Positions 1 through 64,000 of a DNA stretch of 64,000 nucleotides are shown here, in pieces (the stretch's first letter is position 1; the number at the start of each line of letters is the position of its first letter). The DNA comes from an uncultured Acidimicrobiales bacterium (GTDB lineage Bacteria; Actinomycetota; Acidimicrobiia; Acidimicrobiales; SZUA-35): positions 1 through 64,000 of the forward strand of contig CALAJQ010000004.1 of the NCBI GenBank assembly GCA_937922785.1, read 5' to 3'. The position numbers were made by a program, and so were the translations under genes. The notes under the pieces were generated by a model. The model was not told the origin of the DNA and ran no database searches. It saw only the letters and a program-made list of their open reading frames with translations.

Positions 1-12
1 CCCCCCCCCCCC
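1..12. repeat. poly-C homopolymer run
   Basis: Twelve consecutive C bases open the window, about 19 bases beyond the EIIC stop codon. This could be a real homopolymer tract or an assembly or contig-edge artefact. Nothing else is visible in this stub. Confidence 0.6.
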
Positions 13-31
13 GACTCTACCTAAGCGCTAT

Positions 32-1216
32 TTAGGCGTTCATGCCTGGCATGTCGACACCTGGAATGTTCGGCATCATTGATGCTTCGTCTTCTAGGTT
101 CGCATCGTCAACTTCGGCCACTGGGAACAGCTTCAACAAAGCGGCTCCGGTGACGAACGCAACAACCGCACCTACGGCAATTCCTAAGAACACACCGATA
201 AGGGCGCCGGTGCTGTTACTTGGAAGCACGCCAATGTAGGCAAAGATTGAACCCGGAGATGCGGGTGCAACTAGACCTGCGTCGGTTGCAACAAATGTGA
301 TGTCGGCGCTGATGCCGCCAGCCCACATTGCGCCGATCATAACTGGGTTCATCAATACGTATGGGAAGTAAACCTCGTGGATGCCACCAAGGAAGTGAAC
401 GATCATTGCACCAGGAGCTGACTCCTTAGCAAGACCCTTACCAGCTACCCAGTAGGCACCGAGCAGGCCAAGGCCTGGACCGGGGTTTGACTCGAGCATG
501 AAGTAGATGGAACGTCCCTTTTCAGCAACCTCAGGTACACCCAGTGGCGTGAGCACACCGTGGTTCAGAGCGTTGTTAAGGAACAGTACCTTTGCAACTT
601 CAATCGGGATGTCAGCTAGTGGCAGGAGACCGGCGTCGGTGATTCCTTCAACTATGTTGCCAAACGCGGTTGCGAGGCCGCCCATGACAGGGCCGATGAT
701 CCAGTAGGAAAGGAATGCGAGGATTACGCCCAAGATGCCCTGGGAGAAGTTGTTGAACAGCATTTCGAAGCCCGCAGGAGTGCGATCTTCCAACCAGTTG
801 TCAACAGCCTTCATGACATAACCCGCAAGCGGACCTAGAAGCATTGCGCCCAGGAACTGTGGTGGGTTAATTGCGACTGCTTCCAATCCATCGACACCAA
901 CCTGTTCGATTGTGTCGTTAGATGCGATCGCACCCATGACAGCGATTGCGCCCAATACACCACCGCGGTGGCCGTGGATCAACTTACCGCCAGTGAAGGC
1001 AACTAGGAGTGGCAGTAGGTACGTGATCATCGGACCAACAAATAGGTCAGTCAAAGTGCCCCATGTGTCACCCCCAATGCCTTCCCAACCGAGCTTTCCA
1101 AGCCAACCATCTGGAATGACTAGTGCGGTGATCAAACCCCAGGCAATAAATGCCCCGATGTTTGGAATCACCATGGCGGATAAGAATCCACCAATCTTCT
1201 GAATACGCGCTTGCAT
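32..1216 (-). CDS. PTS mannitol-type EIIC membrane component
   Basis: This is the membrane permease of a phosphotransferase system, which moves a hexitol (mannitol family) across the membrane while EIIB phosphorylates it. The 394-residue protein is very hydrophobic and begins MQARIQKIGGFLSAMVIPNI, which matches the start of mannitol EIIC proteins; the GGIHEVYFPYVLMNP region is also typical of the family. It stops after the EIIC domain in a short acidic, Met/Pro-rich tail, so the EIIB domain that follows EIIC in MtlA of Bacillus or E. coli is not fused here. No EIIA or HPr gene is in the window; they may lie just beyond the left edge, downstream in this operon. A strong Shine-Dalgarno (AAGGGGGA) precedes the ATG. 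Two inverted repeats lie in the promoter region. Mannitol is inferred from family resemblance; another hexitol is possible. Confidence 0.88.
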   Translation of the reverse strand: MQARIQKIGGFLSAMVIPNIGAFIAWGLITALVIPDGWLGKLGWEGIGGDTWGTLTDLFVGPMITYLLPLLVAFTGGKLIHGHRGGVLGAIAVMGAIASNDTIEQVGVDGLEAVAINPPQFLGAMLLGPLAGYVMKAVDNWLEDRTPAGFEMLFNNFSQGILGVILAFLSYWIIGPVMGGLATAFGNIVEGITDAGLLPLADIPIEVAKVLFLNNALNHGVLTPLGVPEVAEKGRSIYFMLESNPGPGLGLLGAYWVAGKGLAKESAPGAMIVHFLGGIHEVYFPYVLMNPVMIGAMWAGGISADITFVATDAGLVAPASPGSIFAYIGVLPSNSTGALIGVFLGIAVGAVVAFVTGAALLKLFPVAEVDDANLEDEASMMPNIPGVDMPGMNA

Positions 1217-1280
1217 TAAGGTATCCCCCTTGATTTGTGTGCTGCCAGCATCTCGCGCTTATGTGACACCCGCCACTGCC

Positions 1281-1310
1281 AAAGTGTCGGATCCGCCCTT
1301 CTGACACTTT
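1281..1310. promoter_or_regulatory. inverted repeat AAAGTGTC-N14-GACACTTT upstream of EIIC
   Basis: Perfect 8-bp arms (1281-1288 and 1303-1310) lie about 65-95 bp before the EIIC start, with a 22-bp centre-to-centre distance, about two helical turns. That geometry suits a dimeric regulator. The adjacent PRD regulator is the obvious candidate ligand, by inference. Confidence 0.5.
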
Positions 1311-1316
1311 CGATCC

Positions 1317-1341
1317 AACTTGAACAAAATGGGTACAAGTT
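1317..1341. promoter_or_regulatory. second inverted repeat AACTTG-N13-CAAGTT
   Basis: Six-bp perfect arms (1317-1322, 1336-1341) lie immediately upstream of the first repeat in the same promoter region. With the 1281-1310 repeat they make a tandem operator-like array. The short arms make this one weaker. Confidence 0.35.
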
Positions 1342-1368
1342 TTCCCAGCATCGTGCACATAAGGTTAT

Positions 1369-2877
1369 TTAGACGTATTTAGACAACGCCTTTATGTCTG
1401 ATGCGGACAGTAGTGGGCTAACTACAACTACCGGAGTCTCGGTGACTTCAAGCGGAATCGTCGAAATGATCAGATCGAACCCAGAAGTGTCGGTGTCCTC
1501 ATAAGCCCCGGCTGAAAGAACCTCAGCCAGCGAGAGCTCGGGAAACTCAGCTTGGAGTCTCGAAACGAGCACCCACGCGGTTGCCATGCCGCTGGGGCAA
1601 ACCACCATGGCTTGCTTTCGAGGCCGCAGGTGGGCCCGCTCCATGGCACCTGACAGGTACATGGTTATAAACCCAAGCTCATCTTCCAGGATCGGCGAGC
1701 CCAGAGCTTCAGCCAGCACTAACCCGACTTCTCGCGATACTTCGTGAACGTCGGGATATCGCTCTTGAACCTCTGCAAGCAACGGGTTATGCACCGGCAG
1801 TCCATAACCAAGACGTACGTCAAGCCGGGTTAAATGCATATCTAGTGACCTGCGGAGTTCGAGGTCGACGGCGAGGCTTGGGTGAAGCCGAGCCGCAGCT
1901 ACGTCCAGGATTGAAGTGAGCAAGCTCTGTTTGTCTGTGCCTTGGTCGGGTAGCACTTCAATTAGAGCGTCAAGGCCCAGCAGGTATTCGGTTAGGCCAG
2001 CAAGCTCGGCATCGGGCAATGGACTGTGACCCCGAGCTACGAGCGAGTCAGTCACCAGCTTGACTGTCCCCCAGGCTGGGTGATCTCTCAGAGATTTGAA
2101 GCGCCCTGGCTCCAGATCTAGCTCGTATCCGGCGTCATGGCGGGCTTGGGTTATTGCGAGATACAAAGTAAATACAACATCGCTGTTTCCGATCTCTAAC
2201 CGACGACTTAGCGACGTGGCCACCAGCGCCTCGGAGCACTCATTCACTGCGAGCGACTGAAAGCGATCTCGCAGTCCGGCAGGTATGCGGATCTTGATCA
2301 GGTTGGCGTCGTCGAAACTAGTCACCATCAACTCGGCCAGGACATCTGCCGGAACTGCTTCGAGGAATAATTGAACCAAGGCCCGGCGAACCTGCTGCTC
2401 AGTTCCATGGATTGCGATACCGCGTCCGGCGCGACGAAGGACAGGCAGACCCATTCGTTCTAGCCAAGGCTCACAACGCCGCAGATCCCTTCGAGCCGAA
2501 GTTTTTGATACCTCGAGGTCAACGTTCAGGCGGTCCAAGGAAACAGTTTCTGGATAACTCCAAAGCAATAAATCAAGCAGCAGTCGCTCCCGTTCCTCAG
2601 GGGCATAAACCCTGGGCTCTTTGGAGCGATCTGTCAGATCTGCCAAAATCGCTGCGCGCTTTTCGGGCGACACTTCAACGCTTAGGCCGCTTCCACGCTG
2701 GCGGTGCAGATCTGCACCGTGGGAACGCAGATAGTTGGCCGCTGAATCGAGCCGGTACCGCACGACTCTCTCGCTTAGTCCCAGGTCATGTGCGAGATCC
2801 GAAGTGCTGCGCGACCGATCCTGGTCCAACAGCCATCTGGTAATCCTGATGACCCGACTATCAAGAGGAGCGGTCAA
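1369..2877 (-). CDS. PRD-containing transcriptional regulator with EIIB-like domain (MtlR/BglG-type)
   Basis: This is a 502-residue PTS-controlled activator. The N-terminus is a helix-turn-helix (roughly residues 10-60, around DLAHDLGLSERVVRYRL). A second winged-helix-like segment and two PRD regions follow (about 190-300 and 300-410). The C-terminus is an EIIB-like domain with a candidate phosphocysteine in VVCPSGMATAW. Full-length MtlR proteins usually also carry an EIIA-like domain; the length here leaves no room for one. In the second PRD the usual late histidine position reads DELGFITMYL, with Tyr instead of His. The start is TTG, chosen because a GAGG site lies 8 bases upstream, inside the end of ptsI. 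The position between ptsI and EIIC suggests it controls the operon according to PTS phosphorylation. Its stop codon lies in a 10-bp-period tandem duplication. Confidence 0.85.
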   Translation of the reverse strand: MTAPLDSRVIRITRWLLDQDRSRSTSDLAHDLGLSERVVRYRLDSAANYLRSHGADLHRQRGSGLSVEVSPEKRAAILADLTDRSKEPRVYAPEERERLLLDLLLWSYPETVSLDRLNVDLEVSKTSARRDLRRCEPWLERMGLPVLRRAGRGIAIHGTEQQVRRALVQLFLEAVPADVLAELMVTSFDDANLIKIRIPAGLRDRFQSLAVNECSEALVATSLSRRLEIGNSDVVFTLYLAITQARHDAGYELDLEPGRFKSLRDHPAWGTVKLVTDSLVARGHSPLPDAELAGLTEYLLGLDALIEVLPDQGTDKQSLLTSILDVAAARLHPSLAVDLELRRSLDMHLTRLDVRLGYGLPVHNPLLAEVQERYPDVHEVSREVGLVLAEALGSPILEDELGFITMYLSGAMERAHLRPRKQAMVVCPSGMATAWVLVSRLQAEFPELSLAEVLSAGAYEDTDTSGFDLIISTIPLEVTETPVVVVSPLLSASDIKALSKYV

Positions 2878-2887
2878 CTAACGAGCC

Positions 2888-4606
2888 TCAGCCGAGCAGA
2901 GCGGATTCGACAATCCGTCGAAACTCAGGAGCAGTTGCGGCGTCGTTAAGAGCCTTATGGACTTGATCGACGAAGTCGCTTGACTGGCGGCTCAAAGTGG
3001 ACTTGATCAGGTTGACCGCAGACGGGGTGACTGACAACTTGTCGATGCCGATCGCGGCAAACACGCATGCGGCCAGTGGGTCTGCTGCAGCTTCTCCACA
3101 GACCGAGACCTTCTTGCCGGCGGTCGCAGCGCCGTCGGCTGTGGCCTTACATAACTTCAGCACTGCCGGATGTAACGGATCTTGGTAGGTGCCAAGCGCT
3201 CCATGGGTACGGTCCGCAGCCATCGTGTATTGAGTGAGGTCATTTGTTCCGATGGAGAAAAAGTCGACCCGCTCGGCCATAGGACCTGCAGTGAGGGCAA
3301 TCGAGGGAACCTCAACCATGATTCCGAGGGCTATTTCGCCCCGGTCCTCCTCAGCCATCTCGGCACTAACTTCGGCCACCTGGGCCGCTACCCAGTCAAA
3401 CTCATCACCGGTGGCGACCATAGGAATCATGAACGCAATGTCGCCAAACTTGGCCGCCCTCAGCACCGCTCGCACCTGTGTGTGAAACAGGTCTGAGAAT
3501 TGCTCATATATGCGGACACCTCGGAGACCCAGGAATGGGTTTTCCTCTTCGGGAAGGCTGATGAACTCTGCTGGCTTGTCGCCACCAATGTCAAACGCCC
3601 GAATAACTACCTGCCCGTCGCAGCGTTCGGCAGCTTCTTTGTACGCGTTGAACTGCTGATCCTCTGTTGGCGGCTCAGGCGTGTCGAGGAACAAGAACTC
3701 GGTCCTGAAGAGGCCGACACCGTCGGACTGGGCTTCGACGGCGCCGTCAATATCATGGCTGCCACCGATGTTTGCCGCCACCAATATCTCTCGGCCAGCA
3801 AATGTGGCAGTGGTACCCAAAGCCTCCGCTGCCAGCTTCTGCGCCTGCACGATTCGCTCGTTCCGTGATGCAAAGTCTTCGCGGGTGGCAGTGTCGGGGT
3901 CGAGAGCTATTTCGCCGGTGGACCCGTCTAACCCAAGTTCGGTATTGCCATCGGCTGCGGCCAACAGGCCAGCCACGCCAACAACTGCTGGGACCCCAAG
4001 CGACCGGGCGATGATTGCAACGTGTCCGGTTGGGCCGCCCTGTTCGGTGGCGAACCCCAACACCATTGCAGGGTCAAGATCGGCGGTCTCGGCTGCGGTC
4101 AGGAACTCAGCAATCAGAACACTGGGCTCGGCGATCTCGGCACCTTCAGCTTCAACTCCAGCCAGATTCTTGCGAACAGCAGTTGCAACCTCACCAACAT
4201 CGGCAGCTCGTGCGGCCAGGTACGGGTCAGACAGCGAGGCAAGCATTTCTTGTAACTCTGCCGATGCTGCATCCAGGGCTTCACCCAAGTTGAGCCCGCC
4301 GTCGTCCAAATGGGCACCAATCGCATCAAGCAACATCGGATCATCAGCCATCAAGGCTTGGGCCGACAAGACTTCAGCCGCCTCCTCACGGCCAGCCTCG
4401 CGAGCTTTGCCGGAAAGGACTCCCATGTTGGCAGCGACGCTCTCCATTGCTTGTTTGACCGCTTCCTTTGGATTGTCGAACTCCGGAAGCTCCAAGTCGA
4501 CCTGATCGATTGTCTTTATTGGCCCTATAGCAATGCCTGGCGAGGCGCCAATTCCGGAAACCGTTTTGTCATTCGAAACCGTGCTGTCATTCGAAACAGA
4601 GTTCAT
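2888..4606 (-). CDS. ptsI: phosphoenolpyruvate-protein phosphotransferase (PTS enzyme I)
   Basis: Enzyme I takes phosphate from PEP and passes it to HPr, the first step of all PTS uptake, in the cytoplasm. At 572 residues it has normal length. The phosphohistidine is His195 in GGPTGHVAIIAR. The PEP-binding barrel follows, with GLFRTEFLFLD, FFSIGTNDLTQYTMAADR and the active-site cysteine in VCGEAAADP. The extreme N-terminus carries a small repeat (VSNDSTVSNDKTVSG) encoded by duplicated 12-bp DNA. The ATG directly follows the stop of the upstream membrane-protein gene, with GAAGGA inside that gene's end, so translation is probably coupled. The only missing general PTS component is HPr, not found in the window. 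Confidence 0.96.
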   Translation of the reverse strand: MNSVSNDSTVSNDKTVSGIGASPGIAIGPIKTIDQVDLELPEFDNPKEAVKQAMESVAANMGVLSGKAREAGREEAAEVLSAQALMADDPMLLDAIGAHLDDGGLNLGEALDAASAELQEMLASLSDPYLAARAADVGEVATAVRKNLAGVEAEGAEIAEPSVLIAEFLTAAETADLDPAMVLGFATEQGGPTGHVAIIARSLGVPAVVGVAGLLAAADGNTELGLDGSTGEIALDPDTATREDFASRNERIVQAQKLAAEALGTTATFAGREILVAANIGGSHDIDGAVEAQSDGVGLFRTEFLFLDTPEPPTEDQQFNAYKEAAERCDGQVVIRAFDIGGDKPAEFISLPEEENPFLGLRGVRIYEQFSDLFHTQVRAVLRAAKFGDIAFMIPMVATGDEFDWVAAQVAEVSAEMAEEDRGEIALGIMVEVPSIALTAGPMAERVDFFSIGTNDLTQYTMAADRTHGALGTYQDPLHPAVLKLCKATADGAATAGKKVSVCGEAAADPLAACVFAAIGIDKLSVTPSAVNLIKSTLSRQSSDFVDQVHKALNDAATAPEFRRIVESALLG

Positions 4607-5386
4607 TTACAGATCCTTCTCTAGAACCAAATAGATCTTCGCTCCCGAAATCATGATGATTGATCCGGTCAAGGCTGTACCAACTACCGCACCAGCGACC
4701 TTCGCCGTCTGGGACCACTCTTCCATTCCAAGCGTGGAAGCCCCAAGGACAAAAAAGACCGACAACATGGCAGCAATCATTAGCAACCCGAGTCTTCTGC
4801 CGTGACCAAGCTGCACGCTGTTGCCGAGAGCAGCTAGTCCGCGATCGGCGCCGCCGTCGGCAATCACGTAGCCGTGAAAGGCGTAAAAGACCACCGCAAC
4901 AAGAGCTGGAATGCCTAACAGATAGCGGTAGCCAAGGGTGATTGCTGCCCAAAGCCAAAACGAGCAGACGGCCTGGGCCCAGAACAACCGTGGGTTCGAA
5001 AACGGTGCCGCCCAAGAGATCTTTTTGCCTTCGGCCCGGGCTAATGAGTAGAAGTACCAGGGCAACGCAATCGTGCCCATGACTGTGGCCGCCAAAATGA
5101 TCGCCAGCGTTCTGAGGTAACCCTCATTACCGTCTAGAAGCGACTCTGCCCAAAAATAGAGCCCAGCACCGGCTCCCATTGTTATCAGACCCGCCGCCAT
5201 TGACTGCAGCGGAGACTTAAAGAAGGCCTCTACCGAACCAAAGAACATCTCTCCCAGGTTGATACCAAAGGACCCTTTGCTCGACTTCAGCTTCGCCTTC
5301 CCCTTTACAGCTCTGCCTTTTGGAGCGGTCCCCTTTGGGGCCTGAGGTGTTGCTTTGGCTTTCGACTTTGGTTTTTGCTTTGCCAC
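4607..5386 (-). CDS. multi-pass membrane protein, YIP1-like, lysine-rich N-terminus
   Basis: The predicted protein has 259 residues. A basic, Lys/Pro/Ala-rich cytoplasmic N-terminus of about 45 residues is followed by about five hydrophobic segments separated by short loops. The arrangement resembles Yip1-like membrane proteins but no diagnostic motif settles it. The start is set at the GTG at 5386, preceded by GGGGGAC. A longer reading from 5440 would overlap the kinase gene and encode non-membrane sequence from that overlap. The gene lies inside the PTS operon between the kinase and ptsI and abuts ptsI, so it is co-transcribed. A role in PTS assembly or membrane organisation is possible but not shown. 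Confidence 0.75.
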   Translation of the reverse strand: MAKQKPKSKAKATPQAPKGTAPKGRAVKGKAKLKSSKGSFGINLGEMFFGSVEAFFKSPLQSMAAGLITMGAGAGLYFWAESLLDGNEGYLRTLAIILAATVMGTIALPWYFYSLARAEGKKISWAAPFSNPRLFWAQAVCSFWLWAAITLGYRYLLGIPALVAVVFYAFHGYVIADGGADRGLAALGNSVQLGHGRRLGLLMIAAMLSVFFVLGASTLGMEEWSQTAKVAGAVVGTALTGSIIMISGAKIYLVLEKDL

Positions 5387-5406
5387 TACTTGTCCCCCAA
5401 GTTCGT

Positions 5407-6366
5407 TTAAGCGCCAAGTTCTTTCAGAACAGTGTCCCACACAGGTTCAGCAACCTTTACTGCCCCTACCCCGGCTTGGTCGGGCGGAACGAAGCTGGTG
5501 GTTACAGACTGGACAGCCGCGTGTCCCCACGCAACGGCTGTCGCCAGGGCTTCGGGCCCGTCGCCACCTGCTGCTAGAAAGCCAGCCAGAGTCGCATCAC
5601 CGGCACCCACCGTGTTGAGAACTTCAACCTCTGGACCTGCCGCGTGGAGCTCGAGATCTTCAGTTACCAACAGGGCCCCCGAGGCTCCGAGACTAGCCAA
5701 CACTTGACCGACGCCAGATTGCACGATGGCACGACATGCCTTTACGACGTCACCAATCGTTCGAAGGGTCATGCCCGTAAGTTCGGTCAGCTCAGACTGA
5801 TTCGGCTTCACCAGGTCACAACCGCGGGCCACAGCCAGCTCAAGCGGTTTCCCGCTTGTATCGATTGCAACGCGCACTGACGGACCAACCGCTTCGCGAA
5901 TACTGCCAAAGAACTCAGCGCCAATCCCCTTTGGCAAGCTGCCACACGCTGCCAGCCAGGAACTACTCGCAGTGGTCGAGGCTGAGACCGCGGCTGCTCT
6001 TAGTGCGTCGGCTTCGGCACCACTAAGTGTGGGCCCAGGAGCGTTAACCTTTGTTGTTTCACCGTCCGCCCCAGCGAGAGTCACGTTGGTTCGGACTAGC
6101 CCCACGATTGGTATTGGCTGGGCCTCCAGAATCTGATCGTCAGAAGAAGCGTGAAGCAGACTCTTTAGTTGAAGCCCGTCAGCCGCGTTCGCTGGAAATA
6201 GGCAACGGCTGCCAACTCCGGCCAGCGACAACGCCCTCGAAACGTTCAGACCCTTGCCACCGGCCTCGGTGACAGCAGAGTCGGCACGATGCAACTCACC
6301 GGGCTCTAGTTGCCCGATTGCCATGGTCAAGTCGAAGCTTGGATTTGGTGTGAGGGTTACGATCAC
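5407..6366 (-). CDS. PfkB-family sugar-phosphate kinase (1-phosphofructokinase/tagatose-6-phosphate kinase type)
   Basis: This 319-residue ribokinase-fold kinase belongs to the hexose-phosphate group (FruK/LacC/PfkB). It begins MIVTLTPNPSFDLTM and has AGGKGLNVSRAL (sugar-phosphate binding) and the C-terminal catalytic NTVGAGDATLAGF with its anion-hole GAGD. Family members phosphorylate fructose-1-phosphate, fructose-6-phosphate or tagatose-6-phosphate to a bisphosphate. In this operon it plausibly takes the ketose phosphate made from the imported, phosphorylated hexitol to fructose-1,6-bisphosphate for glycolysis. The start is GTG, 18 bases after the dehydrogenase stop. Exact substrate cannot be read from sequence alone. 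Confidence 0.87.
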   Translation of the reverse strand: MIVTLTPNPSFDLTMAIGQLEPGELHRADSAVTEAGGKGLNVSRALSLAGVGSRCLFPANAADGLQLKSLLHASSDDQILEAQPIPIVGLVRTNVTLAGADGETTKVNAPGPTLSGAEADALRAAAVSASTTASSSWLAACGSLPKGIGAEFFGSIREAVGPSVRVAIDTSGKPLELAVARGCDLVKPNQSELTELTGMTLRTIGDVVKACRAIVQSGVGQVLASLGASGALLVTEDLELHAAGPEVEVLNTVGAGDATLAGFLAAGGDGPEALATAVAWGHAAVQSVTTSFVPPDQAGVGAVKVAEPVWDTVLKELGA

Positions 6367-6384
6367 TGATTTAGGGGCCCCGAT

Positions 6385-8142
6385 TTAGCTTGCGTGATAT
6401 TTCTCGAACAACAAACGCTCGGCTGCATCAGTCCAGGTGTCGTTTTCCCCAAGAGCAGCTGCTACTTCTGGATCGTGCTCTTTCAGCTCTTCGAGCCCCC
6501 GAAGTGGGAGTCCTGACAATTGTGGGAAGATAACAACCTTGCCTGCGTAGTCGCCTTCGAGCAGCGCTCTAACTCCGGCCTGGCCAGCCTCTATACCGCC
6601 GACTGCGGCAAGTGCCCGCCCCGGTGAAAGAGAGCCGTCAAGCGACTTGCGCAGCACTTCGGCCTGGTCATCGATGGATGAGCCGGAGGTGCCAGTGAAC
6701 TGTGCGTTGTGCAAGTAGGTGTTACTCATGTTGAGCGGAGCCATAGTGCCGTTGGCAACGCCGGCAAACAGTACCAACATGCCATCGGGGCCCATTAGCT
6801 CTGCAGCCGATGCCATTACTGGCCCGACTGGAACCGTGACTACAACATCGTCTGCGCCGTGATCGCTGTGTTCGGCGATGAGTTCGGCCGTAGCCGTTTT
6901 TGAGTCGCCAGGGTTCTGGAAGATGAGCGTACGACCCTTCTCGACAGCTAGCGGCTCCAGCATGGTTCGGGCAGCTTCGATTCGATCATCATCGAGGTCG
7001 ACGCCAATTAGAACTGCTGGCCCGTCAGCCTTTTCGAGCGCTCTCTGGATATGCATCTGGCCCATCGGGCCTGCGGCTCCGATGAATACGGTGAGACCGT
7101 CGGGTTTCAGATCGGCCCGGTTTCGGTCTTCGCCGTAGCTCTTGGACACGTCGAGGTCGTTGTTGCCAACAAAAGCGGTGTAGTGGTAGTGGATGCGACC
7201 AACGTCAACCAGCGGATAACCATCAAGTGGCTGGTTTCCGACCATTGCCAAAGTGCCCCGGAATGCAATTACCTTGCCAGCTTCGGTGACAAGATCGGCA
7301 CTGGTTGGGTCCAGGAGGACAATGTCATCAAAGCCAGCTTCGCCGGTGTGAGAAGCGCTCAGTGCGGCCACTTCAGATGGGTCACCGAGCGGGTGATCTA
7401 CAACGGTTGAGTTGGGGTTCCGCTTGGACTCGACCAGGCTACGAACATGGTCAGATACGCCAGACAAGACAATTGTGGCGGGTGCATCAAGGCCCGCTGA
7501 GAACTCATACTCAGTGGCGTCATCGGGCTTGCCAACGATCCACATCGTGCCGCCAGCCAGTGGCGAAAGGCGCCGACGCTGGGTGTAGGAAGCCTCAACA
7601 CAAGCCCAGGGCTCTGACAAAGCGGCGGCTGCGTAACCCATCTCGTCACTGACCGGAATTACATATGCGCCGTCGTCGCCGTCGAGAACCTCAGGACCAA
7701 TCAGGTGGTACTGAATTAGACCTCCAGGAACGGTGTAGCCATAAGCGGTGCTTCGTCCGTCGATGTGGATGTCAGGCTGAATAGCCAGTCGCTGACCCTG
7801 GCTGTAGGTGTCAGTTAGATTCTCACCAACATCAATCACCGTGACGCTAACTTCGTGACCAAGGCGAGTTGGCTCAACAGATAGGTCTCGGCCATAAAGC
7901 TTGGGATGGTCTCCGCCTTGGCGAATTAGCTTGACGTCTGAGAAACAAAGGCCAACGGCGTCAATTCGGATAAGTAGCTGGTCAGCGCCAGTTTCAGGGA
8001 TGTCCATTGACTCAGGTGCACCGTCCTTACCGATGCTGTCGATGCCGGTTCCGTATGTGTTCCACCCCCAGTTGGGTGACGGCAGCGGAGTCTTTCCGAG
8101 TCCGAAATCGTTGAAGTTCCAGCTGGACGATGTTTCTGACAC
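6385..8142 (-). CDS. zinc-type medium-chain dehydrogenase, probably polyol-phosphate oxidising, unusually long
   Basis: The N-terminal catalytic domain of the MDR superfamily is clear: AVGLCFSDVKLIRQGG supplies the zinc Cys and Asp, followed by LGHEVSVTVIDVG. A nucleotide-binding Rossmann motif, TVFIGAAGPMGQMHIQRAL, appears only around residue 360. Standard MDR enzymes have 340-420 residues; this one has 585, with about 150-200 extra residues between catalytic and Rossmann parts. The protein resembles L-sorbose-1-phosphate reductase/YggP-type proteins that accompany hexitol PTS genes. The likely role is oxidation of the PTS product to a ketose phosphate for the PfkB kinase. It is the first gene of the leftward PTS operon. 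The GTG start follows AAGGGGA. A long inverted repeat lies 52-89 bp upstream. Confidence 0.72.
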   Translation of the reverse strand: MSETSSSWNFNDFGLGKTPLPSPNWGWNTYGTGIDSIGKDGAPESMDIPETGADQLLIRIDAVGLCFSDVKLIRQGGDHPKLYGRDLSVEPTRLGHEVSVTVIDVGENLTDTYSQGQRLAIQPDIHIDGRSTAYGYTVPGGLIQYHLIGPEVLDGDDGAYVIPVSDEMGYAAAALSEPWACVEASYTQRRRLSPLAGGTMWIVGKPDDATEYEFSAGLDAPATIVLSGVSDHVRSLVESKRNPNSTVVDHPLGDPSEVAALSASHTGEAGFDDIVLLDPTSADLVTEAGKVIAFRGTLAMVGNQPLDGYPLVDVGRIHYHYTAFVGNNDLDVSKSYGEDRNRADLKPDGLTVFIGAAGPMGQMHIQRALEKADGPAVLIGVDLDDDRIEAARTMLEPLAVEKGRTLIFQNPGDSKTATAELIAEHSDHGADDVVVTVPVGPVMASAAELMGPDGMLVLFAGVANGTMAPLNMSNTYLHNAQFTGTSGSSIDDQAEVLRKSLDGSLSPGRALAAVGGIEAGQAGVRALLEGDYAGKVVIFPQLSGLPLRGLEELKEHDPEVAAALGENDTWTDAAERLLFEKYHAS

Positions 8143-8193
8143 CAGATTCCCCTTATGTAGATCTGATCTCGATCATCTCTCTTAAGTGGCCTC

Positions 8194-8231
8194 TGTCACA
8201 AGTCCCAGAATGCAAGATGGGAGTTGTGACA
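8194..8231. promoter_or_regulatory. 13-bp-arm inverted repeat upstream of the MDR dehydrogenase/PTS operon
   Basis: TGTCACAAgTCCC (8194-8206) and GGGAgTTGTGACA (8219-8231) are inverted with only the central position of each arm unmatched and a 12-bp spacer. It lies 52-89 bp before the GTG of the dehydrogenase, where an operator would be expected. It could also fold as an RNA hairpin if transcribed. Confidence 0.5.
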
Positions 8232-8288
8232 ACCACGGTCAGCCGTGCCAAAAACGTCACAGCGTTTACCAGGCAGACACAAACTGCC

Positions 8289-8867
8289 TTACCAGGCAGC
8301 GCGTTGTTCGGCGATCGCTTCCACAAGCTCCCTGTGAATACGCTCCACCTCATTGCCGTATCTAGGCGCAACACCGACGTTGACGTCAGGGTCGTCGTTC
8401 CAACACCGCCGAATAACCAACGCACGACCCTGGTTGTCGTACTTGCCGCCTGCGTCACTTAGAACTGGGTTTGGGCCCGAGTTCTCAACTACCTCAGCCT
8501 CGGCCTCCCAAATTGGGACCAACGTGCGGCCAGTAAAGTTGGTGATCTCAACGCCTTCTCGGCTAACAGCAAGCCCAATTTGGGCTACTCGCTTGCCGAT
8601 CAAGATGTGAAACACAACCCACAGCAGCGTTAATGGCTCTGGACTGCGCAGAAAGCCAACCACCGAAGGAAGCGCAAAAATGGCTGTCAATACAACGACC
8701 AGTGGTGAAACTCGCGCAATAACTCGCCTACCGGCGGAGCGTCTACCCATGCTCCATTCTGCCTTATCTTCGCGGTCTATGTCAGGTCGCGCGGGGCTGG
8801 AACTATCGGTGGGTGATTTGTTGGAAGCTGTTCTATTCCAACGTTGCGTAGTTAGTTGATCGGTCAT
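8289..8867 (-). CDS. PH-domain-like small membrane protein
   Basis: The core (last about 150 residues) has one or two hydrophobic segments (VSPLVVVLTAIFALPSVVGF and the following LTLLWVVFHILIG) followed by a beta-rich region (VSREGVEITNFTGRTLVPIW) typical of bacterial PH-domain proteins of actinobacteria. Function of the family is unknown; such proteins sit at the membrane. Two starts are credible: the ATG at 8867, which overlaps the upstream decarboxylase by 35 bp and gives 192 residues, or the internal ATG at 8750 (MGRRSAGRR), giving 153 residues and a protein starting just before the membrane segment. The last 11 bp including the stop are repeated 23 bp further on. Confidence 0.62.
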   Translation of the reverse strand: MTDQLTTQRWNRTASNKSPTDSSSPARPDIDREDKAEWSMGRRSAGRRVIARVSPLVVVLTAIFALPSVVGFLRSPEPLTLLWVVFHILIGKRVAQIGLAVSREGVEITNFTGRTLVPIWEAEAEVVENSGPNPVLSDAGGKYDNQGRALVIRRCWNDDPDVNVGVAPRYGNEVERIHRELVEAIAEQRAAW

Positions 8868-10101
8868 CAATGATGTCGCCTCGGACTTGTTCAACACAAT
8901 CGGCCAAGTCCGACAGATATTGAGGCACGATTCCGGCGTTGGAGTTTGACACGGTGGAATGAAGCGAATCGGGCGGGGTCTGGCGGTCATGCACCCAACC
9001 TTTGGCCCCAAGCGCATCGCCAAGTGCAAACACGTCAATCGGGCTTCCTGATTCGGTATCCGATGCCATTGCAATGAGCTGATACGCGCCGTCCCCCAAC
9101 ACCTTGATGCCATCGATTTCGGCAATTCCCGCCCGAATGGCGTCGGCCGTCTCCAACACGCTGGCGGTCAACTTCTTATAGCCATCGATGCCGAGGTGTT
9201 GCATCACCGCCCACGCAGCTGCCATAGGCAGTCCAGATCTGGTGCCTTGCATATTTGGCGATGCGTAAAACCCACCCAGCCAGTCATCGAACACAAACGT
9301 CTGATACTTCCGTAGCTCTTTGGTGCGGTGCAAGATTACAGACACACCTTTGGGGGCGTACCCGAGTTTGTGGATGTCTGCGGAGATTGACGTCACGCCA
9401 AAGACTCTAAAATCCCAGACCGGAACCTCGCGCCCCAACATCTCGGCGAAGGGCAGGAAGAAGCCACCCATGCAGGCATCAACGTGGCAGTTGGCGTCAA
9501 CGCTGGCCGCCAGCGCTGCGATCGCACCAATGTCATCAACTACGCCGTGCGGGTATTGCGGAGCCGATCCGACAACTAGCGCTGTATTGGGTCCGACGTA
9601 AGCGGCCATCTCCTCAACATCAGCTGTGAGATCATCAGACACTCCGACCTTGTGAACCTTCAGACCAAAGAGGTGGCCGGCCTTGTGGAACGCGGCGTGA
9701 GCGCTAGCGGCCAGCACGATTTCTGGCTCGGTCACTCCCCTTTCGATTCGGGCTCGTTCGCGGGCTGCCTTAACTGCACACAAGATCGATTCTGTGCCTC
9801 CGCTGGTCAGAAATCCTGATGTTGTGTCTGGACCGTTTAACAAAGCGCCAGTCCATCCAACTACCTCTGATTGAATCTCTCGCAGGCTAGGAAAGGCAAT
9901 GGTGTTCAGTGCGTTCTCGTGGAGGTAAAGCGAAGCCGCTTTCTCTGCCACCTCACGCACTGAAGGTCCGCCGTCATAGACCATCCCAAACGTCTTGCCA
10001 GTCTCCCAAGAGGCATCATTGGACCTCTTAGCTTCTAGCTCGGCGACGATCTCATCGATCGGGCGACCGGCTGATCCAAGACTTTTTGAGTTGTTGGTCA
10101 T
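8833..10101 (-). CDS. PLP-dependent group II decarboxylase/sphingosine-1-phosphate-lyase-like enzyme
   Basis: This 422-residue fold-type I PLP enzyme is related to glutamate decarboxylase and sphingosine-1-phosphate lyase. Diagnostic stretches are GFLTSGGTESILCAVKAARE (PLP phosphate binding), VDACMGGFFLPF (the aspartate that contacts the pyridine nitrogen) and SADIHKLGYAPKG, where the lysine forms the Schiff base. The N-terminal YLHENALNTIAFPSLREIQ resembles the lyase branch more than glutamate decarboxylase. Substrate is unknown; decarboxylation of an amino acid or cleavage of a phosphorylated long-chain base are both possible. The ATG start is clear. The PH-domain gene follows directly and may overlap its end. 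Confidence 0.85.
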   Translation of the reverse strand: MTNNSKSLGSAGRPIDEIVAELEAKRSNDASWETGKTFGMVYDGGPSVREVAEKAASLYLHENALNTIAFPSLREIQSEVVGWTGALLNGPDTTSGFLTSGGTESILCAVKAARERARIERGVTEPEIVLAASAHAAFHKAGHLFGLKVHKVGVSDDLTADVEEMAAYVGPNTALVVGSAPQYPHGVVDDIGAIAALAASVDANCHVDACMGGFFLPFAEMLGREVPVWDFRVFGVTSISADIHKLGYAPKGVSVILHRTKELRKYQTFVFDDWLGGFYASPNMQGTRSGLPMAAAWAVMQHLGIDGYKKLTASVLETADAIRAGIAEIDGIKVLGDGAYQLIAMASDTESGSPIDVFALGDALGAKGWVHDRQTPPDSLHSTVSNSNAGIVPQYLSDLADCVEQVRGDIIDDRSTNYATLE

Positions 10102-10160
10102 GGCCCGAAGCTTAGGTTCACCAGTGCGGCCGACCCAAGCTCCGGAGTCTGTGACTGCTG

Positions 10161-11780
10161 CTAGCTTTCCCAGCGGAAGCTGTTGAGAATCGTTGGGACT
10201 GCGCCAACCATTGCATCATCGACCGCTTGTATGCCCAGGATGAAGAACCGTTCTTCGCCCGGAATCTGTCCTGCGACATATACCAGCGACGACTGGGCGG
10301 TCGAGCAGTTTGTGAGCAGAACAACAAATCCTTCGAATCCGTTTGTTCTGTATTCCTCCGCATCTCCTGACTGGGTGCAGTTCGCCAGATCACCTTCCAT
10401 TATCGAAAGCGTGGTTTCGACCATGTCCAACGCAGGATCAGTAAAGGCAACAATTATCGCACCGTTGCCGGCGTAGGCCTCCGCAGTTGTGCCGAACGCC
10501 GTCTCAAGGTTTTCAGCCGCTGCAACAACTGCCAGCGTTCCGTAGCCATCTACTGGCAAGGGCACCGTTGAGATGTCCCTGAACTCGGCCGGGACCTGGA
10601 ATGACATCAAGCCGGTGTCATCAACGAGTCGTACAAACTCTGAGTAAGGCGTGCCCGGCCCACCAACGGTTGCTGGACCGGACAGCTCGGCGCTAAAGAT
10701 AACTTCAAGCTTGTCACCGCTGTTGAGGTTGCCCCCAAGAATCTCACCGGTGCTGGGTCGAATCACCTCAACGTTAAGCTCATCCTCGATTCCTTGGGAT
10801 CGCAAGATGTCGCAGTAGTGGTTCAAAGTGCCGTCGGTCGCTAACGGCACTCCTTCTAGTTCAACTACGAGGTCGCCAGGAAGTATCCCTGCCTTGTCTG
10901 CCGGCGAACCGGTCTCGGTGGCGTTGACCCAAAGCCCGGTAACTTCGCCGATCGAATAGGCAACTGCGTTGAGTCCAATTGACTCATAATCGGCCCCTGA
11001 CTGCAATATGTCGACGATGGGTTGGGCGTACTCAGCAGCGATCGCTGTATTGAAGTCGTGCTGGTCGTTGCCGGCGTAGTTAACGCCAATCACGTAGCCG
11101 TCGTCGGTGAAGAGCGGTCCACCGGAGTTGCCACCCCGAATTCGCGCATCGTGTTCGATCACAGACTCAACTGATGCCCAGCTGGTGTGGCCAACTTGTT
11201 CGGCTGTAGAGATAATGCCGCGGGTCAAAGTGAACTCGGTAGTGCCGAGCGGGAACCCGGCGGCAAGGACATCGGTACCGACCTGTATTGGTCCGTCGTA
11301 GAACTCGACAAAAGGAAAGTCTTCACCGTCAATGTCGATCACGGCCAGATCAGCACACTCTGAAAGCCCTAGGACACGAGCGTTGCGTGGCTCGTCCTCA
11401 CCGTCGATAGTCACTTCAAGAATTGCCGCTCCCCCCGCTACGTGGTTGTTGGTAACCGCTATGCCCGAAGCGTCGATTATGAAACCTGAGCCAGTGCCGA
11501 CAACGATTCCGTCACCCTCAGGAGTTGAGATGTCGCCTACTTGAAAGATCCTGACTACAGCGGTTCGTGATTCTTCGATGCCCGCCCCCGAAGCTGACAG
11601 CTTGATCGGTTGCGCTGTTGTTGATGATGATGCATCAGAGCTTTCTGTTGTACTGCTGCCCGGCTGATCGGCGCCGGAGCTTTGGCTGTTGCCGCACGCT
11701 GCGGCTAGCACTGCGAAGCTAGTAAGCAACGCAACAACTTTGGGTAACGACATCGACTTCCACATAATCGACCTCCACAT
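10161..11780 (-). CDS. HtrA-like trypsin-family serine protease lipoprotein with PDZ domain
   Basis: A short leader ends in a lipobox (VLAAAC), so the protein is expected to be lipid-anchored outside the membrane. After a Ser/Thr-rich linker comes a chymotrypsin-fold domain with all three catalytic residues: His in VTNNHVAGG, Asp in SECADLAVIDI and Ser in RGGNSGGPLF. A PDZ domain follows (SPADKAGILPGDLVVELEG). The remaining 170 or so residues (from about SGPATVGGPG) match nothing I recognise. The start is placed at the ATG at 11780, preceded by AGAGGAG; a second ATG at 11765 also has a GGAGG site, and the longer reading from 11831 lacks support. Likely role: envelope protein quality control or regulated proteolysis. 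Confidence 0.9.
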   Translation of the reverse strand: MWRSIMWKSMSLPKVVALLTSFAVLAAACGNSQSSGADQPGSSTTESSDASSSTTAQPIKLSASGAGIEESRTAVVRIFQVGDISTPEGDGIVVGTGSGFIIDASGIAVTNNHVAGGAAILEVTIDGEDEPRNARVLGLSECADLAVIDIDGEDFPFVEFYDGPIQVGTDVLAAGFPLGTTEFTLTRGIISTAEQVGHTSWASVESVIEHDARIRGGNSGGPLFTDDGYVIGVNYAGNDQHDFNTAIAAEYAQPIVDILQSGADYESIGLNAVAYSIGEVTGLWVNATETGSPADKAGILPGDLVVELEGVPLATDGTLNHYCDILRSQGIEDELNVEVIRPSTGEILGGNLNSGDKLEVIFSAELSGPATVGGPGTPYSEFVRLVDDTGLMSFQVPAEFRDISTVPLPVDGYGTLAVVAAAENLETAFGTTAEAYAGNGAIIVAFTDPALDMVETTLSIMEGDLANCTQSGDAEEYRTNGFEGFVVLLTNCSTAQSSLVYVAGQIPGEERFFILGIQAVDDAMVGAVPTILNSFRWES

Positions 11781-11904
11781 GGTGGCTCCTCTTAGAGTCA
11801 GAAAGCTTGTTAATGACCTGTTCGGAGCCAACCCTCAATCTGGTTCGCGATAATTCTGAGAAATCACAGTTTCAAAAGAGACAGTTTTCGAAAGAGATAG
11901 AGAA

Positions 11905-12555
11905 TTAGCCGACGTAGCGCTGGTAGGCGTTGGCTGACTCTTCCAGAATCACGCCAGGCTCATTCGCAACTGCTGCCAGCCAAGACGGCCTGTTCTTTGC
12001 GGTTACTACTAGTGGCGCTTCCATGTCAGACAGCGCCATCAGCAGATGAACAAAGCTGGTTGCATAGTCGGGAGGGCGCAGATCGTTGCTGAGCTCGGCA
12101 AGGGCCAATTTGTCTGGAGACATTCCGTCGTTGTCGCCTGGGTCTAACCATGTTGCTGACGTCGGTTCGCTTCCGCCGCCTCTGATTCCAGGTCCGTCCG
12201 CCAGCACGACGCCCCGAACCAGGTCGGGCCTTGCTCCCGCGACCATCAATCCGACATAGGCACCCAGGCCCCGGCCAAGAACAGTGCACGGCCCCAGATG
12301 GGCCAGCGCGATATCAACATCACTCATCAAGATTTCGCACGTGTAACCACCACCTGCAGGCACGGTGCTCTGGCCGTGACCTGTGAAGTCCAGGCCAAAG
12401 ATGCCGCCGGGCCACTGATCCCACGGCGGTGCAGGCATTTGAGTCTGCTCGCCCAGACCGTGCAGCAATAGCAGCGGCGGACAAGACTCGTCTGCAGTGG
12501 CGGACCCAAGTTCATGCAAGGCAAGAGTGATCTTGTTGTGTTGAAGTTCAATCAT
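11905..12555 (-). CDS. alpha/beta-hydrolase-fold protein lacking the nucleophile serine
   Basis: The 216-residue protein has the alpha/beta-hydrolase layout: the oxyanion strand LLLLHGLGEQ, then GLDFTGHGQS, then the nucleophile elbow. The elbow reads TVLGRGLGAY, so the expected Ser of G-x-S-x-G is Gly96. A classical serine hydrolase mechanism therefore looks impossible and the protein may be a non-enzymatic or binding member of the fold. It is translationally coupled to the upstream canonical hydrolase by a 4-bp ATGA overlap, so the two may form a complex. A near-duplicated 15-16 bp segment follows its stop. Confidence 0.78.
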   Translation of the reverse strand: MIELQHNKITLALHELGSATADESCPPLLLLHGLGEQTQMPAPPWDQWPGGIFGLDFTGHGQSTVPAGGGYTCEILMSDVDIALAHLGPCTVLGRGLGAYVGLMVAGARPDLVRGVVLADGPGIRGGGSEPTSATWLDPGDNDGMSPDKLALAELSNDLRPPDYATSFVHLLMALSDMEAPLVVTAKNRPSWLAAVANEPGVILEESANAYQRYVG

Positions 12556-13448
12556 GACAAGAACTCCAAAGTCTTCGCCGCCATTAGATCGGGTTCTTCG
12601 ATGTGGACAAAGTGCCCCAGATCATCCATGACCTCAAGCTGACCGCCGGGCGGAAGCCACCCTTCAACGTCTGATCGTTCGGTGCCCCAGCCCATCTCTT
12701 CTTGAACGCCACCCAGCACGGCCATAAACGGTACGGACAGTCCGACCAATCTGAAGAGCGACCATTCGGGGCGGTAGGGTCCAAACCCGCCAAACCGCAT
12801 AGTGGGGTCCAGCTTCCAACGCCATCCGTCTTCGTGTTCTTGTGCCCCCACTGACACCAAATATCTGAGCCATTCCGGGCTAAGTCTTGGGTTCATACGG
12901 GCCCGTCGGGTCGCCAACTCCTCAGCGGTTCCCGGCTTCCTTATCGCCTCATGCGCTTTCCGTCGATAGTCCAGGCGCTGGGCCAAGTCGGCAGACATGA
13001 GTCTCGTTCGGTCTCTGTCGGCGACATCAGGCATTGTTCGTTTTGACGGGAGCCCGTCAAGGTTGACCAGCGCAGTGACGAGGTCGGGCCGAACATCGGC
13101 GAGGGCCATCATTAAGCCTCCACCCTTCGAATGTCCAACAACCGGAACTGGTCCTGAGCAGGCCGACTTCAGCACTGCGACGGCGTCACGAGTGTCAGCT
13201 TCCCAGTTGTAAAGGGCGGCGTGCTGGCTGTCTCCGTGGCCGCGCTGATCCCAACTAATTACTCGCCAACCCCCCGCAGCCAACCTCGGAGCAAACCCAT
13301 CGAGCGTGCCAGCAAAGTCGAAGCCACCGTGGGCCAGAAATAAAGGCGGGTCTGAGTCTTCGCCCCACTGGTATGCAGCAAGCCGCAACCCTGAACTATC
13401 AACTTGCCAAGTTCGGTCGGGACGGCGAGCGCCCGGAAACGTAATCAT
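12552..13448 (-). CDS. alpha/beta hydrolase, canonical nucleophile
   Basis: This is a 298-residue serine hydrolase. Visible elements are LFLAHGGFDFAG (oxyanion loop), ISWDQRGHGDS and the nucleophile elbow VVGHSKGGGL. A late acidic residue and the His in LGHFVHIEEP complete a plausible catalytic triad. Substrate class (ester, epoxide, lactone) cannot be assigned. It overlaps the following serine-less paralogue by 4 bp, forming a two-gene operon read leftward. ATG start. Confidence 0.85.
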   Translation of the reverse strand: MITFPGARRPDRTWQVDSSGLRLAAYQWGEDSDPPLFLAHGGFDFAGTLDGFAPRLAAGGWRVISWDQRGHGDSQHAALYNWEADTRDAVAVLKSACSGPVPVVGHSKGGGLMMALADVRPDLVTALVNLDGLPSKRTMPDVADRDRTRLMSADLAQRLDYRRKAHEAIRKPGTAEELATRRARMNPRLSPEWLRYLVSVGAQEHEDGWRWKLDPTMRFGGFGPYRPEWSLFRLVGLSVPFMAVLGGVQEEMGWGTERSDVEGWLPPGGQLEVMDDLGHFVHIEEPDLMAAKTLEFLS

Positions 13449-13574
13449 CGGTTCAACTTAGCTAACCGCCCGAATGGTCTGGTAACTGGGACCATCCGGG
13501 GGTTCGAGCAGCTTCCTATTGCCAAGTTCTGGCAACTCTGTGAATCGACCTGTGTTCAATGTCTATTTGAATGT

Positions 13575-15797
13575 CTAGTTGAACGGGTCCTCATCACCTG
13601 AGTCATTGAGGAAGGTTGCTCTAGTAGGTCGGTTATTCAGATCTGGGAATCTCTGCACAAGCTCCTCGGCTTGGGAGATCCACTGGTCTCGCTCGATTCG
13701 ACCGGGAAATGAGAGCGCATCGTCAACAATGTCAACGTCGGCGCTGGTGAAGGCCGCAAGCTGTTCCCATGACTTGATCCCGTACTCGTTCAGGGTTGCC
13801 TCTAGTACTGGACCTATGCCGTTAATCACCTTGAGGTCATCACTGTGGGCCGAGCCAGGCGTTCCCAACTTCGTCGTGCCGCTTTGCCATGAGTGACTTG
13901 TGGAGCCGGCTGCGGTGTTGGAGCTAGACCCTGGGTTGTGACCAACCAACAGCTCTTTGGCCTGAGCGACCCAACCGTCTCTGGTTATCCGGCCCGGGAA
14001 GTCTTCAAGAGCCTCGTCGACCATGTCGACCTCGGCATCGCTAAGTGCCCCAAGTTGTTCCCAAGACTGGATACCGAATCCGTTGAGTATTTCTTCCATC
14101 TTTGGACCGATGCCACTGATGAGTTTCAGATCATCACGGTGATCTGATCCGGGGGTTCCAAATTGGGTAGGCGCGACATCTGAAGCTCCAGCTGAATCTG
14201 TATCTGCCGAGCCAGCTGACTGTGTCGAGGCAGAATCGTCGGCCCGACCAATGGCGGTCGCAGCGGCTGCGGTAGTCACTACTGCTGCCGCAGGCGCAGC
14301 TGCTGCAGTGAAACCTTGAGGGGCCGCCGATGGGCGATCCGCCAGCTGGCGTTCGAGGTCAGAAATTCGCCTCTGGGCTGCATCCAGGTCACCTTGGAGA
14401 GCTTCGCCGGAGCTAGAAGTAGCGTCCGATTCGAGGTCACCGATTAGGGCGGTTTTGGCCTCAACGTCAGCCTCGAGCAAACCGACCTGGGCGTTGGCGC
14501 CGTCGATCTGTAGCTCCAAGATTGAAATCCGTTCTCGGGCTGCAGTGAGATCTGCATTTGATGTGTCCAAATCGCCTTGCAACGAATTATTAGCGGCTGC
14601 GTTCAGCTCGGCCTCAAGCTCAGCGATTCGAGTATTGGCACCATCAAGCTGGCCTACCTGACCCTCAAGCTCGGCGATCCTCGCATTGGCACCATCAAGC
14701 TGGCCAAGCTGACCCTCAAGCTCGGCAATCCGTGCATTGGCACCCTCTAGCTGGCCCACCTGACCCTCAAGATCAGCAATCCGTGCATTGGCACCATCAA
14801 GCTCACTCCGAGCCCGACCAGCATCAGCCTCCAAATCAGCAAACCCAGAAACCTGAACCGAAGCCTCACCAAGCTGACCCTCAAGATCAGCAATCCTGGC
14901 CCGAGCACCATCAAGCTCACCTAGCTGGCCTTGGAGATCAGCAATCCGTGCATTGGCTCCCTCTAGCTGGCCGACCTGACCTTCAAGATCAGCAATCCTC
15001 GCCTGAGCAGAACCAAGCTGGCCGACCTGACCCTCAAGATCAGCAATCCGTGCATTCGCGCCATCAAGCTCACTCCGAGCCCGACCAGCATCAGCCTCCA
15101 AATCAGCAAATCCAGAAACCTGAACCGACGCCTCACCCAACTGACCTTCAAGATCAGCAATCCTGGCCCGAGCACCATCAAGCTCACCTAGCTGGCCTTG
15201 GAGATCAGCGATCTTTCCGTTGGCTGCTTCCAGTTCGTCTCTAACTCGCCCAGCCTCGCCGGCGGAATTGGTTGCGATGCCGTCCAAGTCTGCGATCCGA
15301 GCGTTGGCGCCTTCGAGATCGGCTTCAAGTGCTGAGATTCGGGTGTTGGCACCAGACAACTCAGATTTTGCGCTGTCGAGCGCCAGCGCCTTCGCACTGC
15401 TCGAGCCGAGTTCGCCTCGGACGCCTTCCAGCTCCGCCTGAGAGCTCTCGAGCTCGCCGGTTAGTAAAGACAAGCGCTCGTTGGCCGACTTCACATCAGA
15501 CTCCAGCAAGAGATTCGCTTCGTGGGCAGACTTCAGCTCCTCGTTGACCCGAGTGAAGTCGCCTGTCGTTGTTTTCAGTCGGTTCTGCAGACCCAGCTGA
15601 TCGCGCAATGCCTCATCACGTGCCGATCTCAGCGACAACATCTCCGATTCTGCATTGCGGCTGGCAGCTGTCTGGGCGTTCCAATCGGCCGCGCTGATTG
15701 AGCGGCGGCGCCAACGCCAAAGCAACCAGCCGATGAGGATTCCCACCAGTAAGGCCAATATCAGTGGGAGAAGGATCTCTACTAGCGCCCAAATCAT
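13575..15797 (-). CDS. membrane-anchored coiled-coil protein with two C-terminal helix-hairpin-helix repeats
   Basis: The 740-residue protein opens with one transmembrane segment (IWALVEILLPLILALLVGIL) and a basic stop-transfer. A long Ala/Leu/Glu coiled coil follows (about residues 40-480), built on units such as GANARIADLEGQVGQL. Part of the coil is duplicated as an 89-residue (267-bp) tandem repeat. After an Ala-rich linker come two related modules of about 55 residues, each containing DDLK(L/V)I(S/N)GIGP followed by LxxxGIxSWEQL, a helix-hairpin-helix pattern like that in DNA-binding or ligase proteins. It lies directly downstream of the OmpA/BON gene with 61 bp between them, so the pair probably works together in the envelope, for example in linking membrane, wall and nucleoid. 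That role is inference. The stop codon sits in a 12-bp tandem duplication. Confidence 0.8.
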   Translation of the reverse strand: MIWALVEILLPLILALLVGILIGWLLWRWRRRSISAADWNAQTAASRNAESEMLSLRSARDEALRDQLGLQNRLKTTTGDFTRVNEELKSAHEANLLLESDVKSANERLSLLTGELESSQAELEGVRGELGSSSAKALALDSAKSELSGANTRISALEADLEGANARIADLDGIATNSAGEAGRVRDELEAANGKIADLQGQLGELDGARARIADLEGQLGEASVQVSGFADLEADAGRARSELDGANARIADLEGQVGQLGSAQARIADLEGQVGQLEGANARIADLQGQLGELDGARARIADLEGQLGEASVQVSGFADLEADAGRARSELDGANARIADLEGQVGQLEGANARIAELEGQLGQLDGANARIAELEGQVGQLDGANTRIAELEAELNAAANNSLQGDLDTSNADLTAARERISILELQIDGANAQVGLLEADVEAKTALIGDLESDATSSSGEALQGDLDAAQRRISDLERQLADRPSAAPQGFTAAAAPAAAVVTTAAAATAIGRADDSASTQSAGSADTDSAGASDVAPTQFGTPGSDHRDDLKLISGIGPKMEEILNGFGIQSWEQLGALSDAEVDMVDEALEDFPGRITRDGWVAQAKELLVGHNPGSSSNTAAGSTSHSWQSGTTKLGTPGSAHSDDLKVINGIGPVLEATLNEYGIKSWEQLAAFTSADVDIVDDALSFPGRIERDQWISQAEELVQRFPDLNNRPTRATFLNDSGDEDPFN
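14786..15214. repeat. 267-bp internal tandem duplication in coiled-coil gene
   Basis: Sequence beginning at 14801 recurs at 15068 with few differences over about 150 bp, an offset of 267 bp or 89 codons, so frame is kept. Shorter 33-42 bp sub-repeats encoding ARIADLEGQ-type heptads surround it. It looks like recent unequal exchange or slippage within the coil. Confidence 0.85.
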
Positions 15798-15858
15798 GAT
15801 CTTTTAGTCTCCTTGTTAAGTGTCTTCGTGGAAGTCGTCTCGAAGTGTGTGTGCATGG

Positions 15859-17409
15859 TTAGAACTGTTCCTTGGCGACAAAGGCAACTCGGCGGTTTTC
15901 TAGCCGGCCTTCATCTGTGTCATTAGTGGCAACTGGTTGGCTTTCGCCGAAACCTGTTGGTTGGAGTCTCTGAGCGTCAATGCCCTGTTCGACTAGGTAG
16001 GCCACTACCGAGTCGGCCCGCCTCTGAGAGAGCTCGAGGTTGTAGGCCTCAGGTCCCTGGGAATCGGTATGACCGCCGGTCTCAACGACCGGACGCTCAT
16101 AGGTATTCATCGCCGCTACGACCTTGTCCAGAGTTCCCTTGGCTACATCTGTTAGCTCCGCCGAGTCCGAAGCGAACACCACGTTCTCTCGGATTTCGTC
16201 TTGAAGCTGATCGAGCTCTGCCTGAAGTAACACGATCTCCTCGTCAACGGTCGTCTCGGTCTCAGAAAGCGTGACGGTTCCACTGACGGTTAGTCCGGCG
16301 TCGCCAGCGCTGGCCATTGCTTGGTTAAGCGCATCTACCGCTTCAGCATCAGCTCCAACTCCATTCACCACCAAGTCGTTGTCAATGAGAGTTGCCTCGG
16401 CTGTCTCCAGACCACCGAAGTTGCCAATGACGCCGGCGAGGGCGCTGACCTGTGCGTCTGCGCCTTCTATGTCGCCACCTTGATCAAGCACTGTGAGGTT
16501 GTTGACCACATTCTCTGCACCTACAGATTCCGCAGCTGCTGCTTCAAGTTCTGCGGCCTGTTCGACTGAAAGAACCTGTCCGGTCAGCACGATCGTGGCG
16601 CCGTCATAAGCAGCATTTACCTCGACGGGTTCCAGTGGCGCCGGAGAGTTAACGGCGATCCCGTCGCCGACGAGCTCGGCGAGCGCTGCTGCGCTAGGTC
16701 CGTCGGCCGCGTCGATCGAGCCAGTTAGGTCTGTGTCAGTTAGCGCAAGATCTGCTGCAACCACGCCTGCTCCTAAAGAAGGCAGAATCGCGGTCAAGCG
16801 ATCAATCTGGCCGTTGGCATCAGCCGCCGACGGCTCCAACCCGCTGATCGTCAGATTGTTTATGACTGTGGCACCCGAAGCTTCGGCCGCGGCGACTAGG
16901 GCGTCAGCGTGATCTTGGGTCGGGACTGTGCCGGCCAGGGTGATTGTCTCGCCGTCGGAAATCGTGCTTACGTTTATCGCGCCCAACTGGGCAGGCTCAC
17001 CAGCGGTGGCCGCCACTGAAACGTTGCGAATGTCTTCACCCTCGCCGGGGCCCGTCTGGTCCTCTAGAACCCGTTCGATCTGGGATGCGCTTACGCCCTC
17101 GGGCAGCTGCCCGGTGACTTCAAGGTTGCGGTAGGTTGCTTCGAATTCAAGGCCAGTGGGATCTATCCCAGCTTCTCTCAGAATCTCTGGCGCTGCTTCT
17201 GTTATGTCGCCTTCGATGTGGCGAACGCCCCAGATGGTTCCACCGATTAGTCCTAGTGCTGCAAGCGGTAACATCCACCAGCCCCAACGCCTAAACCAAG
17301 GCCGGGGCAAACGCCCATCTTCGGTGCCTTCCACATACCCGCGACGTGACCAGTCGGCCACCTCTGACTCGCGTGAGTCGTGCCGTCCTCTCTCTCCCCT
17401 TACAGCCAC
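15859..17409 (-). CDS. OmpA-family protein with BON-like domains
   Basis: The 516-residue protein has a charged cytoplasmic N-terminus of about 45 residues and one membrane segment (WWMLPLAALGLIGGTIWGV). A long outer region shows repeated BON-like units, each with a pattern like ITLAGTVPTQDHADALVAAA...VINNLTI. The C-terminus is an OmpA peptidoglycan-binding domain with GGHTDSQGPEAYNLELSQRR and TGFGESQPVATNDTDEGRLE. The order membrane-BON-OmpA resembles ArfA (Rv0899) of Mycobacterium. It probably tethers the membrane to peptidoglycan. The GTG start is well supported by AGGAGG six bases upstream. It heads the operon with the coiled-coil/HhH protein. Confidence 0.88.
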   Translation of the reverse strand: MAVRGERGRHDSRESEVADWSRRGYVEGTEDGRLPRPWFRRWGWWMLPLAALGLIGGTIWGVRHIEGDITEAAPEILREAGIDPTGLEFEATYRNLEVTGQLPEGVSASQIERVLEDQTGPGEGEDIRNVSVAATAGEPAQLGAINVSTISDGETITLAGTVPTQDHADALVAAAEASGATVINNLTISGLEPSAADANGQIDRLTAILPSLGAGVVAADLALTDTDLTGSIDAADGPSAAALAELVGDGIAVNSPAPLEPVEVNAAYDGATIVLTGQVLSVEQAAELEAAAAESVGAENVVNNLTVLDQGGDIEGADAQVSALAGVIGNFGGLETAEATLIDNDLVVNGVGADAEAVDALNQAMASAGDAGLTVSGTVTLSETETTVDEEIVLLQAELDQLQDEIRENVVFASDSAELTDVAKGTLDKVVAAMNTYERPVVETGGHTDSQGPEAYNLELSQRRADSVVAYLVEQGIDAQRLQPTGFGESQPVATNDTDEGRLENRRVAFVAKEQF

Positions 17410-17468
17410 CCGAATCCTCCTAATTGGAAACCGAGCACAACCAATGTGCTAGTTGTATGACGTCTGAG

Positions 17469-18698
17469 CTAGTTAAAAGTCGCGAATAGCCTGGCTCGGC
17501 TGGCCTTCAGGAACCGCTGCTGACCCTCTCCAGGGTTGCACTCGAGTGCTCGGTCATAGGCCGATATGGCAAGTGATACCAGGCCCAGACGCCTCAATAG
17601 CTCGGCTCGGGCCGAGTGGAAGAACACGTAGCCATCCAGGTCATCTGCGAGCTGGTCGATCTCGGTCAGAGCGACTTCGGGACCTACGGCATAGGCCAGC
17701 GCTGCCGCTCGGTTCAAGCGAAGGATCGGGGTTGATCCGAGAGCAATCTGTTGGTCATAGAGGCTTACGATTTTGGGCCAATCAGTCTGGTCAAAGTGGC
17801 TGGCAGTGCAGTGAATGGCCGCTACTGCTGCCTGGAACAACAGCGGGCCTGGATGCGGTGACTGCTGAGCCCGACCCAAATAGCCAAGACCCTCATCAAT
17901 TTGTTTTACGTCCCACTTCAAACGGTCCTGGTCTTGGAGAAGAACCGGCACGCCATCGGCATCGGTTCTGGTTTTGCGGCGAGCGTCAGTTAGGCGAATC
18001 AGTGCAGCCAAAGCGAGCGTCTCGGAGTCATCGGGCACAAGCTTGGCCACAAGTTCAGACAACCAAATGGCTTCGTCGCAGAGATCACCCCGAACAAGCT
18101 GGGCATCGGTTGCGCTTGAGTGACCTTCGGTGAAGATTAGGTAAATAACTTGTTGGACTTGCTCCAGACGGTTTCGCAAGAGTTCCCGATCTGGTACCGA
18201 GAACGGGATGTTTGCATCGCGAATTTTGCGTCTGGCCCGGGTCAATCGTTTACCCATGGTTGCTTCTTCAACCAGAAACGCACTGGCGATCTGCGCTGTA
18301 GACAATCCGGCCACTGCTCTAAGGGTCAGCGCAACTTGAGCATCTCTGTTAAGTGCTGGGTGGCAACATCCTAAAAACAAGGCGAGCTGGTCATCTATGA
18401 GGCCGTCAGCGCTGCCACCGTGGGAGGCCGACCGGGCCTGAGCTTCCAACAGCGGAAGCTTTTGCGCGTAATTGTTCGAGCGGCGCAGATGATCGATGGC
18501 TTTCCGTCGAGCGGTTGTTAGCAACCAAGCGCCCGGACTATCTGGAACTCCGGAATTGGGCCACGCGACGCCAGCTGCAATAAAGGCCTCTTGCGCACAA
18601 TCTTCGGCCAGCTGCAGATCACCGAAGTTCTTCAGGATGACTGCGACGATTCGCGGCCACTCAGTCCTGAAGACCTCGGAAAGATCTGCGCTGGTCAT
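17469..18698 (-). CDS. ECF42-type RNA polymerase sigma factor with TPR-like C-terminus
   Basis: Residues 1-170 hold sigma regions 2 and 4 (ALVIxxRTEWPRIVAV-type region 2 start, AEDCAQEAFIAA, then LRAVAGLSTAQIASAFLVEE). The long C-terminal extension of about 230 residues is helical and TPR-like, ending in ELLRRLGLVSLAISAYDRALE. This domain order and the adjacent DGPF protein gene define the ECF42 group, which lacks a classical anti-sigma factor and uses the C-terminal extension instead. The start is set at the ATG at 18698 (MTSADLSEVF), 22 bases after the upstream gene's stop, giving 409 residues; a longer in-frame reading to 18773 overlaps the partner gene. Confidence 0.9.
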   Translation of the reverse strand: MTSADLSEVFRTEWPRIVAVILKNFGDLQLAEDCAQEAFIAAGVAWPNSGVPDSPGAWLLTTARRKAIDHLRRSNNYAQKLPLLEAQARSASHGGSADGLIDDQLALFLGCCHPALNRDAQVALTLRAVAGLSTAQIASAFLVEEATMGKRLTRARRKIRDANIPFSVPDRELLRNRLEQVQQVIYLIFTEGHSSATDAQLVRGDLCDEAIWLSELVAKLVPDDSETLALAALIRLTDARRKTRTDADGVPVLLQDQDRLKWDVKQIDEGLGYLGRAQQSPHPGPLLFQAAVAAIHCTASHFDQTDWPKIVSLYDQQIALGSTPILRLNRAAALAYAVGPEVALTEIDQLADDLDGYVFFHSARAELLRRLGLVSLAISAYDRALECNPGEGQQRFLKASRARLFATFN

Positions 18699-18720
18699 TG
18701 CTTGAAGGCTTAGCTGGCCG

Positions 18721-19074
18721 CTACTGGGAAGGCAGCTCCATAAGCGGACGAACTTCCATCGAGCCGTATCCAACGGCTGGACACTTCTCGGCCCAACTTA
18801 GGGCTTCGTCCAAGTTAGGCACGTCGATGAGGTAGTAGCCACCAAGAATCTCTTTGGTTTCGGCGAACGGACCGTCGGTGTGGGTTGTCTTGCCATCGCG
18901 AACTCGAACGGTAGTTGCGGTCTCGATTCCCTGGAGCGGTTCGCCGCCAACCAGAACTCCAGCAGCAGCCATTTCTTCGGTGTAACCGAACCAACCTGGC
19001 ATGCTGGCGGCCATCTCTTCCTGGGTTTGAGGTCCGGCGTCGCTAGCTGAGTAAATCAAAATCATGTACTGCAT
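18721..19074 (-). CDS. YCII-related DGPF-domain protein, ECF42 partner
   Basis: This small protein of 117 residues carries the signature THTDGPFAETKEILGGYYLI and the YCII-like ferredoxin fold start MQYMILIYSA. Genes of this family sit next to ECF42 sigma genes and are often their regulatory targets. Here it lies directly upstream of the sigma gene in the same direction with 22 bp between them. The biochemical function is unknown. ATG start is clear. Confidence 0.9.
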   Translation of the reverse strand: MQYMILIYSASDAGPQTQEEMAASMPGWFGYTEEMAAAGVLVGGEPLQGIETATTVRVRDGKTTHTDGPFAETKEILGGYYLIDVPNLDEALSWAEKCPAVGYGSMEVRPLMELPSQ

Positions 19075-19169
19075 TTTGGTGTCCCTTGTTTATGTGATTC
19101 GAGAGCTTCTCGTTCGTCCCTATGACGCACAGCCTGCCTCGAATCGGACACCTCAGCCAAGATTTTTTT

Positions 19170-20393
19170 TTACGAGTAAGCGTTCTCCGCGTGTTGAGAC
19201 TGATCCATGCCAATTCGTTCGTCTTCGTCTGAGACCCTCAGTCCGATGGTCATATCGAGAACCTTGGCAATGATGTAAGTGCCAACGAACGAGAAGATCC
19301 CGACAAACACGTTGGCAAAGATTTGCTCGCCTAGAAGCGCTACTCCCCCACCTTCAAACAGGCCTCCCTCGATGCCTCCAGCTTCGTTAGCCAAAGCAAA
19401 GAAGCCGATGAGAATGCCGCCCACAAGACCGCCGACCATGTGTACGCCGACCACGTCCAGAGCGTCATCAAACCCGTACTTAAACTTGAGTCGTATGCCA
19501 AGCGCACAAATGGCACCGGCGGCCGCTCCCACAGCCATTGCCCCGGCTGTGCCCATGAAGCCAGCCCCTGGAGTGATGCCAACCAAGCCGGCAACTACGC
19601 CTGAAGCGGCGCCCAATGAAGTGGCGTGTCCATCAATCAGGCGTTCAACGACCAACCAAGAAAGCATCGCTGCCGAACCAGCGATGAACGTATTGGCGAA
19701 AGCCTGGATAGCGATGTCATCGGCTGCGAAGGCCGAGCCAGCATTAAACCCGAACCAACCAAACCACAGAATGCCCGCGCCCAAAACCGTGAATGGCAGG
19801 TTGTGCGGCAGCATCGATTCCTTCTGCCATCCCTTCCGGTTTCCAAGCACCATGACCAACGCCAACGAAGCAGCGCCGGCCGCTACGTGCACAACAGTTC
19901 CACCGGCGAAGTCAAGGCTTCCTCGAGTTACCAAGAAGCCAACGTCGGGCCTGAAAACCCAGGCCCAGGCCGGAACAAAGATCAGCATCATCCAGACGGG
20001 CACAAACACGATCCAAGCCGAGAACTTCATGCGATCAGCCACGGCGCCAGAGATAAGGGCTGGAGTAATCGAGGCGAACGTACACGCGAAGAACACGTCG
20101 CGCAGGTCGGTTCCAGAGATGTCCCGCAACATAAGAGCATCAAAGGACCCAAGCCACTGGTTGTCACCGGTCGAGGAAAGACTGTAAGCCGCCACAAACC
20201 ACAGAATCGGCACGATGCCTAGGCAGATCATGTTCATCATCAACATGTTCAGCATGTTCTTTGAACGGCTCATTCCCCCGTAGAACAAGGCCAACCCAGG
20301 GACCATAAAGATCACGAGGGCGGCGGAGGTTAATATCCAGGCGGTATCGGCAGCTTCCATCCCATGAGCGTCGCCCGCCAACGCTTCGCGCAT
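19170..20393 (-). CDS. amt: ammonium transporter
   Basis: This Amt/MEP/Rh-family channel of 407 residues has about eleven membrane helices. Recognisable stretches are FYGGMSRSKNMLNMLMMN and FAGGTVVHVAAGAASLALV, which holds the first conserved pore His region; HMVGGLVGGILIG supplies the second. It imports ammonium. No glnB/glnK gene accompanies it, unlike many bacterial loci. The far upstream region has a striking nested symmetric repeat centred 78 bp before the ATG. The stop codon runs into nine A residues (T run 19165-19173 on the plus strand). Confidence 0.95.
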   Translation of the reverse strand: MREALAGDAHGMEAADTAWILTSAALVIFMVPGLALFYGGMSRSKNMLNMLMMNMICLGIVPILWFVAAYSLSSTGDNQWLGSFDALMLRDISGTDLRDVFFACTFASITPALISGAVADRMKFSAWIVFVPVWMMLIFVPAWAWVFRPDVGFLVTRGSLDFAGGTVVHVAAGAASLALVMVLGNRKGWQKESMLPHNLPFTVLGAGILWFGWFGFNAGSAFAADDIAIQAFANTFIAGSAAMLSWLVVERLIDGHATSLGAASGVVAGLVGITPGAGFMGTAGAMAVGAAAGAICALGIRLKFKYGFDDALDVVGVHMVGGLVGGILIGFFALANEAGGIEGGLFEGGGVALLGEQIFANVFVGIFSFVGTYIIAKVLDMTIGLRVSDEDERIGMDQSQHAENAYS

Positions 20394-20432
20394 GTTTCCC
20401 GATTGTTTCCAGCCTGTTAAATTTCTGCCCCA

Positions 20433-20509
20433 GGTGACAATTCCCCCAAAAGTCAGCCCCCAGTGACAATAGTTGTCACTCCCAGCAGAAAATTCGGTGT
20501 TTTGTCACC
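20433..20509. promoter_or_regulatory. nested symmetric operator array upstream of amt
   Basis: An inner palindrome, AGTGACAA-TAG-TTGTCACT (20462-20480), is flanked by GGTGACAA (20433-20440) and TTGTCACC (20502-20509). Both inner and outer pairs share the same centre (20471), and each inner half-site is exactly 29 bp from its outer partner. This is what a cooperative dimeric regulator array looks like; nitrogen control is the natural guess from the adjacent amt gene. Confidence 0.6.
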
Positions 20510-20566
20510 TCCAGCTGACATTTGGCGGTGGTGGTGGCGACGACACTCAGCGCTCACGGTCGCGCG

Positions 20567-20575
20567 TTATCCACA
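20567..20575 (+). promoter_or_regulatory. isolated DnaA-box match TTATCCACA
   Basis: A perfect consensus DnaA box lies between the amt promoter and the MFS gene. A single copy carries little weight on its own. Confidence 0.3.
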
Positions 20576-20586
20576 GCTTGAGGCAC

Positions 20587-21822
20587 CTAGCTACTTTTGA
20601 GACTTGACCCCGAAAGGGAAAACACCATCACCATGGCCGGGATGATTGACAGCAGCAAGACCGCTGGGCGGTAGGAACCGAAGCCGCCTTCAACTACAGC
20701 CAACACAACGGGGCCAAGAGCCGAGCCTGCCACGTTAATGAGTGTCAGGAAACCCTGGATCGAACCCAGGTGGCCGGTGCCAAAGAACGAAGGCAGCATC
20801 GTGGCGGTAATCGTCCGCACCGCCGAACCCATGGCGCCCAGCACAATTGCGTACACAATCACGATGAAGCCCGGCGCAACAACCGCTGCCAGCCAATGGG
20901 CAAGAACCAGCAACAGCATGCCCAGGGCCGGCAAGAATCTGGTTCCAACCCGGTCAGCTAGATACCCAAAGCCGAGTCCGGCGACTGAGGATCCCACGAT
21001 CTGGGGAACAAACATTGCTGCGGCCGCACTTGTACTAAGTCCGACCTCACCCAGCAGATCGATCTGATGGAAGTTGAGTCCCGTGCCCAGCATGCCCGCT
21101 GCTGCCGACACAGATGCGATCATCCAGAATGACCGGGTCCGAATTGCCTCGGCTCGCGTGAAGTCGTCGTCTACAACTTCTTGAAGCGTGCTGGCTTCAG
21201 ACCGGCCCGGAAGAATCGGTTTCGCCGAGTTCGTCGGCATCGACCTCAGGCCGAACCACGCAATCGGTAAGACGGTCGCTGCAATCACTGCTGCGGCAAC
21301 AACCCACGCTTGGCGCCAGCCCACTTGAGAGATCACAAAAGCCAACCCAAGCGGAACCATCAGCATCAAGGCGTTCGACGCAGTGGAGAAAATTCCCAGC
21401 GCTGTTCCCCTGTCAGCACTAAATCGCAACGAGACCGTGACCGTGCTGACCAGGGACAATGAGCCTTGACCGGCAAAGCGGATTCCGAGGAAGCCAATCG
21501 CCAGCCAGATCCACCCGTTCACCTGAGACATATTGAGCAACGCCAAGGTAAACACAATTCCGATAATCATCTGAGACAGACGAACGCCGAACTTGTCAAT
21601 GAACCTGCCAACAAAAGGCAGCAGCGTTGCGCTGGTGAGAGTCCCCACCATGTATGCGGCCGCTACCGACTCACGCGAGAGACTAAGACCGTCAACTAGG
21701 TGGTCGTTAAAGACCGCAACACCGACCGTCTGACCTGGCCCGGTCAGCGCCGAACTGACAACTGCTAAGGCCAGAATGATTCTGGCGTTCTGGTTGCGCA
21801 ACTCGCGCTCTTGGGTCAGCAC
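20587..21822 (-). CDS. MFS transporter
   Basis: The 411-residue protein has twelve predicted membrane helices in two halves of six. The halves are separated by a cytoplasmic loop (SMPTNSAKPILPGRSEAST). Early features include DGLSLSRESVAAAYMVGTLT and the motif-A-like GRFIDKFGVRLSQ after helix 2; LADRVGTRFLPALG is the matching loop in the second half. The layout is closest to oxalate/formate-antiporter-like or monocarboxylate MFS carriers. Substrate is unknown. GTG start; it diverges from gluQ with 38 bp between them. Confidence 0.82.
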   Translation of the reverse strand: MLTQERELRNQNARIILALAVVSSALTGPGQTVGVAVFNDHLVDGLSLSRESVAAAYMVGTLTSATLLPFVGRFIDKFGVRLSQMIIGIVFTLALLNMSQVNGWIWLAIGFLGIRFAGQGSLSLVSTVTVSLRFSADRGTALGIFSTASNALMLMVPLGLAFVISQVGWRQAWVVAAAVIAATVLPIAWFGLRSMPTNSAKPILPGRSEASTLQEVVDDDFTRAEAIRTRSFWMIASVSAAAGMLGTGLNFHQIDLLGEVGLSTSAAAAMFVPQIVGSSVAGLGFGYLADRVGTRFLPALGMLLLVLAHWLAAVVAPGFIVIVYAIVLGAMGSAVRTITATMLPSFFGTGHLGSIQGFLTLINVAGSALGPVVLAVVEGGFGSYRPAVLLLSIIPAMVMVFSLSGSSLKSS

Positions 21823-21860
21823 TGGCGCAGCGTAGCGTCGGACTCACCTACCCTGACAGG

Positions 21861-22793
21861 ATGCCCCACTCGGCCGGACGATTCGCCCCAAGCCCAACTG
21901 GGGATCTTCACGTTGGCAACCTCAGAACTGCCTTGGCCGCATGGCTGTTCTCCAGAGCTGATCAGTCACCGTTCTGGCTTCGGTTCGAAGACCTTGACCG
22001 CAATGCGATCAGGTCAGAGTTCTACGAATCTCAGCCAAGAGATCTGCGTGCGCTCGGAATCGACTTCGACGGTGAACCGGTCTTGCAATCGGAACGATTG
22101 GATCTGTATCTCGACGCGGTGAAAACACTTACAAAATCGGCCGAGACCTACGAGTGCTTCTGTTCCCGCAAGGAAGTCAGAGAGGCAGCTCAAGCTCCGA
22201 ACGGCGGCATCGCAACACTTGGCCGTTATCCCGGCACATGTAGGGACCTAACTGCTGCCCAACGCCAGACAAAGATCGACAGCGGCCGCCCACCTGCCAT
22301 AAGGCTGCGCGGTAGCGGCAAGAGCGTTTCAGTCATAGACGAGCTTTGTGGCGAAGTCTCAGGAAACTACGACGACCTCGTGATCGTTCGAAACGATGGC
22401 ACACCGGCCTACAACTTGGTTGTTGTGGTCGATGACGCCGATCAAGGCGTCGAGCTTGTTGTCAGGGCCGACGATTTGCTCGACTCTACACCCGCCCATG
22501 TTGGGCTAGCCCGGCTGCTCGGCTTACCAGTTCCCCGCTATGCCCACGTCCCTCTAGTGGTCGGCGCAGACCAGTTTCGGCTGTCCAAGCAAGAAGGAGC
22601 AGTCACTTTGGTAGACAGAATCGACGCGGGCGAGACACCAACTGAGGTGCTCAGTTTTCTCGCACAGTCCTTAGGCCTGATCGACTCAAGCCAGACAGTT
22701 GATACTGCCGCAGATCTCCTTGGTGAGTTTGACCCTCAGAACCTGCCCACCGATCAACTTCAACTGCCGTCGGACTACTTGCAGCCCAGCTAG
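21861..22793 (+). CDS. gluQ: glutamyl-Q tRNA(Asp) synthetase
   Basis: This truncated relative of glutamyl-tRNA synthetase attaches glutamate to queuosine in tRNA(Asp). The catalytic domain is present with the HIGH-type motif APSPTGDLHVGNLRTAL and the KMSKS-type RLSKQEGA. A zinc site is formed by CFCSRKE and the later YPGTC. At 310 residues it lacks the anticodon-binding domain, which separates it from GltX. The ATG start gives a normal N-terminus. It reads toward the DUF445 gene, and a 15-bp tandem repeat fills the gap. Confidence 0.92.
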   Translation: MPHSAGRFAPSPTGDLHVGNLRTALAAWLFSRADQSPFWLRFEDLDRNAIRSEFYESQPRDLRALGIDFDGEPVLQSERLDLYLDAVKTLTKSAETYECFCSRKEVREAAQAPNGGIATLGRYPGTCRDLTAAQRQTKIDSGRPPAIRLRGSGKSVSVIDELCGEVSGNYDDLVIVRNDGTPAYNLVVVVDDADQGVELVVRADDLLDSTPAHVGLARLLGLPVPRYAHVPLVVGADQFRLSKQEGAVTLVDRIDAGETPTEVLSFLAQSLGLIDSSQTVDTAADLLGEFDPQNLPTDQLQLPSDYLQPS

Positions 22794-22803
22794 CTCGCGC
22801 AGC

Positions 22804-22859
22804 GCAGCTAAAAGGCCTGCAGCTAAAAGGCCTGCAGCTAGAAGGCCTGCAGCTAGAAG
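22804..22859. repeat. 15-bp tandem repeat, 3.7 copies, between convergent genes
   Basis: The unit GCAGCTARAAGGCCT is present three full times plus a partial fourth. The fourth copy contains the stop codon of the leftward DUF445 gene (22853-22855). The unit is itself partly palindromic (AGGCCT, CAGCTG-like), so the transcript could form stems. Confidence 0.9.
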
Positions 22860-24109
22860 ACTGCTTCAGACAACGTGTAGATGATCAACCCGGCAAGGCC
22901 TCCGACGATGGTGCCATTTATCCGGATGAATTGGAGGTCTTTGCCAACCTGAAGCTCAAGCCGATCGGCCGTTTCTTCGGCGTCCCATCGCTGAACCGTC
23001 GATGCGATTAGGCCCGAGACTTCGTCCTTGAACTGTTCAGCCACATAACCCACCGCCTCAACTAGCCACTTATCCAGCTTGGCCGCCAACGCTGGGTCTG
23101 CCGAAAGCTGCGCTCCGGCATCGGACACTGCTTGCTCAAGTCGGATCCTCAGATCTGACTCGGGGTCTTCGGTGGCCTCAATCAGACCCGACTTGATTCG
23201 AGTCCAAAGCGAAGCCGACCATGCTCGAACTTCTGGGTGAGCCAGAATCTCTTCCTTGATTGACTCGCCGCGGACCCGAAGCTCGTCAGAAGTCTTAAGC
23301 CGCTCAGCAAGATCCTCGGTGCGCGAATCAAGCTGCAACCGCAAGGGGTGTTGGCGATCAACCCCAACGTCAGCGATGAACCGGGAGAGCGCGTCATAGA
23401 TCTTGTCGAAAATCCGATCGTCGATTGGCTCAGGCACCCACCACGGGCTTTCCTCGGCCAGACGCAATCGGAACTCGGGCTGATTCTCATCCAGGAACTT
23501 CGCGAGGCCGGTCAGGGTTGAGTCGACCAAAGCCTGATGATGACCGCCGTGCACGGCCATATCGATTGCCCGCCCGGCCAACGGAGTGACCGGGATGTTG
23601 CGCACTTTGGAAGTTACAAGGCTTTCAATTCCCGGCTGGATCTGATCATCCTGAAGCACTTCGGCCACGCCACGAACAACCGCCGCACTTTGGTCACCGA
23701 TAGTCTTGGCGTTCTCAGGTTGAGCAAGCCAGTCGCCCATTCGTGCGGCGAGATTTGCATCGTCAAGGCGTTCTGCCAGCACCTCGCTTGTCAGGAAGTT
23801 GTCACGAACAAACCCGCCAAGACTTTCACCAATCTGATCCTTGCGCTTCTGAATGATGGCAGTGTGAGGAATCGGCAACCTAAGGGGATGCCGGAACAAC
23901 GCAGTCACGGCAAACCAGTCGGCCAAAGCACCCACCATGGCGGCCTCTGCAGTCGCCCGAACATAACCGGCCCAACCATTGCTCTCTTCCAGGGAGCGGG
24001 CGATGATGAATACAAGCGCAGCGAAAAAGAGCAAACCAAGAGCAACGCCTTTCATGCGGCGCAGCTCTCGACGACGGGCCTCGTCATCTACTCCATCAAG
24101 GGTCGCCAC
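22853..24109 (-). CDS. DUF445 family membrane protein
   Basis: The 418-residue protein has an N-terminal membrane helix (GVALGLLFFAALVFIIARSL) and then the family hallmark AAMVGALADWFAVTALFRHPLRLPIPHTAII. A long helical region follows, and a second membrane helix sits at the extreme C-terminus (INGTIVGGLAGLIIYTLSEAV). This matches the DUF445/YjiN group, of unknown function. The GTG start gives MATLDGVDDEARRRELRRMKG. It follows the amidohydrolase gene by 9 bp and is probably co-transcribed with it. Confidence 0.88.
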   Translation of the reverse strand: MATLDGVDDEARRRELRRMKGVALGLLFFAALVFIIARSLEESNGWAGYVRATAEAAMVGALADWFAVTALFRHPLRLPIPHTAIIQKRKDQIGESLGGFVRDNFLTSEVLAERLDDANLAARMGDWLAQPENAKTIGDQSAAVVRGVAEVLQDDQIQPGIESLVTSKVRNIPVTPLAGRAIDMAVHGGHHQALVDSTLTGLAKFLDENQPEFRLRLAEESPWWVPEPIDDRIFDKIYDALSRFIADVGVDRQHPLRLQLDSRTEDLAERLKTSDELRVRGESIKEEILAHPEVRAWSASLWTRIKSGLIEATEDPESDLRIRLEQAVSDAGAQLSADPALAAKLDKWLVEAVGYVAEQFKDEVSGLIASTVQRWDAEETADRLELQVGKDLQFIRINGTIVGGLAGLIIYTLSEAVF

Positions 24110-24118
24110 AGTCTTAAC

Positions 24119-25210
24119 TTAGGAGTTCAAAGCCTTTGCGAGACGAATCGTCTGCTCGGCTGCCTTAGCCCGGATCTCGTCGCCATCAACTCGGATGGCT
24201 TTCCCGTTTTCTACGACAGTGTGACCAGCGATCTGAACCTGGCTTGGAGCAAGTCCGGCTGCGCTCCAAATTTCATGCGGCTCTATGCGAGGCGTGTTCC
24301 AGGTGACCTGGTCGCCGCGGGCGCCCGGCACTAGGTTCAGCCCGCCTTCTAGCCAGCTCCAAACTGTGGACGGTCGAGCCGAGATGTTCTGCTCCCGAAG
24401 ACGGAAGAAGGCAACGCGGAACTCATCTATGAGGCTGCCGCTGATGCCGTCGGTGCCGAGAGCCATGTTGGCATCCAGCCGCCGCGGCATCCCGTAGCCA
24501 ACACCGGTAAGCATGTTCGATCGCGGGCAGTGAACGACGGTCCCGGCAATGTCTATTGAGTCGGGCAGGTGAACAGCATGAGCCAGAACCCAGGAGTGTT
24601 CTGAACGACGGGCAAGGTCCGAACCCCCGCCAGCGTCGTTAATGCCTTCGGCGATCTTCACGTGGACTCCAACGTCAAGATCTTCAGCCAGACCAATAGC
24701 AGCGTCGACCATCTCCGGCGAGGCAACAAACGAAGCGTCAATTCCGATCATGCCTTCGCCGCCAGCACGTATGAACCGAGCGTTTTCCTTCAATCCGGCA
24801 TGACCGGTCGATGAGTCGCGCATATCTGAAGACGCATAGGAGCAGTTCACCCTGATGCCGACTTCGTGACAGGCGTCTGTGACAACGTCCAAACTGCCGT
24901 CGATGATTCTCGACGAAGAGTGGTGATCAATTATTGCCGTACAACCAGATTCGAGCGCTTCGAGTGCCCCCAGGCGGGCCGACCAGTACAACATGTCTTC
25001 GTCGATTGCGCCATCAATCGGCCACCAGACTTTGCGCATTAACTCACCAAAGCTTCTTGGCGGCAACCTCAGTGGCGGCAATGACCGGGCAATGGTGGCA
25101 TAAAGCCGATGATGGGCAATAACAAGACCAGGAGTGACGCCGCCCACAATCTGGGGTACCTCAACTGCACGCGCGGCTTCAACCACTGGCTCGACCGGAG
25201 TAGGAACCAC
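24119..25210 (-). CDS. amidohydrolase-family protein, N-terminally short, altered metal site
   Basis: The protein resembles SsnA/chlorohydrolase-type amidohydrolases: TPGLVIAHHRLYATIARSLP corresponds to the first metal-binding strand, HAVHLPDS to the third histidine region, and VVHCPRSNMLTGVG with LGTDGISGS to the C-terminal Asp strand. Two oddities stand out. The HxH motif reads H-H-R, so the second metal ligand is Arg. The N-terminal half of the composite beta-sandwich, about 50-60 residues, is missing; instead there is a Pro/Val-rich leader. The GTG start at 25210 is the only ordinary start, since a stop codon lies about 20 codons upstream in frame. It could be a degenerate or repurposed enzyme. 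Confidence 0.7.
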   Translation of the reverse strand: MVPTPVEPVVEAARAVEVPQIVGGVTPGLVIAHHRLYATIARSLPPLRLPPRSFGELMRKVWWPIDGAIDEDMLYWSARLGALEALESGCTAIIDHHSSSRIIDGSLDVVTDACHEVGIRVNCSYASSDMRDSSTGHAGLKENARFIRAGGEGMIGIDASFVASPEMVDAAIGLAEDLDVGVHVKIAEGINDAGGGSDLARRSEHSWVLAHAVHLPDSIDIAGTVVHCPRSNMLTGVGYGMPRRLDANMALGTDGISGSLIDEFRVAFFRLREQNISARPSTVWSWLEGGLNLVPGARGDQVTWNTPRIEPHEIWSAAGLAPSQVQIAGHTVVENGKAIRVDGDEIRAKAAEQTIRLAKALNS

Positions 25211-25328
25211 GGGAGCAGGAGCTGGAATCTCTGGTTCAGTTTGGGGTTTGAATAACTTGCGAATGAGTTATCAAGCTTTCTGACACCTGACCTGATTTAG
25301 GTCATTCGATCATACCCTCGGGGGCATC

Positions 25329-25796
25329 GTGGAAACCGGAACCCTAAGCCAACAAAATCATCGACACCATTGGTTTCGTTGTGTGATTGTGCCCATCCTC
25401 GCTGCACTAGCGGTTTCTGCCTGTGGCAACACCGACGATGGAATGGGAGAACCTTCGGGTCCGGTGTCCTACCAGGTCACCTTCATTGCCGACGGCCAAG
25501 ACGGCATCGGGCCCACACGAGCGGTGATTGGACTGGACGAAGAGTTTGCCGTATTGGACGGAAACTCTGGCTGTCACAGAATTTTGGGATCATTCACGCT
25601 TGACGACGCCTCAGGCAAGGCGGGATTCACCGTTCCCGGCCGCTCAACTAACAACTGTGACCCAGATGAAGAACTGGTTGAAGAACTTCTGTTGGCGGCG
25701 TTTGAGGAGGTCGTCAGCTTTCGTCGGTTTGATTCTCGTCTTGAGTTCTTTGGTCCGAGCCAGAATCGCCTTCTGGCGTTCGACCCGATCTCTTAA
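25329..25796 (+). CDS. META-domain lipoprotein
   Basis: The 155-residue protein has a signal peptide with lipobox LAVSAC (Cys about residue 32), so it is likely anchored at the outer face of the membrane. The rest has the HslJ/META pattern: GNSGCHRILGSFTLDD, then the second Cys in NNCDPDEELVEELLLAAFEE, then a terminal strand RLLAFDP. META-domain proteins are linked to envelope stress and motility; function here is unknown. The GTG start follows GGGGGC. Its last 83 bp overlap the convergent RNA methylase gene. Confidence 0.75.
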   Translation: METGTLSQQNHRHHWFRCVIVPILAALAVSACGNTDDGMGEPSGPVSYQVTFIADGQDGIGPTRAVIGLDEEFAVLDGNSGCHRILGSFTLDDASGKAGFTVPGRSTNNCDPDEELVEELLLAAFEEVVSFRRFDSRLEFFGPSQNRLLAFDPIS

Positions 25797-26880
25797 ACAC
25801 CTTCACCGGAATCCCGCCGTGACCGAATGACCAAACCGGCTTGAGACGGCGATCAATATTTTTCACAAGACGGGCGTCAGAAGCAACAACCGCTAGGTCC
25901 CAACCCGGACAGCGCTCTCGGGCAACGGATCCGAACTTTCGGTAAAGCGCAGTTAGGTCACCGTCACCCACACGTTTGCCGTAGGGAGTGTTTGTTGCGA
26001 TCAGCCCAGGGCCGTCGTGGCCCTTCAAGTGGGAGACGACCATAGGTGATAGCGACACGGCCTCGGCCACGCCGGCCCGTTGTGCGTTCGAAAGAGCAGA
26101 GGAGATAACCGCAGCGTCGCGGTCGCTCCCCTCGATGGTGACCGTGGCTTCTCTTAGCGAGGATCCAATCGATCCCTTTACTGAAGCCCACGTGCCAGGC
26201 TGGAAATCTGGCCACTGTTGAAATGCAAACTCACGATCGCCGCCCGGCGGCATGCCTTTGGCAATGAGAGCCGCTTCGATAGGAATCGTGCCGCTTCCAC
26301 AAAACGGGTCGAGCAGGTCGGTCTGGCCATTCCAGCCAGAGCCAAGCAGCATCGCTGCCGCCATCGTGGGGCGAAGTGGTGCAACACCAATCTCTTGACG
26401 CCAGGGCCGTCGCTGCAAGCCTTCACCTGTCGAATCGGCGCTGACTGTCACAATGTCTTGGACAACCCGAACCGTGAAACGCTGCACTGGCTGGGCGGGC
26501 TCCCCCTCACGTGCGGGCATTCCGGGAGGCCCGACAACCAAATGCAGCCGCTGCGCGATTGCGTCCGTGTGGTAGAGCTTCGATGCTTTAGAGGTAACGC
26601 GGAACTCCGGTGCGTAGCCCTCGGGAACCCACTGCTTCCAATCAACCTCGCGGGCCCTCTCTTCAAGATGAGCAAAGTCAGTTGCCCGGAACTTGGCCAT
26701 CCGGACCACCACCCGAGTAGCGGTTCTAAGCCATACGTTGGCAGCGTAAAGCTCTCGATGATTTGCCTTAAATCCAACAACACCCGCGGCGCCTGCTTTA
26801 GGCTTCAGCTTCAACGCCTTCAGCTCTTCGGTCAGAATTTCTTCTAGCCCTGGGGTACATACTGCGGCTGCTTCAAACAC
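25714..26880 (-). CDS. THUMP-domain RNA guanine-N2 methyltransferase-like protein
   Basis: The 388-residue protein has an N-terminal THUMP/ferredoxin-like RNA-binding part (about 1-150) and a C-terminal Rossmann methyltransferase. The SAM-binding loop is DLLDPFCGSGTIPIEAAL and the catalytic loop IATNTPYGKRVG. The order matches RlmL-N/Trm14-type enzymes that make m2G in rRNA or tRNA. The catalytic tetrapeptide is usually NPPY; here it is NTPY, a change at the second position. GTG start. The 3' end overlaps the convergent META lipoprotein gene by 83 bp. Confidence 0.85.
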   Translation of the reverse strand: MFEAAAVCTPGLEEILTEELKALKLKPKAGAAGVVGFKANHRELYAANVWLRTATRVVVRMAKFRATDFAHLEERAREVDWKQWVPEGYAPEFRVTSKASKLYHTDAIAQRLHLVVGPPGMPAREGEPAQPVQRFTVRVVQDIVTVSADSTGEGLQRRPWRQEIGVAPLRPTMAAAMLLGSGWNGQTDLLDPFCGSGTIPIEAALIAKGMPPGGDREFAFQQWPDFQPGTWASVKGSIGSSLREATVTIEGSDRDAAVISSALSNAQRAGVAEAVSLSPMVVSHLKGHDGPGLIATNTPYGKRVGDGDLTALYRKFGSVARERCPGWDLAVVASDARLVKNIDRRLKPVWSFGHGGIPVKVFKRSGRTPEGDSGSDQRTQDENQTDES

Positions 26881-26898
26881 TTTCTCTACCGTAGGTCT

Positions 26899-26985
26899 CT
26901 ATCCACAGGTTTATGCCAGTTGCTGTGGACAGCGTGAGGATTTCGCTGAAAAACCTGAGGACAAGCCACATTTAGCAGTGGATAG
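26899..26985. promoter_or_regulatory. cluster of four DnaA-box-like 9-mers
   Basis: CTATCCACA (26899-26907), TGTGGACAG (26924-26932, reverse), TGAGGACAA (26956-26964, reverse) and AGTGGATAG (26977-26985, reverse) each differ by one or two bases from TTATCCACA or TTGTCCACA. They fall within 87 bp just upstream of the methylase gene. No dnaA, dnaN or gyr gene is near, so a chromosomal origin is doubtful. Confidence 0.3.
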
Positions 26986-27023
26986 CTTGGGGATTGCGAG
27001 ATTGCGCTTGCAGGCGGCTAATC

Positions 27024-27448
27024 GTGCGGGCAAGATGCTCTCAGCCGGTTGGAAGAACCGAACAGCGAAGTCACAAACGCAAAAGCGAAGGAACGGGCGA
27101 CCGATCCAGAACTGGAGCCGGTGGCGGAGAAGTTCGCAGACAACAACAGGTCAGGTAAGAGAAATACCAATGGTCCACAAACTTGATCGGGAGTGGGCCC
27201 CATCAGTCACCACGGGGCTTCGGTCCTAGCTGGCCGATGGTAGAGCGACAACTAATGGCACTAGCCGGCGGGACTCAGATCGTGAACGGGGCAACCCAGA
27301 CGCAGAACGTGTAACGACGGATAGCTCCAGAAGTAGAAACTCAAAAAGCACACTGCCCAACAGACGCAAGTCTGAAGGGCAGTGGAAACATTCGATGAGA
27401 ACAGTACTGCTGCTCAATTCGCATGTGGTGGATCTCGAAACCGCCTCT
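27024..27448 (+). ncRNA. candidate large structured RNA, possibly a 5' group II intron remnant
   Basis: No convincing reading frame exists here, but stable RNA folding is evident on the plus strand. There is a GGGC-UUCG-GUCC hairpin (27215-27226), GGG-GCAA-CCC (27288-27297) and a two-part hairpin: outer CACTGCCC/GGGCAGTG (27351-27358, 27377-27384), symmetric AA/AA internal loop, inner CAGAC-GCAA-GTCTG (27361-27374). UUCG and GNRA tetraloops occur only in this strand sense. The block begins GTGCG (27024), matching the GUGYG 5' end of group II introns, and the purine-rich stretch CGAACAGCGAAG resembles intron domain I. No reverse transcriptase and no domain V/VI are visible, so if it is an intron it is a 5' fragment. 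Another structured RNA class remains possible. Confidence 0.45.
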
Positions 27449-27505
27449 AGACACCCCCGGAAGCCAAGGCGCAAGCCAAAGCAACCGAGGGTGTCTTACT
27501 TTTTT
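27449..27505 (+). terminator. strong intrinsic terminator closing the candidate RNA
   Basis: AGACACCCcCGG (27449-27460) pairs with CCGaGGGTGTCT (27485-27496) with one mismatch, followed by TAC and six T residues (27500-27505). The loop holds a further GGC-GCAA-GCC hairpin (27468-27477). This is the clearest Rho-independent terminator in the window and implies a plus-strand transcript ending here, although no coding gene precedes it. Confidence 0.75.
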
Positions 27506-27508
27506 GGC

Positions 27509-27800
27509 CGTCTTTGCCGTCTTTGCCGTTCCCCGGGCACGGAGCCCGCCCTGCTCCGGCCTTGCGGTCGGGACGCGCCTTGCCCCGGCCTTGCGGTCGG
27601 GACGCGCCTTGCCCTCTTTGCCGTTCCCCGGGCACGGAGCCCGCCCTGCTCCGGCCTGCGGTCGGGACGCGCCTTGCCCCGGCCTTGCGGTCGGGACGCG
27701 CCCTGCTCTCTTTGCCGTTCCCCGGGGCACGGAGCCCGCCTTCCTCCGGCCTTGCGGTCGGGACGCGGCTTGCTATCGATTCTGCGGTCGGGACGCGCCC
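27509..27800. repeat. GC-rich minisatellite with higher-order repeat
   Basis: The core CTTGCGGTCGGGACGCGCC occurs six times (starting near 27561, 27590, 27656, 27684, 27751 and 27781, some with one or two changes). Spacing alternates between about 29 and about 66 bp, giving a 95-bp higher-order unit present about three times. Each large unit also carries CGGGC-ACGGA-GCCCG, a small hairpin, and CTTTGCCGTTCCCC. All six reading frames are open across it, which reflects composition, not coding. It sits between the terminator and the quinone reductase gene. Confidence 0.92.
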
Positions 27801-27865
27801 GGCTCACGGCTGCTTCAGTTTTCTTGTTTTTATGGCTTGGGGGTTGTTGGTAATAGGCTCGACTT

Positions 27866-28834
27866 ATGCGTGCGATTGAGTTTTCTTCCAATGGTGGCCC
27901 TGAGGTATTGGAACTTGTTGAGGTTCCCGAACCTACTGCGGGGCCCGGCCAAGCGGTGGTTCACATTGACAGCGCCGGGCTGAACTTCATTGACACCTAT
28001 CACCGGTCCGGCCTCTATGACGTCACTCTGCCGATGCGTCCCGGCGTTGAGGGCTCGGGCATTGTTGCCGCCATCGGTGATGACGTTACCGAAGTGGCGG
28101 TAGGCGATCGGGTGGCTTGGGCCGGCCCCGGCGGCTCTTACGCCGAACAAGCTGCGGTATCGGCAGACCAGCTGGTGCGCGTGCCCGATGCGGTCAGTCT
28201 CGATGCAGCGGCTGCAGTCATGCTTCAGGGAATGACAGCTCACTACCTCGCTCTAGACACCCACCCGCTAGCACCCGGCGACAAGTGCCTCATCCATGCT
28301 GGCGCCGGCGGTGTTGGATTGTTGTTGACCCAAATCGCCAAGCTTCAGGGCGCCGAGGTGTTTACCACCGTTGGCTCAGCAGCGAAGGTTGAACTGTCAC
28401 GAGCCGCCGGTTCTGACCACGTGATCAACTACAACGAACAGAACTTTGCCGACGTCGTTGCCGAGGTTGGTGGCCCAAACTCACTCGCTGTGGTCTATGA
28501 CGGAGTTGGGGCGTCGGTCTTCGATGACAGCCTCTCCCTACTGAGAAAACGCGGTGTCATGGCCACATTCGGCAATGCGTCCGGTCCGGTCCCACCCGTT
28601 AGTCCCCTAGCTCTTTCAGCCGGAGGTTCATTGTTTCTTACAAGGCCGACCTTGTTTGACTACATCGCCACTCGTCCGGAGCTGCTCAAGCGAGCGGCCG
28701 ACCTCTTTGGGTGGATGGCCACCGACAAGCTCGATGTAACAATTTCTCACCGCATTCCACTAGCCGAAGCAGCCGAGGCGCACCAGATGCTTGAGGGTCG
28801 TTTGACCCATGGGAAAGTCCTTCTACAACCATAA
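27866..28834 (+). CDS. NADPH:quinone reductase, zinc-free MDR family
   Basis: This is a 322-residue QorA-type enzyme. The N-terminus MRAIEFSSNGGPEVLELVEV and SAGLNFIDTYHRSGLY replace the zinc-site residues of alcohol dehydrogenases. The cofactor loop is LIHAGAGGVGLLLTQIAK. Family members reduce quinones with NADPH by one electron or act as enal/enone reductases. ATG start. The gene begins about 65 bp after the minisatellite, so its promoter must lie in or next to that GC-rich repeat. It is followed by a hydrolase-like gene in the same direction. Confidence 0.92.
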   Translation: MRAIEFSSNGGPEVLELVEVPEPTAGPGQAVVHIDSAGLNFIDTYHRSGLYDVTLPMRPGVEGSGIVAAIGDDVTEVAVGDRVAWAGPGGSYAEQAAVSADQLVRVPDAVSLDAAAAVMLQGMTAHYLALDTHPLAPGDKCLIHAGAGGVGLLLTQIAKLQGAEVFTTVGSAAKVELSRAAGSDHVINYNEQNFADVVAEVGGPNSLAVVYDGVGASVFDDSLSLLRKRGVMATFGNASGPVPPVSPLALSAGGSLFLTRPTLFDYIATRPELLKRAADLFGWMATDKLDVTISHRIPLAEAAEAHQMLEGRLTHGKVLLQP

Positions 28835-28918
28835 ACAGTGGCCTCCGTCACAACTAAACCACTTAAAGTGAGCAAAATGCCCCTGTGAGTAGGATTCAGT
28901 CTGTTCCATACTTGGTAG

Positions 28919-29584
28919 GTGAGTGAAACCTGCCGCCTTCTCCTTATCCACGACGTCTGTTTGGACCACAAGATGTGGGATCCTCAGATGGCAGCCCTTG
29001 AGGCCGTCGCCGAAGTAGTCCGTTATGACCTAATTGGTCATGGCTCCACTCCTCCGCTAAATCGACCGCTTCACATCGACGATTTTGTGCGCCAAGCTCG
29101 TCGAGAAATGGCAATGGCGAAGATGGAATCGGCAATTGTTGTTGGTGTAGGCCTAGGTGGACTGATCGCTGAGGCTCTGGCAGTCAACTACCCAACCCAG
29201 GTCGAGGCGCTTGGCCTACTAAGCACGCCTTTCAAGCGAACTGACACCCAAACCAACAAGCTCCTTGACACCATCATGGCATCAGAGATTGATCCTCTCG
29301 ATGAAGAGGCGACAGGGAACGAGCTGACTCCCTACGTGTTGCCGTACCGAATCTTCGCCACCCATGACGCCCACTTCGTTGATGAGCTTAAGAACATCGA
29401 GTGTCCGGTAATGGTTGCGACTGGTTCCCTCGATACTGATGCACGGCCCGCCAGCACTAAGAAGCTCGCACGCGCAGTTGGCGCCGACCCGCTTCACATA
29501 ATCGAGGGCGAAGGTCCATTGTCTGATGTGACCGACGATGAAGCCGTGACCAAGATCATCTTGGACTTCGTTAACTCGATCTGA
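28919..29584 (+). CDS. alpha/beta-hydrolase-like protein lacking the nucleophile serine
   Basis: The 221-residue protein has the hydrolase order: LLLIHDVCLDHKMW, then RYDLIGHGST, then the elbow VVGVGLGGLIAEAL. The nucleophile position is Gly78 where Ser is expected, and the oxyanion region lacks the usual HG(x)G. It is therefore probably not a serine hydrolase. The similarity to 3-oxoadipate enol-lactonase-like proteins is general. The start is GTG at 28919. It is the second such Ser-to-Gly protein in the window. Confidence 0.75.
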   Translation: MSETCRLLLIHDVCLDHKMWDPQMAALEAVAEVVRYDLIGHGSTPPLNRPLHIDDFVRQARREMAMAKMESAIVVGVGLGGLIAEALAVNYPTQVEALGLLSTPFKRTDTQTNKLLDTIMASEIDPLDEEATGNELTPYVLPYRIFATHDAHFVDELKNIECPVMVATGSLDTDARPASTKKLARAVGADPLHIIEGEGPLSDVTDDEAVTKIILDFVNSI

Positions 29585-29596
29585 ACACAAGAACGA

Positions 29597-30166
29597 TTAA
29601 GACAAGAACTCTGCCATGGCGTCAAACAACGCGCCGGTGAGATAGACGCCGTAAGAGCGGTCGAACACGATTAGGAACGACAGCAGAGTTTCGCTGCCGC
29701 CTGCTTCTGCGATGTCGTCGCGAATCAGATCACACACAACACCAGCGACCTTGGCGGTTACAACAGCAGCGGGGGGAAACATCTCGTCGCCGAGATCAAT
29801 TGAACAAAGCTTCTCCAGCGTGCCAGCCGATTGGGCGCCGACGATTCGAATCATCGCCCGCCCGTGGGTGTAGTCCACGACCGCTACGTGCCCATCTGGC
29901 GAGAGACCAGACATGACCTCTGACACTGCGGTGCTGCGGCCGATCAACAGCCATTCGCTAGGCCGAACTCCAGCCGCTAGGACATCAGCGTTGTAGCGTC
30001 TGCTCCGGCCGAAAGGTGCCGCGATCTCACCAACCACTGCGGCCTCAGCGTCTGCCTTAATCAACACCTTTGATTGGCCTGATACGTCGAGCAGCCAAAC
30101 CTTCGTTGCGTCAGGTGGCTTAGGCAGAATCGGAACCGAAGAGCGAAACGTCGGGGTATCAGCCAC
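29597..30166 (-). CDS. soxG: sarcosine oxidase gamma subunit
   Basis: This is the small structural subunit of heterotetrameric sarcosine oxidase, 189 residues. It has the GcvT-like fold of the family, visible in EWLLIGRSTAVSEVM and VAVVDYTHGRAMIRIVG, with a C-terminal SYGVYLTGALFDAMAEFL. The start is the GTG at 30166, which overlaps the soxA stop by 8 bp (GTGGCTGA); the in-frame extension to 30307 reads soxA sequence in another frame and is not protein-like. Last gene of the operon. Confidence 0.88.
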   Translation of the reverse strand: MADTPTFRSSVPILPKPPDATKVWLLDVSGQSKVLIKADAEAAVVGEIAAPFGRSRRYNADVLAAGVRPSEWLLIGRSTAVSEVMSGLSPDGHVAVVDYTHGRAMIRIVGAQSAGTLEKLCSIDLGDEMFPPAAVVTAKVAGVVCDLIRDDIAEAGGSETLLSFLIVFDRSYGVYLTGALFDAMAEFLS

Positions 30167-32990
30167 GAAGCAGCCTTCCGTGGGGGTCAAAGAGACAGAG
30201 GTTCTCCATGACAGTCGCCTCGACTCGTTCCGAATTCGGACCAACCACCACCACTTCCGCGCCAGGTATGGCAAGTTCGTTGTCAACCTGGCCAAGACAG
30301 ATCGCACGGTCCAATGTTGGTGAAAACCGCGAAGATGTGATTCGGCCGACGATTCGCGAAGTTAACGGGTCGATCAGCTGTGAGGCTTCGGGCGGAACGT
30401 GAGTTGGTTCATTGGGGACCAGCGCCACAAGGCGGGGACCTTTGTACGGCCCGCTCGCCAGCTCGTGTCGACCAACAAAGTCATCCTTTTCCAGATGGAT
30501 AAGTTTGTCTAGACCGAGGGCGTGAGCCTGAGTTAACGCGTCGGTGTCCTGCCCCACAATGAAGTGGCCTTTTTCGAGCCGCATGATGCGCTGGGCCTCG
30601 AGCCCGAACGGCACGATGCCCCACTGCTCCCCTGCCTCCATGAGGCTCTCCCAAACGTGCAGGCCAAAGCCTGAAGGAACGTGAACTTCATAGCTCAGCT
30701 CGCCAGTGAAACCGATGCGCCAAATGATGCAATTTCCAACACCGGCTACGCGCCCAGTACGCACCTTCATGAATCCGAACGCTTCGTTGGACAAGTCGAT
30801 GCCTTCGACCAATGAGCTAAGCAGCTGGCGACTCCGTTGGCCGGCGACGTTGATGCTGGTGTAGGCGGTCGTCACTGGTGTTACGTGAACACGCCATTTC
30901 GGTCGCTCGGTCTGGAGCCAGTTTTCAATCCAGCTCAGGATTCGGGCCGCCCCCGAACTGGTAGTGGTCATCAGGAAGCGCTGGGCGCCAAGTCGAGCAG
31001 TTACCCCGTCATCGAGTACAACGCCATCGTCAGAACACATGATTCCGTAACGGACCGACCCCACCGCCAAGTTGTCCCATGAGTTTGTGTAAAGGAGGTT
31101 CAGCAACTTGACCACGTCGGGGCCGTGCAGCTCGATCTTGCCCAGGGGCGTCACATCAATGACGCCCACACCCGTTCTCACGTGCCGAACCTCCGCCAGC
31201 GGGTCACCATAGTGATCAGGCCTGATCCACTGCCCAGCAAGAATTGGCTTTGCGCCGTTGTCCTCGTGCCAACGTTGAATGGATGAGGTGCGAACTGGCT
31301 CGTGAACACGGCCGGCGAGACCGCCCAGAGTCGTGGGAGCATACGGGGCACGCCAAACCGTTGTACCAACGTCAGCGATCGACTCGCCGCGCGCCTCGGC
31401 CAGGACCGCAACCATGTTGATAGTCTCCAGCTTTCCTTGCTCCGGACCCATCGTTGCTGTTGTAAAGCGCTTCAAAAGCTCAATCGAGTCGAACCCCTCC
31501 TCTGCTGAAGCAATGAGATCCGACGATGTGACATCTTCTGAAAAGTCGACGAACCCATGAGTGTCAGAGCGAAAGAGTTCGGGGTGACTGTTGCGCCCCA
31601 AAGAGGTTCTTGAGTCACTCGGCCATTGAGGCTCCACGCCATCGACCCAGCCCACACGGGCTGTGTGCAATTTGAACCTGAACTTGATGGCTTCGGAACG
31701 CTTGGCGGCCAAACGGCCGGTGGCGACGCTGTGTTCGATTATCTGTTCGACTCTGCCGTCGCCAGCTAAGGCTCCTGCCACTAGGACATTGTCAGGAAGT
31801 GAAGTTGGGAAGAATCGGGCAGCAGCAGGATCATACGTAGGACGGTCACCAGCCATGTTCAGCAACGACGTCGGTGCTGTCCACCCGGTCGAAACTACAC
31901 ATAGGTCGGCCTTGATCTTGGAGCCATTACGAAGAACAACTTCGGACACTCCACCCGATCCGCCGTTGACCTCACTTATGGCATGGCCTTGCCTGGCGTC
32001 GGCAACTGTCACGTCCACGCCGATTCGTCGCAGATCCTTCACCGTTTCGTCGCCGTGAGCGTTGGCGGTCATCACCACGGCCTTCTCGCCCGGTTTAACG
32101 CCGAAGAGATTGACCATCCGGCGAACTGCGGTTCCCAGCATCACTCCGGGAATGTCGTTGCCTTCGAATACGAATGGCCTCTCGATCAGCCCTGGGGCCA
32201 CGATCAGCACTTTTGCCCGGGCCTTGATCAGGCGCTCGGCAGCTCGTGGATGGCTGCGTTGGACAATTGAAATCCAGTTGTCGTCGAAACGCCCGGTGAC
32301 CGTTGAGTCCAACAAGATTTCAATGTTGGGATTTCCCTCAGCAGTTTCGCGAAGCTCGTCCAAGAGCTTCAGGTCTTCGGCGCTACCCCAACGAAGAGAG
32401 CCACCCAAGTTATGTTCGTGTTCCACCAACATAACGGTCGAACCGGCAGCGGCTGCGGCGACGGCCGATGAGATGCCGGCAAGCCCACCACCGGCCACAA
32501 CGACGTCGGGGTGAGCAAAGCGCTTGTCAAAATAGCCTGCGGGTGCTTCAAGATCGACCTCACCTCCAGGCGCAAAGCCAGACAGAACTTTCTCAAAAGC
32601 TGGCCAAAGCGGTCCGGTAAAGGTCTTGTAGTAGAAGCCCGGTGTTAGAACCTTCGACAGCTTGGAGTTGATTGCCTTGAAATCGTGATCAAGCGACGGC
32701 CACGCGTTCTGAGGTTCGACGTCCATTCCCTCCACGACAAGTCGGTGACCGGCCCGGACGTTGGGCTCAGGTCCAAGCTGGACAAAAAGGTTTGGGTCCC
32801 AATAGTCACCAGTTAGAACTCCGCGAGCGTGGTGGTACTTCATGGATCGTGAGAACACTCGGACCCCACAGGCCACAAGGGCACTCGCAATGGTGTCACC
32901 CTCGAACCCAGCAAATGACTTGCCGTTCCAAGTGAATTGCACGGAAGCGTTCCGGTTGATCTCTTCTCCGGGTTGGGGCTCAATCCTCAC
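30159..32990 (-). CDS. soxA: sarcosine oxidase alpha subunit
   Basis: The catalytic scaffold of heterotetrameric sarcosine oxidase has 943 residues. The N-terminal 2Fe-2S-like domain without cluster cysteines (FAGFEGDTIASALVACGVRV) is followed by a dinucleotide-binding domain with VVAGGGLAGISSAVAAAAAG near residues 164-183. The last about 380 residues are a GcvT-like tetrahydrofolate domain (QWIRPDHYGDPLAEVRHVRT, LDVTPLGKIEL-type start). It oxidises sarcosine to glycine, passing the methyl carbon to tetrahydrofolate as 5,10-methylene-THF. GTG start, overlapping the soxD stop by 4 bp (GTGA). Confidence 0.95.
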   Translation of the reverse strand: MRIEPQPGEEINRNASVQFTWNGKSFAGFEGDTIASALVACGVRVFSRSMKYHHARGVLTGDYWDPNLFVQLGPEPNVRAGHRLVVEGMDVEPQNAWPSLDHDFKAINSKLSKVLTPGFYYKTFTGPLWPAFEKVLSGFAPGGEVDLEAPAGYFDKRFAHPDVVVAGGGLAGISSAVAAAAAGSTVMLVEHEHNLGGSLRWGSAEDLKLLDELRETAEGNPNIEILLDSTVTGRFDDNWISIVQRSHPRAAERLIKARAKVLIVAPGLIERPFVFEGNDIPGVMLGTAVRRMVNLFGVKPGEKAVVMTANAHGDETVKDLRRIGVDVTVADARQGHAISEVNGGSGGVSEVVLRNGSKIKADLCVVSTGWTAPTSLLNMAGDRPTYDPAAARFFPTSLPDNVLVAGALAGDGRVEQIIEHSVATGRLAAKRSEAIKFRFKLHTARVGWVDGVEPQWPSDSRTSLGRNSHPELFRSDTHGFVDFSEDVTSSDLIASAEEGFDSIELLKRFTTATMGPEQGKLETINMVAVLAEARGESIADVGTTVWRAPYAPTTLGGLAGRVHEPVRTSSIQRWHEDNGAKPILAGQWIRPDHYGDPLAEVRHVRTGVGVIDVTPLGKIELHGPDVVKLLNLLYTNSWDNLAVGSVRYGIMCSDDGVVLDDGVTARLGAQRFLMTTTSSGAARILSWIENWLQTERPKWRVHVTPVTTAYTSINVAGQRSRQLLSSLVEGIDLSNEAFGFMKVRTGRVAGVGNCIIWRIGFTGELSYEVHVPSGFGLHVWESLMEAGEQWGIVPFGLEAQRIMRLEKGHFIVGQDTDALTQAHALGLDKLIHLEKDDFVGRHELASGPYKGPRLVALVPNEPTHVPPEASQLIDPLTSRIVGRITSSRFSPTLDRAICLGQVDNELAIPGAEVVVVGPNSERVEATVMENLCLFDPHGRLLRG

Positions 32991-33259
32991 GGTTGACTTC
33001 CCGAGGAGTTCTTGCCTGGCAATGGCGAGTTACGAAACTGGTTGGTAACCGTGTTGCGCTGCAGGCGGAAGTATCGCCTGCACCCGGACACGCAGAACCA
33101 TGTCTCGTTCAACCAGCCAGCGGAGTTGTCACGCATGTACAAATAGCTGCGCCACTCTGAAGAGGTGGAGTCCGGCTCAGGCCGAGATGTTGTCTCACCC
33201 AAGTACTGAAAGTCTTCGTGGTTTCTTGGGCCGCAGTTTGGGCATGGAACTAACAGCAT
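32987..33259 (-). CDS. soxD: sarcosine oxidase delta subunit, Cys4-like zinc site
   Basis: The 90-residue zinc-binding subunit has the family pattern: CPNCGPRNHEDFQYLGE, then EWRSYLYMRDNSAGWLNETW, then CVSGCRRYF. In characterised delta subunits the zinc ligands are three Cys and one His. Here the His position is Cys56, giving Cys6, Cys9, Cys56 and Cys60. The start overlaps the soxB stop by one base (TAATG) and the stop overlaps the soxA start, showing tight coupling of the operon. Confidence 0.92.
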   Translation of the reverse strand: MLLVPCPNCGPRNHEDFQYLGETTSRPEPDSTSSEWRSYLYMRDNSAGWLNETWFCVSGCRRYFRLQRNTVTNQFRNSPLPGKNSSGSQP

Positions 33260-34560
33260 TAGTGACCCACCGCCGCTGCACCCTTTTCGCCCACAAGTCT
33301 GCCGTCAGCAAAGCGCTCTAGCGCAAAGTTCCTGATCAACTCGGGAGTCTTTCCACTGGCAATCGCTTCTGCTATTTGTTCGCCCGCAACCGGGCCCGCC
33401 TTGAAGCCATATGTGCCCCAGCCAACATCGCAGATAAAGCCATCGACTGGTGTGAAACCCATGATCGGCGAGTAGTCGGGCGTCATGTCACACAACCCCG
33501 CCCACTGGCGAAGCAACCGCAAGTTCGAGATACCAGGCATGAGCTGAAGGACGTGGGAGGCCAGGCCTTCTGCGAACTCAAGCGACCCCGCAGTCGAGTA
33601 GGTAGCAAACGGGTCAACGGCGGCTCCAAAGACCAACTCGCCTCGCGCTGTTTGAGAAACGTAGACGTGAAGAGATCCACTGACTACAACCGCCGGAAGG
33701 AACGCTCTAACCGGTTCAGTGACGGCGGCCTGAAGGGGGTGGGTCACAACCGGAAGCCGCACACCGGCCATATCGGCGATCAACGATGACCACCCTGCAG
33801 TGCAGTTGACAACAACAGGCGCAGTGATGTCGCCTCGGGTGGTTCTGACGCCTTTGACTACGCCTCCGGTGCCCTTGTTCTGTGGCCCGTCTCCACCGGC
33901 CACGAAGATGTCTGTGACTTCAGTTTGCTGATGGATCTCAACCCCGAGTGCATCAGCCGCTCTGGCATAGCCCCAGTTGACAGCATCGTGCCTGACGGTG
34001 CCCCCTGGTGGGTGGTGGAGCGCCCCAAGTATTGGGTAGCGAGACGCCAAAGAGGTGTCCAGGCTTGGCACCAACTTTTTGACTTCACCCGGACCGATCA
34101 CGCTTGAGTCGACACCACTCAGCTTGTTCACTTCGGCCCGCCAGTTCATCGTCCTCATCGCAGCGTCGCTGTGAGCCAAAGTGAGATGACCGCGCTTTGA
34201 GAACATGACGTTCATGTTCAATTCCGCCGACATCTCGTTGTAGAGAGTCAGCGAGCGATCATAAAAGGCAACACCTTCGGGAGTCAGATAGTTGGATCGA
34301 ATGATTGCGGTGTTACGTCCGGATCCGCCTCCGCCCACGTAGCCCTTGTCAACAACAGCCACTCGGTTAATGCCGTGGTTCTTAGCCAAGTAGTAGGCCG
34401 TGGCCAAGCCGTGAATCCCGGCGCCGATAATCACAGCGTCATAGGTGGTGCGAAGCTCGTGCTCTTGCCAGACACGCGGCCAAGACTCCCCCTTCAAACC
34501 TCGCCTGAGGAGTCCGGCCGCAGAATATTTAGCTGGCTTGCCTCGCTCGCCCTCAGCCAC
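33259..34560 (-). CDS. soxB: sarcosine oxidase beta subunit
   Basis: The FAD/FMN-binding DAO-family subunit that carries out sarcosine oxidation has 433 residues. The dinucleotide site AVIIGAGIHGLATAYYLAKNH starts near residue 40 and the FAD region VVDKGYVGGGGSGRNTAIIR follows, which is strongly diagnostic. The C-terminal GLCDMTPDYSPIMGFTPVDG matches the family end. GTG start. It is the first gene of soxBDAG, whose order is the classical one. No glyA, purU or betaine-demethylase genes are adjacent, so only the last step of the betaine-to-glycine route is seen here. Confidence 0.95.
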   Translation of the reverse strand: MAEGERGKPAKYSAAGLLRRGLKGESWPRVWQEHELRTTYDAVIIGAGIHGLATAYYLAKNHGINRVAVVDKGYVGGGGSGRNTAIIRSNYLTPEGVAFYDRSLTLYNEMSAELNMNVMFSKRGHLTLAHSDAAMRTMNWRAEVNKLSGVDSSVIGPGEVKKLVPSLDTSLASRYPILGALHHPPGGTVRHDAVNWGYARAADALGVEIHQQTEVTDIFVAGGDGPQNKGTGGVVKGVRTTRGDITAPVVVNCTAGWSSLIADMAGVRLPVVTHPLQAAVTEPVRAFLPAVVVSGSLHVYVSQTARGELVFGAAVDPFATYSTAGSLEFAEGLASHVLQLMPGISNLRLLRQWAGLCDMTPDYSPIMGFTPVDGFICDVGWGTYGFKAGPVAGEQIAEAIASGKTPELIRNFALERFADGRLVGEKGAAAVGH

Positions 34561-34592
34561 GCACTCACACTAGGCGGAGCGGGACGCCTGGT

Positions 34593-35984
34593 TTAGCTTT
34601 CTGCCGACACAGATTCCCGAGTGGGCGCTGGCGGAGGAGGCGTGTAGGCAGCTGGCTTTGCAGGCCGCGCTGCAAGATGGCGACGCAGAAGGCGAGCTCC
34701 GAACCAAGCCAGTACCAACAGAGGCAGCAGTGGCAACATGAACGCTATGCCTAGAACGACGGCGGAGATGACAGCTGTAAGTGCGGCCCATCCAGACTCA
34801 AACCCGGAAACAAAGCCCGGAAGTGAGTTGTCTGGCGCAACCGATACCGACGCACTGGACCGGCCAGCGACAGTGCCTTGCCCAACGGGGGCTCCTTCTG
34901 CATCCACTGGGCGTGCTGTCACTTGAGCCTGCCCATTAAAGGACTTGTCTGCAGTCCCTTCGTAGAACAAAGCCAGTGATGCGTCCGGAGCGAGAAGAGA
35001 ATCCAGTGACCCTTCGGTAAGGACGAAGTCCTGAGTCTTTAGCTTCAGAGCCTCTTCTCGAATTTCGAAGTTGGTAAGGAACGTTTCACCAACGTTGGTG
35101 ATCTCAAGGCACATCGTGAAGGGTTCGCCCTCGTCAATCGAGAGCGATTGATCGCCGCCACACGTCGATCCGCCATCGTGGCCCAGGTATGCGGTTTGGG
35201 CTACCGATAGGGCTGGGCCAGGAACGATCTCGGTCATGGTCACAGTGATCGTGGCCAATGCGACCTGAGCCTGAACTGTGCGAAGCTGACCACGCAGACG
35301 CTCAAGCACCGTCTCGCGATCAAGCAGCTCACGTTCTAGCTGAGCTATCTGATCAAGGCCAGCGGCGCCGGCCAGCAATTCACGAAGCCGCAAGACGCTG
35401 GCCTCGGATGTGATGATTTGGCTTTGAAGATCAACGACCCGCTCGGTGACGTCGGTGGTAGAGATGTTCTGATCGCGAAGTTCGCCGACGTCAGTTAGAG
35501 CCTGCAACGCTGCCTGGAAGTCCTGGGGAGCGACCTTGAAGATGAGCACAGTTCGAGGTGTGCCTTGGGTGTTGGTGGTTTGGCCAAACAGCAGCCCACC
35601 CATTGCTTCGATCCGACCAAGGGCGTCCTGGCTGGCAGCACTGAGATCTTCCACGGCTACGTCAATTGTGGCGGTGTAGATGATGTCTCGCCCGATGTCG
35701 ACCGGTTGCAGAGGCGGCACGTCCTGAGCGTTTTGAACCGGTGTGTCGGCGGCGCCGCCAAAAGCCTCGTCACCGACGTCGACAAGGTCGCTGTCGGAGT
35801 CGGCCATGGCGTCGGCACCGTCATCAAACTCGGCCAACTCGTCATCCTGCATGGCTTCGGTCGTGTCGCTCGCAGCACCACTCACATCTCTGAATTCTGC
35901 GTCTGATGATTCAGCCGAATCACTAGACCCGCACGAGGCTAGGAGGAGTAAAAGTGAAACTAACAACGCTGAGAGTTTGCGCAT
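34593..35984 (-). CDS. DUF4349 domain lipoprotein with C-terminal membrane helix
   Basis: The N-terminus MRKLSALLVSLLLLLASC is a lipoprotein signal with lipobox LASC. An acidic Asp/Ala-rich linker of about 75 residues follows. The DUF4349 domain begins at DIIYTATIDVAVEDLSAASQ and contains a coiled-coil segment (ERVVDLQSQIITSEASVLRL to LERLRGQLRTVQAQVA). After a beta-rich region comes a membrane helix (LTAVISAVVLGIAFMLPLLPLL) and a basic, Pro-rich tail. The start is set at the ATG at 35984 because AGGA lies at the right distance; an ATG at 35993 would overlap that site. Function of the domain is unknown. Confidence 0.85.
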   Translation of the reverse strand: MRKLSALLVSLLLLLASCGSSDSAESSDAEFRDVSGAASDTTEAMQDDELAEFDDGADAMADSDSDLVDVGDEAFGGAADTPVQNAQDVPPLQPVDIGRDIIYTATIDVAVEDLSAASQDALGRIEAMGGLLFGQTTNTQGTPRTVLIFKVAPQDFQAALQALTDVGELRDQNISTTDVTERVVDLQSQIITSEASVLRLRELLAGAAGLDQIAQLERELLDRETVLERLRGQLRTVQAQVALATITVTMTEIVPGPALSVAQTAYLGHDGGSTCGGDQSLSIDEGEPFTMCLEITNVGETFLTNFEIREEALKLKTQDFVLTEGSLDSLLAPDASLALFYEGTADKSFNGQAQVTARPVDAEGAPVGQGTVAGRSSASVSVAPDNSLPGFVSGFESGWAALTAVISAVVLGIAFMLPLLPLLVLAWFGARLLRRHLAARPAKPAAYTPPPPAPTRESVSAES

Positions 35985-36058
35985 CGGAACCATCCTTTGT
36001 GTTGGGGTTCAGACGACCCTCAACACACAGCTAGTTCCCTCGTAACCGAATCGTTATG

Positions 36059-36964
36059 TTAGATCTCCACCAAAGGGATGGTTCCGCTTTCAGGGTCATA
36101 GCCATCTAAGAACAGCGAGAACCAAAGGGGATCTGTTAGGTCTGTCGGGTGGTGACTACGTGAAAGCGACGCAACCGCCATCGCCGGCAAGAGCTCAAAA
36201 ATGAAACTGACCGACCAAGGCAACATCGCCACATAGGTGGCAGGCTTGAATAATCGTCGTTCCTTGGAAAGCATGTAGAGAGAACCCACGATTCCAAACA
36301 CCCCGGTAATCAGTGCAGCCCAGAACATCGCAACAGCTAGCAGCCAACGTCGTCCATCGACCTCTCGATAAACGTCATAGGCAACGCTTTTGTGCTCGAC
36401 TTCCTCAGCCAAGTGCCATAGGAACAGCGTCGCCATTGTTGGCTCCGCGTTGCTGAACAAACGACCCATCCGAGCTTCAGTCCAGCGGGCCAACGTGTAT
36501 GCAACAGTTTCGGCTCCGGCGGCAAAAGCAAGGGAGAAACCCTGAGAACGGGTCCGCCACAGCCATTCATAGGTTCGCTTCATCCAGCCTTCCACACGAG
36601 CCAAACCCTGGTAGTGGCTCCCGAGCAGGCGGTTGAACTTCTTATGCTGGTGGTGATGTTGGGCTTCTTGGCGGCAGAAAGCATCTGCGTCTTTGGCAAG
36701 CTCACCTTCAAGTTCGCCGGAAGCGGACTTGATTGCCCTTATTACATAAGGCTCTACATATGGCATCAGCAGCGAGATCGAATTCGCAGCGATCGAGAAC
36801 TCCGGGACATCACTAGACCACACCGGCTGAAGGTCTTCCGGATAGTCAAACGCAACTTTTCTGGGCTCGATCGCTTGGCGGCCTTGACGGCCGTTTTGTT
36901 GACGGCCGTTTTGTTGAGCAGCCGAATCAAGCGATGATTCGACGGCGGGGCTCAGAATGCTCAC
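36059..36964 (-). CDS. PF10118-type predicted metal-dependent hydrolase
   Basis: The 301-residue protein has the helical, ferritin-like pattern of this family: ADAFCRQEAQHHHQHKKFNR and WHLAEEVEHKSVAYDVY provide Glu and His residues for a di-metal site. A membrane-active hydrophobic stretch (WLLAVAMFWAALITGVFGIV) follows. The N-terminal QNGRQQNGRQ is encoded by a 15-bp duplication. Substrate is unknown. It diverges from a TetR gene by 77 bp, a frequent pairing for this family, and that regulator probably controls it. Confidence 0.82.
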   Translation of the reverse strand: MSILSPAVESSLDSAAQQNGRQQNGRQGRQAIEPRKVAFDYPEDLQPVWSSDVPEFSIAANSISLLMPYVEPYVIRAIKSASGELEGELAKDADAFCRQEAQHHHQHKKFNRLLGSHYQGLARVEGWMKRTYEWLWRTRSQGFSLAFAAGAETVAYTLARWTEARMGRLFSNAEPTMATLFLWHLAEEVEHKSVAYDVYREVDGRRWLLAVAMFWAALITGVFGIVGSLYMLSKERRLFKPATYVAMLPWSVSFIFELLPAMAVASLSRSHHPTDLTDPLWFSLFLDGYDPESGTIPLVEI

Positions 36965-36986
36965 CTAGTTCTATCGACTCACGTCG

Positions 36987-37014
36987 TGATTACTAAAGTG
37001 CGATTACTGAAGTG
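36987..37014. promoter_or_regulatory. 14-bp imperfect direct repeat in the TetR/hydrolase divergent promoter
   Basis: TGATTACTAAAGTG (36987-37000) and CGATTACTGAAGTG (37001-37014) are tandem, with 12 of 14 bases identical, and lie 28 bp before the TetR start. It may be a regulator site or a slippage duplication. Confidence 0.35.
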
Positions 37015-37041
37015 GCTGTGAACGGAGTAGGGTCGTTCTAA

Positions 37042-37608
37042 ATGGCGCGCAGGTACTTAGACAAGCAGATAGTTATTGACACCGCAAGCGTCTTAGCCGA
37101 CCGAGACGGCATCGAATCGATCACACTCACTCGAGTGGCGAAAGAGCTGAAAATCTCACAACCGGCTCTATATCGCCACGTAGAGAACTACGACGACCTC
37201 ATCCGCAGCCTCTCTCTGAAGGGCCGCCAGCTCATCGCTGAAGAGCTTGTTCAGGCCGCCATTGGGCTTTCTTCTGATGACGCAGTGCGGGCCATGGGGC
37301 TGGCGTGGCGCAAAGTGGCCCGAACCAACAAGGGCCTCTACGCGGCTACAGACAAGTTCCCCTGTGCAGGCGATCCCGAGCTCGAGGACGCGGTAGAGCG
37401 CATTGTCGCGATATTGGCTCAGGCCCTCGTTGGCTACGAGCTGTCTGAAGATGATCAAGTGCACGCTGCTCGCTCGCTTCGCAGCGCATTCCACGGTTTT
37501 GCCCACCTAGAGGCCGGTGACGGTCACCCCCTAGATCAAGACCTCGACGATACGTTCGACCAGCTAAACGAACTGCTCTGCGCTGGCATTCGCGCCCTCG
37601 GCAAATAG
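37042..37608 (+). CDS. TetR-family transcriptional regulator
   Basis: The 188-residue protein has an N-terminal helix-turn-helix (RVAKELKISQPALYRHVENYDDL) and a C-terminal ligand domain of the WHG/TetR_C_13 type, with AWRKVARTNKGLYAAT and a late FHGFAHLEAG. It probably represses the divergent PF10118 hydrolase gene and itself. It lies 133 bp upstream of xsc in the same direction, so involvement in taurine control is possible but less likely. Confidence 0.88.
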   Translation: MARRYLDKQIVIDTASVLADRDGIESITLTRVAKELKISQPALYRHVENYDDLIRSLSLKGRQLIAEELVQAAIGLSSDDAVRAMGLAWRKVARTNKGLYAATDKFPCAGDPELEDAVERIVAILAQALVGYELSEDDQVHAARSLRSAFHGFAHLEAGDGHPLDQDLDDTFDQLNELLCAGIRALGK

Positions 37609-37741
37609 CTAGCCGCGCGCTCGAGAATGGGCCGCCGAGCCTTCAGCAACAGCCCTGCCAGTGCAGTATCGTGTGGGGCTAGACGCTATCGCACAATGGT
37701 TATAGAGTCTCACTATTCAAGAGTTGGTAAAGGACCGCGCC

Positions 37742-39508
37742 ATGACAAAAATGACCCCCAGTGAAGCCTTCGTCGAAACCCTCCGGGCTAACGGCGTAAC
37801 CGATATTTTCGGGATCATGGGTTCAGCCTTTATGGATGCGATGGACATATTCGCTCCGGCTGGCATTCGTCTAGTCCCCGTAGTGCACGAACAAGGCGCG
37901 GCTCACATGGCCGACGGCTACGCACGAGTAAGCGGGCGCCACGGTGTGGTCATCGGCCAGAACGGACCGGGTATTTCGAACTGCGTAACCGCAATCGCTG
38001 CCGCCTTTTGGGCGCACTCTCCGGTTGTAATCGTCACTCCAGAAACCGGCACGATGGGAATCGGCCTTGGCGGATTCCAAGAAGCTAACCAGCTTCCAAT
38101 GTTCCAAGAGTTCGTCAAGTACCAGGGTCACATCAACAACGAAAACCGTATGGCTGAAATCACCGCTCGTTGCTTTGACCGGGCCCACTCAGAACTTGGC
38201 CCAACTCAGCTGAACATTCCTCGTGACCGCTTCTACGGAGAGATCGATGTTGAAATCCCCGAGCCAATGGTCTTGGACCGTGGCCCCGGCGGCACCAAGA
38301 GCCTCGACGCGGCCGCTGACCTATTGGCATCGGCAAAGAACCCAGTAATCCTTTCTGGCGGCGGCGTCGTCATGGGTGATGCCATGGCTGAATGCGTCGC
38401 ACTCGCCGAGCGCCTCGGCTGCCCTGTAGTGAACAGCTACCTTCACAATGACTCCTTCCCTGCATCACACCCTCAGTGGTGTGGTCCCCTTGGCTACCAA
38501 GGCTCGAAAGCAGCGATGAAACTGATTGCCAAGGCTGACGTTGTTCTGGCCCTAGGCACCCGCCTAGGTCCGTTCGGCACGCTCCCTCAGCACGACATGG
38601 ACTACTGGCCAGCTGATGCGCAGATCATCCAGGTCGACGCCGACAACAAGATGCTTGGTCTCGTAAAGAAGATCTCTGTTGGAATCTGTGGCGACGCTGG
38701 TGCAGCTGCAACCGAGCTTCTAAACCGAATCTCTGACCGTGAGCTGACTTGTGACGCCAACCGCGACGCCCGTACCGCCGACATGGTGGCAGAGAAAGAA
38801 GCGTGGGAAGCAGAGCTTGACGGCTGGCTTCATGAGAAGGACGACTTCAGCCTGTCGGTAATTGAAAACGCAGACAACCTCGAGGGCGGCTCGCTTCACC
38901 CACGCCAGGTATTGCGTGAACTCGAAAAGGCCATGCCAGCCCGAGTAATGGTGTCCACTGACATCGGCAACATCAACTCCGTTGCCAACTCATATCTGCG
39001 CTTTGAAGAACCACGCAGCTTCTTTGCCGCAATGAGCTTCGGCAACTGCGGCTATGCACTGCCCACGATCATCGGCGCCAAGAGCGCAGCGATGGACCGA
39101 CCCGCTGTTTCCTACGCCGGCGACGGCGCCTGGGCGATGAGCATGGTTGAAGTCATGACCGCAGTTCGCCATGACATCCCGGTAACCGCAGTCGTATTCA
39201 ACAACGGCCAGTGGGGCGCAGAGAAGAAGAACCAGGTTGACTTCTATGGCCACCGATTTGTGGCCGGGGAGCTTGACGGTGGCGAGAACTACTCCGAGAT
39301 CGCACGGTCGATGGGCGCCGAAGGTGTCCGAGTCGAAAAGATCGAAGACGTTGGCTCTGCATTAAAGGCTGCCATTGACGCCCAGATGAATGACGGCAAG
39401 ACCACCGTCATTGAGATCATGGTTACTCAGGAACTAGGAGACCCGTTCCGCAAGGACGCTCTCTCAAAGCCAGTTCGACACCTAGACCGCTACAAAGACT
39501 TCGTCTAG
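37742..39508 (+). CDS. xsc: sulfoacetaldehyde acetyltransferase
   Basis: This ThDP enzyme converts sulfoacetaldehyde and phosphate to acetyl phosphate and sulfite. The 588-residue chain has the three ThDP-fold domains: activating Glu50 in VPVVHEQGAAHMADGYAR, QNGPGISNCVTAIAAAFW, and the C-terminal cofactor motif AGDGAWAM...VVFNNGQWGAEKKN. Xsc-specific stretches distinguish it from acetolactate synthase: FWAHSPVVIVTPETGT, LGTRLGPFGTLPQHDMDYWP and QELGDPFRKDALSKPVRHL. The ATG at 37742 follows AAAGGA. The neighbours pta and tpa complete the route from taurine. Its stop codon lies in a 20-bp tandem repeat. Confidence 0.93.
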   Translation: MTKMTPSEAFVETLRANGVTDIFGIMGSAFMDAMDIFAPAGIRLVPVVHEQGAAHMADGYARVSGRHGVVIGQNGPGISNCVTAIAAAFWAHSPVVIVTPETGTMGIGLGGFQEANQLPMFQEFVKYQGHINNENRMAEITARCFDRAHSELGPTQLNIPRDRFYGEIDVEIPEPMVLDRGPGGTKSLDAAADLLASAKNPVILSGGGVVMGDAMAECVALAERLGCPVVNSYLHNDSFPASHPQWCGPLGYQGSKAAMKLIAKADVVLALGTRLGPFGTLPQHDMDYWPADAQIIQVDADNKMLGLVKKISVGICGDAGAAATELLNRISDRELTCDANRDARTADMVAEKEAWEAELDGWLHEKDDFSLSVIENADNLEGGSLHPRQVLRELEKAMPARVMVSTDIGNINSVANSYLRFEEPRSFFAAMSFGNCGYALPTIIGAKSAAMDRPAVSYAGDGAWAMSMVEVMTAVRHDIPVTAVVFNNGQWGAEKKNQVDFYGHRFVAGELDGGENYSEIARSMGAEGVRVEKIEDVGSALKAAIDAQMNDGKTTVIEIMVTQELGDPFRKDALSKPVRHLDRYKDFV

Positions 39509-39551
39509 GAGACAAGGACTTCGTCTAGGAGACAAAGACTTCGTCTAAACC
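39494..39551. repeat. 20-bp tandem repeat spanning the xsc stop codon
   Basis: Unit AAAGACTTCGTCTAGGAGAC occurs twice in full (39494-39513, 39514-39533) and as an 18-base third copy (39534-39551). Each copy encodes the same in-register DFV-stop. Confidence 0.95.
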
Positions 39552-39600
39552 GAAGCACAAGCCCACCTTCTGGCGCTACTCAAACCCACTTCCCTCCGTT

Positions 39601-39642
39601 CTGGCGGAACTCGGGCCCGTATCCGGGCCTGGGAACCGCCAG
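39601..39642. terminator. hairpin between convergent xsc and pta
   Basis: CTGGCGG (39601-39607) pairs with CCGCCAG (39636-39642), and GGCCC/GGGCC (39614-39618, 39625-39629) pair inside. No T-tract follows, so a terminator or roadblock for both convergent transcripts is inferred, not proven. Confidence 0.45.
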
Positions 39643-39677
39643 TTCGAGCGTTGTGGTGGTCGTGGTGGGTGGTGGGG

Positions 39678-40607
39678 TTAGTCTCGGCGGTCTTGCTGAG
39701 CTTTTGCCTCGTTGCGAATCTGGGCTTGCAGCGAGGCAATTACAGCGACGTTGACAATGTCAAACGCGGTGCAGCCCCTAGACAGATCATGAAGGACACC
39801 GTTTAGGCCTTGCAGCAAAGGGCCGAAGGCTTGTGCTCCTCCAAGCCGCTCGGTGATCTTGTACCCAATGTTTCCAGCGTCCAAGTTCGGGAAGACAAAG
39901 ACATTTGCCTTGCCAGCAACAGGTGAGTCCGGAGCTTTTTGGCTTGCCACCTTGGGCACCCAGGCTGCATCAAACTGAAGCTCTCCGTCAACACTAAGTC
40001 TCGGGCGTTTCTGACGAACCAGACGGGTGGCAGCCAGAACTTTGTCCACCTTGTCATGGGATGCGCTTCCCTTGGTGCTGAACGACAGCATGGCGACACG
40101 TGCCGTCTCGCCAGTGAGTTTCTCGTAAGTGTCTGCAGATGACATCGCGATAGAGGCCAGCTGCTCTGGATCAGGATCGGGCACAACGCCACAGTCTCCA
40201 TAAACAACGTGGCGACCGTCGGGAAAAACGAAGAAGAAGCAGCTACTTACTACGCTGGCACGTTCACTTACGCCCAGAATTCTCAGCCCGGCGCGGATCA
40301 CATCCGCTGTCGGTCTGGTAGCGCCAGCTACACAGCCGTCGGCCTCTCCAGCGGCGACCATAAGAACCCCGACTTGAAGTGGGTCCGACAGGTCTACGAG
40401 TTTGCGCAAACCCGCGTTCATGTCGTGGATGTTGTCATCCACAAACTCAGCCGGATCGTCAATGACAATCGGGTCAGCCAACCCCTCAGACTTCAAGATG
40501 GCTGCCGCTTCGACAACTCTTGGATCTTTGCCTTCAGGAAGAACTATTTTTGCTGGTGAGGCAGTTACCCGCTCGTACCAGCGATCTAAAATATCAGTCG
40601 AGGACAC
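39678..40607 (-). CDS. pta: phosphate acetyltransferase
   Basis: This catalyses acetyl phosphate + CoA to acetyl-CoA + phosphate. At 309 residues it is the short catalytic form. Diagnostic stretches are IVLPEGKDPRVVEAA at the start, DGCVAGATRPTADVIRAGLR, VYGDCGVVPDPDPEQLASIA and MLSFSTKGSASHDKVDKV near the middle, then VFVFPNLDAGNIGYKITERLG. It takes the acetyl phosphate made by Xsc, as in known taurine degraders. It overlaps no gene and lies 15 bp downstream of tpa in the same direction, so tpa-pta form an operon convergent with xsc. Confidence 0.94.
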   Translation of the reverse strand: MSSTDILDRWYERVTASPAKIVLPEGKDPRVVEAAAILKSEGLADPIVIDDPAEFVDDNIHDMNAGLRKLVDLSDPLQVGVLMVAAGEADGCVAGATRPTADVIRAGLRILGVSERASVVSSCFFFVFPDGRHVVYGDCGVVPDPDPEQLASIAMSSADTYEKLTGETARVAMLSFSTKGSASHDKVDKVLAATRLVRQKRPRLSVDGELQFDAAWVPKVASQKAPDSPVAGKANVFVFPNLDAGNIGYKITERLGGAQAFGPLLQGLNGVLHDLSRGCTAFDIVNVAVIASLQAQIRNEAKAQQDRRD

Positions 40608-40622
40608 TGCGCCGACTGTACA

Positions 40623-41993
40623 TCAGTCGTTCGTTTTCAACCAGGCATCTACGTTGGTCAAGATCTGGTCGAGCCGCTCAGTCATGTCAGAAATTACTTC
40701 GCTATCGGCAATCAAAGGCGGCGAGATTGTCAACATGGTTGCACCTCGATCGTCGGGACGGATCAGCAGCTTAGATTCACGCACGTACTTGTTAAGCACG
40801 CCGCCCTGAAGTCCAGCAATCTGAGTCTCGCTTAGCTCTTGACCAGTGTCGCTGTTACCCGTGAGTTCCACTGCGTAGAAGTATCCACAACCCCGAACCT
40901 CGCTGACAGAGCGGTGTGATGCCCCAAGCGCATTAAGCGCACCTGAAAGCTCGTCCTCGCGGTTCAGGACGTTTTGCAAAACGCCTTCATCTTCCATGGC
41001 CCGAATGTTGGCGGCCGCTACGGCGGTCGCTACTGGGTGGCCACCAAAGGTTGACCCGTGGTTAAACATCCCAATCTCAGAATCCCAAACCTCATCGACG
41101 AGGCGGCGGCTTATGGCTACGCCCCCAAGTGGCTGATATGCCGACGTGACACCCTTGGCGAAAGTGATCATGTCTGGAACGACATCGAATCGCTCGCTTC
41201 CGAACCAGTGACCCAGACGACCGAATGAGTTAATAACCTCGTCTGCGCACAGCAACACGCCGTACTTGTCACATATTTTGCGCAGCTCCTGCCAATATCC
41301 AGGAGGAGGAACTACTGCACCTCGACCGTTTTGGACTGGCTCGGCGATCACCATGGCGACGGTCTCGGGACCCTCAGCCAAGATCATCTCTTCGATTGCC
41401 CTCACAGATGCGAGATCGGCAGCGGTGCCGCCTTCTGGAATCTCATCGTGGCAGGTGTGCATCACGTGACGCACACCGTCCCACAACATTGGCTTGAATT
41501 GCTTACGGAACTTTGGAATTCCAGTTATCGACAGGGCTCCGAGAGTTGTGCCGTGGTAGGCCCAGTCACGGGCAATGACCTTGTAGCGGTCATCGTCACC
41601 ACGAGCCATGTGGTAGTTGCGAGCAAATTTGGTAGCGGACTCAACTGCTTCTGAGCCAGAGTTCACAAAGAAGATCTCATCTAGGTCACCAGGCGTACGA
41701 TCTGCAATTAGTGACGCGGCATCGATCGCTGGAGGATGGGCGAAACCCCAAGTTGAATAGAAGGCGAGCTTTTCCATTTGCTCGGCAGCCACGCGGGCAA
41801 AGTCGGCCCGGCCGTGCCCGATGTTGGTGCAGAACAAGCCAGCCAAACCATCAAGGTACTTATTGCCCTCGGTGTCCCAGATATAGCAACCTTCAGCGCG
41901 TTCCATGATGGGGAGCGAATCTGATTTCCACGCTGCCCCCTTCGTGTAATGCGGAAGCAGATTTCGTTGTGCAATTTGTCGCTGGCTATCCAT
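40623..41993 (-). CDS. tpa: class III aminotransferase, probable taurine:pyruvate aminotransferase
   Basis: The 456-residue PLP enzyme is of the omega-aminotransferase type. Key residues are Asp251 in LLCADEVINSFGRLG and the Schiff-base Lys280 in MITFAKGVTSAYQPLGG, with FFVNSGSEAVESATKFAR binding PLP phosphate. Sequence alone fits taurine, beta-alanine or putrescine donors; the adjacent pta and convergent xsc make taurine:pyruvate transamination, giving sulfoacetaldehyde and alanine, the best call. The ATG follows AAGGGGGT. Three 15-bp direct repeats lie upstream. No alanine dehydrogenase or taurine transporter gene is in the window. Confidence 0.85.
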   Translation of the reverse strand: MDSQRQIAQRNLLPHYTKGAAWKSDSLPIMERAEGCYIWDTEGNKYLDGLAGLFCTNIGHGRADFARVAAEQMEKLAFYSTWGFAHPPAIDAASLIADRTPGDLDEIFFVNSGSEAVESATKFARNYHMARGDDDRYKVIARDWAYHGTTLGALSITGIPKFRKQFKPMLWDGVRHVMHTCHDEIPEGGTAADLASVRAIEEMILAEGPETVAMVIAEPVQNGRGAVVPPPGYWQELRKICDKYGVLLCADEVINSFGRLGHWFGSERFDVVPDMITFAKGVTSAYQPLGGVAISRRLVDEVWDSEIGMFNHGSTFGGHPVATAVAAANIRAMEDEGVLQNVLNREDELSGALNALGASHRSVSEVRGCGYFYAVELTGNSDTGQELSETQIAGLQGGVLNKYVRESKLLIRPDDRGATMLTISPPLIADSEVISDMTERLDQILTNVDAWLKTND

Positions 41994-42015
41994 GACGCAC
42001 CCCCTTGTGCATTGG

Positions 42016-42060
42016 TTTCGCTTTGTTTATTAACGCTGTGTTGATAAACGCTGTGTTGAT
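42016..42060. promoter_or_regulatory. three 15-bp direct repeats upstream of tpa
   Basis: Written on the plus strand the units are TTTCGCTTTGTTTAT, TAACGCTGTGTTGAT and AAACGCTGTGTTGAT, exactly head to tail and ending 23 bp before the tpa start. The last two differ at one base; the first is divergent. Such spacing (about 1.5 helical turns) could bind a regulator, or record slippage. Confidence 0.5.
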
Positions 42061-42183
42061 TACCCTCGACCTATCCCGTCAGAATCCCCGGCAAGTTAGG
42101 TTCTATTGCGGATAAGCTAGTACCTATAACTACGGCTTGGCAATAGGCTAATTAAGCGACTTTTCGGGAGTAGTTCTGGATTG

Positions 42184-42615
42184 ATGGCAAAAGACTCTGA
42201 TTCAAGCTCAAAACCGGCCATATTTGGCTCCGGGAGCTGCCTTTGTGGCGGTGTTTCCTACCAAGTTTTGGGCCCGCTAAGACCTGTCTGGAACTGCCAC
42301 TGTTTTCGATGTCGTCAAACCAGTGGTCACCACGTGGCCGCGTCGGGGTGTGCCCCGGAGCACCTCCAGCTGAACAGCTCTGAGACGCTCAGGTGGTACG
42401 AACCGGCCGAGGGCGTCTTCTACGGGTTCTGCTGCGATTGCGGTTCCAGCCTGTTCTTCAAAACGACCGAGGGTTCAGCAACCAACATTTCAATAATGGC
42501 TGGCACGTTGAATCAACCGACAGGGCTGAGCACCACAGCAGAATGGTGGACTGCCGAAGTTGCTGATTATCACGAGCTTCGGACCGATACCGAACGCCAC
42601 CAGTTCGACGGTTAG
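42184..42615 (+). CDS. GFA/CENP-V-type zinc protein
   Basis: The small protein of 143 residues has the cysteine pattern of glutathione-dependent formaldehyde-activating-type (GFA) proteins: GSCLCGGVSYQV, NCHCFRCRQTSG and CCDCGSSLFF, which bind two zinc ions. The family name comes from one enzyme that joins formaldehyde and glutathione; most members are uncharacterised, and actinobacteria generally lack glutathione. The start is taken as the ATG at 42184, just after an in-frame TTG. It diverges from tpa across 190 bp. Formaldehyde from sarcosine oxidation is a possible but unproven link. Confidence 0.82.
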   Translation: MAKDSDSSSKPAIFGSGSCLCGGVSYQVLGPLRPVWNCHCFRCRQTSGHHVAASGCAPEHLQLNSSETLRWYEPAEGVFYGFCCDCGSSLFFKTTEGSATNISIMAGTLNQPTGLSTTAEWWTAEVADYHELRTDTERHQFDG

Positions 42616-42679
42616 CGACGATCCAGCGGTCTTGGTCTGACAGGCTTGGAAATGCCGGAGCCGGGCTATTCTGGGCCAA

Positions 42680-43396
42680 ATGTCGTCCCGCCCGCTCATT
42701 GGAGTAACTGGCCAACAAGCAAGGGCTCGTGACGCTCAGATGTTCCTCGGGGTGCTGGACGACTCCGAGATTGACATCTTCTTTGCTGATTACGCCCAAG
42801 CAGTTATTGAGGCCGGGGGCTTGGCCGTCTACGTGCCCTATGGATCTGACTTAGAAATGATGGCAGCTCAGCTTGACGGGCTTTTGATCAGCGGCGGCGA
42901 TGACATCAACCCGCAGCTCTATGGCCATAACGTCCAGCCACACACCCAAAGCTCCGATGACCTTAGAGACAGTCACGAAATCGCGTTGCTTCAGGCTGCG
43001 ACCGCTCAGCGACTCCCCGTTGTTGGTATCTGCCGCGGACTCCAGCTCATAAACGTTGACGCCGGGGGAACGCTGAATCAGCATTGCCCGGACCATGCAT
43101 TTATTGACGGTCTGCCCGGCGCGGAGGTCCACACGGTCAACTTCGAAGCTGGTACGTTGCTCCATCAAATATATGGCGCTGCTCGTGAGGTGAATTCGCT
43201 GCACCATCAAAAGGTTGACCAGCTTGGATCTGGACTTAAGGCCAGTGGCCAAACCAGCGACGGTTCCGTTGAGGCCCTAGAACACGAAGAACTCCCAATT
43301 GTTGGAGTGCAATGGCACCCCGAGATGATGAGCGACCGCTCCAGCGACCCTCTGTTTAGCTGGCTTGTTCAGGTAGCGTCGGAACGCAACATCTGA
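42680..43396 (+). CDS. class I glutamine-amidotransferase-like peptidase (C26, PuuD-type)
   Basis: The 238-residue protein has a catalytic Cys in VVGICRGLQLINVDAGG and His/Glu in VGVQWHPEMM, completing the triad. LLISGGDDINPQLYG is typical of gamma-glutamyl-GABA hydrolase-type proteins of the puu pathway. No other puu gene is present, so the amide substrate is unknown. ATG start. The stop overlaps the next gene by one base (TGATG), so it is coupled to the SulP transporter. Confidence 0.88.
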   Translation: MSSRPLIGVTGQQARARDAQMFLGVLDDSEIDIFFADYAQAVIEAGGLAVYVPYGSDLEMMAAQLDGLLISGGDDINPQLYGHNVQPHTQSSDDLRDSHEIALLQAATAQRLPVVGICRGLQLINVDAGGTLNQHCPDHAFIDGLPGAEVHTVNFEAGTLLHQIYGAAREVNSLHHQKVDQLGSGLKASGQTSDGSVEALEHEELPIVGVQWHPEMMSDRSSDPLFSWLVQVASERNI

Positions 43397-44655
43397 TGAC
43401 AGGCACGGCCTCTCCCACAGCTCCCGATGACCGGCGAGCCCGATTGTTAGGCGACTTAGTTGCCGGGATCTCTGTGGCTCTTGTGCTGATTCCCCAGTCA
43501 CTGGCCTATGCCGAACTTGCCGGGGTGCCGGCCTACATCGGGTTAAGCGCAGCGGCATTGCCTCCGTTGTTTGCCGCGTACTTTGCCAGCTCTCCATACT
43601 TACAGACAGGACCAGTCGCTCTTACGTCGCTTCTGACTTTCGGGGCGCTTGCACCGCTGAATGAATCAAACCCACTGGAGTACGTTCGGCTTGCCGCACT
43701 ATTGGCAATCATTACTGGCCTGATCAGGGCGGCGCTTGGTTTGTTCGGACTGGGCTCGGTCGCTTACATCATGACCAAACCTGTTGTCTTGGGTTTTACC
43801 TCGGGCGCTGCCGTTCTGATCTTGGCGTCTCAGTTGCCGAAGGTCTTCGGGATGGAAAGCGATGCCGGGGTTCTGCGTGGAGCGTTTGATGCCTTGACAT
43901 CGCCCCAGAATTGGGAGCTTGCTGCCATCTTGATATCGGGGTTCACACTTGTGGCGATGCTTGGCGGTCGGCGAATCCATGTTCTGTTTCCAGGAGTACT
44001 TGTGGCCGTTCTTGCGGTTCTGCTCTGGAGCAACGTAACCGGTTACGACGGACTCGTCGTTGGAGAGCTGCCAACCGGATTCAGAACACCCTCGCTTGAC
44101 CTGCCGTGGGATCAGACCACCCGATTGCTGGTTCCCGGCTTTGTGATCGCCCTGGTCGGGTTTGCCGAACCGGCATCTATCGCCAGAACCTACGCCGAAG
44201 CCGAAGACATACCGTGGGACTCCAGCCGAGAACTCCTCAGCCAAGGCATCGCGAACCTCACGTCGGGAATCATGGGTGCATTCCCCGTGGGAGGTTCATT
44301 CTCGCGGACCTCCCTTGGCCACCTTGCTGGAGCAAAGACTAAGCTTTCGGGCGCAATCACCGGTGCGGTCGTGTTTCTGACGCTGCCGCTCGATCCCCTC
44401 CTGAAGAACTTGCCACGTGCAGTGCTGGGAGCCATCGTCCTAGCTGCAGTTTTCAAGCTGATTCGGGTGGTCGACATCTATCGGATGCGGACCGTTTCAA
44501 AGATCGATGCCGGCGTTGCAGCATTTACGTTCGTCGCAACTCTCGTTACCGTCCCTCGCCTTGAAATCGGCGTGCTGCTGGGAATTCTGGCCAGCTTCGC
44601 GTCCTCGGTCTACAAGAAACAAGTGGCGCCCCGGACCGCATTAGGATCCAGCTGA
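43396..44655 (+). CDS. SulP-family anion transporter without STAS domain
   Basis: The 419-residue protein has about ten to twelve membrane helices. The SulP signature LVAGISVALVLIPQSLAYAELAGVPAYIGL is near the N-terminus, and GSFSRTSLGHLAGAKTKLSGAITG matches the family's later conserved loop. The cytoplasmic STAS domain of typical members (about 120 residues) is absent; the chain ends just after the last helix. It may carry sulfate, bicarbonate or another anion. The nearby Xsc releases sulfite, so export is conceivable, but the gene is coupled to a peptidase and an HD protein, not to xsc. Confidence 0.88.
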   Translation: MTGTASPTAPDDRRARLLGDLVAGISVALVLIPQSLAYAELAGVPAYIGLSAAALPPLFAAYFASSPYLQTGPVALTSLLTFGALAPLNESNPLEYVRLAALLAIITGLIRAALGLFGLGSVAYIMTKPVVLGFTSGAAVLILASQLPKVFGMESDAGVLRGAFDALTSPQNWELAAILISGFTLVAMLGGRRIHVLFPGVLVAVLAVLLWSNVTGYDGLVVGELPTGFRTPSLDLPWDQTTRLLVPGFVIALVGFAEPASIARTYAEAEDIPWDSSRELLSQGIANLTSGIMGAFPVGGSFSRTSLGHLAGAKTKLSGAITGAVVFLTLPLDPLLKNLPRAVLGAIVLAAVFKLIRVVDIYRMRTVSKIDAGVAAFTFVATLVTVPRLEIGVLLGILASFASSVYKKQVAPRTALGSS

Positions 44656-45275
44656 TGGAGTCAGAGCGATGGCTTGAACCGCTACCGGCGCGGCTACAGC
44701 AGCAGTTTCAATTTCTGTTGGAGGTTGACCGCCTTAAGACCGTCATTCGCGGGAGCAGAATTACTGACGGATCGCGGAAGGAGAACACCGCCGAGCATTC
44801 ATGGCATCTCGCCTTGTTCGCTTCCACACTTGCTGAGTACGCCATCGGGCCAATCCAGATTGACCGTGTCGTGCAGATGCTGCTGATTCACGACATCGTC
44901 GAGATCGACGCTGGTGACACACCTCTGTTCGACGACACCACGCCAACAACTCAGGCCAAGCTCGAACAAGTCGCGGCCGAGCGACTGTTCGGACTCCTCC
45001 CCCAAGATCAGGCGGAGTACTTCCAGGCTTTGTGGACAGAGTTTGAGGCGGCTCAAACTCCCGATGCCAAGTTCGGCAAAGCTGTTGACCGGCTTCAGCC
45101 AATTCTTCTGAACCATATAGTCGGTGGAGGAACTTGGACCGACTACGAAGTGGACGAGGATAAAGAGCGCCAGATGACTCACCGCATCGCCGATGGTTCT
45201 CCAACGCTTTGGGCGGCCGCAGAACACGTTTTTGCCGACGCCGTCAGGTGTGGCTGGCTATTGCCCGCACGCTGA
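44655..45275 (+). CDS. HD-domain phosphohydrolase (YfbR/HDDC2-like)
   Basis: The 206-residue protein has the HD-domain metal ligands: His in NTAEHSWHLA, the HD pair in MLLIHDIVEIDAGDTP and a later Asp in FGKAVDRLQP. This resembles YfbR-like 5'-deoxynucleotidases and human HDDC2. It probably dephosphorylates nucleoside monophosphates. Its ATG shares a base with the SulP stop (TGATG), so the C26 peptidase, SulP and HD genes form a three-gene operon of uncertain common purpose. Confidence 0.85.
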   Translation: MESERWLEPLPARLQQQFQFLLEVDRLKTVIRGSRITDGSRKENTAEHSWHLALFASTLAEYAIGPIQIDRVVQMLLIHDIVEIDAGDTPLFDDTTPTTQAKLEQVAAERLFGLLPQDQAEYFQALWTEFEAAQTPDAKFGKAVDRLQPILLNHIVGGGTWTDYEVDEDKERQMTHRIADGSPTLWAAAEHVFADAVRCGWLLPAR

Positions 45276-45297
45276 TAACAAGTTGTGTAGGGCCTAT

Positions 45298-46482
45298 CTA
45301 GGCTGCTGCGACCCTGTTCCTGGTCTCCCCGACCACAAAGACGAGCCAAGCCATTGCTGCGGCCATCACCACAGCCAAGGAGAAGGCAGAAAAGTCTAAT
45401 CCGAAGCGTTCCGCTACCACGCCGACAATAACCGGTCCGCTGACCTGGCCGATTCCTTGCACTGCGGCAAACCCCGCTAGGAAGTCGCTGGCATCGGTGG
45501 CCGGAGCGAGGTCGCTTCCCAAGGTCAGCATCGTGCCAGCGCTCAGGCCGTTTCCGAGCCCCATCATCGCTGTTGCCACGATGACGCCGTTAACCGAGGT
45601 CGCTAGACCTAGAGTCGCGAGTCCAACTGCCAGAAGCCCGAACGCCGGGACGATTGCGAACAGTCTGCCAAAACGGTCCATTACGTAACCCGCCACTGGA
45701 AACAGGATCAGGTCAGAGCCAGTGCCGACGGCGAACAGAAATCCGACCTGGGTTGGTGTTAGGCCAACTTCATCGCCGAACAGCGGCACGATTACGTCGC
45801 GCCCCGTGCGGGCCGCCATAACTAGAAGCGGACCGATAGCGCTGATCAGTAACAGCTTCCAATGACGCTCGAACGCCTGACGGAGCGATGATGTAGTCCG
45901 GTTGAAATCGCTAGCTGGCTCAGTTCGAATCGTTGCCACCGCCGGGAAAAATGACAATGCGCTCACTGCGCCCGCACAGATGATGGCTGTCTGGAATCCA
46001 AAACGATCGGCCAACAAACCACCAATCGGAGGACCAACAAAGAACGCCACTCGGCGAGTGCCCCCCATCATCGACATCGCCCGAGCCCGCACTTGTGACC
46101 CAACGCTTCGGGTCACAAAGGTCTGAAGCGCAATTCGACCTACGACGGCGCCCGAACCGACACCGAGCTGGAGTAGCGCTATCGGAACCAGCGCCTCAGT
46201 GAATCCGATTCCGACCATGCACAGCGAGATCATTACAAGCGCACCCAGCAACACTGGCGATTCGCCAAGTTTTGCAATTGCCCGACCACCGGGAATGCTG
46301 GCCAGGACCGCTCCGAATCCGTACCAGCCAAGGACCGCCACGTTGATGTCGGCCGATTTCAGGTACAGAGGCAAAACCGGGGCGGCCATGCCGAGACCTC
46401 CAACGGCCAGAATCCAAGGCGCATATACCGGCAAGGCCAGCCGCTTAAGGGTCTGTAGCGCCGGTTGGACCGGCTGGGTCAA
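45298..46482 (-). CDS. MFS transporter, second in window
   Basis: The 394-residue protein shows twelve membrane helices with MFS features: PGGRAIAKLGESPVLLGALV near helix 2-3 and the loop GYVMDRFGRLFAIVPAFGLLAVG in the second half. It resembles drug or sugar efflux carriers of actinobacteria, without clear substrate. Its start is TTG at 46482, overlapping the selO stop (TTGA), with no separate ribosome site. Translation by coupling to selO is therefore likely. Confidence 0.83.
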   Translation of the reverse strand: MTQPVQPALQTLKRLALPVYAPWILAVGGLGMAAPVLPLYLKSADINVAVLGWYGFGAVLASIPGGRAIAKLGESPVLLGALVMISLCMVGIGFTEALVPIALLQLGVGSGAVVGRIALQTFVTRSVGSQVRARAMSMMGGTRRVAFFVGPPIGGLLADRFGFQTAIICAGAVSALSFFPAVATIRTEPASDFNRTTSSLRQAFERHWKLLLISAIGPLLVMAARTGRDVIVPLFGDEVGLTPTQVGFLFAVGTGSDLILFPVAGYVMDRFGRLFAIVPAFGLLAVGLATLGLATSVNGVIVATAMMGLGNGLSAGTMLTLGSDLAPATDASDFLAGFAAVQGIGQVSGPVIVGVVAERFGLDFSAFSLAVVMAAAMAWLVFVVGETRNRVAAA

Positions 46483-48074
46483 GAGCTACACGAAAGCATG
46501 GAGCAGCCGACGCGGGTGCGCGCCCAGTCTGGTCGCTTTTCTGCAAACCGTTCGCGGCCCGGTTGTTCGGTGTACGGGTTCCGCAAAGTGTCCAGGAGCT
46601 CCTCGATTTCTGAGTAGTCACCGGCGTCGGCCGCATCTATTGCCAGCTGAGACAGATAGTTGCGCAGAACATACAGCGGGTTTGTTTTGTTCATCAGTTC
46701 AGCGCGGTCAGCATCGCGGACTCCCTGCGCCTCGGCTATGGCTTTATAGTCGCTAAGCCATGCCAAAGTCCGGGCCCGAAGTTCGGGGGTAACTTGTTCG
46801 GCCACGTAGTAGGCGTTCTGCAGCGGGGCCAACAACTCATCGTCAGTTGACTGAGCGGTTAGTGGAACCTCTGCTAGACCGCGGAAGAAAAGAGTCATGT
46901 CAGTTTCGGCGGCCTCAAGAATTGACTGGAGCTCAGTGACCACAGGCTCCTGGTCATCGGACAATTCGTTAAGACCAAGCTTGGCGGAAATCATTTTCCT
47001 GTAGCCGCTGACGAAATTGTCGACGTAGTTATCAATGGTGGCCTGAAGCGGTTCGACGTCTTCAATCAGCGGATAAAGCGCGTTGGCCAATCGGCCAAGA
47101 TTCCACTGAGCAACTCCCGGTTGGTTGCCGTAGCGGTAACGCTTGTGCTGGCTATCGGTTGTATTCGGCGTCCAACCGGGGTCAAAGTTCTCGAGCCAAC
47201 CGTATGGTCCGTAATCGATGGTGAGTCCGAGAATTGACATGTTGTCGGTGTTCATTACCCCGTGCACAAACCCGACTCGCTGCCAGTCGATGATCATTTC
47301 GACGGTTCGCTGTGCGACCTCATCAAAGAACGCCACATAGGTTTCAGGTGTTGGTTCGCCATCTTGAGGCCACAGGTGTGGGTAGTACTCGCTTATGACA
47401 AAGTTTGCGAGTGCTCGGAGTTCGTCCAGTTCGTTGCGGCTGGAGAAGATTTCGAAGTTTCCGAACCGTATAAAGGTTGGCGCAACCCGGCACACAACTG
47501 CGCCCTTTTCCAAAGCCGGATGGCCGTCATAAAGCATGTCCCGCATGACTTCGTCACCGGTGAGCGAGAGGCTGAGCGCACGGGTTGTGCTGACGCCGAG
47601 GTGAAACATTGCTTCTGAACACAAGAACTCACGCACGCTTGATCTCAAGACTGCAAGCCCGTCAGCAGAACGAGAGTAGGGCGTGGGGCCCGCACCTTTG
47701 AGTTGGAGGGTTCGGCGTGTGCCATCGGGAATCACTAACTCACCGAGGTTGATCGCCCGTCCGTCGCCTAGTTGGCCCGCCCAGTTTCCGAATTGGTGGC
47801 CGCCATAAGCCATTGCGTGAGGTGACATGCCGTCGAGAACTCGGTTGCCGGTGACCACTTCGAGAAACTCTTCGGATTTGAGATCATCGGCAGATAGACC
47901 AAGCTCCGACGCCACCTCCGCCGACAGCGCGAGCAGCTTCGGCTTAGACGTCGGTGTGGGTGCTACCAGGGAGTACGCCGCACGATGAACCTGGCGAGGC
48001 CGGTTAAGGTCACTCGGGTCCGCTGGAAGCTCGGCCACAAAGCGATTATCGAAGGTCAAATCGGTAAGAGTCAC
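46479..48074 (-). CDS. selO: protein adenylyltransferase SelO
   Basis: SelO is a pseudokinase-fold enzyme that transfers AMP to protein side chains. Family stretches are AMAYGGHQFGNWAGQLGDGR, LKGAGPTPYSRSADGLAVLR, FLCSEAMFHLGVSTTRAL and MNTDNMSILGLTIDYGPYG (metal-binding Asn and Asp). The C-terminus GCSMLSCSS is the redox Cys motif, where eukaryotic members carry selenocysteine. At 531 residues length is normal. I set the start at the GTG at 48074 (VTLTDLTFDNRF), where similarity begins; an alternative GTG at 48116 would add 14 residues. It is coupled to the downstream MFS gene. Confidence 0.92.
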   Translation of the reverse strand: MTLTDLTFDNRFVAELPADPSDLNRPRQVHRAAYSLVAPTPTSKPKLLALSAEVASELGLSADDLKSEEFLEVVTGNRVLDGMSPHAMAYGGHQFGNWAGQLGDGRAINLGELVIPDGTRRTLQLKGAGPTPYSRSADGLAVLRSSVREFLCSEAMFHLGVSTTRALSLSLTGDEVMRDMLYDGHPALEKGAVVCRVAPTFIRFGNFEIFSSRNELDELRALANFVISEYYPHLWPQDGEPTPETYVAFFDEVAQRTVEMIIDWQRVGFVHGVMNTDNMSILGLTIDYGPYGWLENFDPGWTPNTTDSQHKRYRYGNQPGVAQWNLGRLANALYPLIEDVEPLQATIDNYVDNFVSGYRKMISAKLGLNELSDDQEPVVTELQSILEAAETDMTLFFRGLAEVPLTAQSTDDELLAPLQNAYYVAEQVTPELRARTLAWLSDYKAIAEAQGVRDADRAELMNKTNPLYVLRNYLSQLAIDAADAGDYSEIEELLDTLRNPYTEQPGRERFAEKRPDWARTRVGCSMLSCSS

Positions 48075-48219
48075 TGTTGTCCAGCCTAAGGGTTCAAGTC
48101 CGACACGCCCAGACACGCTGTTTCTGGACTCTTCGGCCGTTCCACCTGAGGGTCGCCAACCAACAAGGTTGTTAAACAGGCAGCTTTAGTGCGAACAATA
48201 AGTAGCCGATGAACTCCTA

Positions 48220-51042
48220 ATGAAGTTTCGGCTCTTTGCGCTTGTTTTGGTGCCGTCATTGGCACTGATGGCACTGGGATACTTCATCGTTTCTGGCTAT
48301 CAGGCCGATCTGACCCAAACTGCCCAGGGCACGCGAACGGCCGATGTCGTGGTGAAGGTAGCCGAATTGGACAGGGCGCTCGGCCAAGAAGTTCTTGAAA
48401 GCACCAGGTTCATTGACGGTGAAATCTCCTGGCAAGACCTAAACGAACGACACTTCGCCAGAACCGACGCACTGCTGCGGATACGCGCTTCACAGGAAAA
48501 CCGTCGGAACTATGGCGCCGCGTTGGCCGCAGCAATCGACGACATTGATCACGCGCTCACGTTTCGGTCCGACGTCCTGATCGGTTTCGCCTCACCTCTG
48601 CAGATAACTGATCGGTATTCTCACCTTCGGAGGGTCCTGCTAGACGCCCTAGAAGTTGAGGTAGGGCAAGGTTCAGGATCGGACAACTCCAGTAGACTTC
48701 GTGCTGTTGCCCTTTTGGCCGAGGCTCGCAGCGCTCACCTGAGCGAGCGAATTGCCGTCGGGCTGGCGTTGCAATATGACACCTGGGCTCCAGGCCAGCA
48801 CTCGGCGGCCGTGGTCTCCATCGCAACCCATGACAGCAAACTCAGGTCGGCCAACTCAACTGGCCTCCAGCCATTCGGCGGCGTCACCATCACCTCCGAA
48901 CTAGCCACCGTGCGAGATCAGATAAACGTTTCAATTGACCCGCCAAATATTGCCGCTGCCGAGTGGCAGCGCATCAGCGACGAGTGGTCCGCCACATTGG
49001 AAACTCAGATCCAAGCCAGCGTCGAAGCGGCCACGGCCGAATTTGCAGCAACTGAGGCCTCGGCATCGAACAGCCGCAACATTGCCGTCGGACTGATTGC
49101 CCTGACCTTGGTTTTGTCATCTGTGATTGCGTTTCGGGCTGCCATGCGAACAGCCAATCGAGTAGGGGCAATCGCCGGCCGGGCTGCGATGCTGGCCTCG
49201 GGAGCCGGCCTAGAAACTGAGTCATCTGCGGCCAGTCTTGTAGGAGGCGCAGATGAGATACGAGAGTTGGCTGAAGCGTTCGATCACATGGCACATGAAA
49301 TCGACGAACGCCAAAGCGCTTCTGTTGCTGAGTCCGCGGCCCTTGAATCGATCGCAAACGGCGAACCTACAGAAACCGTGTTTCGCAAGCTTGAACCGCT
49401 TCTTAGTCCACCCGATCAACCGTTAGCCACCTACCAATTCAGCACGACCGCTACTGGGCCGGACTGCGTTCCGATCAACGACGTTGGCGACGAGGACTAC
49501 ACGCCCCTTTATGTAGTTCCTGGGCCGAATTCAGTGCCGCTTGAACCACCGCATTCGCCCCAGATCAAGTCGGCGCTAGGACTGGCGACCTTGGCTCAAC
49601 GTCGCGCCGATGACAACGAGAAGCTCAACCGAAGGGCGACTCGTGATCCGCTTACTGGGCTTTATAACCGACGGGCGATTCTCGAATATGCAGACATGCT
49701 CAACGCCGAGGCCAGCCCCGCAATCCTGTACGCCGATCTAGACGGATTCAAATACGTAAATGACACCTTGGGTCATCCGGCCGGCGACGCCGTTCTAACC
49801 GAGATCTCGTCGCGCATGATCAGCTTGGTTAACGAAGTTGGCGGAGAAGTCGGCCGTATCGGGGGCGACGAGTTTCTCCTAGTGATACCCAACGTTAGCT
49901 CCGAGGCTTATCTAAAGAGGATCGGCGAAACTCTTGTTCAGCTGTTGTCGATCCCAATTCAGGTTGGCCAAAACCAGGCAAGGGTTGGGACCTGTGTTGG
50001 AGCCGTGCTGGGTCGGGTAGGCACTCAAGTGAGTGATCTTCTGTCTGACTCAGACCTTGCTTTGTATTCGGCCAAGTCAGCTGGTCGAGGGAATATGGTT
50101 ATCGCGAACGACAGTTTTAGAGCAGACCAACAGAGCTCTGCTGATCTGGCGGAACAGTTAGAACGCGCCTTGGCCGACGGAGAGTTTGAGCCCTACTTCC
50201 AAGCAATCTGGACCAGTGATGGCACCAAGATCGCTGCACTCGAGGCACTGGCGCGATGGCGTAATCCCAGCGGCGAGGTTTTGAATCCTGCCCAGTTCCT
50301 ACCGATTCTCAAACAAAGCAATTCGTTAGCGGATCTCGACGCAATGATGCTGCGGAAGTCATGTGAAATTCTCAGCCGTTGGCAAGACGCTGGGGCGGAC
50401 CTTCTTCCCATCCACCTCAACGTTTCTCCAAGCAGGATCGAAAACACCAACTTCGTGGCCGAGACGCTTCGGGTCCTGGAAGAAACCGGGATATCTCCCT
50501 CGCTACTGGTTGTAGAAGTGACCGAATCGGATCTAATGCTTGACGTTGCTCAGAATGGTTCCCGATTACAAGAGCTTCGCGATGTTGGTATCTCGATTGC
50601 TGCGGACGACTTCGGTCAGGGCTACTCCTCTCTTTCATACCTGCGCGATTTACCGGTCGATGTACTCAAGATCGACCGTCAATTCATTACCGACATTGAT
50701 ACGTCGCCTACAAACATCAAGATTGTTTCTGCAGTGATCGGACTGGCTAGGTCACTTGGGATGGATGTTGTTGCCGAAGGTGTTGAACGCTCCGAGGAAC
50801 GTGACATTCTCTCGGCTCACCACTGCGACTACCTCCAGGGATACCTCCTCTCCAGACCGATGCCGCTAGCAGAGACCGAAGCACTACTCGCTAGACACAC
50901 CGAGCGAATTTCAAGCGAACTTATGGATCGGCTGCCAAGCACTATGCCCGACTGCGATCTCGAAGAACTGGGCAGCAATCTGGAGGGACTCCGAATCCAC
51001 GCCGAGGCGGCCAGACGAACACAGGAGACCGGTCATGCATAG
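48220..51042 (+). CDS. membrane GGDEF-EAL protein with extracytoplasmic sensor and HAMP
   Basis: The 940-residue cyclic di-GMP protein starts with a membrane helix (LFALVLVPSLALMALGYFIV), then a helical sensor of about 230 residues resembling nitrate/nitrite-sensing NIT domains (TRFIDGEISWQDLNERHFARTDALL), a second helix, a HAMP-like segment, a spacer and GGDEF at about 530. The active loop GRIGGDEFLLVI is intact. The EAL domain follows with EALARWRNPSG, HLNVSPSRIE, VEVTESDLM, ADDFGQGYSSLSYL and VVAEGVERSEE, so both synthase and phosphodiesterase sites look competent. ATG start. The stop overlaps the next gene by 8 bp. Confidence 0.93.
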   Translation: MKFRLFALVLVPSLALMALGYFIVSGYQADLTQTAQGTRTADVVVKVAELDRALGQEVLESTRFIDGEISWQDLNERHFARTDALLRIRASQENRRNYGAALAAAIDDIDHALTFRSDVLIGFASPLQITDRYSHLRRVLLDALEVEVGQGSGSDNSSRLRAVALLAEARSAHLSERIAVGLALQYDTWAPGQHSAAVVSIATHDSKLRSANSTGLQPFGGVTITSELATVRDQINVSIDPPNIAAAEWQRISDEWSATLETQIQASVEAATAEFAATEASASNSRNIAVGLIALTLVLSSVIAFRAAMRTANRVGAIAGRAAMLASGAGLETESSAASLVGGADEIRELAEAFDHMAHEIDERQSASVAESAALESIANGEPTETVFRKLEPLLSPPDQPLATYQFSTTATGPDCVPINDVGDEDYTPLYVVPGPNSVPLEPPHSPQIKSALGLATLAQRRADDNEKLNRRATRDPLTGLYNRRAILEYADMLNAEASPAILYADLDGFKYVNDTLGHPAGDAVLTEISSRMISLVNEVGGEVGRIGGDEFLLVIPNVSSEAYLKRIGETLVQLLSIPIQVGQNQARVGTCVGAVLGRVGTQVSDLLSDSDLALYSAKSAGRGNMVIANDSFRADQQSSADLAEQLERALADGEFEPYFQAIWTSDGTKIAALEALARWRNPSGEVLNPAQFLPILKQSNSLADLDAMMLRKSCEILSRWQDAGADLLPIHLNVSPSRIENTNFVAETLRVLEETGISPSLLVVEVTESDLMLDVAQNGSRLQELRDVGISIAADDFGQGYSSLSYLRDLPVDVLKIDRQFITDIDTSPTNIKIVSAVIGLARSLGMDVVAEGVERSEERDILSAHHCDYLQGYLLSRPMPLAETEALLARHTERISSELMDRLPSTMPDCDLEELGSNLEGLRIHAEAARRTQETGHA

Positions 51043-51523
51043 GCCAAAAGCACACAGGCTAGGAGCGCTGGTAGCGGCAGCATTGTCAACTTCGATCGTC
51101 GTCGCAGGATGCTCGGGGGGTCAACAAAACCAGACGCTTGAACCGGCGACTCTAAGCCGGGTGAGTCCGGCCATTTCAAATCGCGACGCTGGTCCGCCCG
51201 CCATCGCGTTCATGGCTCCGCTCGACGGTGACGTTGTGTCGTCTCCCTTTGTTGTGCAAGTTCAGACCGACAACATCGATTTGGCCCCGGCAGGATTTTC
51301 TCGAGATGGTGAGGGTCACTTCCACATCAGAATTGGCAACGGCTGCATGCCCGCTGGCAAGGTCTTGCCCCAAGAGGACAACACGCTACACGTCGGCAGC
51401 GGAGCCTCTACTAGCGAGGTGGAGCTTGAGCCTGGCACTTATGAGCTGTGCGCCCAACTAGGCGATGGCTTCCACGTGGCGGTGAACGTGACTGACACAA
51501 TCACGGTTGAAGTAGTGGAGTAA
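51035..51523 (+). CDS. DUF4399 domain lipoprotein
   Basis: The 162-residue protein has a signal peptide and lipobox VVAGCS. The DUF4399 features are DGEGHFHIRIGNGCMPAGK and PGTYELCAQLGDGFHVAV, a beta-sandwich with conserved His that may bind metal. Its ATG lies 8 bp inside the GGDEF-EAL gene, so expression is coupled and it could be an accessory to that sensor. The stop codon lies in a 15-bp tandem repeat. Confidence 0.8.
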   Translation: MHRPKAHRLGALVAAALSTSIVVAGCSGGQQNQTLEPATLSRVSPAISNRDAGPPAIAFMAPLDGDVVSSPFVVQVQTDNIDLAPAGFSRDGEGHFHIRIGNGCMPAGKVLPQEDNTLHVGSGASTSEVELEPGTYELCAQLGDGFHVAVNVTDTITVEVVE

Positions 51524-51538
51524 GAACTAGTGGAGTAA
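51509..51538. repeat. 15-bp tandem repeat spanning the DUF4399 gene stop
   Basis: GAAGTAGTGGAGTAA (51509-51523) is followed directly by GAACTAGTGGAGTAA (51524-51538), with one base different. The TAA of the first copy is the gene's stop. Confidence 0.9.
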
Positions 51539-51542
51539 GAAG

Positions 51543-52676
51543 TTAGCGAGGTTCACGAGGGAGGCCTAACACTCGCTCACCCAAAGTGTTCCGCTGAATC
51601 TCGTCGGTGCCGCCACCTAGGGACATGCCGCGGCAATTAAGTATGTGGTAGTTCCAGTATTCCAAGTCTTCATCGGCTGGGTCATAGGCAGCCCCCGAAC
51701 CGAACGCAAGCTTGCCTGCCAGGTCTGCAGCAAATCGACCTTGACGAGTGCGCCAAAGCTTTCCGATTGAAGGGCTCAGCTTGCGCTGCCCTAGCCAGCC
51801 CATCAGCTTTTCACCGGTATAGACAACTGCCAGGTCCTGGCGAACCAACGCGTCGTCAAGCCGACCCTTTCGCTCGGCCAGATCCTTCAGGTGATGGAAC
51901 GGCAACGGCTTGCGACCAGTCTTTGTCTTAACCTCGGTTGCATCACCAACCGAGGCAGTACCGGTTTGGACCCGCTCATGGCCAAGTAGAGCAACCGCTG
52001 TTCGCCAACCACCGTTCACTTCGCCCACAACCCAGCTCTTAGGAATCCGGGCGTCAGTCATGAAGACCTCGTTGAACTCGGCAACGCCGGTCATCTGAAC
52101 CAGTGGCCGAACCTCTACCCCTGGTTGTTCCATCGGGAGAATCAGCATCGTGATGCCCTTGTGCTTGGGAGCTTCGGGATCGGTTCGAGCTAACAAAATC
52201 GCCATCTGTGAATGTTGGGCGCCAGAAGTCCAGACCTTCTGGCCGTTTACGATCCACTCATCGCCATCAAGAATTGCAGTGGTCCGCAACGAGGCCAAGT
52301 CGGACCCTGCTTCGGGCTCGGAATAGAGCTGACACCAAACCTCTTCGCCCGATAGCCCAGGCTTCAGGAACCGATCCTTCAACTCGTCAGTGCCATAGTC
52401 TCGAATGGTTGGCATCGCCATTCCAACCCCGATACCAAAGGTCGCTTCCACGCCGGGAACCGACCCGCGACTTTCCTCGGCCCAGATTCGCATCTTGTCT
52501 GGATCGGTCCCGTGGCCACCGTGTCGAGCTTCATAACCAAGTCCAGCAAACCCCGCGTCATACAGCGCCGCTCGCCATCGCTTGGCCCGAATCATTGTCG
52601 GCTCGTCCGACTCGTCTATCTCGACGCCCACCGTGTCTAGAAACTCTCTCACCGAACTACGGAACTCAGTCGACAC
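51543..52676 (-). CDS. acyl-CoA dehydrogenase
   Basis: The 377-residue flavoenzyme removes alpha,beta hydrogens from an acyl-CoA. Features are YSEPEAGSDLASLRTTA and IVNGQKVWTSGAQHSQMAI (FAD and substrate binding) and the C-terminal SLGGGTDEIQRNTLGERVLGL. The motif set fits the actinobacterial FadE-like group. The start is set at the GTG at 52676, which overlaps the enoyl-CoA hydratase stop by 11 bp; the longer in-frame reading to 52805 would lie inside that gene. Chain-length specificity is unknown. Confidence 0.9.
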   Translation of the reverse strand: MSTEFRSSVREFLDTVGVEIDESDEPTMIRAKRWRAALYDAGFAGLGYEARHGGHGTDPDKMRIWAEESRGSVPGVEATFGIGVGMAMPTIRDYGTDELKDRFLKPGLSGEEVWCQLYSEPEAGSDLASLRTTAILDGDEWIVNGQKVWTSGAQHSQMAILLARTDPEAPKHKGITMLILPMEQPGVEVRPLVQMTGVAEFNEVFMTDARIPKSWVVGEVNGGWRTAVALLGHERVQTGTASVGDATEVKTKTGRKPLPFHHLKDLAERKGRLDDALVRQDLAVVYTGEKLMGWLGQRKLSPSIGKLWRTRQGRFAADLAGKLAFGSGAAYDPADEDLEYWNYHILNCRGMSLGGGTDEIQRNTLGERVLGLPREPR

Positions 52677-53394
52677 GTTGTGGCACCCAACCTTTGTTTG
52701 TGGCCGCTTCGCGAGCGGCGGTGAACCACACCCTGGGATCTGCCACGGGTGAATTGGCTCTGATTCCGGCTTTGACCGCTCGTGGGCCGTCTGTTGGATA
52801 ACCACCGAGGTTGGCCGTAATCTCGGTTGCTTTGGTCAGGACATCGCCATCAGACACAACCTCGGCTGCCAGCCCTAACGCCAGTAACTCCGGACCGACT
52901 ATCGGCTCGCCGACGCCAGCCAACTTCATGGCAACCGCTTCAGAGGTTCGGGCTGCGAGCCAAGCAACGTTCATCGGGGCCGCGGCGCCTTGCTTCACCT
53001 CGCCGATTCGAAGCTGTGCTGTCTCGCCTGCAACCAATACATCGCAGGCCAAGGCAAACGCCGCTCCCCCGTTAATGGCATAACGTTCCAAAGCGCCGAC
53101 GATGATTGCCGGGCACTCGAACAGCTCGATGTGAAGGCTGAGAGCGATCTCGCCAGCATCGTCGGGAACACCAGCGGAGTAGACGTCGAGGTCCAATCCG
53201 GAGCAGAAGGTTCCTCCCTCACCCCTTAACAGAATGGCGTTCGAACCGCCTTCTATTAATGCTGCAAGCCCAGTCCGAAGGTTGCTCATCATGTCTGGAG
53301 TTAACGCGTTTTTGCGTTTCGGCCGGTTCATCACCAGCTCTCCCCAACCCTCGTGTTGCACTACATAAGCAGGTGATTCGGCATCCAACGTCAC
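52666..53394 (-). CDS. enoyl-CoA hydratase/isomerase family protein
   Basis: The 242-residue crotonase-fold protein has the oxyanion and CoA motifs NRPKRKNALTPDMM, FCSGLDLDVYSAG and AINGGAAFALACDVLVAGE. In hydratases the catalytic Glu residues follow in the next helix region; here LRIGEVKQGAAAP offers one Glu. It may hydrate or isomerise an enoyl-CoA. The GTG start at 53394 is the best of several weak starts; upstream sequence in frame is not protein-like. It is co-transcribed with the acyl-CoA dehydrogenase. Confidence 0.85.
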   Translation of the reverse strand: MTLDAESPAYVVQHEGWGELVMNRPKRKNALTPDMMSNLRTGLAALIEGGSNAILLRGEGGTFCSGLDLDVYSAGVPDDAGEIALSLHIELFECPAIIVGALERYAINGGAAFALACDVLVAGETAQLRIGEVKQGAAAPMNVAWLAARTSEAVAMKLAGVGEPIVGPELLALGLAAEVVSDGDVLTKATEITANLGGYPTDGPRAVKAGIRANSPVADPRVWFTAAREAATNKGWVPQRVD

Positions 53395-53458
53395 GGTCTG
53401 GACAATACATAGCCTCGCCAGTTCGGTACAACTGCAAAACCAGTGGCATGATCTAACC

Positions 53459-54727
53459 ATGCCAGCCAGCCCATTAAACACAGACAGTTTCGGCGGTGAG
53501 CTGTTTCAGCTCGCAATGTCGCCACAAGCCCAGCCTCTTCTTGACAAGGTCAAAACCTTCATCGCAGAAGAAGTAACCCCGATGGCGGTGAAGTTCCACG
53601 AAGACGACGTCAACATGGTCGACGAGTGGACCTACACCGATCGGCAGCTCGAGCTGCTTGAAGGGGTGAAAGACAAAGCCAAGGCCAACGGCCTGTGGAA
53701 CTTCTTCCTCCCCGATTCAGATGTAGGCGGCCTGACCAACTTGGACTATGCGTACATCGCAACCGAGCTTGGCAAGGAACGCCTTGCTTCTGAGTGCCTC
53801 AACTGTGCCGCTCCGGACACCGGCAACATGGAAGTTCTGGAGCGCGTTGGAACTCCTGAGCAAAAGGCCCAGTGGCTAGAACCGCTGTTAAACGGCGAGA
53901 TCCGTTCGGCCTTTTGCATGACCGAGCCAGACGTCGCCTCCTCAGACGCTAAGAACGTGCGTTGTGAAGCGATTTTGGATGGTGAAGAATATGTGATCAA
54001 CGGCCAGAAGTACTACGCATCAGGCGCCGGCGACCCTCGCTGCAAGATCCTGATCGTAATGGTCCGCACCAACCCAGACGCTGCACCTCACAAGCAACAG
54101 TCACAGATCCTGGTTCCGATGGACACCCCTGGTGTTGAAGTTCTTGGTGCCATGCATGTGTTTGGTGAATCCGACGCACCGCACGGCCACATGCACCTCA
54201 AGTTCACCGACGTCCGAGTGCCCGCAACCAACTTGTTGCTAGGCGAAGGCCGCGGCTTTGAGATTTCTCAGCTTCGTCTTGGTCCAGGACGAATCCATCA
54301 CTGCATGAGATCAATTGGTGCAGCCGAGAAAGCACTAGAGATGATGGTTACCCGTGGCCTCAGTCGGGAAGCATTTGGCAAGCCGCTGGTGGCTCTTGGT
54401 GGCAACACCGAAATCATCGCCCGAGCCCGGATCGAGATCGAAGCCATGCGCCTGATGGTCCTCAAGGCAGCCAAAGCCATGGACCTCATGGGTAACGCCG
54501 AAGCCCGAGTCTGGGTGAGTGCCGTTAAGGCCATGGTGCCTGAGCGTGTCTGTCAGATCATTGACCAGGCCATTCAGATGCACGGCGCCACCGGCATTTC
54601 ACAATGGACTCCGCTGGCCCGTATGTATGCCCAACAGCGCACACTAAGAGTTGCTGATGGACCCGACGAAGTGCATCACATGGTTGTAGGACGGGCCGAA
54701 ATCGCCCGGTACCGCCCAACCAGCTAA
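53459..54727 (+). CDS. acyl-CoA dehydrogenase family protein (ACAD10/11-like)
   Basis: The 422-residue enzyme has MTEPDVASSDAKNVRCEA, INGQKYYASGAGDPRCKI, LGPGRIHHCMRSIGAAEKAL and the C-terminal LRVADGPDEVHHMVVGRAEI. These place it in the ACAD10/11-like branch that handles long or branched acyl-CoA, by family resemblance. It diverges from the enoyl-CoA hydratase/dehydrogenase pair with 64 bp between, so one promoter region probably serves the local beta-oxidation genes. ATG start. Confidence 0.92.
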   Translation: MPASPLNTDSFGGELFQLAMSPQAQPLLDKVKTFIAEEVTPMAVKFHEDDVNMVDEWTYTDRQLELLEGVKDKAKANGLWNFFLPDSDVGGLTNLDYAYIATELGKERLASECLNCAAPDTGNMEVLERVGTPEQKAQWLEPLLNGEIRSAFCMTEPDVASSDAKNVRCEAILDGEEYVINGQKYYASGAGDPRCKILIVMVRTNPDAAPHKQQSQILVPMDTPGVEVLGAMHVFGESDAPHGHMHLKFTDVRVPATNLLLGEGRGFEISQLRLGPGRIHHCMRSIGAAEKALEMMVTRGLSREAFGKPLVALGGNTEIIARARIEIEAMRLMVLKAAKAMDLMGNAEARVWVSAVKAMVPERVCQIIDQAIQMHGATGISQWTPLARMYAQQRTLRVADGPDEVHHMVVGRAEIARYRPTS

Positions 54728-54740
54728 ATACTCCCGGTTC

Positions 54741-54833
54741 TGGCCGCATAGGTCGTCGGTTTCGACGAGTTATGCGGCCAAAATCGTATATGGCGACGTT
54801 TCAAGGGCTGCGACGTTTTGGCCCCTAGGGCCG
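54741..54833. terminator. long palindrome plus second hairpin between convergent genes
   Basis: TGGCCGCATA (54741-54750) and TATGCGGCCA (54771-54780) are perfect inverted arms; TCGTCG (54753-54758) and CGACGA (54763-54768) pair inside with loop GTTT. A second hairpin GGCCC-CTA-GGGCC lies at 54821-54833, flanked by T and A runs. GCGACGTTT is repeated directly between them. A bidirectional terminator is the simplest reading. Confidence 0.55.
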
Positions 54834-54862
54834 AAACTCGGTTAGTGAGCGAAGCGAACGGC

Positions 54863-55780
54863 CTATACGCCGCGGCCGCGTTTGTTTAGTTCGGCCAAGA
54901 TCTTGTTGGCGCTTAGGATGCCGGTTGAGGCAACTATGGCCAGATAGGCCCGAGGCTGCTTGAAGTCCAGCTTGATTGTTTCAATTGCAGTCTTAACTGC
55001 TTCGCCCTTTTTACCTTGCCCAGCTTGAGCAAACGCTAGCTGACCAAGTAGGCGGGCTTTACCTTTAGGCACAGCATCAAACTCGGGCCACTCGGCCATC
55101 AGATGCTTGATTGCGTTTTCGATCATCTCGAACTTGCCGGTGTAGTAGCTGGTGCCACCCCACAAAATCTTGACGAGAGGTTCGTTGATGGAAGCGATCG
55201 GCGACTCTTTTGAGGCTCGCAGAAGCCACTCATAGTCTTCGTAGTACCCGCCTGGAAGGTCTTGATCGACCGGGCCGATCTTGGCGTCGAGTGTGCGCCG
55301 AAAAACCACGGTGGAAGGATGTGCTTCCATGATTCGGTCTAGCAAGAAATCGTCGAACGTTAAACGCTCAGACTCAAGCGTCCGAATCACCGTGTTGTCG
55401 TCGTAGATGATTTCCAGACCACAAACTGCGGTGTGAATATCGGGATTGGCCTCAAGCACTTCGATCTGCGGAGTCAGCTTGTTAGGCAGCCACTCATCAT
55501 CGTCGTCACAGAAGGCCACGTAGGTGCCTGATGCCGAAGCTATGCCAGTGTTACGTCCCCCCGCCAGGCCAGGCTTGCGTACATTCGACATGACCCGAAC
55601 GCTCCGATTGGGAGACGTCAATTCGATAGATGTGTCAGGTTCGGTCTTATCGAAAACTACAAGAACGTCGATTCGGCCCTGATATTCCTGAGCAACAATT
55701 GCATCAACAGCTCGACGCATCATCTGTGGTCGGTTGTGAGTGCAGACGATCGCAGTTACATCTGGCCAAGCTGTGTTCAT
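54863..55780 (-). CDS. family 2 glycosyltransferase
   Basis: The 305-residue inverting GT-A enzyme begins VTAIVCTHNRPQMMRRAVDA and has a nucleotide-sugar binding AFCDDDDEWLPNKLTPQ with the DxD metal site. GGYYEDYEWLLRAS is the expected acceptor/base region. Substrate is unknown; the neighbouring WecG-like gene points to surface polysaccharide synthesis. The start is the ATG at 55780, overlapping the stop of the upstream gene by 4 bp (ATGA); a longer reading to 55909 is inside that gene. Confidence 0.88.
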   Translation of the reverse strand: MNTAWPDVTAIVCTHNRPQMMRRAVDAIVAQEYQGRIDVLVVFDKTEPDTSIELTSPNRSVRVMSNVRKPGLAGGRNTGIASASGTYVAFCDDDDEWLPNKLTPQIEVLEANPDIHTAVCGLEIIYDDNTVIRTLESERLTFDDFLLDRIMEAHPSTVVFRRTLDAKIGPVDQDLPGGYYEDYEWLLRASKESPIASINEPLVKILWGGTSYYTGKFEMIENAIKHLMAEWPEFDAVPKGKARLLGQLAFAQAGQGKKGEAVKTAIETIKLDFKQPRAYLAIVASTGILSANKILAELNKRGRGV

Positions 55781-56589
55781 GGTCGATTCCTGTAGGCGCT
55801 GAGAGCCAGAATAGCGGTGCTCACCACACCCTTGGCATATCTGGAAGCCAGACGCGTTGGAGATTGCCCCACCCGCCAGATCCATTCCATTCCAACTTTT
55901 TGAGCCCACTGAGGTGCTCGCTTTTCGTCTCCGACAACGTGGCCGAAGAATCCACCAGCGGCCATGATCAGCGCAGGCGGCAGTTCACCAAAGAACTGTT
56001 CAGCCCAAAGAGCCTCCCTTGGCATGCCGAGGCCAACAAAGACAATGTCAGGGTTCACAGCGCCAACCTCGGCCAAAACAACGGACCATCCGGCATCGTC
56101 GTGGAAGCCGTCGGTGACATAGACCGATTCACAGTCATGAAGTGCGGCCAGCTTGTCACCAGCACGTTGAGCTAGCCCTTCCGGGCCACCAAGATATGCA
56201 ACCCTGGCCGGCCGACCGAGGTTGTCAGCCACCCCTTGAACCACCTCATGGCCAATGTCAGTTAGGCCCGCTCGCTCAATTGCTTCGGCGCCAGCGGCCT
56301 TTGCCACAAGCACGGTTGCCATACCATCGGCATAGGTCATCGCCGAGCGATTCATCGCCGCAACAAAGTCAGTGTTGGAACGCTCGTTGAGCGCCCCAAC
56401 GTGAAGGTGAAACATGAGACCAGGACCAGTCTGGACAGGCCAATTCACCATTGTCTCAATCAACGCCTGCTGACTAATCGCAGCAACTTTGAAGGGACCG
56501 ACTTCAACTGTTTCTGGATTTGGCATTGGCTCGCTTTTGGTAATCGGTGCACTGAGGGCGGACTCTGGCATCGCATTAGGGTAACTCAT
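55777..56589 (-). CDS. WecG/TagA/CpsF-family glycosyltransferase
   Basis: The 270-residue GT26 enzyme transfers a sugar (ManNAc or ManNAcA in characterised members) to a lipid-linked intermediate. Features are SAMTYADGMATVLVAKAAG, RVAYLGGPEGLAQRAG and DIVFVGLGMPREALWAEQFF, followed by AAGGFFGHVVGDEKRAPQW. The N-terminal 35 or so residues are variable and an internal start is possible. It overlaps the GT2 gene and both probably act in cell-surface glycan synthesis, like the O-antigen-ligase-type gene 5 kb to the right. Confidence 0.9.
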   Translation of the reverse strand: MSYPNAMPESALSAPITKSEPMPNPETVEVGPFKVAAISQQALIETMVNWPVQTGPGLMFHLHVGALNERSNTDFVAAMNRSAMTYADGMATVLVAKAAGAEAIERAGLTDIGHEVVQGVADNLGRPARVAYLGGPEGLAQRAGDKLAALHDCESVYVTDGFHDDAGWSVVLAEVGAVNPDIVFVGLGMPREALWAEQFFGELPPALIMAAGGFFGHVVGDEKRAPQWAQKVGMEWIWRVGQSPTRLASRYAKGVVSTAILALSAYRNRP

Positions 56590-56624
56590 AGGATGCGCAC
56601 AAAGTGGGGTACGAAAGGACCGTA

Positions 56625-57605
56625 GTGATTAGTGAAACTCCCCTATCCGTGCTGGTGCAGCGCCATCCAAATGTAGAAAGCGCTCACCATGTGGACATCG
56701 TCATTGCGCAAAAGTCAAACATCGTTTCGGCCTGGGGGGACCCCGATCGCAAGATTATGTCCCGCTCGGCCATCAAACCGATTCAAGCTTTGCCGCTGAT
56801 TCGCTCTGGTGCTCGGTCCGCATTTGAACTCGAACCCCATCACGTGGCCTTGGCATGTGCCTCCCATAGCGGTGAACCAAAGCACTTGGAAGAAGTAGAG
56901 CTCTGGCTTTCCAAAATCGGAGGGTCTACCGATTGGCTTGAATGCGGAGCCACGAGTCCGATCAGTCAATCTGAGGCGATCGCCCTTGGCCCCGACTATG
57001 AGCGCATCCACAATTGCTGCTCGGGTAAACACACCGGGTTCTTGTCAATTGCGGCTCACCTTGACGTTGATCCAGCCGGCTACATCAGCGCTGACCACCC
57101 GATACAACAAATGATCACTAATGCTGTCGAGGTGTTCACTGGCTACTCACTAGAGAACGTGAAACCCGGCATCGATGGATGCGGTATTCCCACGCACCCC
57201 ATTCCGCTCCAAAACGTCGCCATGGCGATGGCCCGACTGGTTGACCCATCTGAGATAGACCCAAGCTGGCACGACGCCTGCACTCAAGTAGTGGAAGCAC
57301 TGGATGCTCACCCGTGGTGGGAATCGGGAACCGGGCGGCACGAAATGAAACTTCATGCCGACAAGACCGAACCCTTGGTCTGCAAGACCGGAGCCGAAGG
57401 CGTGTTCACTGCTGCGCTCCCCCAGAGGGGAATTGGTATTGCCTGCAAAGCTCGAGACGGAGCGATGCGGGCCTCCGATGCTGCGATTACGTGGGCGTTG
57501 GCTCACCTGGGCGCAATCGAGCCGGACGCCTCGAAGCTCACCATCACCAACGCGGAAGGAAATGCCGTTGGTGATGTGAGCGTCGAAACTCCGGCGGATA
57601 TCTAG
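56625..57605 (+). CDS. asparaginase, Rhizobium etli type
   Basis: The enzyme hydrolyses asparagine to aspartate and ammonia. This 326-residue member of the serine-hydrolase-like (AnsA, PF06089) family has IMSRSAIKPIQALPLI with the Ser-Arg-Ser-x-x-Lys set, HNCCSGKHTGFLS and LVCKTGAEGVFTAALP. It is unrelated to E. coli asparaginases. The GTG at 56625 is chosen because AAAGGA precedes it by 5 bases; an upstream GTG at 56604 would add seven residues. A 38-bp tandem duplication follows. Confidence 0.9.
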   Translation: MISETPLSVLVQRHPNVESAHHVDIVIAQKSNIVSAWGDPDRKIMSRSAIKPIQALPLIRSGARSAFELEPHHVALACASHSGEPKHLEEVELWLSKIGGSTDWLECGATSPISQSEAIALGPDYERIHNCCSGKHTGFLSIAAHLDVDPAGYISADHPIQQMITNAVEVFTGYSLENVKPGIDGCGIPTHPIPLQNVAMAMARLVDPSEIDPSWHDACTQVVEALDAHPWWESGTGRHEMKLHADKTEPLVCKTGAEGVFTAALPQRGIGIACKARDGAMRASDAAITWALAHLGAIEPDASKLTITNAEGNAVGDVSVETPADI

Positions 57606-57615
57606 AAGTCAGGTT

Positions 57616-57687
57616 TCTAGCTAGCGCTGTGATTGCTAGCTCGGGCTGTGCTGTCTAGCTAGCGCTGTGCTTGCTAGCTCGGGCTGA
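57616..57687. repeat. 38-bp tandem duplication covering the end of the sensor gene
   Basis: Sequence starting TCTAGCTAGCGCTGTG at 57616 recurs at 57654. The right copy contains the last codons and stop (57674-57676) of the leftward beta-propeller-like gene. CTAGCTAG and GCTAGC palindromes are embedded, so stems are possible. Confidence 0.9.
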
Positions 57688-59497
57688 GGAAGATCTGCCG
57701 GACTCGGTACGCATCATCGTCGGCTGATCCAATTGTCAGCACAATCTCGTTCGAGCCAACCAAAGCGCCGTTGCCCCAAACCATCTGCCCCTCGGACTCT
57801 AGCGGGAGGTCGATTCGTGACCAGGTCTGACCATCTGCGGAGAAGAAGACGTCAAGACTGCGGTTGGACTCGTCGTATAGCTCGGCCTCGTCATGGACCT
57901 CTGTGTCGAACTCTTCATTCTCTTCCTGCTGAATCTCGTCCTCCGCCAAACCATCAATCGCCGGTGCGCTATCAGGAACTGTTGTTACAACCGGGTCATC
58001 AAACTCTTCGCCTTCGTACAGCCGGTAGTCAGGCTCGGTGTTGCGGAAAGCAATGAAGCCCAAGTCTCCGGCATAAACGTTGCTGTAGGTGACGTAGCCT
58101 TCCGGGGCATCAGAAGGCACCGGACCTAGGGCTTCCCAGCTGTTGCCGTTGTCGCTGCTGACATAGGTTTTGCCGCTTTCGTCACAAACCTGACCAAGAA
58201 ACAGATCACCTGGTGATCCAGTTATGTTGCAAACACCTGCGGGCACAGAAACTTCATTCCATGTCTTGCCGTCAGTCGAAGCGATCCACGTGGGCATGTA
58301 GGCCTCTTCAAGACCGTCGTGCAAGGGTTCTTCGGCATAGCCATATTCGGACTCGGGGTAATCTGGGTATACCTGGGTCATGAAGCCTGAGCGGGTTGAG
58401 AGCACGTAGTTTGAGAAGTTGCCCTCTGGCAGAGCGACTGGCTCAAAGTTTGTTCCGTCAGATGCAAAGAAGGCAGATGAGTCTCCTTGCTGGGAGAAAG
58501 GTTCTATTCCAAGTTCATCCCAGGTGAAACTCTCAAGTACCTCTGGACGGGGCAGTTCTTCCATCTCAGCCCAGCAATCTTCCATCTCTGCAAAGTCTTC
58601 ATCTGTGGGCTCTTCTACGCCCTCCAGAATCCGATCACAGATTTGTGCCCGTGCGTCGCTTGCTTCTTGATAATCGGACCAATCGCGAACCTCCACTCCA
58701 GTCTCTACTTGGAGAATCTCGAAGTTGCCCTTCTCGTAGGAGTATTGGGGAAGGAGTTTGGCGAAGTTTGCCCAATAGCCACTTTGCACGGTGATCAACA
58801 CGCCAGAACTGTTGACTGACACCCTTGAGTCCCGCCAAACGTCTACAACTTCCGGGTTCGGCACCGCAGGCATTTCAACGCTCTGGGAAGTCCAACTCTT
58901 GCCGTAGTCAGTGGAGGACTGAAGGACAAGGTCGTTGCCATCGTTCACTGAGCGTGGGCTAGTAGTGACTGTGTAGAGGACGCCATCGAAATAGGCTGTG
59001 GAGACTGGAGCGTAGTTACTCTGATCGATCTTGTTGGTCTCGATAACGCCGTCCTTGTCCGAAACCAGCACAACCATTGGTGGACCATCCTCGGGGTAGT
59101 CCTCCCACTCAAGTCCGGGCTGGGTAGTGATCTGAATTAGCTGCCCGTCATCGGTGAGAAACGCTCCGAAACCAGTTCCACCGTCAAAGACTTCGGACTC
59201 GAAGTCTGCAACCGCAACCTCGCCCGCGCCGTTGCCACTTGTGACCTCGGCCGACTCGTCTTCAAGCTCTTCGGTTGCAATGAAGTCTTCAGTGCCGTTG
59301 TCGGAGAATTGCGTGAATGCGAGCGCACCCAAGCAAGCAACCACGACCATCGCAGCAAGTCCTCGACCTAGCCCAGTCTGGCGTTGCCGATCAGCAGCGC
59401 GAGCCGCAGCTGCGGATGGCCCAGCGCCTTCTATCTCGATTGCGTCGGACTGTTCAGCCAGTCCGTCTCGTAGACGGTTTTCGAATTCGTTGTTCAT
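57674..59497 (-). CDS. membrane protein with cytoplasmic N-terminus and large outer domain, downstream of ECF sigma
   Basis: The 607-residue protein has about 40 cytoplasmic residues (MNNEFENRLRDGLAEQSDAI), one membrane helix (GRGLAAMVVVACLGALAFTQF) and a large acidic outer domain of about 550 residues. The outer part repeats short patterns such as SSTDYGKSWTSQS, ASTDGKTWNEVSV and SSDNGNSWEAL, the Asp-box signature of sialidase/BNR-type beta-propellers. The gene follows an ECF sigma gene with 28 bp between, so the N-terminus may act as an anti-sigma element and the propeller as a sensor or sugar-binding part. ATG at 59497 follows AAGG. Confidence 0.75.
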   Translation of the reverse strand: MNNEFENRLRDGLAEQSDAIEIEGAGPSAAAARAADRQRQTGLGRGLAAMVVVACLGALAFTQFSDNGTEDFIATEELEDESAEVTSGNGAGEVAVADFESEVFDGGTGFGAFLTDDGQLIQITTQPGLEWEDYPEDGPPMVVLVSDKDGVIETNKIDQSNYAPVSTAYFDGVLYTVTTSPRSVNDGNDLVLQSSTDYGKSWTSQSVEMPAVPNPEVVDVWRDSRVSVNSSGVLITVQSGYWANFAKLLPQYSYEKGNFEILQVETGVEVRDWSDYQEASDARAQICDRILEGVEEPTDEDFAEMEDCWAEMEELPRPEVLESFTWDELGIEPFSQQGDSSAFFASDGTNFEPVALPEGNFSNYVLSTRSGFMTQVYPDYPESEYGYAEEPLHDGLEEAYMPTWIASTDGKTWNEVSVPAGVCNITGSPGDLFLGQVCDESGKTYVSSDNGNSWEALGPVPSDAPEGYVTYSNVYAGDLGFIAFRNTEPDYRLYEGEEFDDPVVTTVPDSAPAIDGLAEDEIQQEENEEFDTEVHDEAELYDESNRSLDVFFSADGQTWSRIDLPLESEGQMVWGNGALVGSNEIVLTIGSADDDAYRVRQIFLSPS

Positions 59498-59525
59498 TGC
59501 CTTGTTACCTTCTGATGGTTTTTCG

Positions 59526-60056
59526 CTAGGACGCATCGAGATGCTGCTCAAGTTCCTTGAGAGCGCGATGCAGACGGCTCTTAACCGTCCCTGGTTTGAT
59601 GTTGAGTGCAAGTGCGGTGTCATCGACCGACCAGTCGAGCAGATAGCGACACACCACAACCGACCGCATGTTGATGTCCAGTGCGCCAATAGCTTCAGCT
59701 AGTGCGAGGTCTTCCACCACCGACAGCTCTTCAGCCAGTGGCACCTCGACCTTTGGCCGTCGTGCTAATCGGCGCAAGGTAGAGCGGCTCCAATTCAGCG
59801 CGACCTTGTAAACCCAGCCGGCAGGATTTGCGTAGCGAGCAACTGCACCCCAACGGGCATAGGCACGAGCCATTGCCTCATCGGTGGCTTCAGCCGCGAG
59901 GTCTCGATTTCCAAGGGTCAACGCCAATGCGTTGGCTATCGACCGGTGGTTCTGGGCATAGAAAGAATCGAAGCTCAGACCGGTTTCGTCGATTATCTCT
60001 ATCTGACGCTCAGCCAAGACAACTGACTCGGCCGGGTTGGTGGTTAAGACGTGCAT
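59526..60056 (-). CDS. ECF sigma factor, SigE-like
   Basis: The 176-residue protein has region 2 (LTLGNRDLAAEATDEAMARAYARW) and region 4 (NMRSVVVCRYLLDWSVDDTALALNIKPGTVKSRLHRAL), typical of the SigE family of actinobacteria. It would direct RNA polymerase to a small regulon, perhaps including the downstream membrane protein gene. ATG start. A 6-bp-arm inverted repeat (GTTCAA-N6-TTGAAC) lies 32-49 bp upstream. Confidence 0.9.
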   Translation of the reverse strand: MHVLTTNPAESVVLAERQIEIIDETGLSFDSFYAQNHRSIANALALTLGNRDLAAEATDEAMARAYARWGAVARYANPAGWVYKVALNWSRSTLRRLARRPKVEVPLAEELSVVEDLALAEAIGALDINMRSVVVCRYLLDWSVDDTALALNIKPGTVKSRLHRALKELEQHLDAS

Positions 60057-60087
60057 TACTTACATAGAGGTTTGAGGAGCCCATTTG

Positions 60088-60105
60088 GTTCAAAATTTCT
60101 TGAAC
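60088..60105. promoter_or_regulatory. inverted repeat GTTCAA-N6-TTGAAC upstream of ECF sigma gene
   Basis: Perfect 6-bp arms (60088-60093 and 60100-60105) sit in the expected promoter zone of the sigma gene. It could be an operator or part of an autoregulated promoter. Chance occurrence cannot be excluded. Confidence 0.35.
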
Positions 60106-60133
60106 AAATTTCAGTAGCACCCGAGTGGTCGCC

Positions 60134-62053
60134 TTAGCCGGCAGCATTGACGGCCTCCTCCAACTGAGCGACTGAGGGGTTGTCCGGATCCAGCATGCGG
60201 GCTGTTTCAAGCTGAAAACGAGCTTCCTCGACCCGGTTCTGGCCTAGATAAAGAATCCCCAAATTGACCCGAGGCTCAACCGACCGGGGCGACAATTCAC
60301 TAGACCTGATCCAGGCTTCCTCTGCCAACTTGTTATCTCCAAGTCCGATGTAAGCGGCCCCCAACTGCAATTGGAATCGTCCGTTGTTGAGATCTGAGTT
60401 GGTCAGTCGCTCCCAATAGTTAACCGCAACTTGTGCGCTGTCTTCGGTGGCGTCAAACCTGGCGGCTGCAATCAACAGAGCTCCGCGACCAGCTAGCAAA
60501 CCAGGGTCCTGCGGGGAGTATCGAAGCCCACGGGAGTTCGCCTCCAACGCGGCTTCAATCCCCTCAGGTGAGCCAGCCAGTCTGTTTACTTCTGACTCGA
60601 CCGCGGCATAGAGGATCGAGTCGGGGCGAAGCTGGCCGGCCGATTGAGCCAACTCCTGACCTCTTGCCAGCTCACCACTTCGAGCCAAGGACAGTGCATC
60701 GTTAGCTCGCCTGTCGGCCACGACGTCTAGGACGCCGTAGACCCCGCCGAGGGCGGCAAGCAGACCAAAGCACGCCAGTACCGCGTTTCGTAGTGGCACC
60801 GAAGGGATGGACAAGCTGGTGAACTCGTGAGTCTGGCCGACACGGACGATGAGCGTGCCTGCAATGAACCAGGCCAACGGGTCTATCTCAGCCACCGGAA
60901 ACAGAAACTGTTGCTGAACCAGGTAAGCCAGCAGCCCCGCCCCCGTGCCAACAAGAACGGGATCTCTGGATGTGAAGGCGGCGAAGACAACGCGCCCGAC
61001 AATTACCAGTAGGGCAATTACCAACACAAGGCCAGGGATCCCAATAGTGACAGCGACGTCTATGAGGCCGTTGTGGGCCCGGTCGACGATCTGAGACCGG
61101 CCATATGTCTGGGCATAACTCTGCGACACTGACTCTGAGAACACAACGCGGTAGCCCTCTGGTCCGGCTCCGCTAAAGGGCCGGTCTGCAACCGCCGTCA
61201 GGCCAACGCGCCACTCGGCCAACCGGCCTCGCGATGTGCCCTCTGAAAAGTCCAAGGCATCAAGGAGCCTGGGACCCACCGGCGTTGCCACCACCGAGAC
61301 CACAGCTGCCAGCAAACCTCCCGCCAGCAAACTCGGTTTGAGAACCAACACCCGACGAGCGACGACAGCGATTATCAAACCTGTGACGGCTAGACCCACC
61401 CAAGCTGCTCGTGTGCCCGAGGCCAAACCGACGAAGAGCACACTGGTTGCCGACAGGAAACCAATCGTCCTCCATCGGCCTTCGAACGAGGTCGAGATTC
61501 CAGCGATCGCCGGGAAGAAGAGCGCTGCGGCAGCTCCGAGATATGCCGGCGACCCGTATGTGGACCCAAGGCGATTCGTAAACTGGGCCAACTCCACAGG
61601 CGCAAAGTTTGCCACCTCAAGAATGCCGTACAGGCCAAGTCCAAGCCCGGCAACGATCAGGGCTTTGTGCACAAGCTGACCTTGCCGCTTCAATACCACC
61701 TGATTGCCAACCGCAAAGGCTAAAGCGCACAGTGCCCACCCGTGAACGCCAAAACGTCTGGTTGGTGTGCCGAACCAGGCGTGAAACTTATCAACGCCTA
61801 ACAACGCAGCCAGCGCCACCCAGACCAGCAGGACGGCCCAAGCAATCATTGCCTTCTTATGGACCACGACCTTGCCGCTGAACGCAAACACCGCTGCGGC
61901 AGGTAACAAGCTGGAGACCACCAGCCACTTAATCGGTCCAAACGGTGAGAAGCCCGAAGGGTCCAATGCCAAAACGGCCAGAACGATCCACGCGGAGATT
62001 AGCCAACCGAGAACCCGGCGCGATTCAATATGATCGAGTCGAATGGGTCCCAT
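60134..62053 (-). CDS. O-antigen-ligase/polymerase-like membrane protein with TPR-like C-terminus
   Basis: The 639-residue protein has about ten to twelve membrane helices over the first 440 residues, with the Wzy_C-type loop VDRAHNGLIDVAVTIGIPGL. The following 200 residues are helical and TPR-like (GELARGQELAQSAGQLRPDS, LGDNKLAEEAWIRSSELSPR, LGQNRVEEARFQLETARMLD). In Gram-negatives this family ligates or polymerises O antigen; here a wall-linked glycan or teichoic-type polymer is more likely. ATG start; divergent from hisC. Confidence 0.88.
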   Translation of the reverse strand: MGPIRLDHIESRRVLGWLISAWIVLAVLALDPSGFSPFGPIKWLVVSSLLPAAAVFAFSGKVVVHKKAMIAWAVLLVWVALAALLGVDKFHAWFGTPTRRFGVHGWALCALAFAVGNQVVLKRQGQLVHKALIVAGLGLGLYGILEVANFAPVELAQFTNRLGSTYGSPAYLGAAAALFFPAIAGISTSFEGRWRTIGFLSATSVLFVGLASGTRAAWVGLAVTGLIIAVVARRVLVLKPSLLAGGLLAAVVSVVATPVGPRLLDALDFSEGTSRGRLAEWRVGLTAVADRPFSGAGPEGYRVVFSESVSQSYAQTYGRSQIVDRAHNGLIDVAVTIGIPGLVLVIALLVIVGRVVFAAFTSRDPVLVGTGAGLLAYLVQQQFLFPVAEIDPLAWFIAGTLIVRVGQTHEFTSLSIPSVPLRNAVLACFGLLAALGGVYGVLDVVADRRANDALSLARSGELARGQELAQSAGQLRPDSILYAAVESEVNRLAGSPEGIEAALEANSRGLRYSPQDPGLLAGRGALLIAAARFDATEDSAQVAVNYWERLTNSDLNNGRFQLQLGAAYIGLGDNKLAEEAWIRSSELSPRSVEPRVNLGILYLGQNRVEEARFQLETARMLDPDNPSVAQLEEAVNAAG

Positions 62054-62125
62054 CTAACCACGATGGTAGAACGGGCCAGGCAAACATCAAGACCGCTGAC
62101 CGGGTTATGTGGGCAGCCGAGTTAC

Positions 62126-62153
62126 AGCGTCAGTCACGCCATAGCGTCAGTCA
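62126..62153. repeat. 11-bp direct repeat upstream of hisC
   Basis: AGCGTCAGTCA occurs at 62126-62136 and 62143-62153, offset 17 bp, just before the AAGGAG site of hisC. It may be regulatory or another slippage product. Confidence 0.4.
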
Positions 62154-62162
62154 AGGAGAGAA

Positions 62163-63260
62163 ATGTCGGTAGGAAAAGTAAGACCATCGGTTGCAGCCCT
62201 TGCCGCATACCGACCGGGCAAAGGCACCAAACAGGCTGAAGCCGAACATGGGATCGAAGACGCCATCAAGCTTGCGTCCAACGAAAACCCCTATGACCCT
62301 GTTCCCGCTGTCCTGGAAGCAGTAACCGCGGCCAGTGCCGGTGTAAATCGCTACGCCGATCATCGTGCGCTCGAGCTACGCCAGACCTTGGCTAGTTGGC
62401 TGGGCGTAGAAGCTGAACAGGTAGCCGTCGGCTGCGGGTCAGTAGGCCTAATCCAGCAGCTATGCCTTACCTACGTCGACCCTGGAGATGAAGTTGTGTA
62501 TCCGTGGATCAGCTTCGAGGCCTACCCGGTGTGTGTGAAAATGATGGGCGGCATTGGAGTTTGCCCGCCCTTGGTAAACCACGCGTTCGATATGGACGCC
62601 GTGGCGGCCGCCGTCACCAACAAGACCAAACTGGTCTTCCTCGCTACGCCCAACAACCCAACTGGCACGGCAATCTCAACCTCACAAATTGCCACGCTTG
62701 TGGATTCGATCCCCGACGATGTCATGGTTGTTGTGGATGAGGCATACCGAGAGTTCTGTGATCCCAAATTCGGCGACCCTGTCCAAGACCTGGTGTCCAA
62801 GTACCCGAACGTTGTTGTCACCCGAACCTTCTCCAAGGCCTACGGATTGGCCGGCTTGCGAGTTGGCTACGCGGTAGCTCACCCCGATGTAGTTGCCGAG
62901 ATTGACAAGATCCTGCTGCCCTTTGCTGTTAACGCTGCCGCCCAAGCGGGGGCGCTGGCCGCACTAAGTTCTTTGGACCAGATCCAAGTGAAGGTGGATG
63001 CATTGCTAGCGGAGCGGACACGGATTGTTTCCACGCTCACCACCGCTGGATGGGACCTACCCGACGCGCAAGCCAACTTCATTTATCTGCCTTTGGGTGA
63101 GCGAACCGCACAGGTGGGGCTGGAACTGGAGAAGCGCGGCATTGTCATTCGCCCCTTTCCCGGTGAAGGCATCAGGGTCACTGTGGGAACGCCCGCAGAA
63201 AACGACCGCTTCCTCACCAACTTGGCGGAAATCGCACAACCGAGCGATCAAGTTGCCTAG
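62163..63260 (+). CDS. hisC: histidinol-phosphate aminotransferase
   Basis: This class II aminotransferase converts imidazole-acetol phosphate to L-histidinol phosphate. The 365-residue protein has LASNENPYDPVPAVLEAV, TPNNPTGTAIS, Asp192 in VVVDEAYREF and the Schiff-base Lys225 in RTFSKAYGLAGLRVGYA. The near-perfect AAGGAGAGAA before the ATG fixes the start. No other his gene is in the window. Because family members also transaminate aromatic amino acids, a phenylalanine/tyrosine role remains possible. Confidence 0.9.
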   Translation: MSVGKVRPSVAALAAYRPGKGTKQAEAEHGIEDAIKLASNENPYDPVPAVLEAVTAASAGVNRYADHRALELRQTLASWLGVEAEQVAVGCGSVGLIQQLCLTYVDPGDEVVYPWISFEAYPVCVKMMGGIGVCPPLVNHAFDMDAVAAAVTNKTKLVFLATPNNPTGTAISTSQIATLVDSIPDDVMVVVDEAYREFCDPKFGDPVQDLVSKYPNVVVTRTFSKAYGLAGLRVGYAVAHPDVVAEIDKILLPFAVNAAAQAGALAALSSLDQIQVKVDALLAERTRIVSTLTTAGWDLPDAQANFIYLPLGERTAQVGLELEKRGIVIRPFPGEGIRVTVGTPAENDRFLTNLAEIAQPSDQVA

Positions 63261-64000
63261 CTACTCCTCCCTCACTGAGCGGATCAAAGGTAAGGGTGCA
63301 GCAGCCTGGGACGTTCACAAAGCTGCGGCCAAACGTGCTGCTAAGGGCGATGACATCATCTTCCTAAGCATCGGCGATCCGGATTTCTCGACCCCTGAGC
63401 CAATCGTGGAAGCAGCGGTTTCAGCTCTTCGCAACGGCGACACTCACTACAGCGACATTGCCGGGCGCCAACAGCTTCGCAGCGCAATCATCGAGCGGTT
63501 CAATGCCGATACCGGGCTTGGGTTTACTACCAGCAACGTCGTGGCGCTGCCCGGAACTCAAAACAGTCTGTTTGCAGCGGCCTCATGCTTACTTGAGACC
63601 GGCGATGAGGTTCTTGCCTTCGAGCCGATGTACGTGACTTACGAGGCAACCCTCGGAGCTGGCGGCGCTGCGGTCGTGACTATGCCGATGGCCGCCGACG
63701 ATGGCTTCAGACCAAGTCCAAGCCTGGTTGCGGCCGCTATCACACCTCGGACCAAGGCCATTGCGCTGACTACTCCGTCTAACCCGACCGGGGTTGTTGC
63801 TAGGCGAGAAGAGCTGGAGGGGATCGCCGAGCTTGCGATTAAGCATGACCTTTGGGTGATCGCAGACGAGGTCTATGCCAGCCTTGTGTTCGAAGGCGAG
63901 CACATTTCCATCGCGTCACTCCCCCAGATGGCCGACCGCACAGTGACTGTAAGCAGCCTGTCTAAGTCTCACGCTATGACCGGTTGGCGCTGCGGATGGC
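63253..64000 (+). CDS. class I/II aminotransferase, partial
   Basis: This gene is cut by the window's right end; 249 residues are present. It begins at TTG 63253, overlapping the hisC stop by 8 bp: translation reads LPSYSSLTERIKGKGAAAWD. The fold-type I aminotransferase motifs are IIFLSIGDPDFSTPEPI, TTPSNPTGVVARREELEG and the Schiff-base Lys in SSLSKSHAMTGWRCGW. It resembles aspartate/arginine:pyruvate-type enzymes. Its overlap with hisC points to co-translation; the substrate cannot be decided. Confidence 0.85.
   Translation, partial: MPSYSSLTERIKGKGAAAWDVHKAAAKRAAKGDDIIFLSIGDPDFSTPEPIVEAAVSALRNGDTHYSDIAGRQQLRSAIIERFNADTGLGFTTSNVVALPGTQNSLFAAASCLLETGDEVLAFEPMYVTYEATLGAGGAAVVTMPMAADDGFRPSPSLVAAAITPRTKAIALTTPSNPTGVVARREELEGIAELAIKHDLWVIADEVYASLVFEGEHISIASLPQMADRTVTVSSLSKSHAMTGWRCGW

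Follow-up and report, generated by a model that had tools for sequence, protein, structure and literature searches.

In the 64,000-nucleotide stretch of an uncultured Acidimicrobiales genome analyzed here (the window), the region 27024-27505 lies between an RlmL-like methyltransferase gene on the minus strand (25714-26880) and a zinc-binding dehydrogenase gene on the plus strand (27866-28834), and the sequence between the two protein genes is unannotated. An earlier note on this DNA had read the region as a structured RNA with tetraloop hairpins, a symmetric AA/AA internal loop and a terminator of its own. These elements are present (Table 1) and the homologues, 79 distinct sequences, covary. 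The AA/AA loop of helix 1 is formed by nucleotides 27359-27360 and 27375-27376. In the terminator a 7-bp outer stem (GACACCC at 27450-27456 with GGGTGTC at 27489-27495) encloses 32 nt, the word GGCGCAAGCC lies within the hairpin at 27468-27477 and the T6 run occupies 27500-27505. This terminator was absent from the output of a simple terminator scan because the loop limit of the scan was 8, against the 32 nt found inside the outer stem.

Table 1. Features of the RNA locus and its upstream region (positions in the window)
Feature	Position	Strand	Basis
DnaA-box-like site TGTGGATAG, at -109 relative to the -35 element, in none of the shared registers	26899-26907	-	sequence
DnaA-box-like site TGTGGACAG, at -84, same register in homologues	26924-26932	+	homologue alignment
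DnaA-box-like site TGAGGACAA, at -52, same register in homologues	26956-26964	+	homologue alignment
Degenerate DnaA-box-like site AGTGGATAG, at -31 (-32 in most homologues), with at least two mismatches	26977-26985	+	homologue alignment
Half-site TTGGGGATT, equivalent to CTGTGGATT/CTGGGGATT of homologues	26987-26995	+	homologue alignment
-35 element TTGCAG, spacer 17	27008-27013	+	aligned to homologues (mostly TTGACC)
-10 element CAAGAT	27031-27036	+	aligned to homologues (often CANAGT)
Structured non-coding RNA, about 463 nt	27043-27505	+	ends deduced from the -10 element (5') and the terminator (3')
UUCG hairpin	27214-27227	+	seen in sequence
GGGGCAACCC	27288-27297	+	tetraloop hairpin element
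Conserved 3' domain (type I)	27343-27434	+	part covered by covariance models R1/R2
Helix 1 with AA/AA internal loop and GCAA loop	27351-27384	+	CACTGCCC-AA-CAGAC-GCAA-GTCTG-AA-GGGCAGTG
Helices 2 and 3	27388-27426	+	covariation in homologue alignment
Conserved GGTGGATC	27427-27434	+	homologue comparison
Intrinsic terminator (stem and T6)	27450-27505	+	5 of 9 predicted pairs with two-sided changes, n = 7 sequences

The predicted fold of 27024-27510 beat all 100 of its shuffles (z -4.05), and the opposite strand of the same stretch also beat its own (z -3.82). When tetraloop hairpins were counted with stems of at least 4 pairs, only two passed, a number equalled by 22 of 1000 dinucleotide shuffles, and 3 of the 552 tiles of the window reached three such hairpins. 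Counting tetraloops is by itself weak evidence, and the covariation of the homologues is strong evidence. The RNA strand has an excess of A over T (AT skew 0.31-0.43 in windows of 200 bases from 26950 to 27499), as expected from the unpaired purines of structured RNAs. Directly 3' of the terminator we found diverged tandem repeats (27510-27805) with units of about 18, 29 and 95 nt (TGCGGTCGGGACGCGCC...), and four homologous loci (L041, L042, L058 and L082) also have small tandem repeats at this place. Such repeats follow the terminator at 11 of 71 loci and occur in 23 of 311 control stretches, an enrichment that is at most weak.

DNA similarity searches against 40 relatives of the same family found the 3' part of the RNA in four of them below an E value of 1e-5 (best 2.6e-14); two weaker matches proved real, with compensatory changes visible. 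A covariance model of 92 positions built from seven sequences (R1) scored at least 30 bits in 22 of 298 genomes of the order, and 30 genomes matched at E up to 0.01, the remaining eight weakly. A second model built from 23 sequences (R2) scored at least 46 bits in 25 of 395 genomes of the class, all of them within the same order, the next match being at 29.6 bits. Both the order-wide and the class-wide searches were run with stricter filters, by which weak matches are lost. In total, 30 genomes of the order sample carry the type I domain, 22 detected by R1 and eight more by R2. Of 39 genomes from the family of the window, 31 have the domain with a score of at least 50 bits, 29 of them as one copy and the other 2 as two copies; the genome of the window has one copy. 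The eight family genomes without the domain include all three of one genus (1.2-3.2 Mb assemblies).

A pattern scan of named genomes returned 69 stretches, 53 of which were confirmed by R2 at 44.7 bits or more. The titles of the confirmed ones are Acidimicrobiales, Acidimicrobiia, Acidimicrobiaceae, Ilumatobacter, Ilumatobacteraceae, Microthrix or unspecific actinobacterial names, and they include the named strain Ilumatobacter nonamiensis YM16-303 (L151, 55.4 bits). The 16 unconfirmed stretches, among them Streptomyces, Pseudonocardia, Arthrobacter, proteobacteria, a member of the Nitriliruptoraceae (L175) and two titled Acidimicrobiales (L131 and L189), were not counted: 15 had no R2 match at the place of the pattern under the E limit and one from Gemmatimonadetes (L153) reached only 32.2 bits. 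A phage origin of the RNA is not supported: two viral stretches match the pattern and R2 confirms neither there, the single R2 match in them having 16.7 bits. Judged from these matches, the RNA family spans several families of the order Acidimicrobiales.

Covariation was evaluated in an alignment of 93 chosen loci, 79 of them distinct in sequence, which joined 40 rows of a first alignment (A4), 48 of 53 rows of another (A6) and five of six new loci from the family search; the loci left out are on the same contigs as included ones. From the 53 rows of A4 we used the 40 that scored at least 46.1 bits and dropped 13 at or below 29.6 bits, and from the 61 rows of A6 we used 53 and dropped eight at or below 32.2 bits, seven of which were the opposite strand of a used row. 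The earlier note had proposed a search for covarying homologues, and in those recovered here 21 of the 26 pairs show two-sided compensatory changes, with 88.1% of the cells paired. The covariation score was 0.454, versus 0.161 in shuffled alignments and 0.027-0.073 when the partners were slid. Two-sided changes affect 8 of the 12 pairs of helix 1 (94.4% of cells paired), all eight of helix 2 (90.6%) and five of the six of helix 3, where only 70.9% of the cells are paired. This alignment was fitted to a covariance model and is therefore biased towards the structure of the model. A structure-blind alignment of the 79 sequences recovers helix 1 (one of its pairs is UA in 52 and CG in 26 of them) and does not recover helices 2 and 3; helix 2 was recovered blind in a MAFFT alignment of the first seven sequences. 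Alignment across families fails in the middle of the RNA, and 18 type I RNAs aligned over their full length share only helix 1 and the terminator. On these alignments, the covarying 3' domain is conserved as RNA structure.

Concerning the 5' end, the homologues have a TTGACC-N17-CANAGT-like promoter upstream of the RNA; the -35 element of the window itself is degenerate (TTGCAG). Counted from the -35 element, the 3' domain lies at a distance of 237-262 in 14 of the 39 loci; in the others, L040 apart, the distance ranges from 189 to 631. Since the alignment with homologues places GTGCG at 27024 in the promoter spacer, the RNA would begin near 27043, a start suggested by the -10 element, and the promoter appears to be of sigma-70 type and the RNA's own. 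Of the extent 27024-27505 first proposed for the RNA, the 3' end thus stands, as the T6 run of the terminator reaches 27505, and the 5' end moves to about 27043.

As read from the aligned sequences, the promoter of most homologues has upstream of it a row of DnaA-box-like sites in helical phase, almost all with the same orientation. In the 110 bp 5' of the -35 element of 38 aligned loci, a profile that omits L041 (too little upstream sequence) and L040 (no array found by the search), the common boxes are GGTGGACAA, GGTGGATAA and TGGGGACAA, and they are followed at about -21 by a half-site CTGTGGATT or CTGGGGATT. Of the loci examined, 39 have a candidate promoter, and 34 of these contain one or more boxes that differ from TGTGGAYAA at no more than one position, where the means in shuffles were 0.01-0.09; the five loci without such a box include L040, where no array at all was found. 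Of 75 box-like sites, 73 share one orientation. Five registers at about -96, -84, -73, -52 and -32, with a width of four positions each, account for 69 of the 73. The remaining four are near -107 and -118, where the helical phase is kept. The commonest words are GGTGGACAA (14 of the 75) and GGTGGATAA (10), while the exact actinobacterial-type word TGTGGACAA accounts for three. A spacing rule, written after the loci had been seen, held for 63 of 76 loci and for none of their 76 reverse complements or 76 shuffles. It did not hold for 12 other loci and the window, where the cause is the TTGCAG of its -35 element; its boxes at -84, -52 and -31 are kept.

The motif recognized by DnaA is TTATCCACA/TTGTCCACA. 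In the dnaA regions of seven genomes we found TGTGGACAA in all seven, GGTGGACAA in two and TGGGGATAA in two; because the box words recur in these regions, they were read as DnaA boxes, and we infer from the array that DnaA may control the promoter. The available text of a review of DnaA as a transcription factor (PMC8203912) does not contain the words sRNA, non-coding or noncoding. The replication origin was rejected as an identity for the locus, as dnaA is on another contig in the genome of the window and in G210, and the locus lies at 0.28-0.45 of the genome from dnaA (sizes rounded) in the five genomes where both are on one contig.

Searches with Rfam 15 at the gathering level gave no match in the whole 64-kb window nor in 20 homologous loci. 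At E values up to 10 the window stretch matched only IRES_IGF2 (14.4 bits) and 5.8S (12.3 bits), which is chance level. Under permissive settings one homologous locus (L091) gave five matches below cut-off, including F6 at 18.8 bits (cut-off 46) on the terminator hairpin, and another (L072) gave three microRNA models, all far under their cut-offs. The 6S model RF00013 was not among the matches up to E 10 for these three stretches. RNase P RNA (RF00010) and tmRNA (RF00023) were discarded as identities, both being found elsewhere in the genome of the window (contigs C18 and C9). No 6S RNA scored above cut-off in 11 genomes, the one match recorded having 20.3 bits versus 46.4; since among 14 control genomes only 4 gave a 6S match at the cut-off of the model, the lack of matches here is weak evidence. 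We conclude from these comparisons that the RNA family is missing from Rfam 15 and probably has not been recognized before. The alternative of an unrecognized large RNA, which the earlier note had kept in second place, agrees with a conserved and covarying family that has a promoter and a terminator and no Rfam match at the gathering level.

In other families of the order the same promoter precedes an RNA with another 3' end. A pattern made of the last box and the -35 element had 50 matches in 47 of the 298 genomes of the order, versus 13 for the reversed pattern; some of them are type I, others among those inspected precede an RNA of about 220-280 nt or more, and a few look like chance. The terminator hairpin of this second form differs (CCCCGAGRAG...GGYTACTCGGGG), and a covariance model of it (R3) matched 111 of the 298 genomes at E up to 1e-3, with weak arrays in some of those inspected. 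In a phylum sample R3 matched 14 of 296 genomes at 1e-4. Eight of these are outside the class and were not counted as members, some of the hairpins looking unrelated on inspection. Only two of the 30 type I genomes (G188 and G301) also have an R3 match, and in each it falls on the terminator that immediately follows the type I domain. Given this nearly exclusive occurrence, the two forms look like alternative 3' ends, presumably of one RNA gene. In one family (f35) the 5' part of the second form is predicted to fold into a long hairpin that contains a large internal loop, with two-sided changes in only 10 of the 65 pairs predicted for the whole RNA. A GAGAAG/GGCTA-like word occurs in both forms, as GAGAAGGCTAAC in the 3' domain of L053 and as GAGAAG...GGCTAC in the terminator of L093, and might be a shared binding site.

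The neighbours of the RNA vary, even inside the family of the window. None of the clusters of reading frames around 53 loci is shared by every locus, and the widest ones, upstream and divergent, hold 27 loci (frames were taken from stop to stop on both strands, so that overlapping frames were counted twice). At this widespread upstream place L161 has a gene with HMGL and LeuA domains, citramalate-synthase-like, and other loci are flanked by genes for acyl-CoA dehydrogenase, enoyl-CoA hydratase, histidine kinase, short-chain dehydrogenase or alpha/beta hydrolase. The changing neighbours favour a trans-acting stand-alone gene and disfavour a leader.

We consider it reasonably probable that the locus is a stand-alone non-coding RNA gene of Acidimicrobiales, with its own promoter behind a DnaA-box-like array and its own terminator, set by DnaA and acting in trans. 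The RNA would be transcribed from its sigma-70-type promoter and end at its intrinsic terminator. DnaA, or another protein that prefers the same sites, would bind the array in phase beside RNA polymerase and either raise or lower transcription, so that synthesis of the RNA would be set by the state of replication initiation, and the RNA would then act in trans as a structured, protein-binding molecule.

Other readings of the locus were weighed against this one. A cis-acting leader or riboswitch of the zinc-binding dehydrogenase gene, which lies downstream on the same strand, is very improbable: the terminator and 360 bp intervene, and other loci are flanked by other genes. We give practically no credence to the remnant of a group II intron, which the earlier note had suggested from GTGCG at 27024 and a purine-rich sequence, with the 3' part of the intron lost. 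GTGCG (27024-27028) is not at the start of the RNA, where the GUGYG of such introns belongs, and lies in the spacer between the -35 (27008) and -10 (27031) elements; its letters are not kept, as the aligned homologues differ at that place. The conserved part is here the 3' end itself, with the terminator directly behind, the genome has a single copy and the homologues end in the same domain and terminator. The covariance-model search against group II introns that had been proposed, carried out with the whole Rfam library on both strands, reported no group II model at E up to 10.

It is a doubtful but serious possibility that the RNA stands alone and the array binds another regulator with a DnaA-like site, unlinked to replication: most of the boxes, which are DnaA-like by sequence, deviate from TGTGGAYAA, the commonest being GGTGGACAA and GGTGGATAA; however, words of the same kind (GGTGGACAA and TGGGGATAA among them) occur around dnaA in these genomes. 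Somewhat less likely still, the locus could be mainly DNA, a site for DnaA titration or recycling comparable to datA or DARS, where transcription would only modulate DnaA binding and the RNA would have little function. An array of DnaA-like boxes distant from dnaA, the poor conservation of the middle of the RNA and the effect that transcription through datA has on this site in E. coli, according to the available text of PMC10950094, would fit such a site. Yet a DNA function leaves unexplained that compensatory changes keep the 3' domain across many families, and the array is in fixed register to the -35 element. The datA and DARS loci of E. coli are likewise non-coding clusters of DnaA sites, as far as the available text describes them (PMC10950094, PMC4585315); unlike them, the array here abuts the promoter of a conserved RNA.

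Returning to the stand-alone RNA gene, the known RNAs closest to it are Ms1, 6S and CcnA. Ms1 of Mycobacterium and Streptomyces is likewise a stand-alone actinobacterial RNA with its own promoter and terminator and weak sequence conservation; it is about 230-304 nt long and binds the RNA polymerase core (available portions of PMC9130861 and PMC4191392). However, Ms1 folds into a long hairpin with a central bubble and is encoded next to a HAD-IB hydrolase gene, whereas the RNA described here has local 3' modules and a DnaA-like array. A single long hairpin with a conserved central bubble, a trait of 6S and Ms1, was not seen in the predicted fold of 27024-27510. A scan of 18 reading frames close to the RNA, in the window and at eight other loci, found no HAD domain; five of the 18 frames had no Pfam match. 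The 6S RNA is likewise a widespread structured RNA, but its model has 187 positions versus about 463 nt here and the conserved domain differs. By description, not by sequence, the RNA may also be likened to CcnA of Caulobacter, of another phylum, a non-coding RNA that the available text ties to the cell cycle (PMC8959179). As to the partner of the RNA, our best single guess, a tentative one, is RNA polymerase, in a role like that of 6S or Ms1; it is attractive because no 6S scored above cut-off in the 11 genomes and no Acidimicrobiia are listed in Table 4 of the Ms1 paper, in the portion available (PMC9130861). More speculatively, and rather improbably, an order-wide housekeeping RNA with two 3'-end forms might fill the vacant 6S/Ms1 niche and, with its synthesis set by DnaA, signal the replication-initiation state to RNA polymerase or to some other global machine.

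Acidimicrobiia were not named in the RNA-discovery literature returned by our search. They abound in the sea, in lakes and soils and in activated sludge. A conserved RNA with a covarying domain, located after a phased array of DnaA-box-like sites, would offer a way to study how replication and gene expression are coupled in these bacteria. With I. nonamiensis YM16-303 as a carrier, the RNA is directly testable in a named strain.

Some units occur in tandem. Locus L102 (G303) has two complete type II units one after the other, each with boxes, promoter, RNA and terminator, the promoters 410 bp and the terminator hairpins 355 bp apart, and another genome (G162) has two R3 places 490 bp apart with box-like words before each. 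Hairpin-rich RNA-like units were also seen in other orders of the class, at L221 (G311), L222 (G316) and L226 (G321), the first two as tandem pairs; upstream of their promoters CGCGAAAA words take the place of the DnaA-like boxes, and the terminator is CCCCGAGAGGG...CCCTCGGGG-like. Outside the class, a CCCCGAGGAG...GGCCTACTCGGGG hairpin is located about 200 nt behind a TTGACC promoter-like site at L225 (G602) and L227 (G616), where the RNA-like stretch looks different from the family, and the R3 matches L217 (G762) and L219 (G674), from one family of the phylum (f124), are near-identical hairpins of another kind. A purine-rich RNA-like stretch outside the class (L218, G617, about 1350-1560) ends in CCCCAAGAAG...GGTTACTTGGGG and a T run, and is possibly a distant member of the second form.
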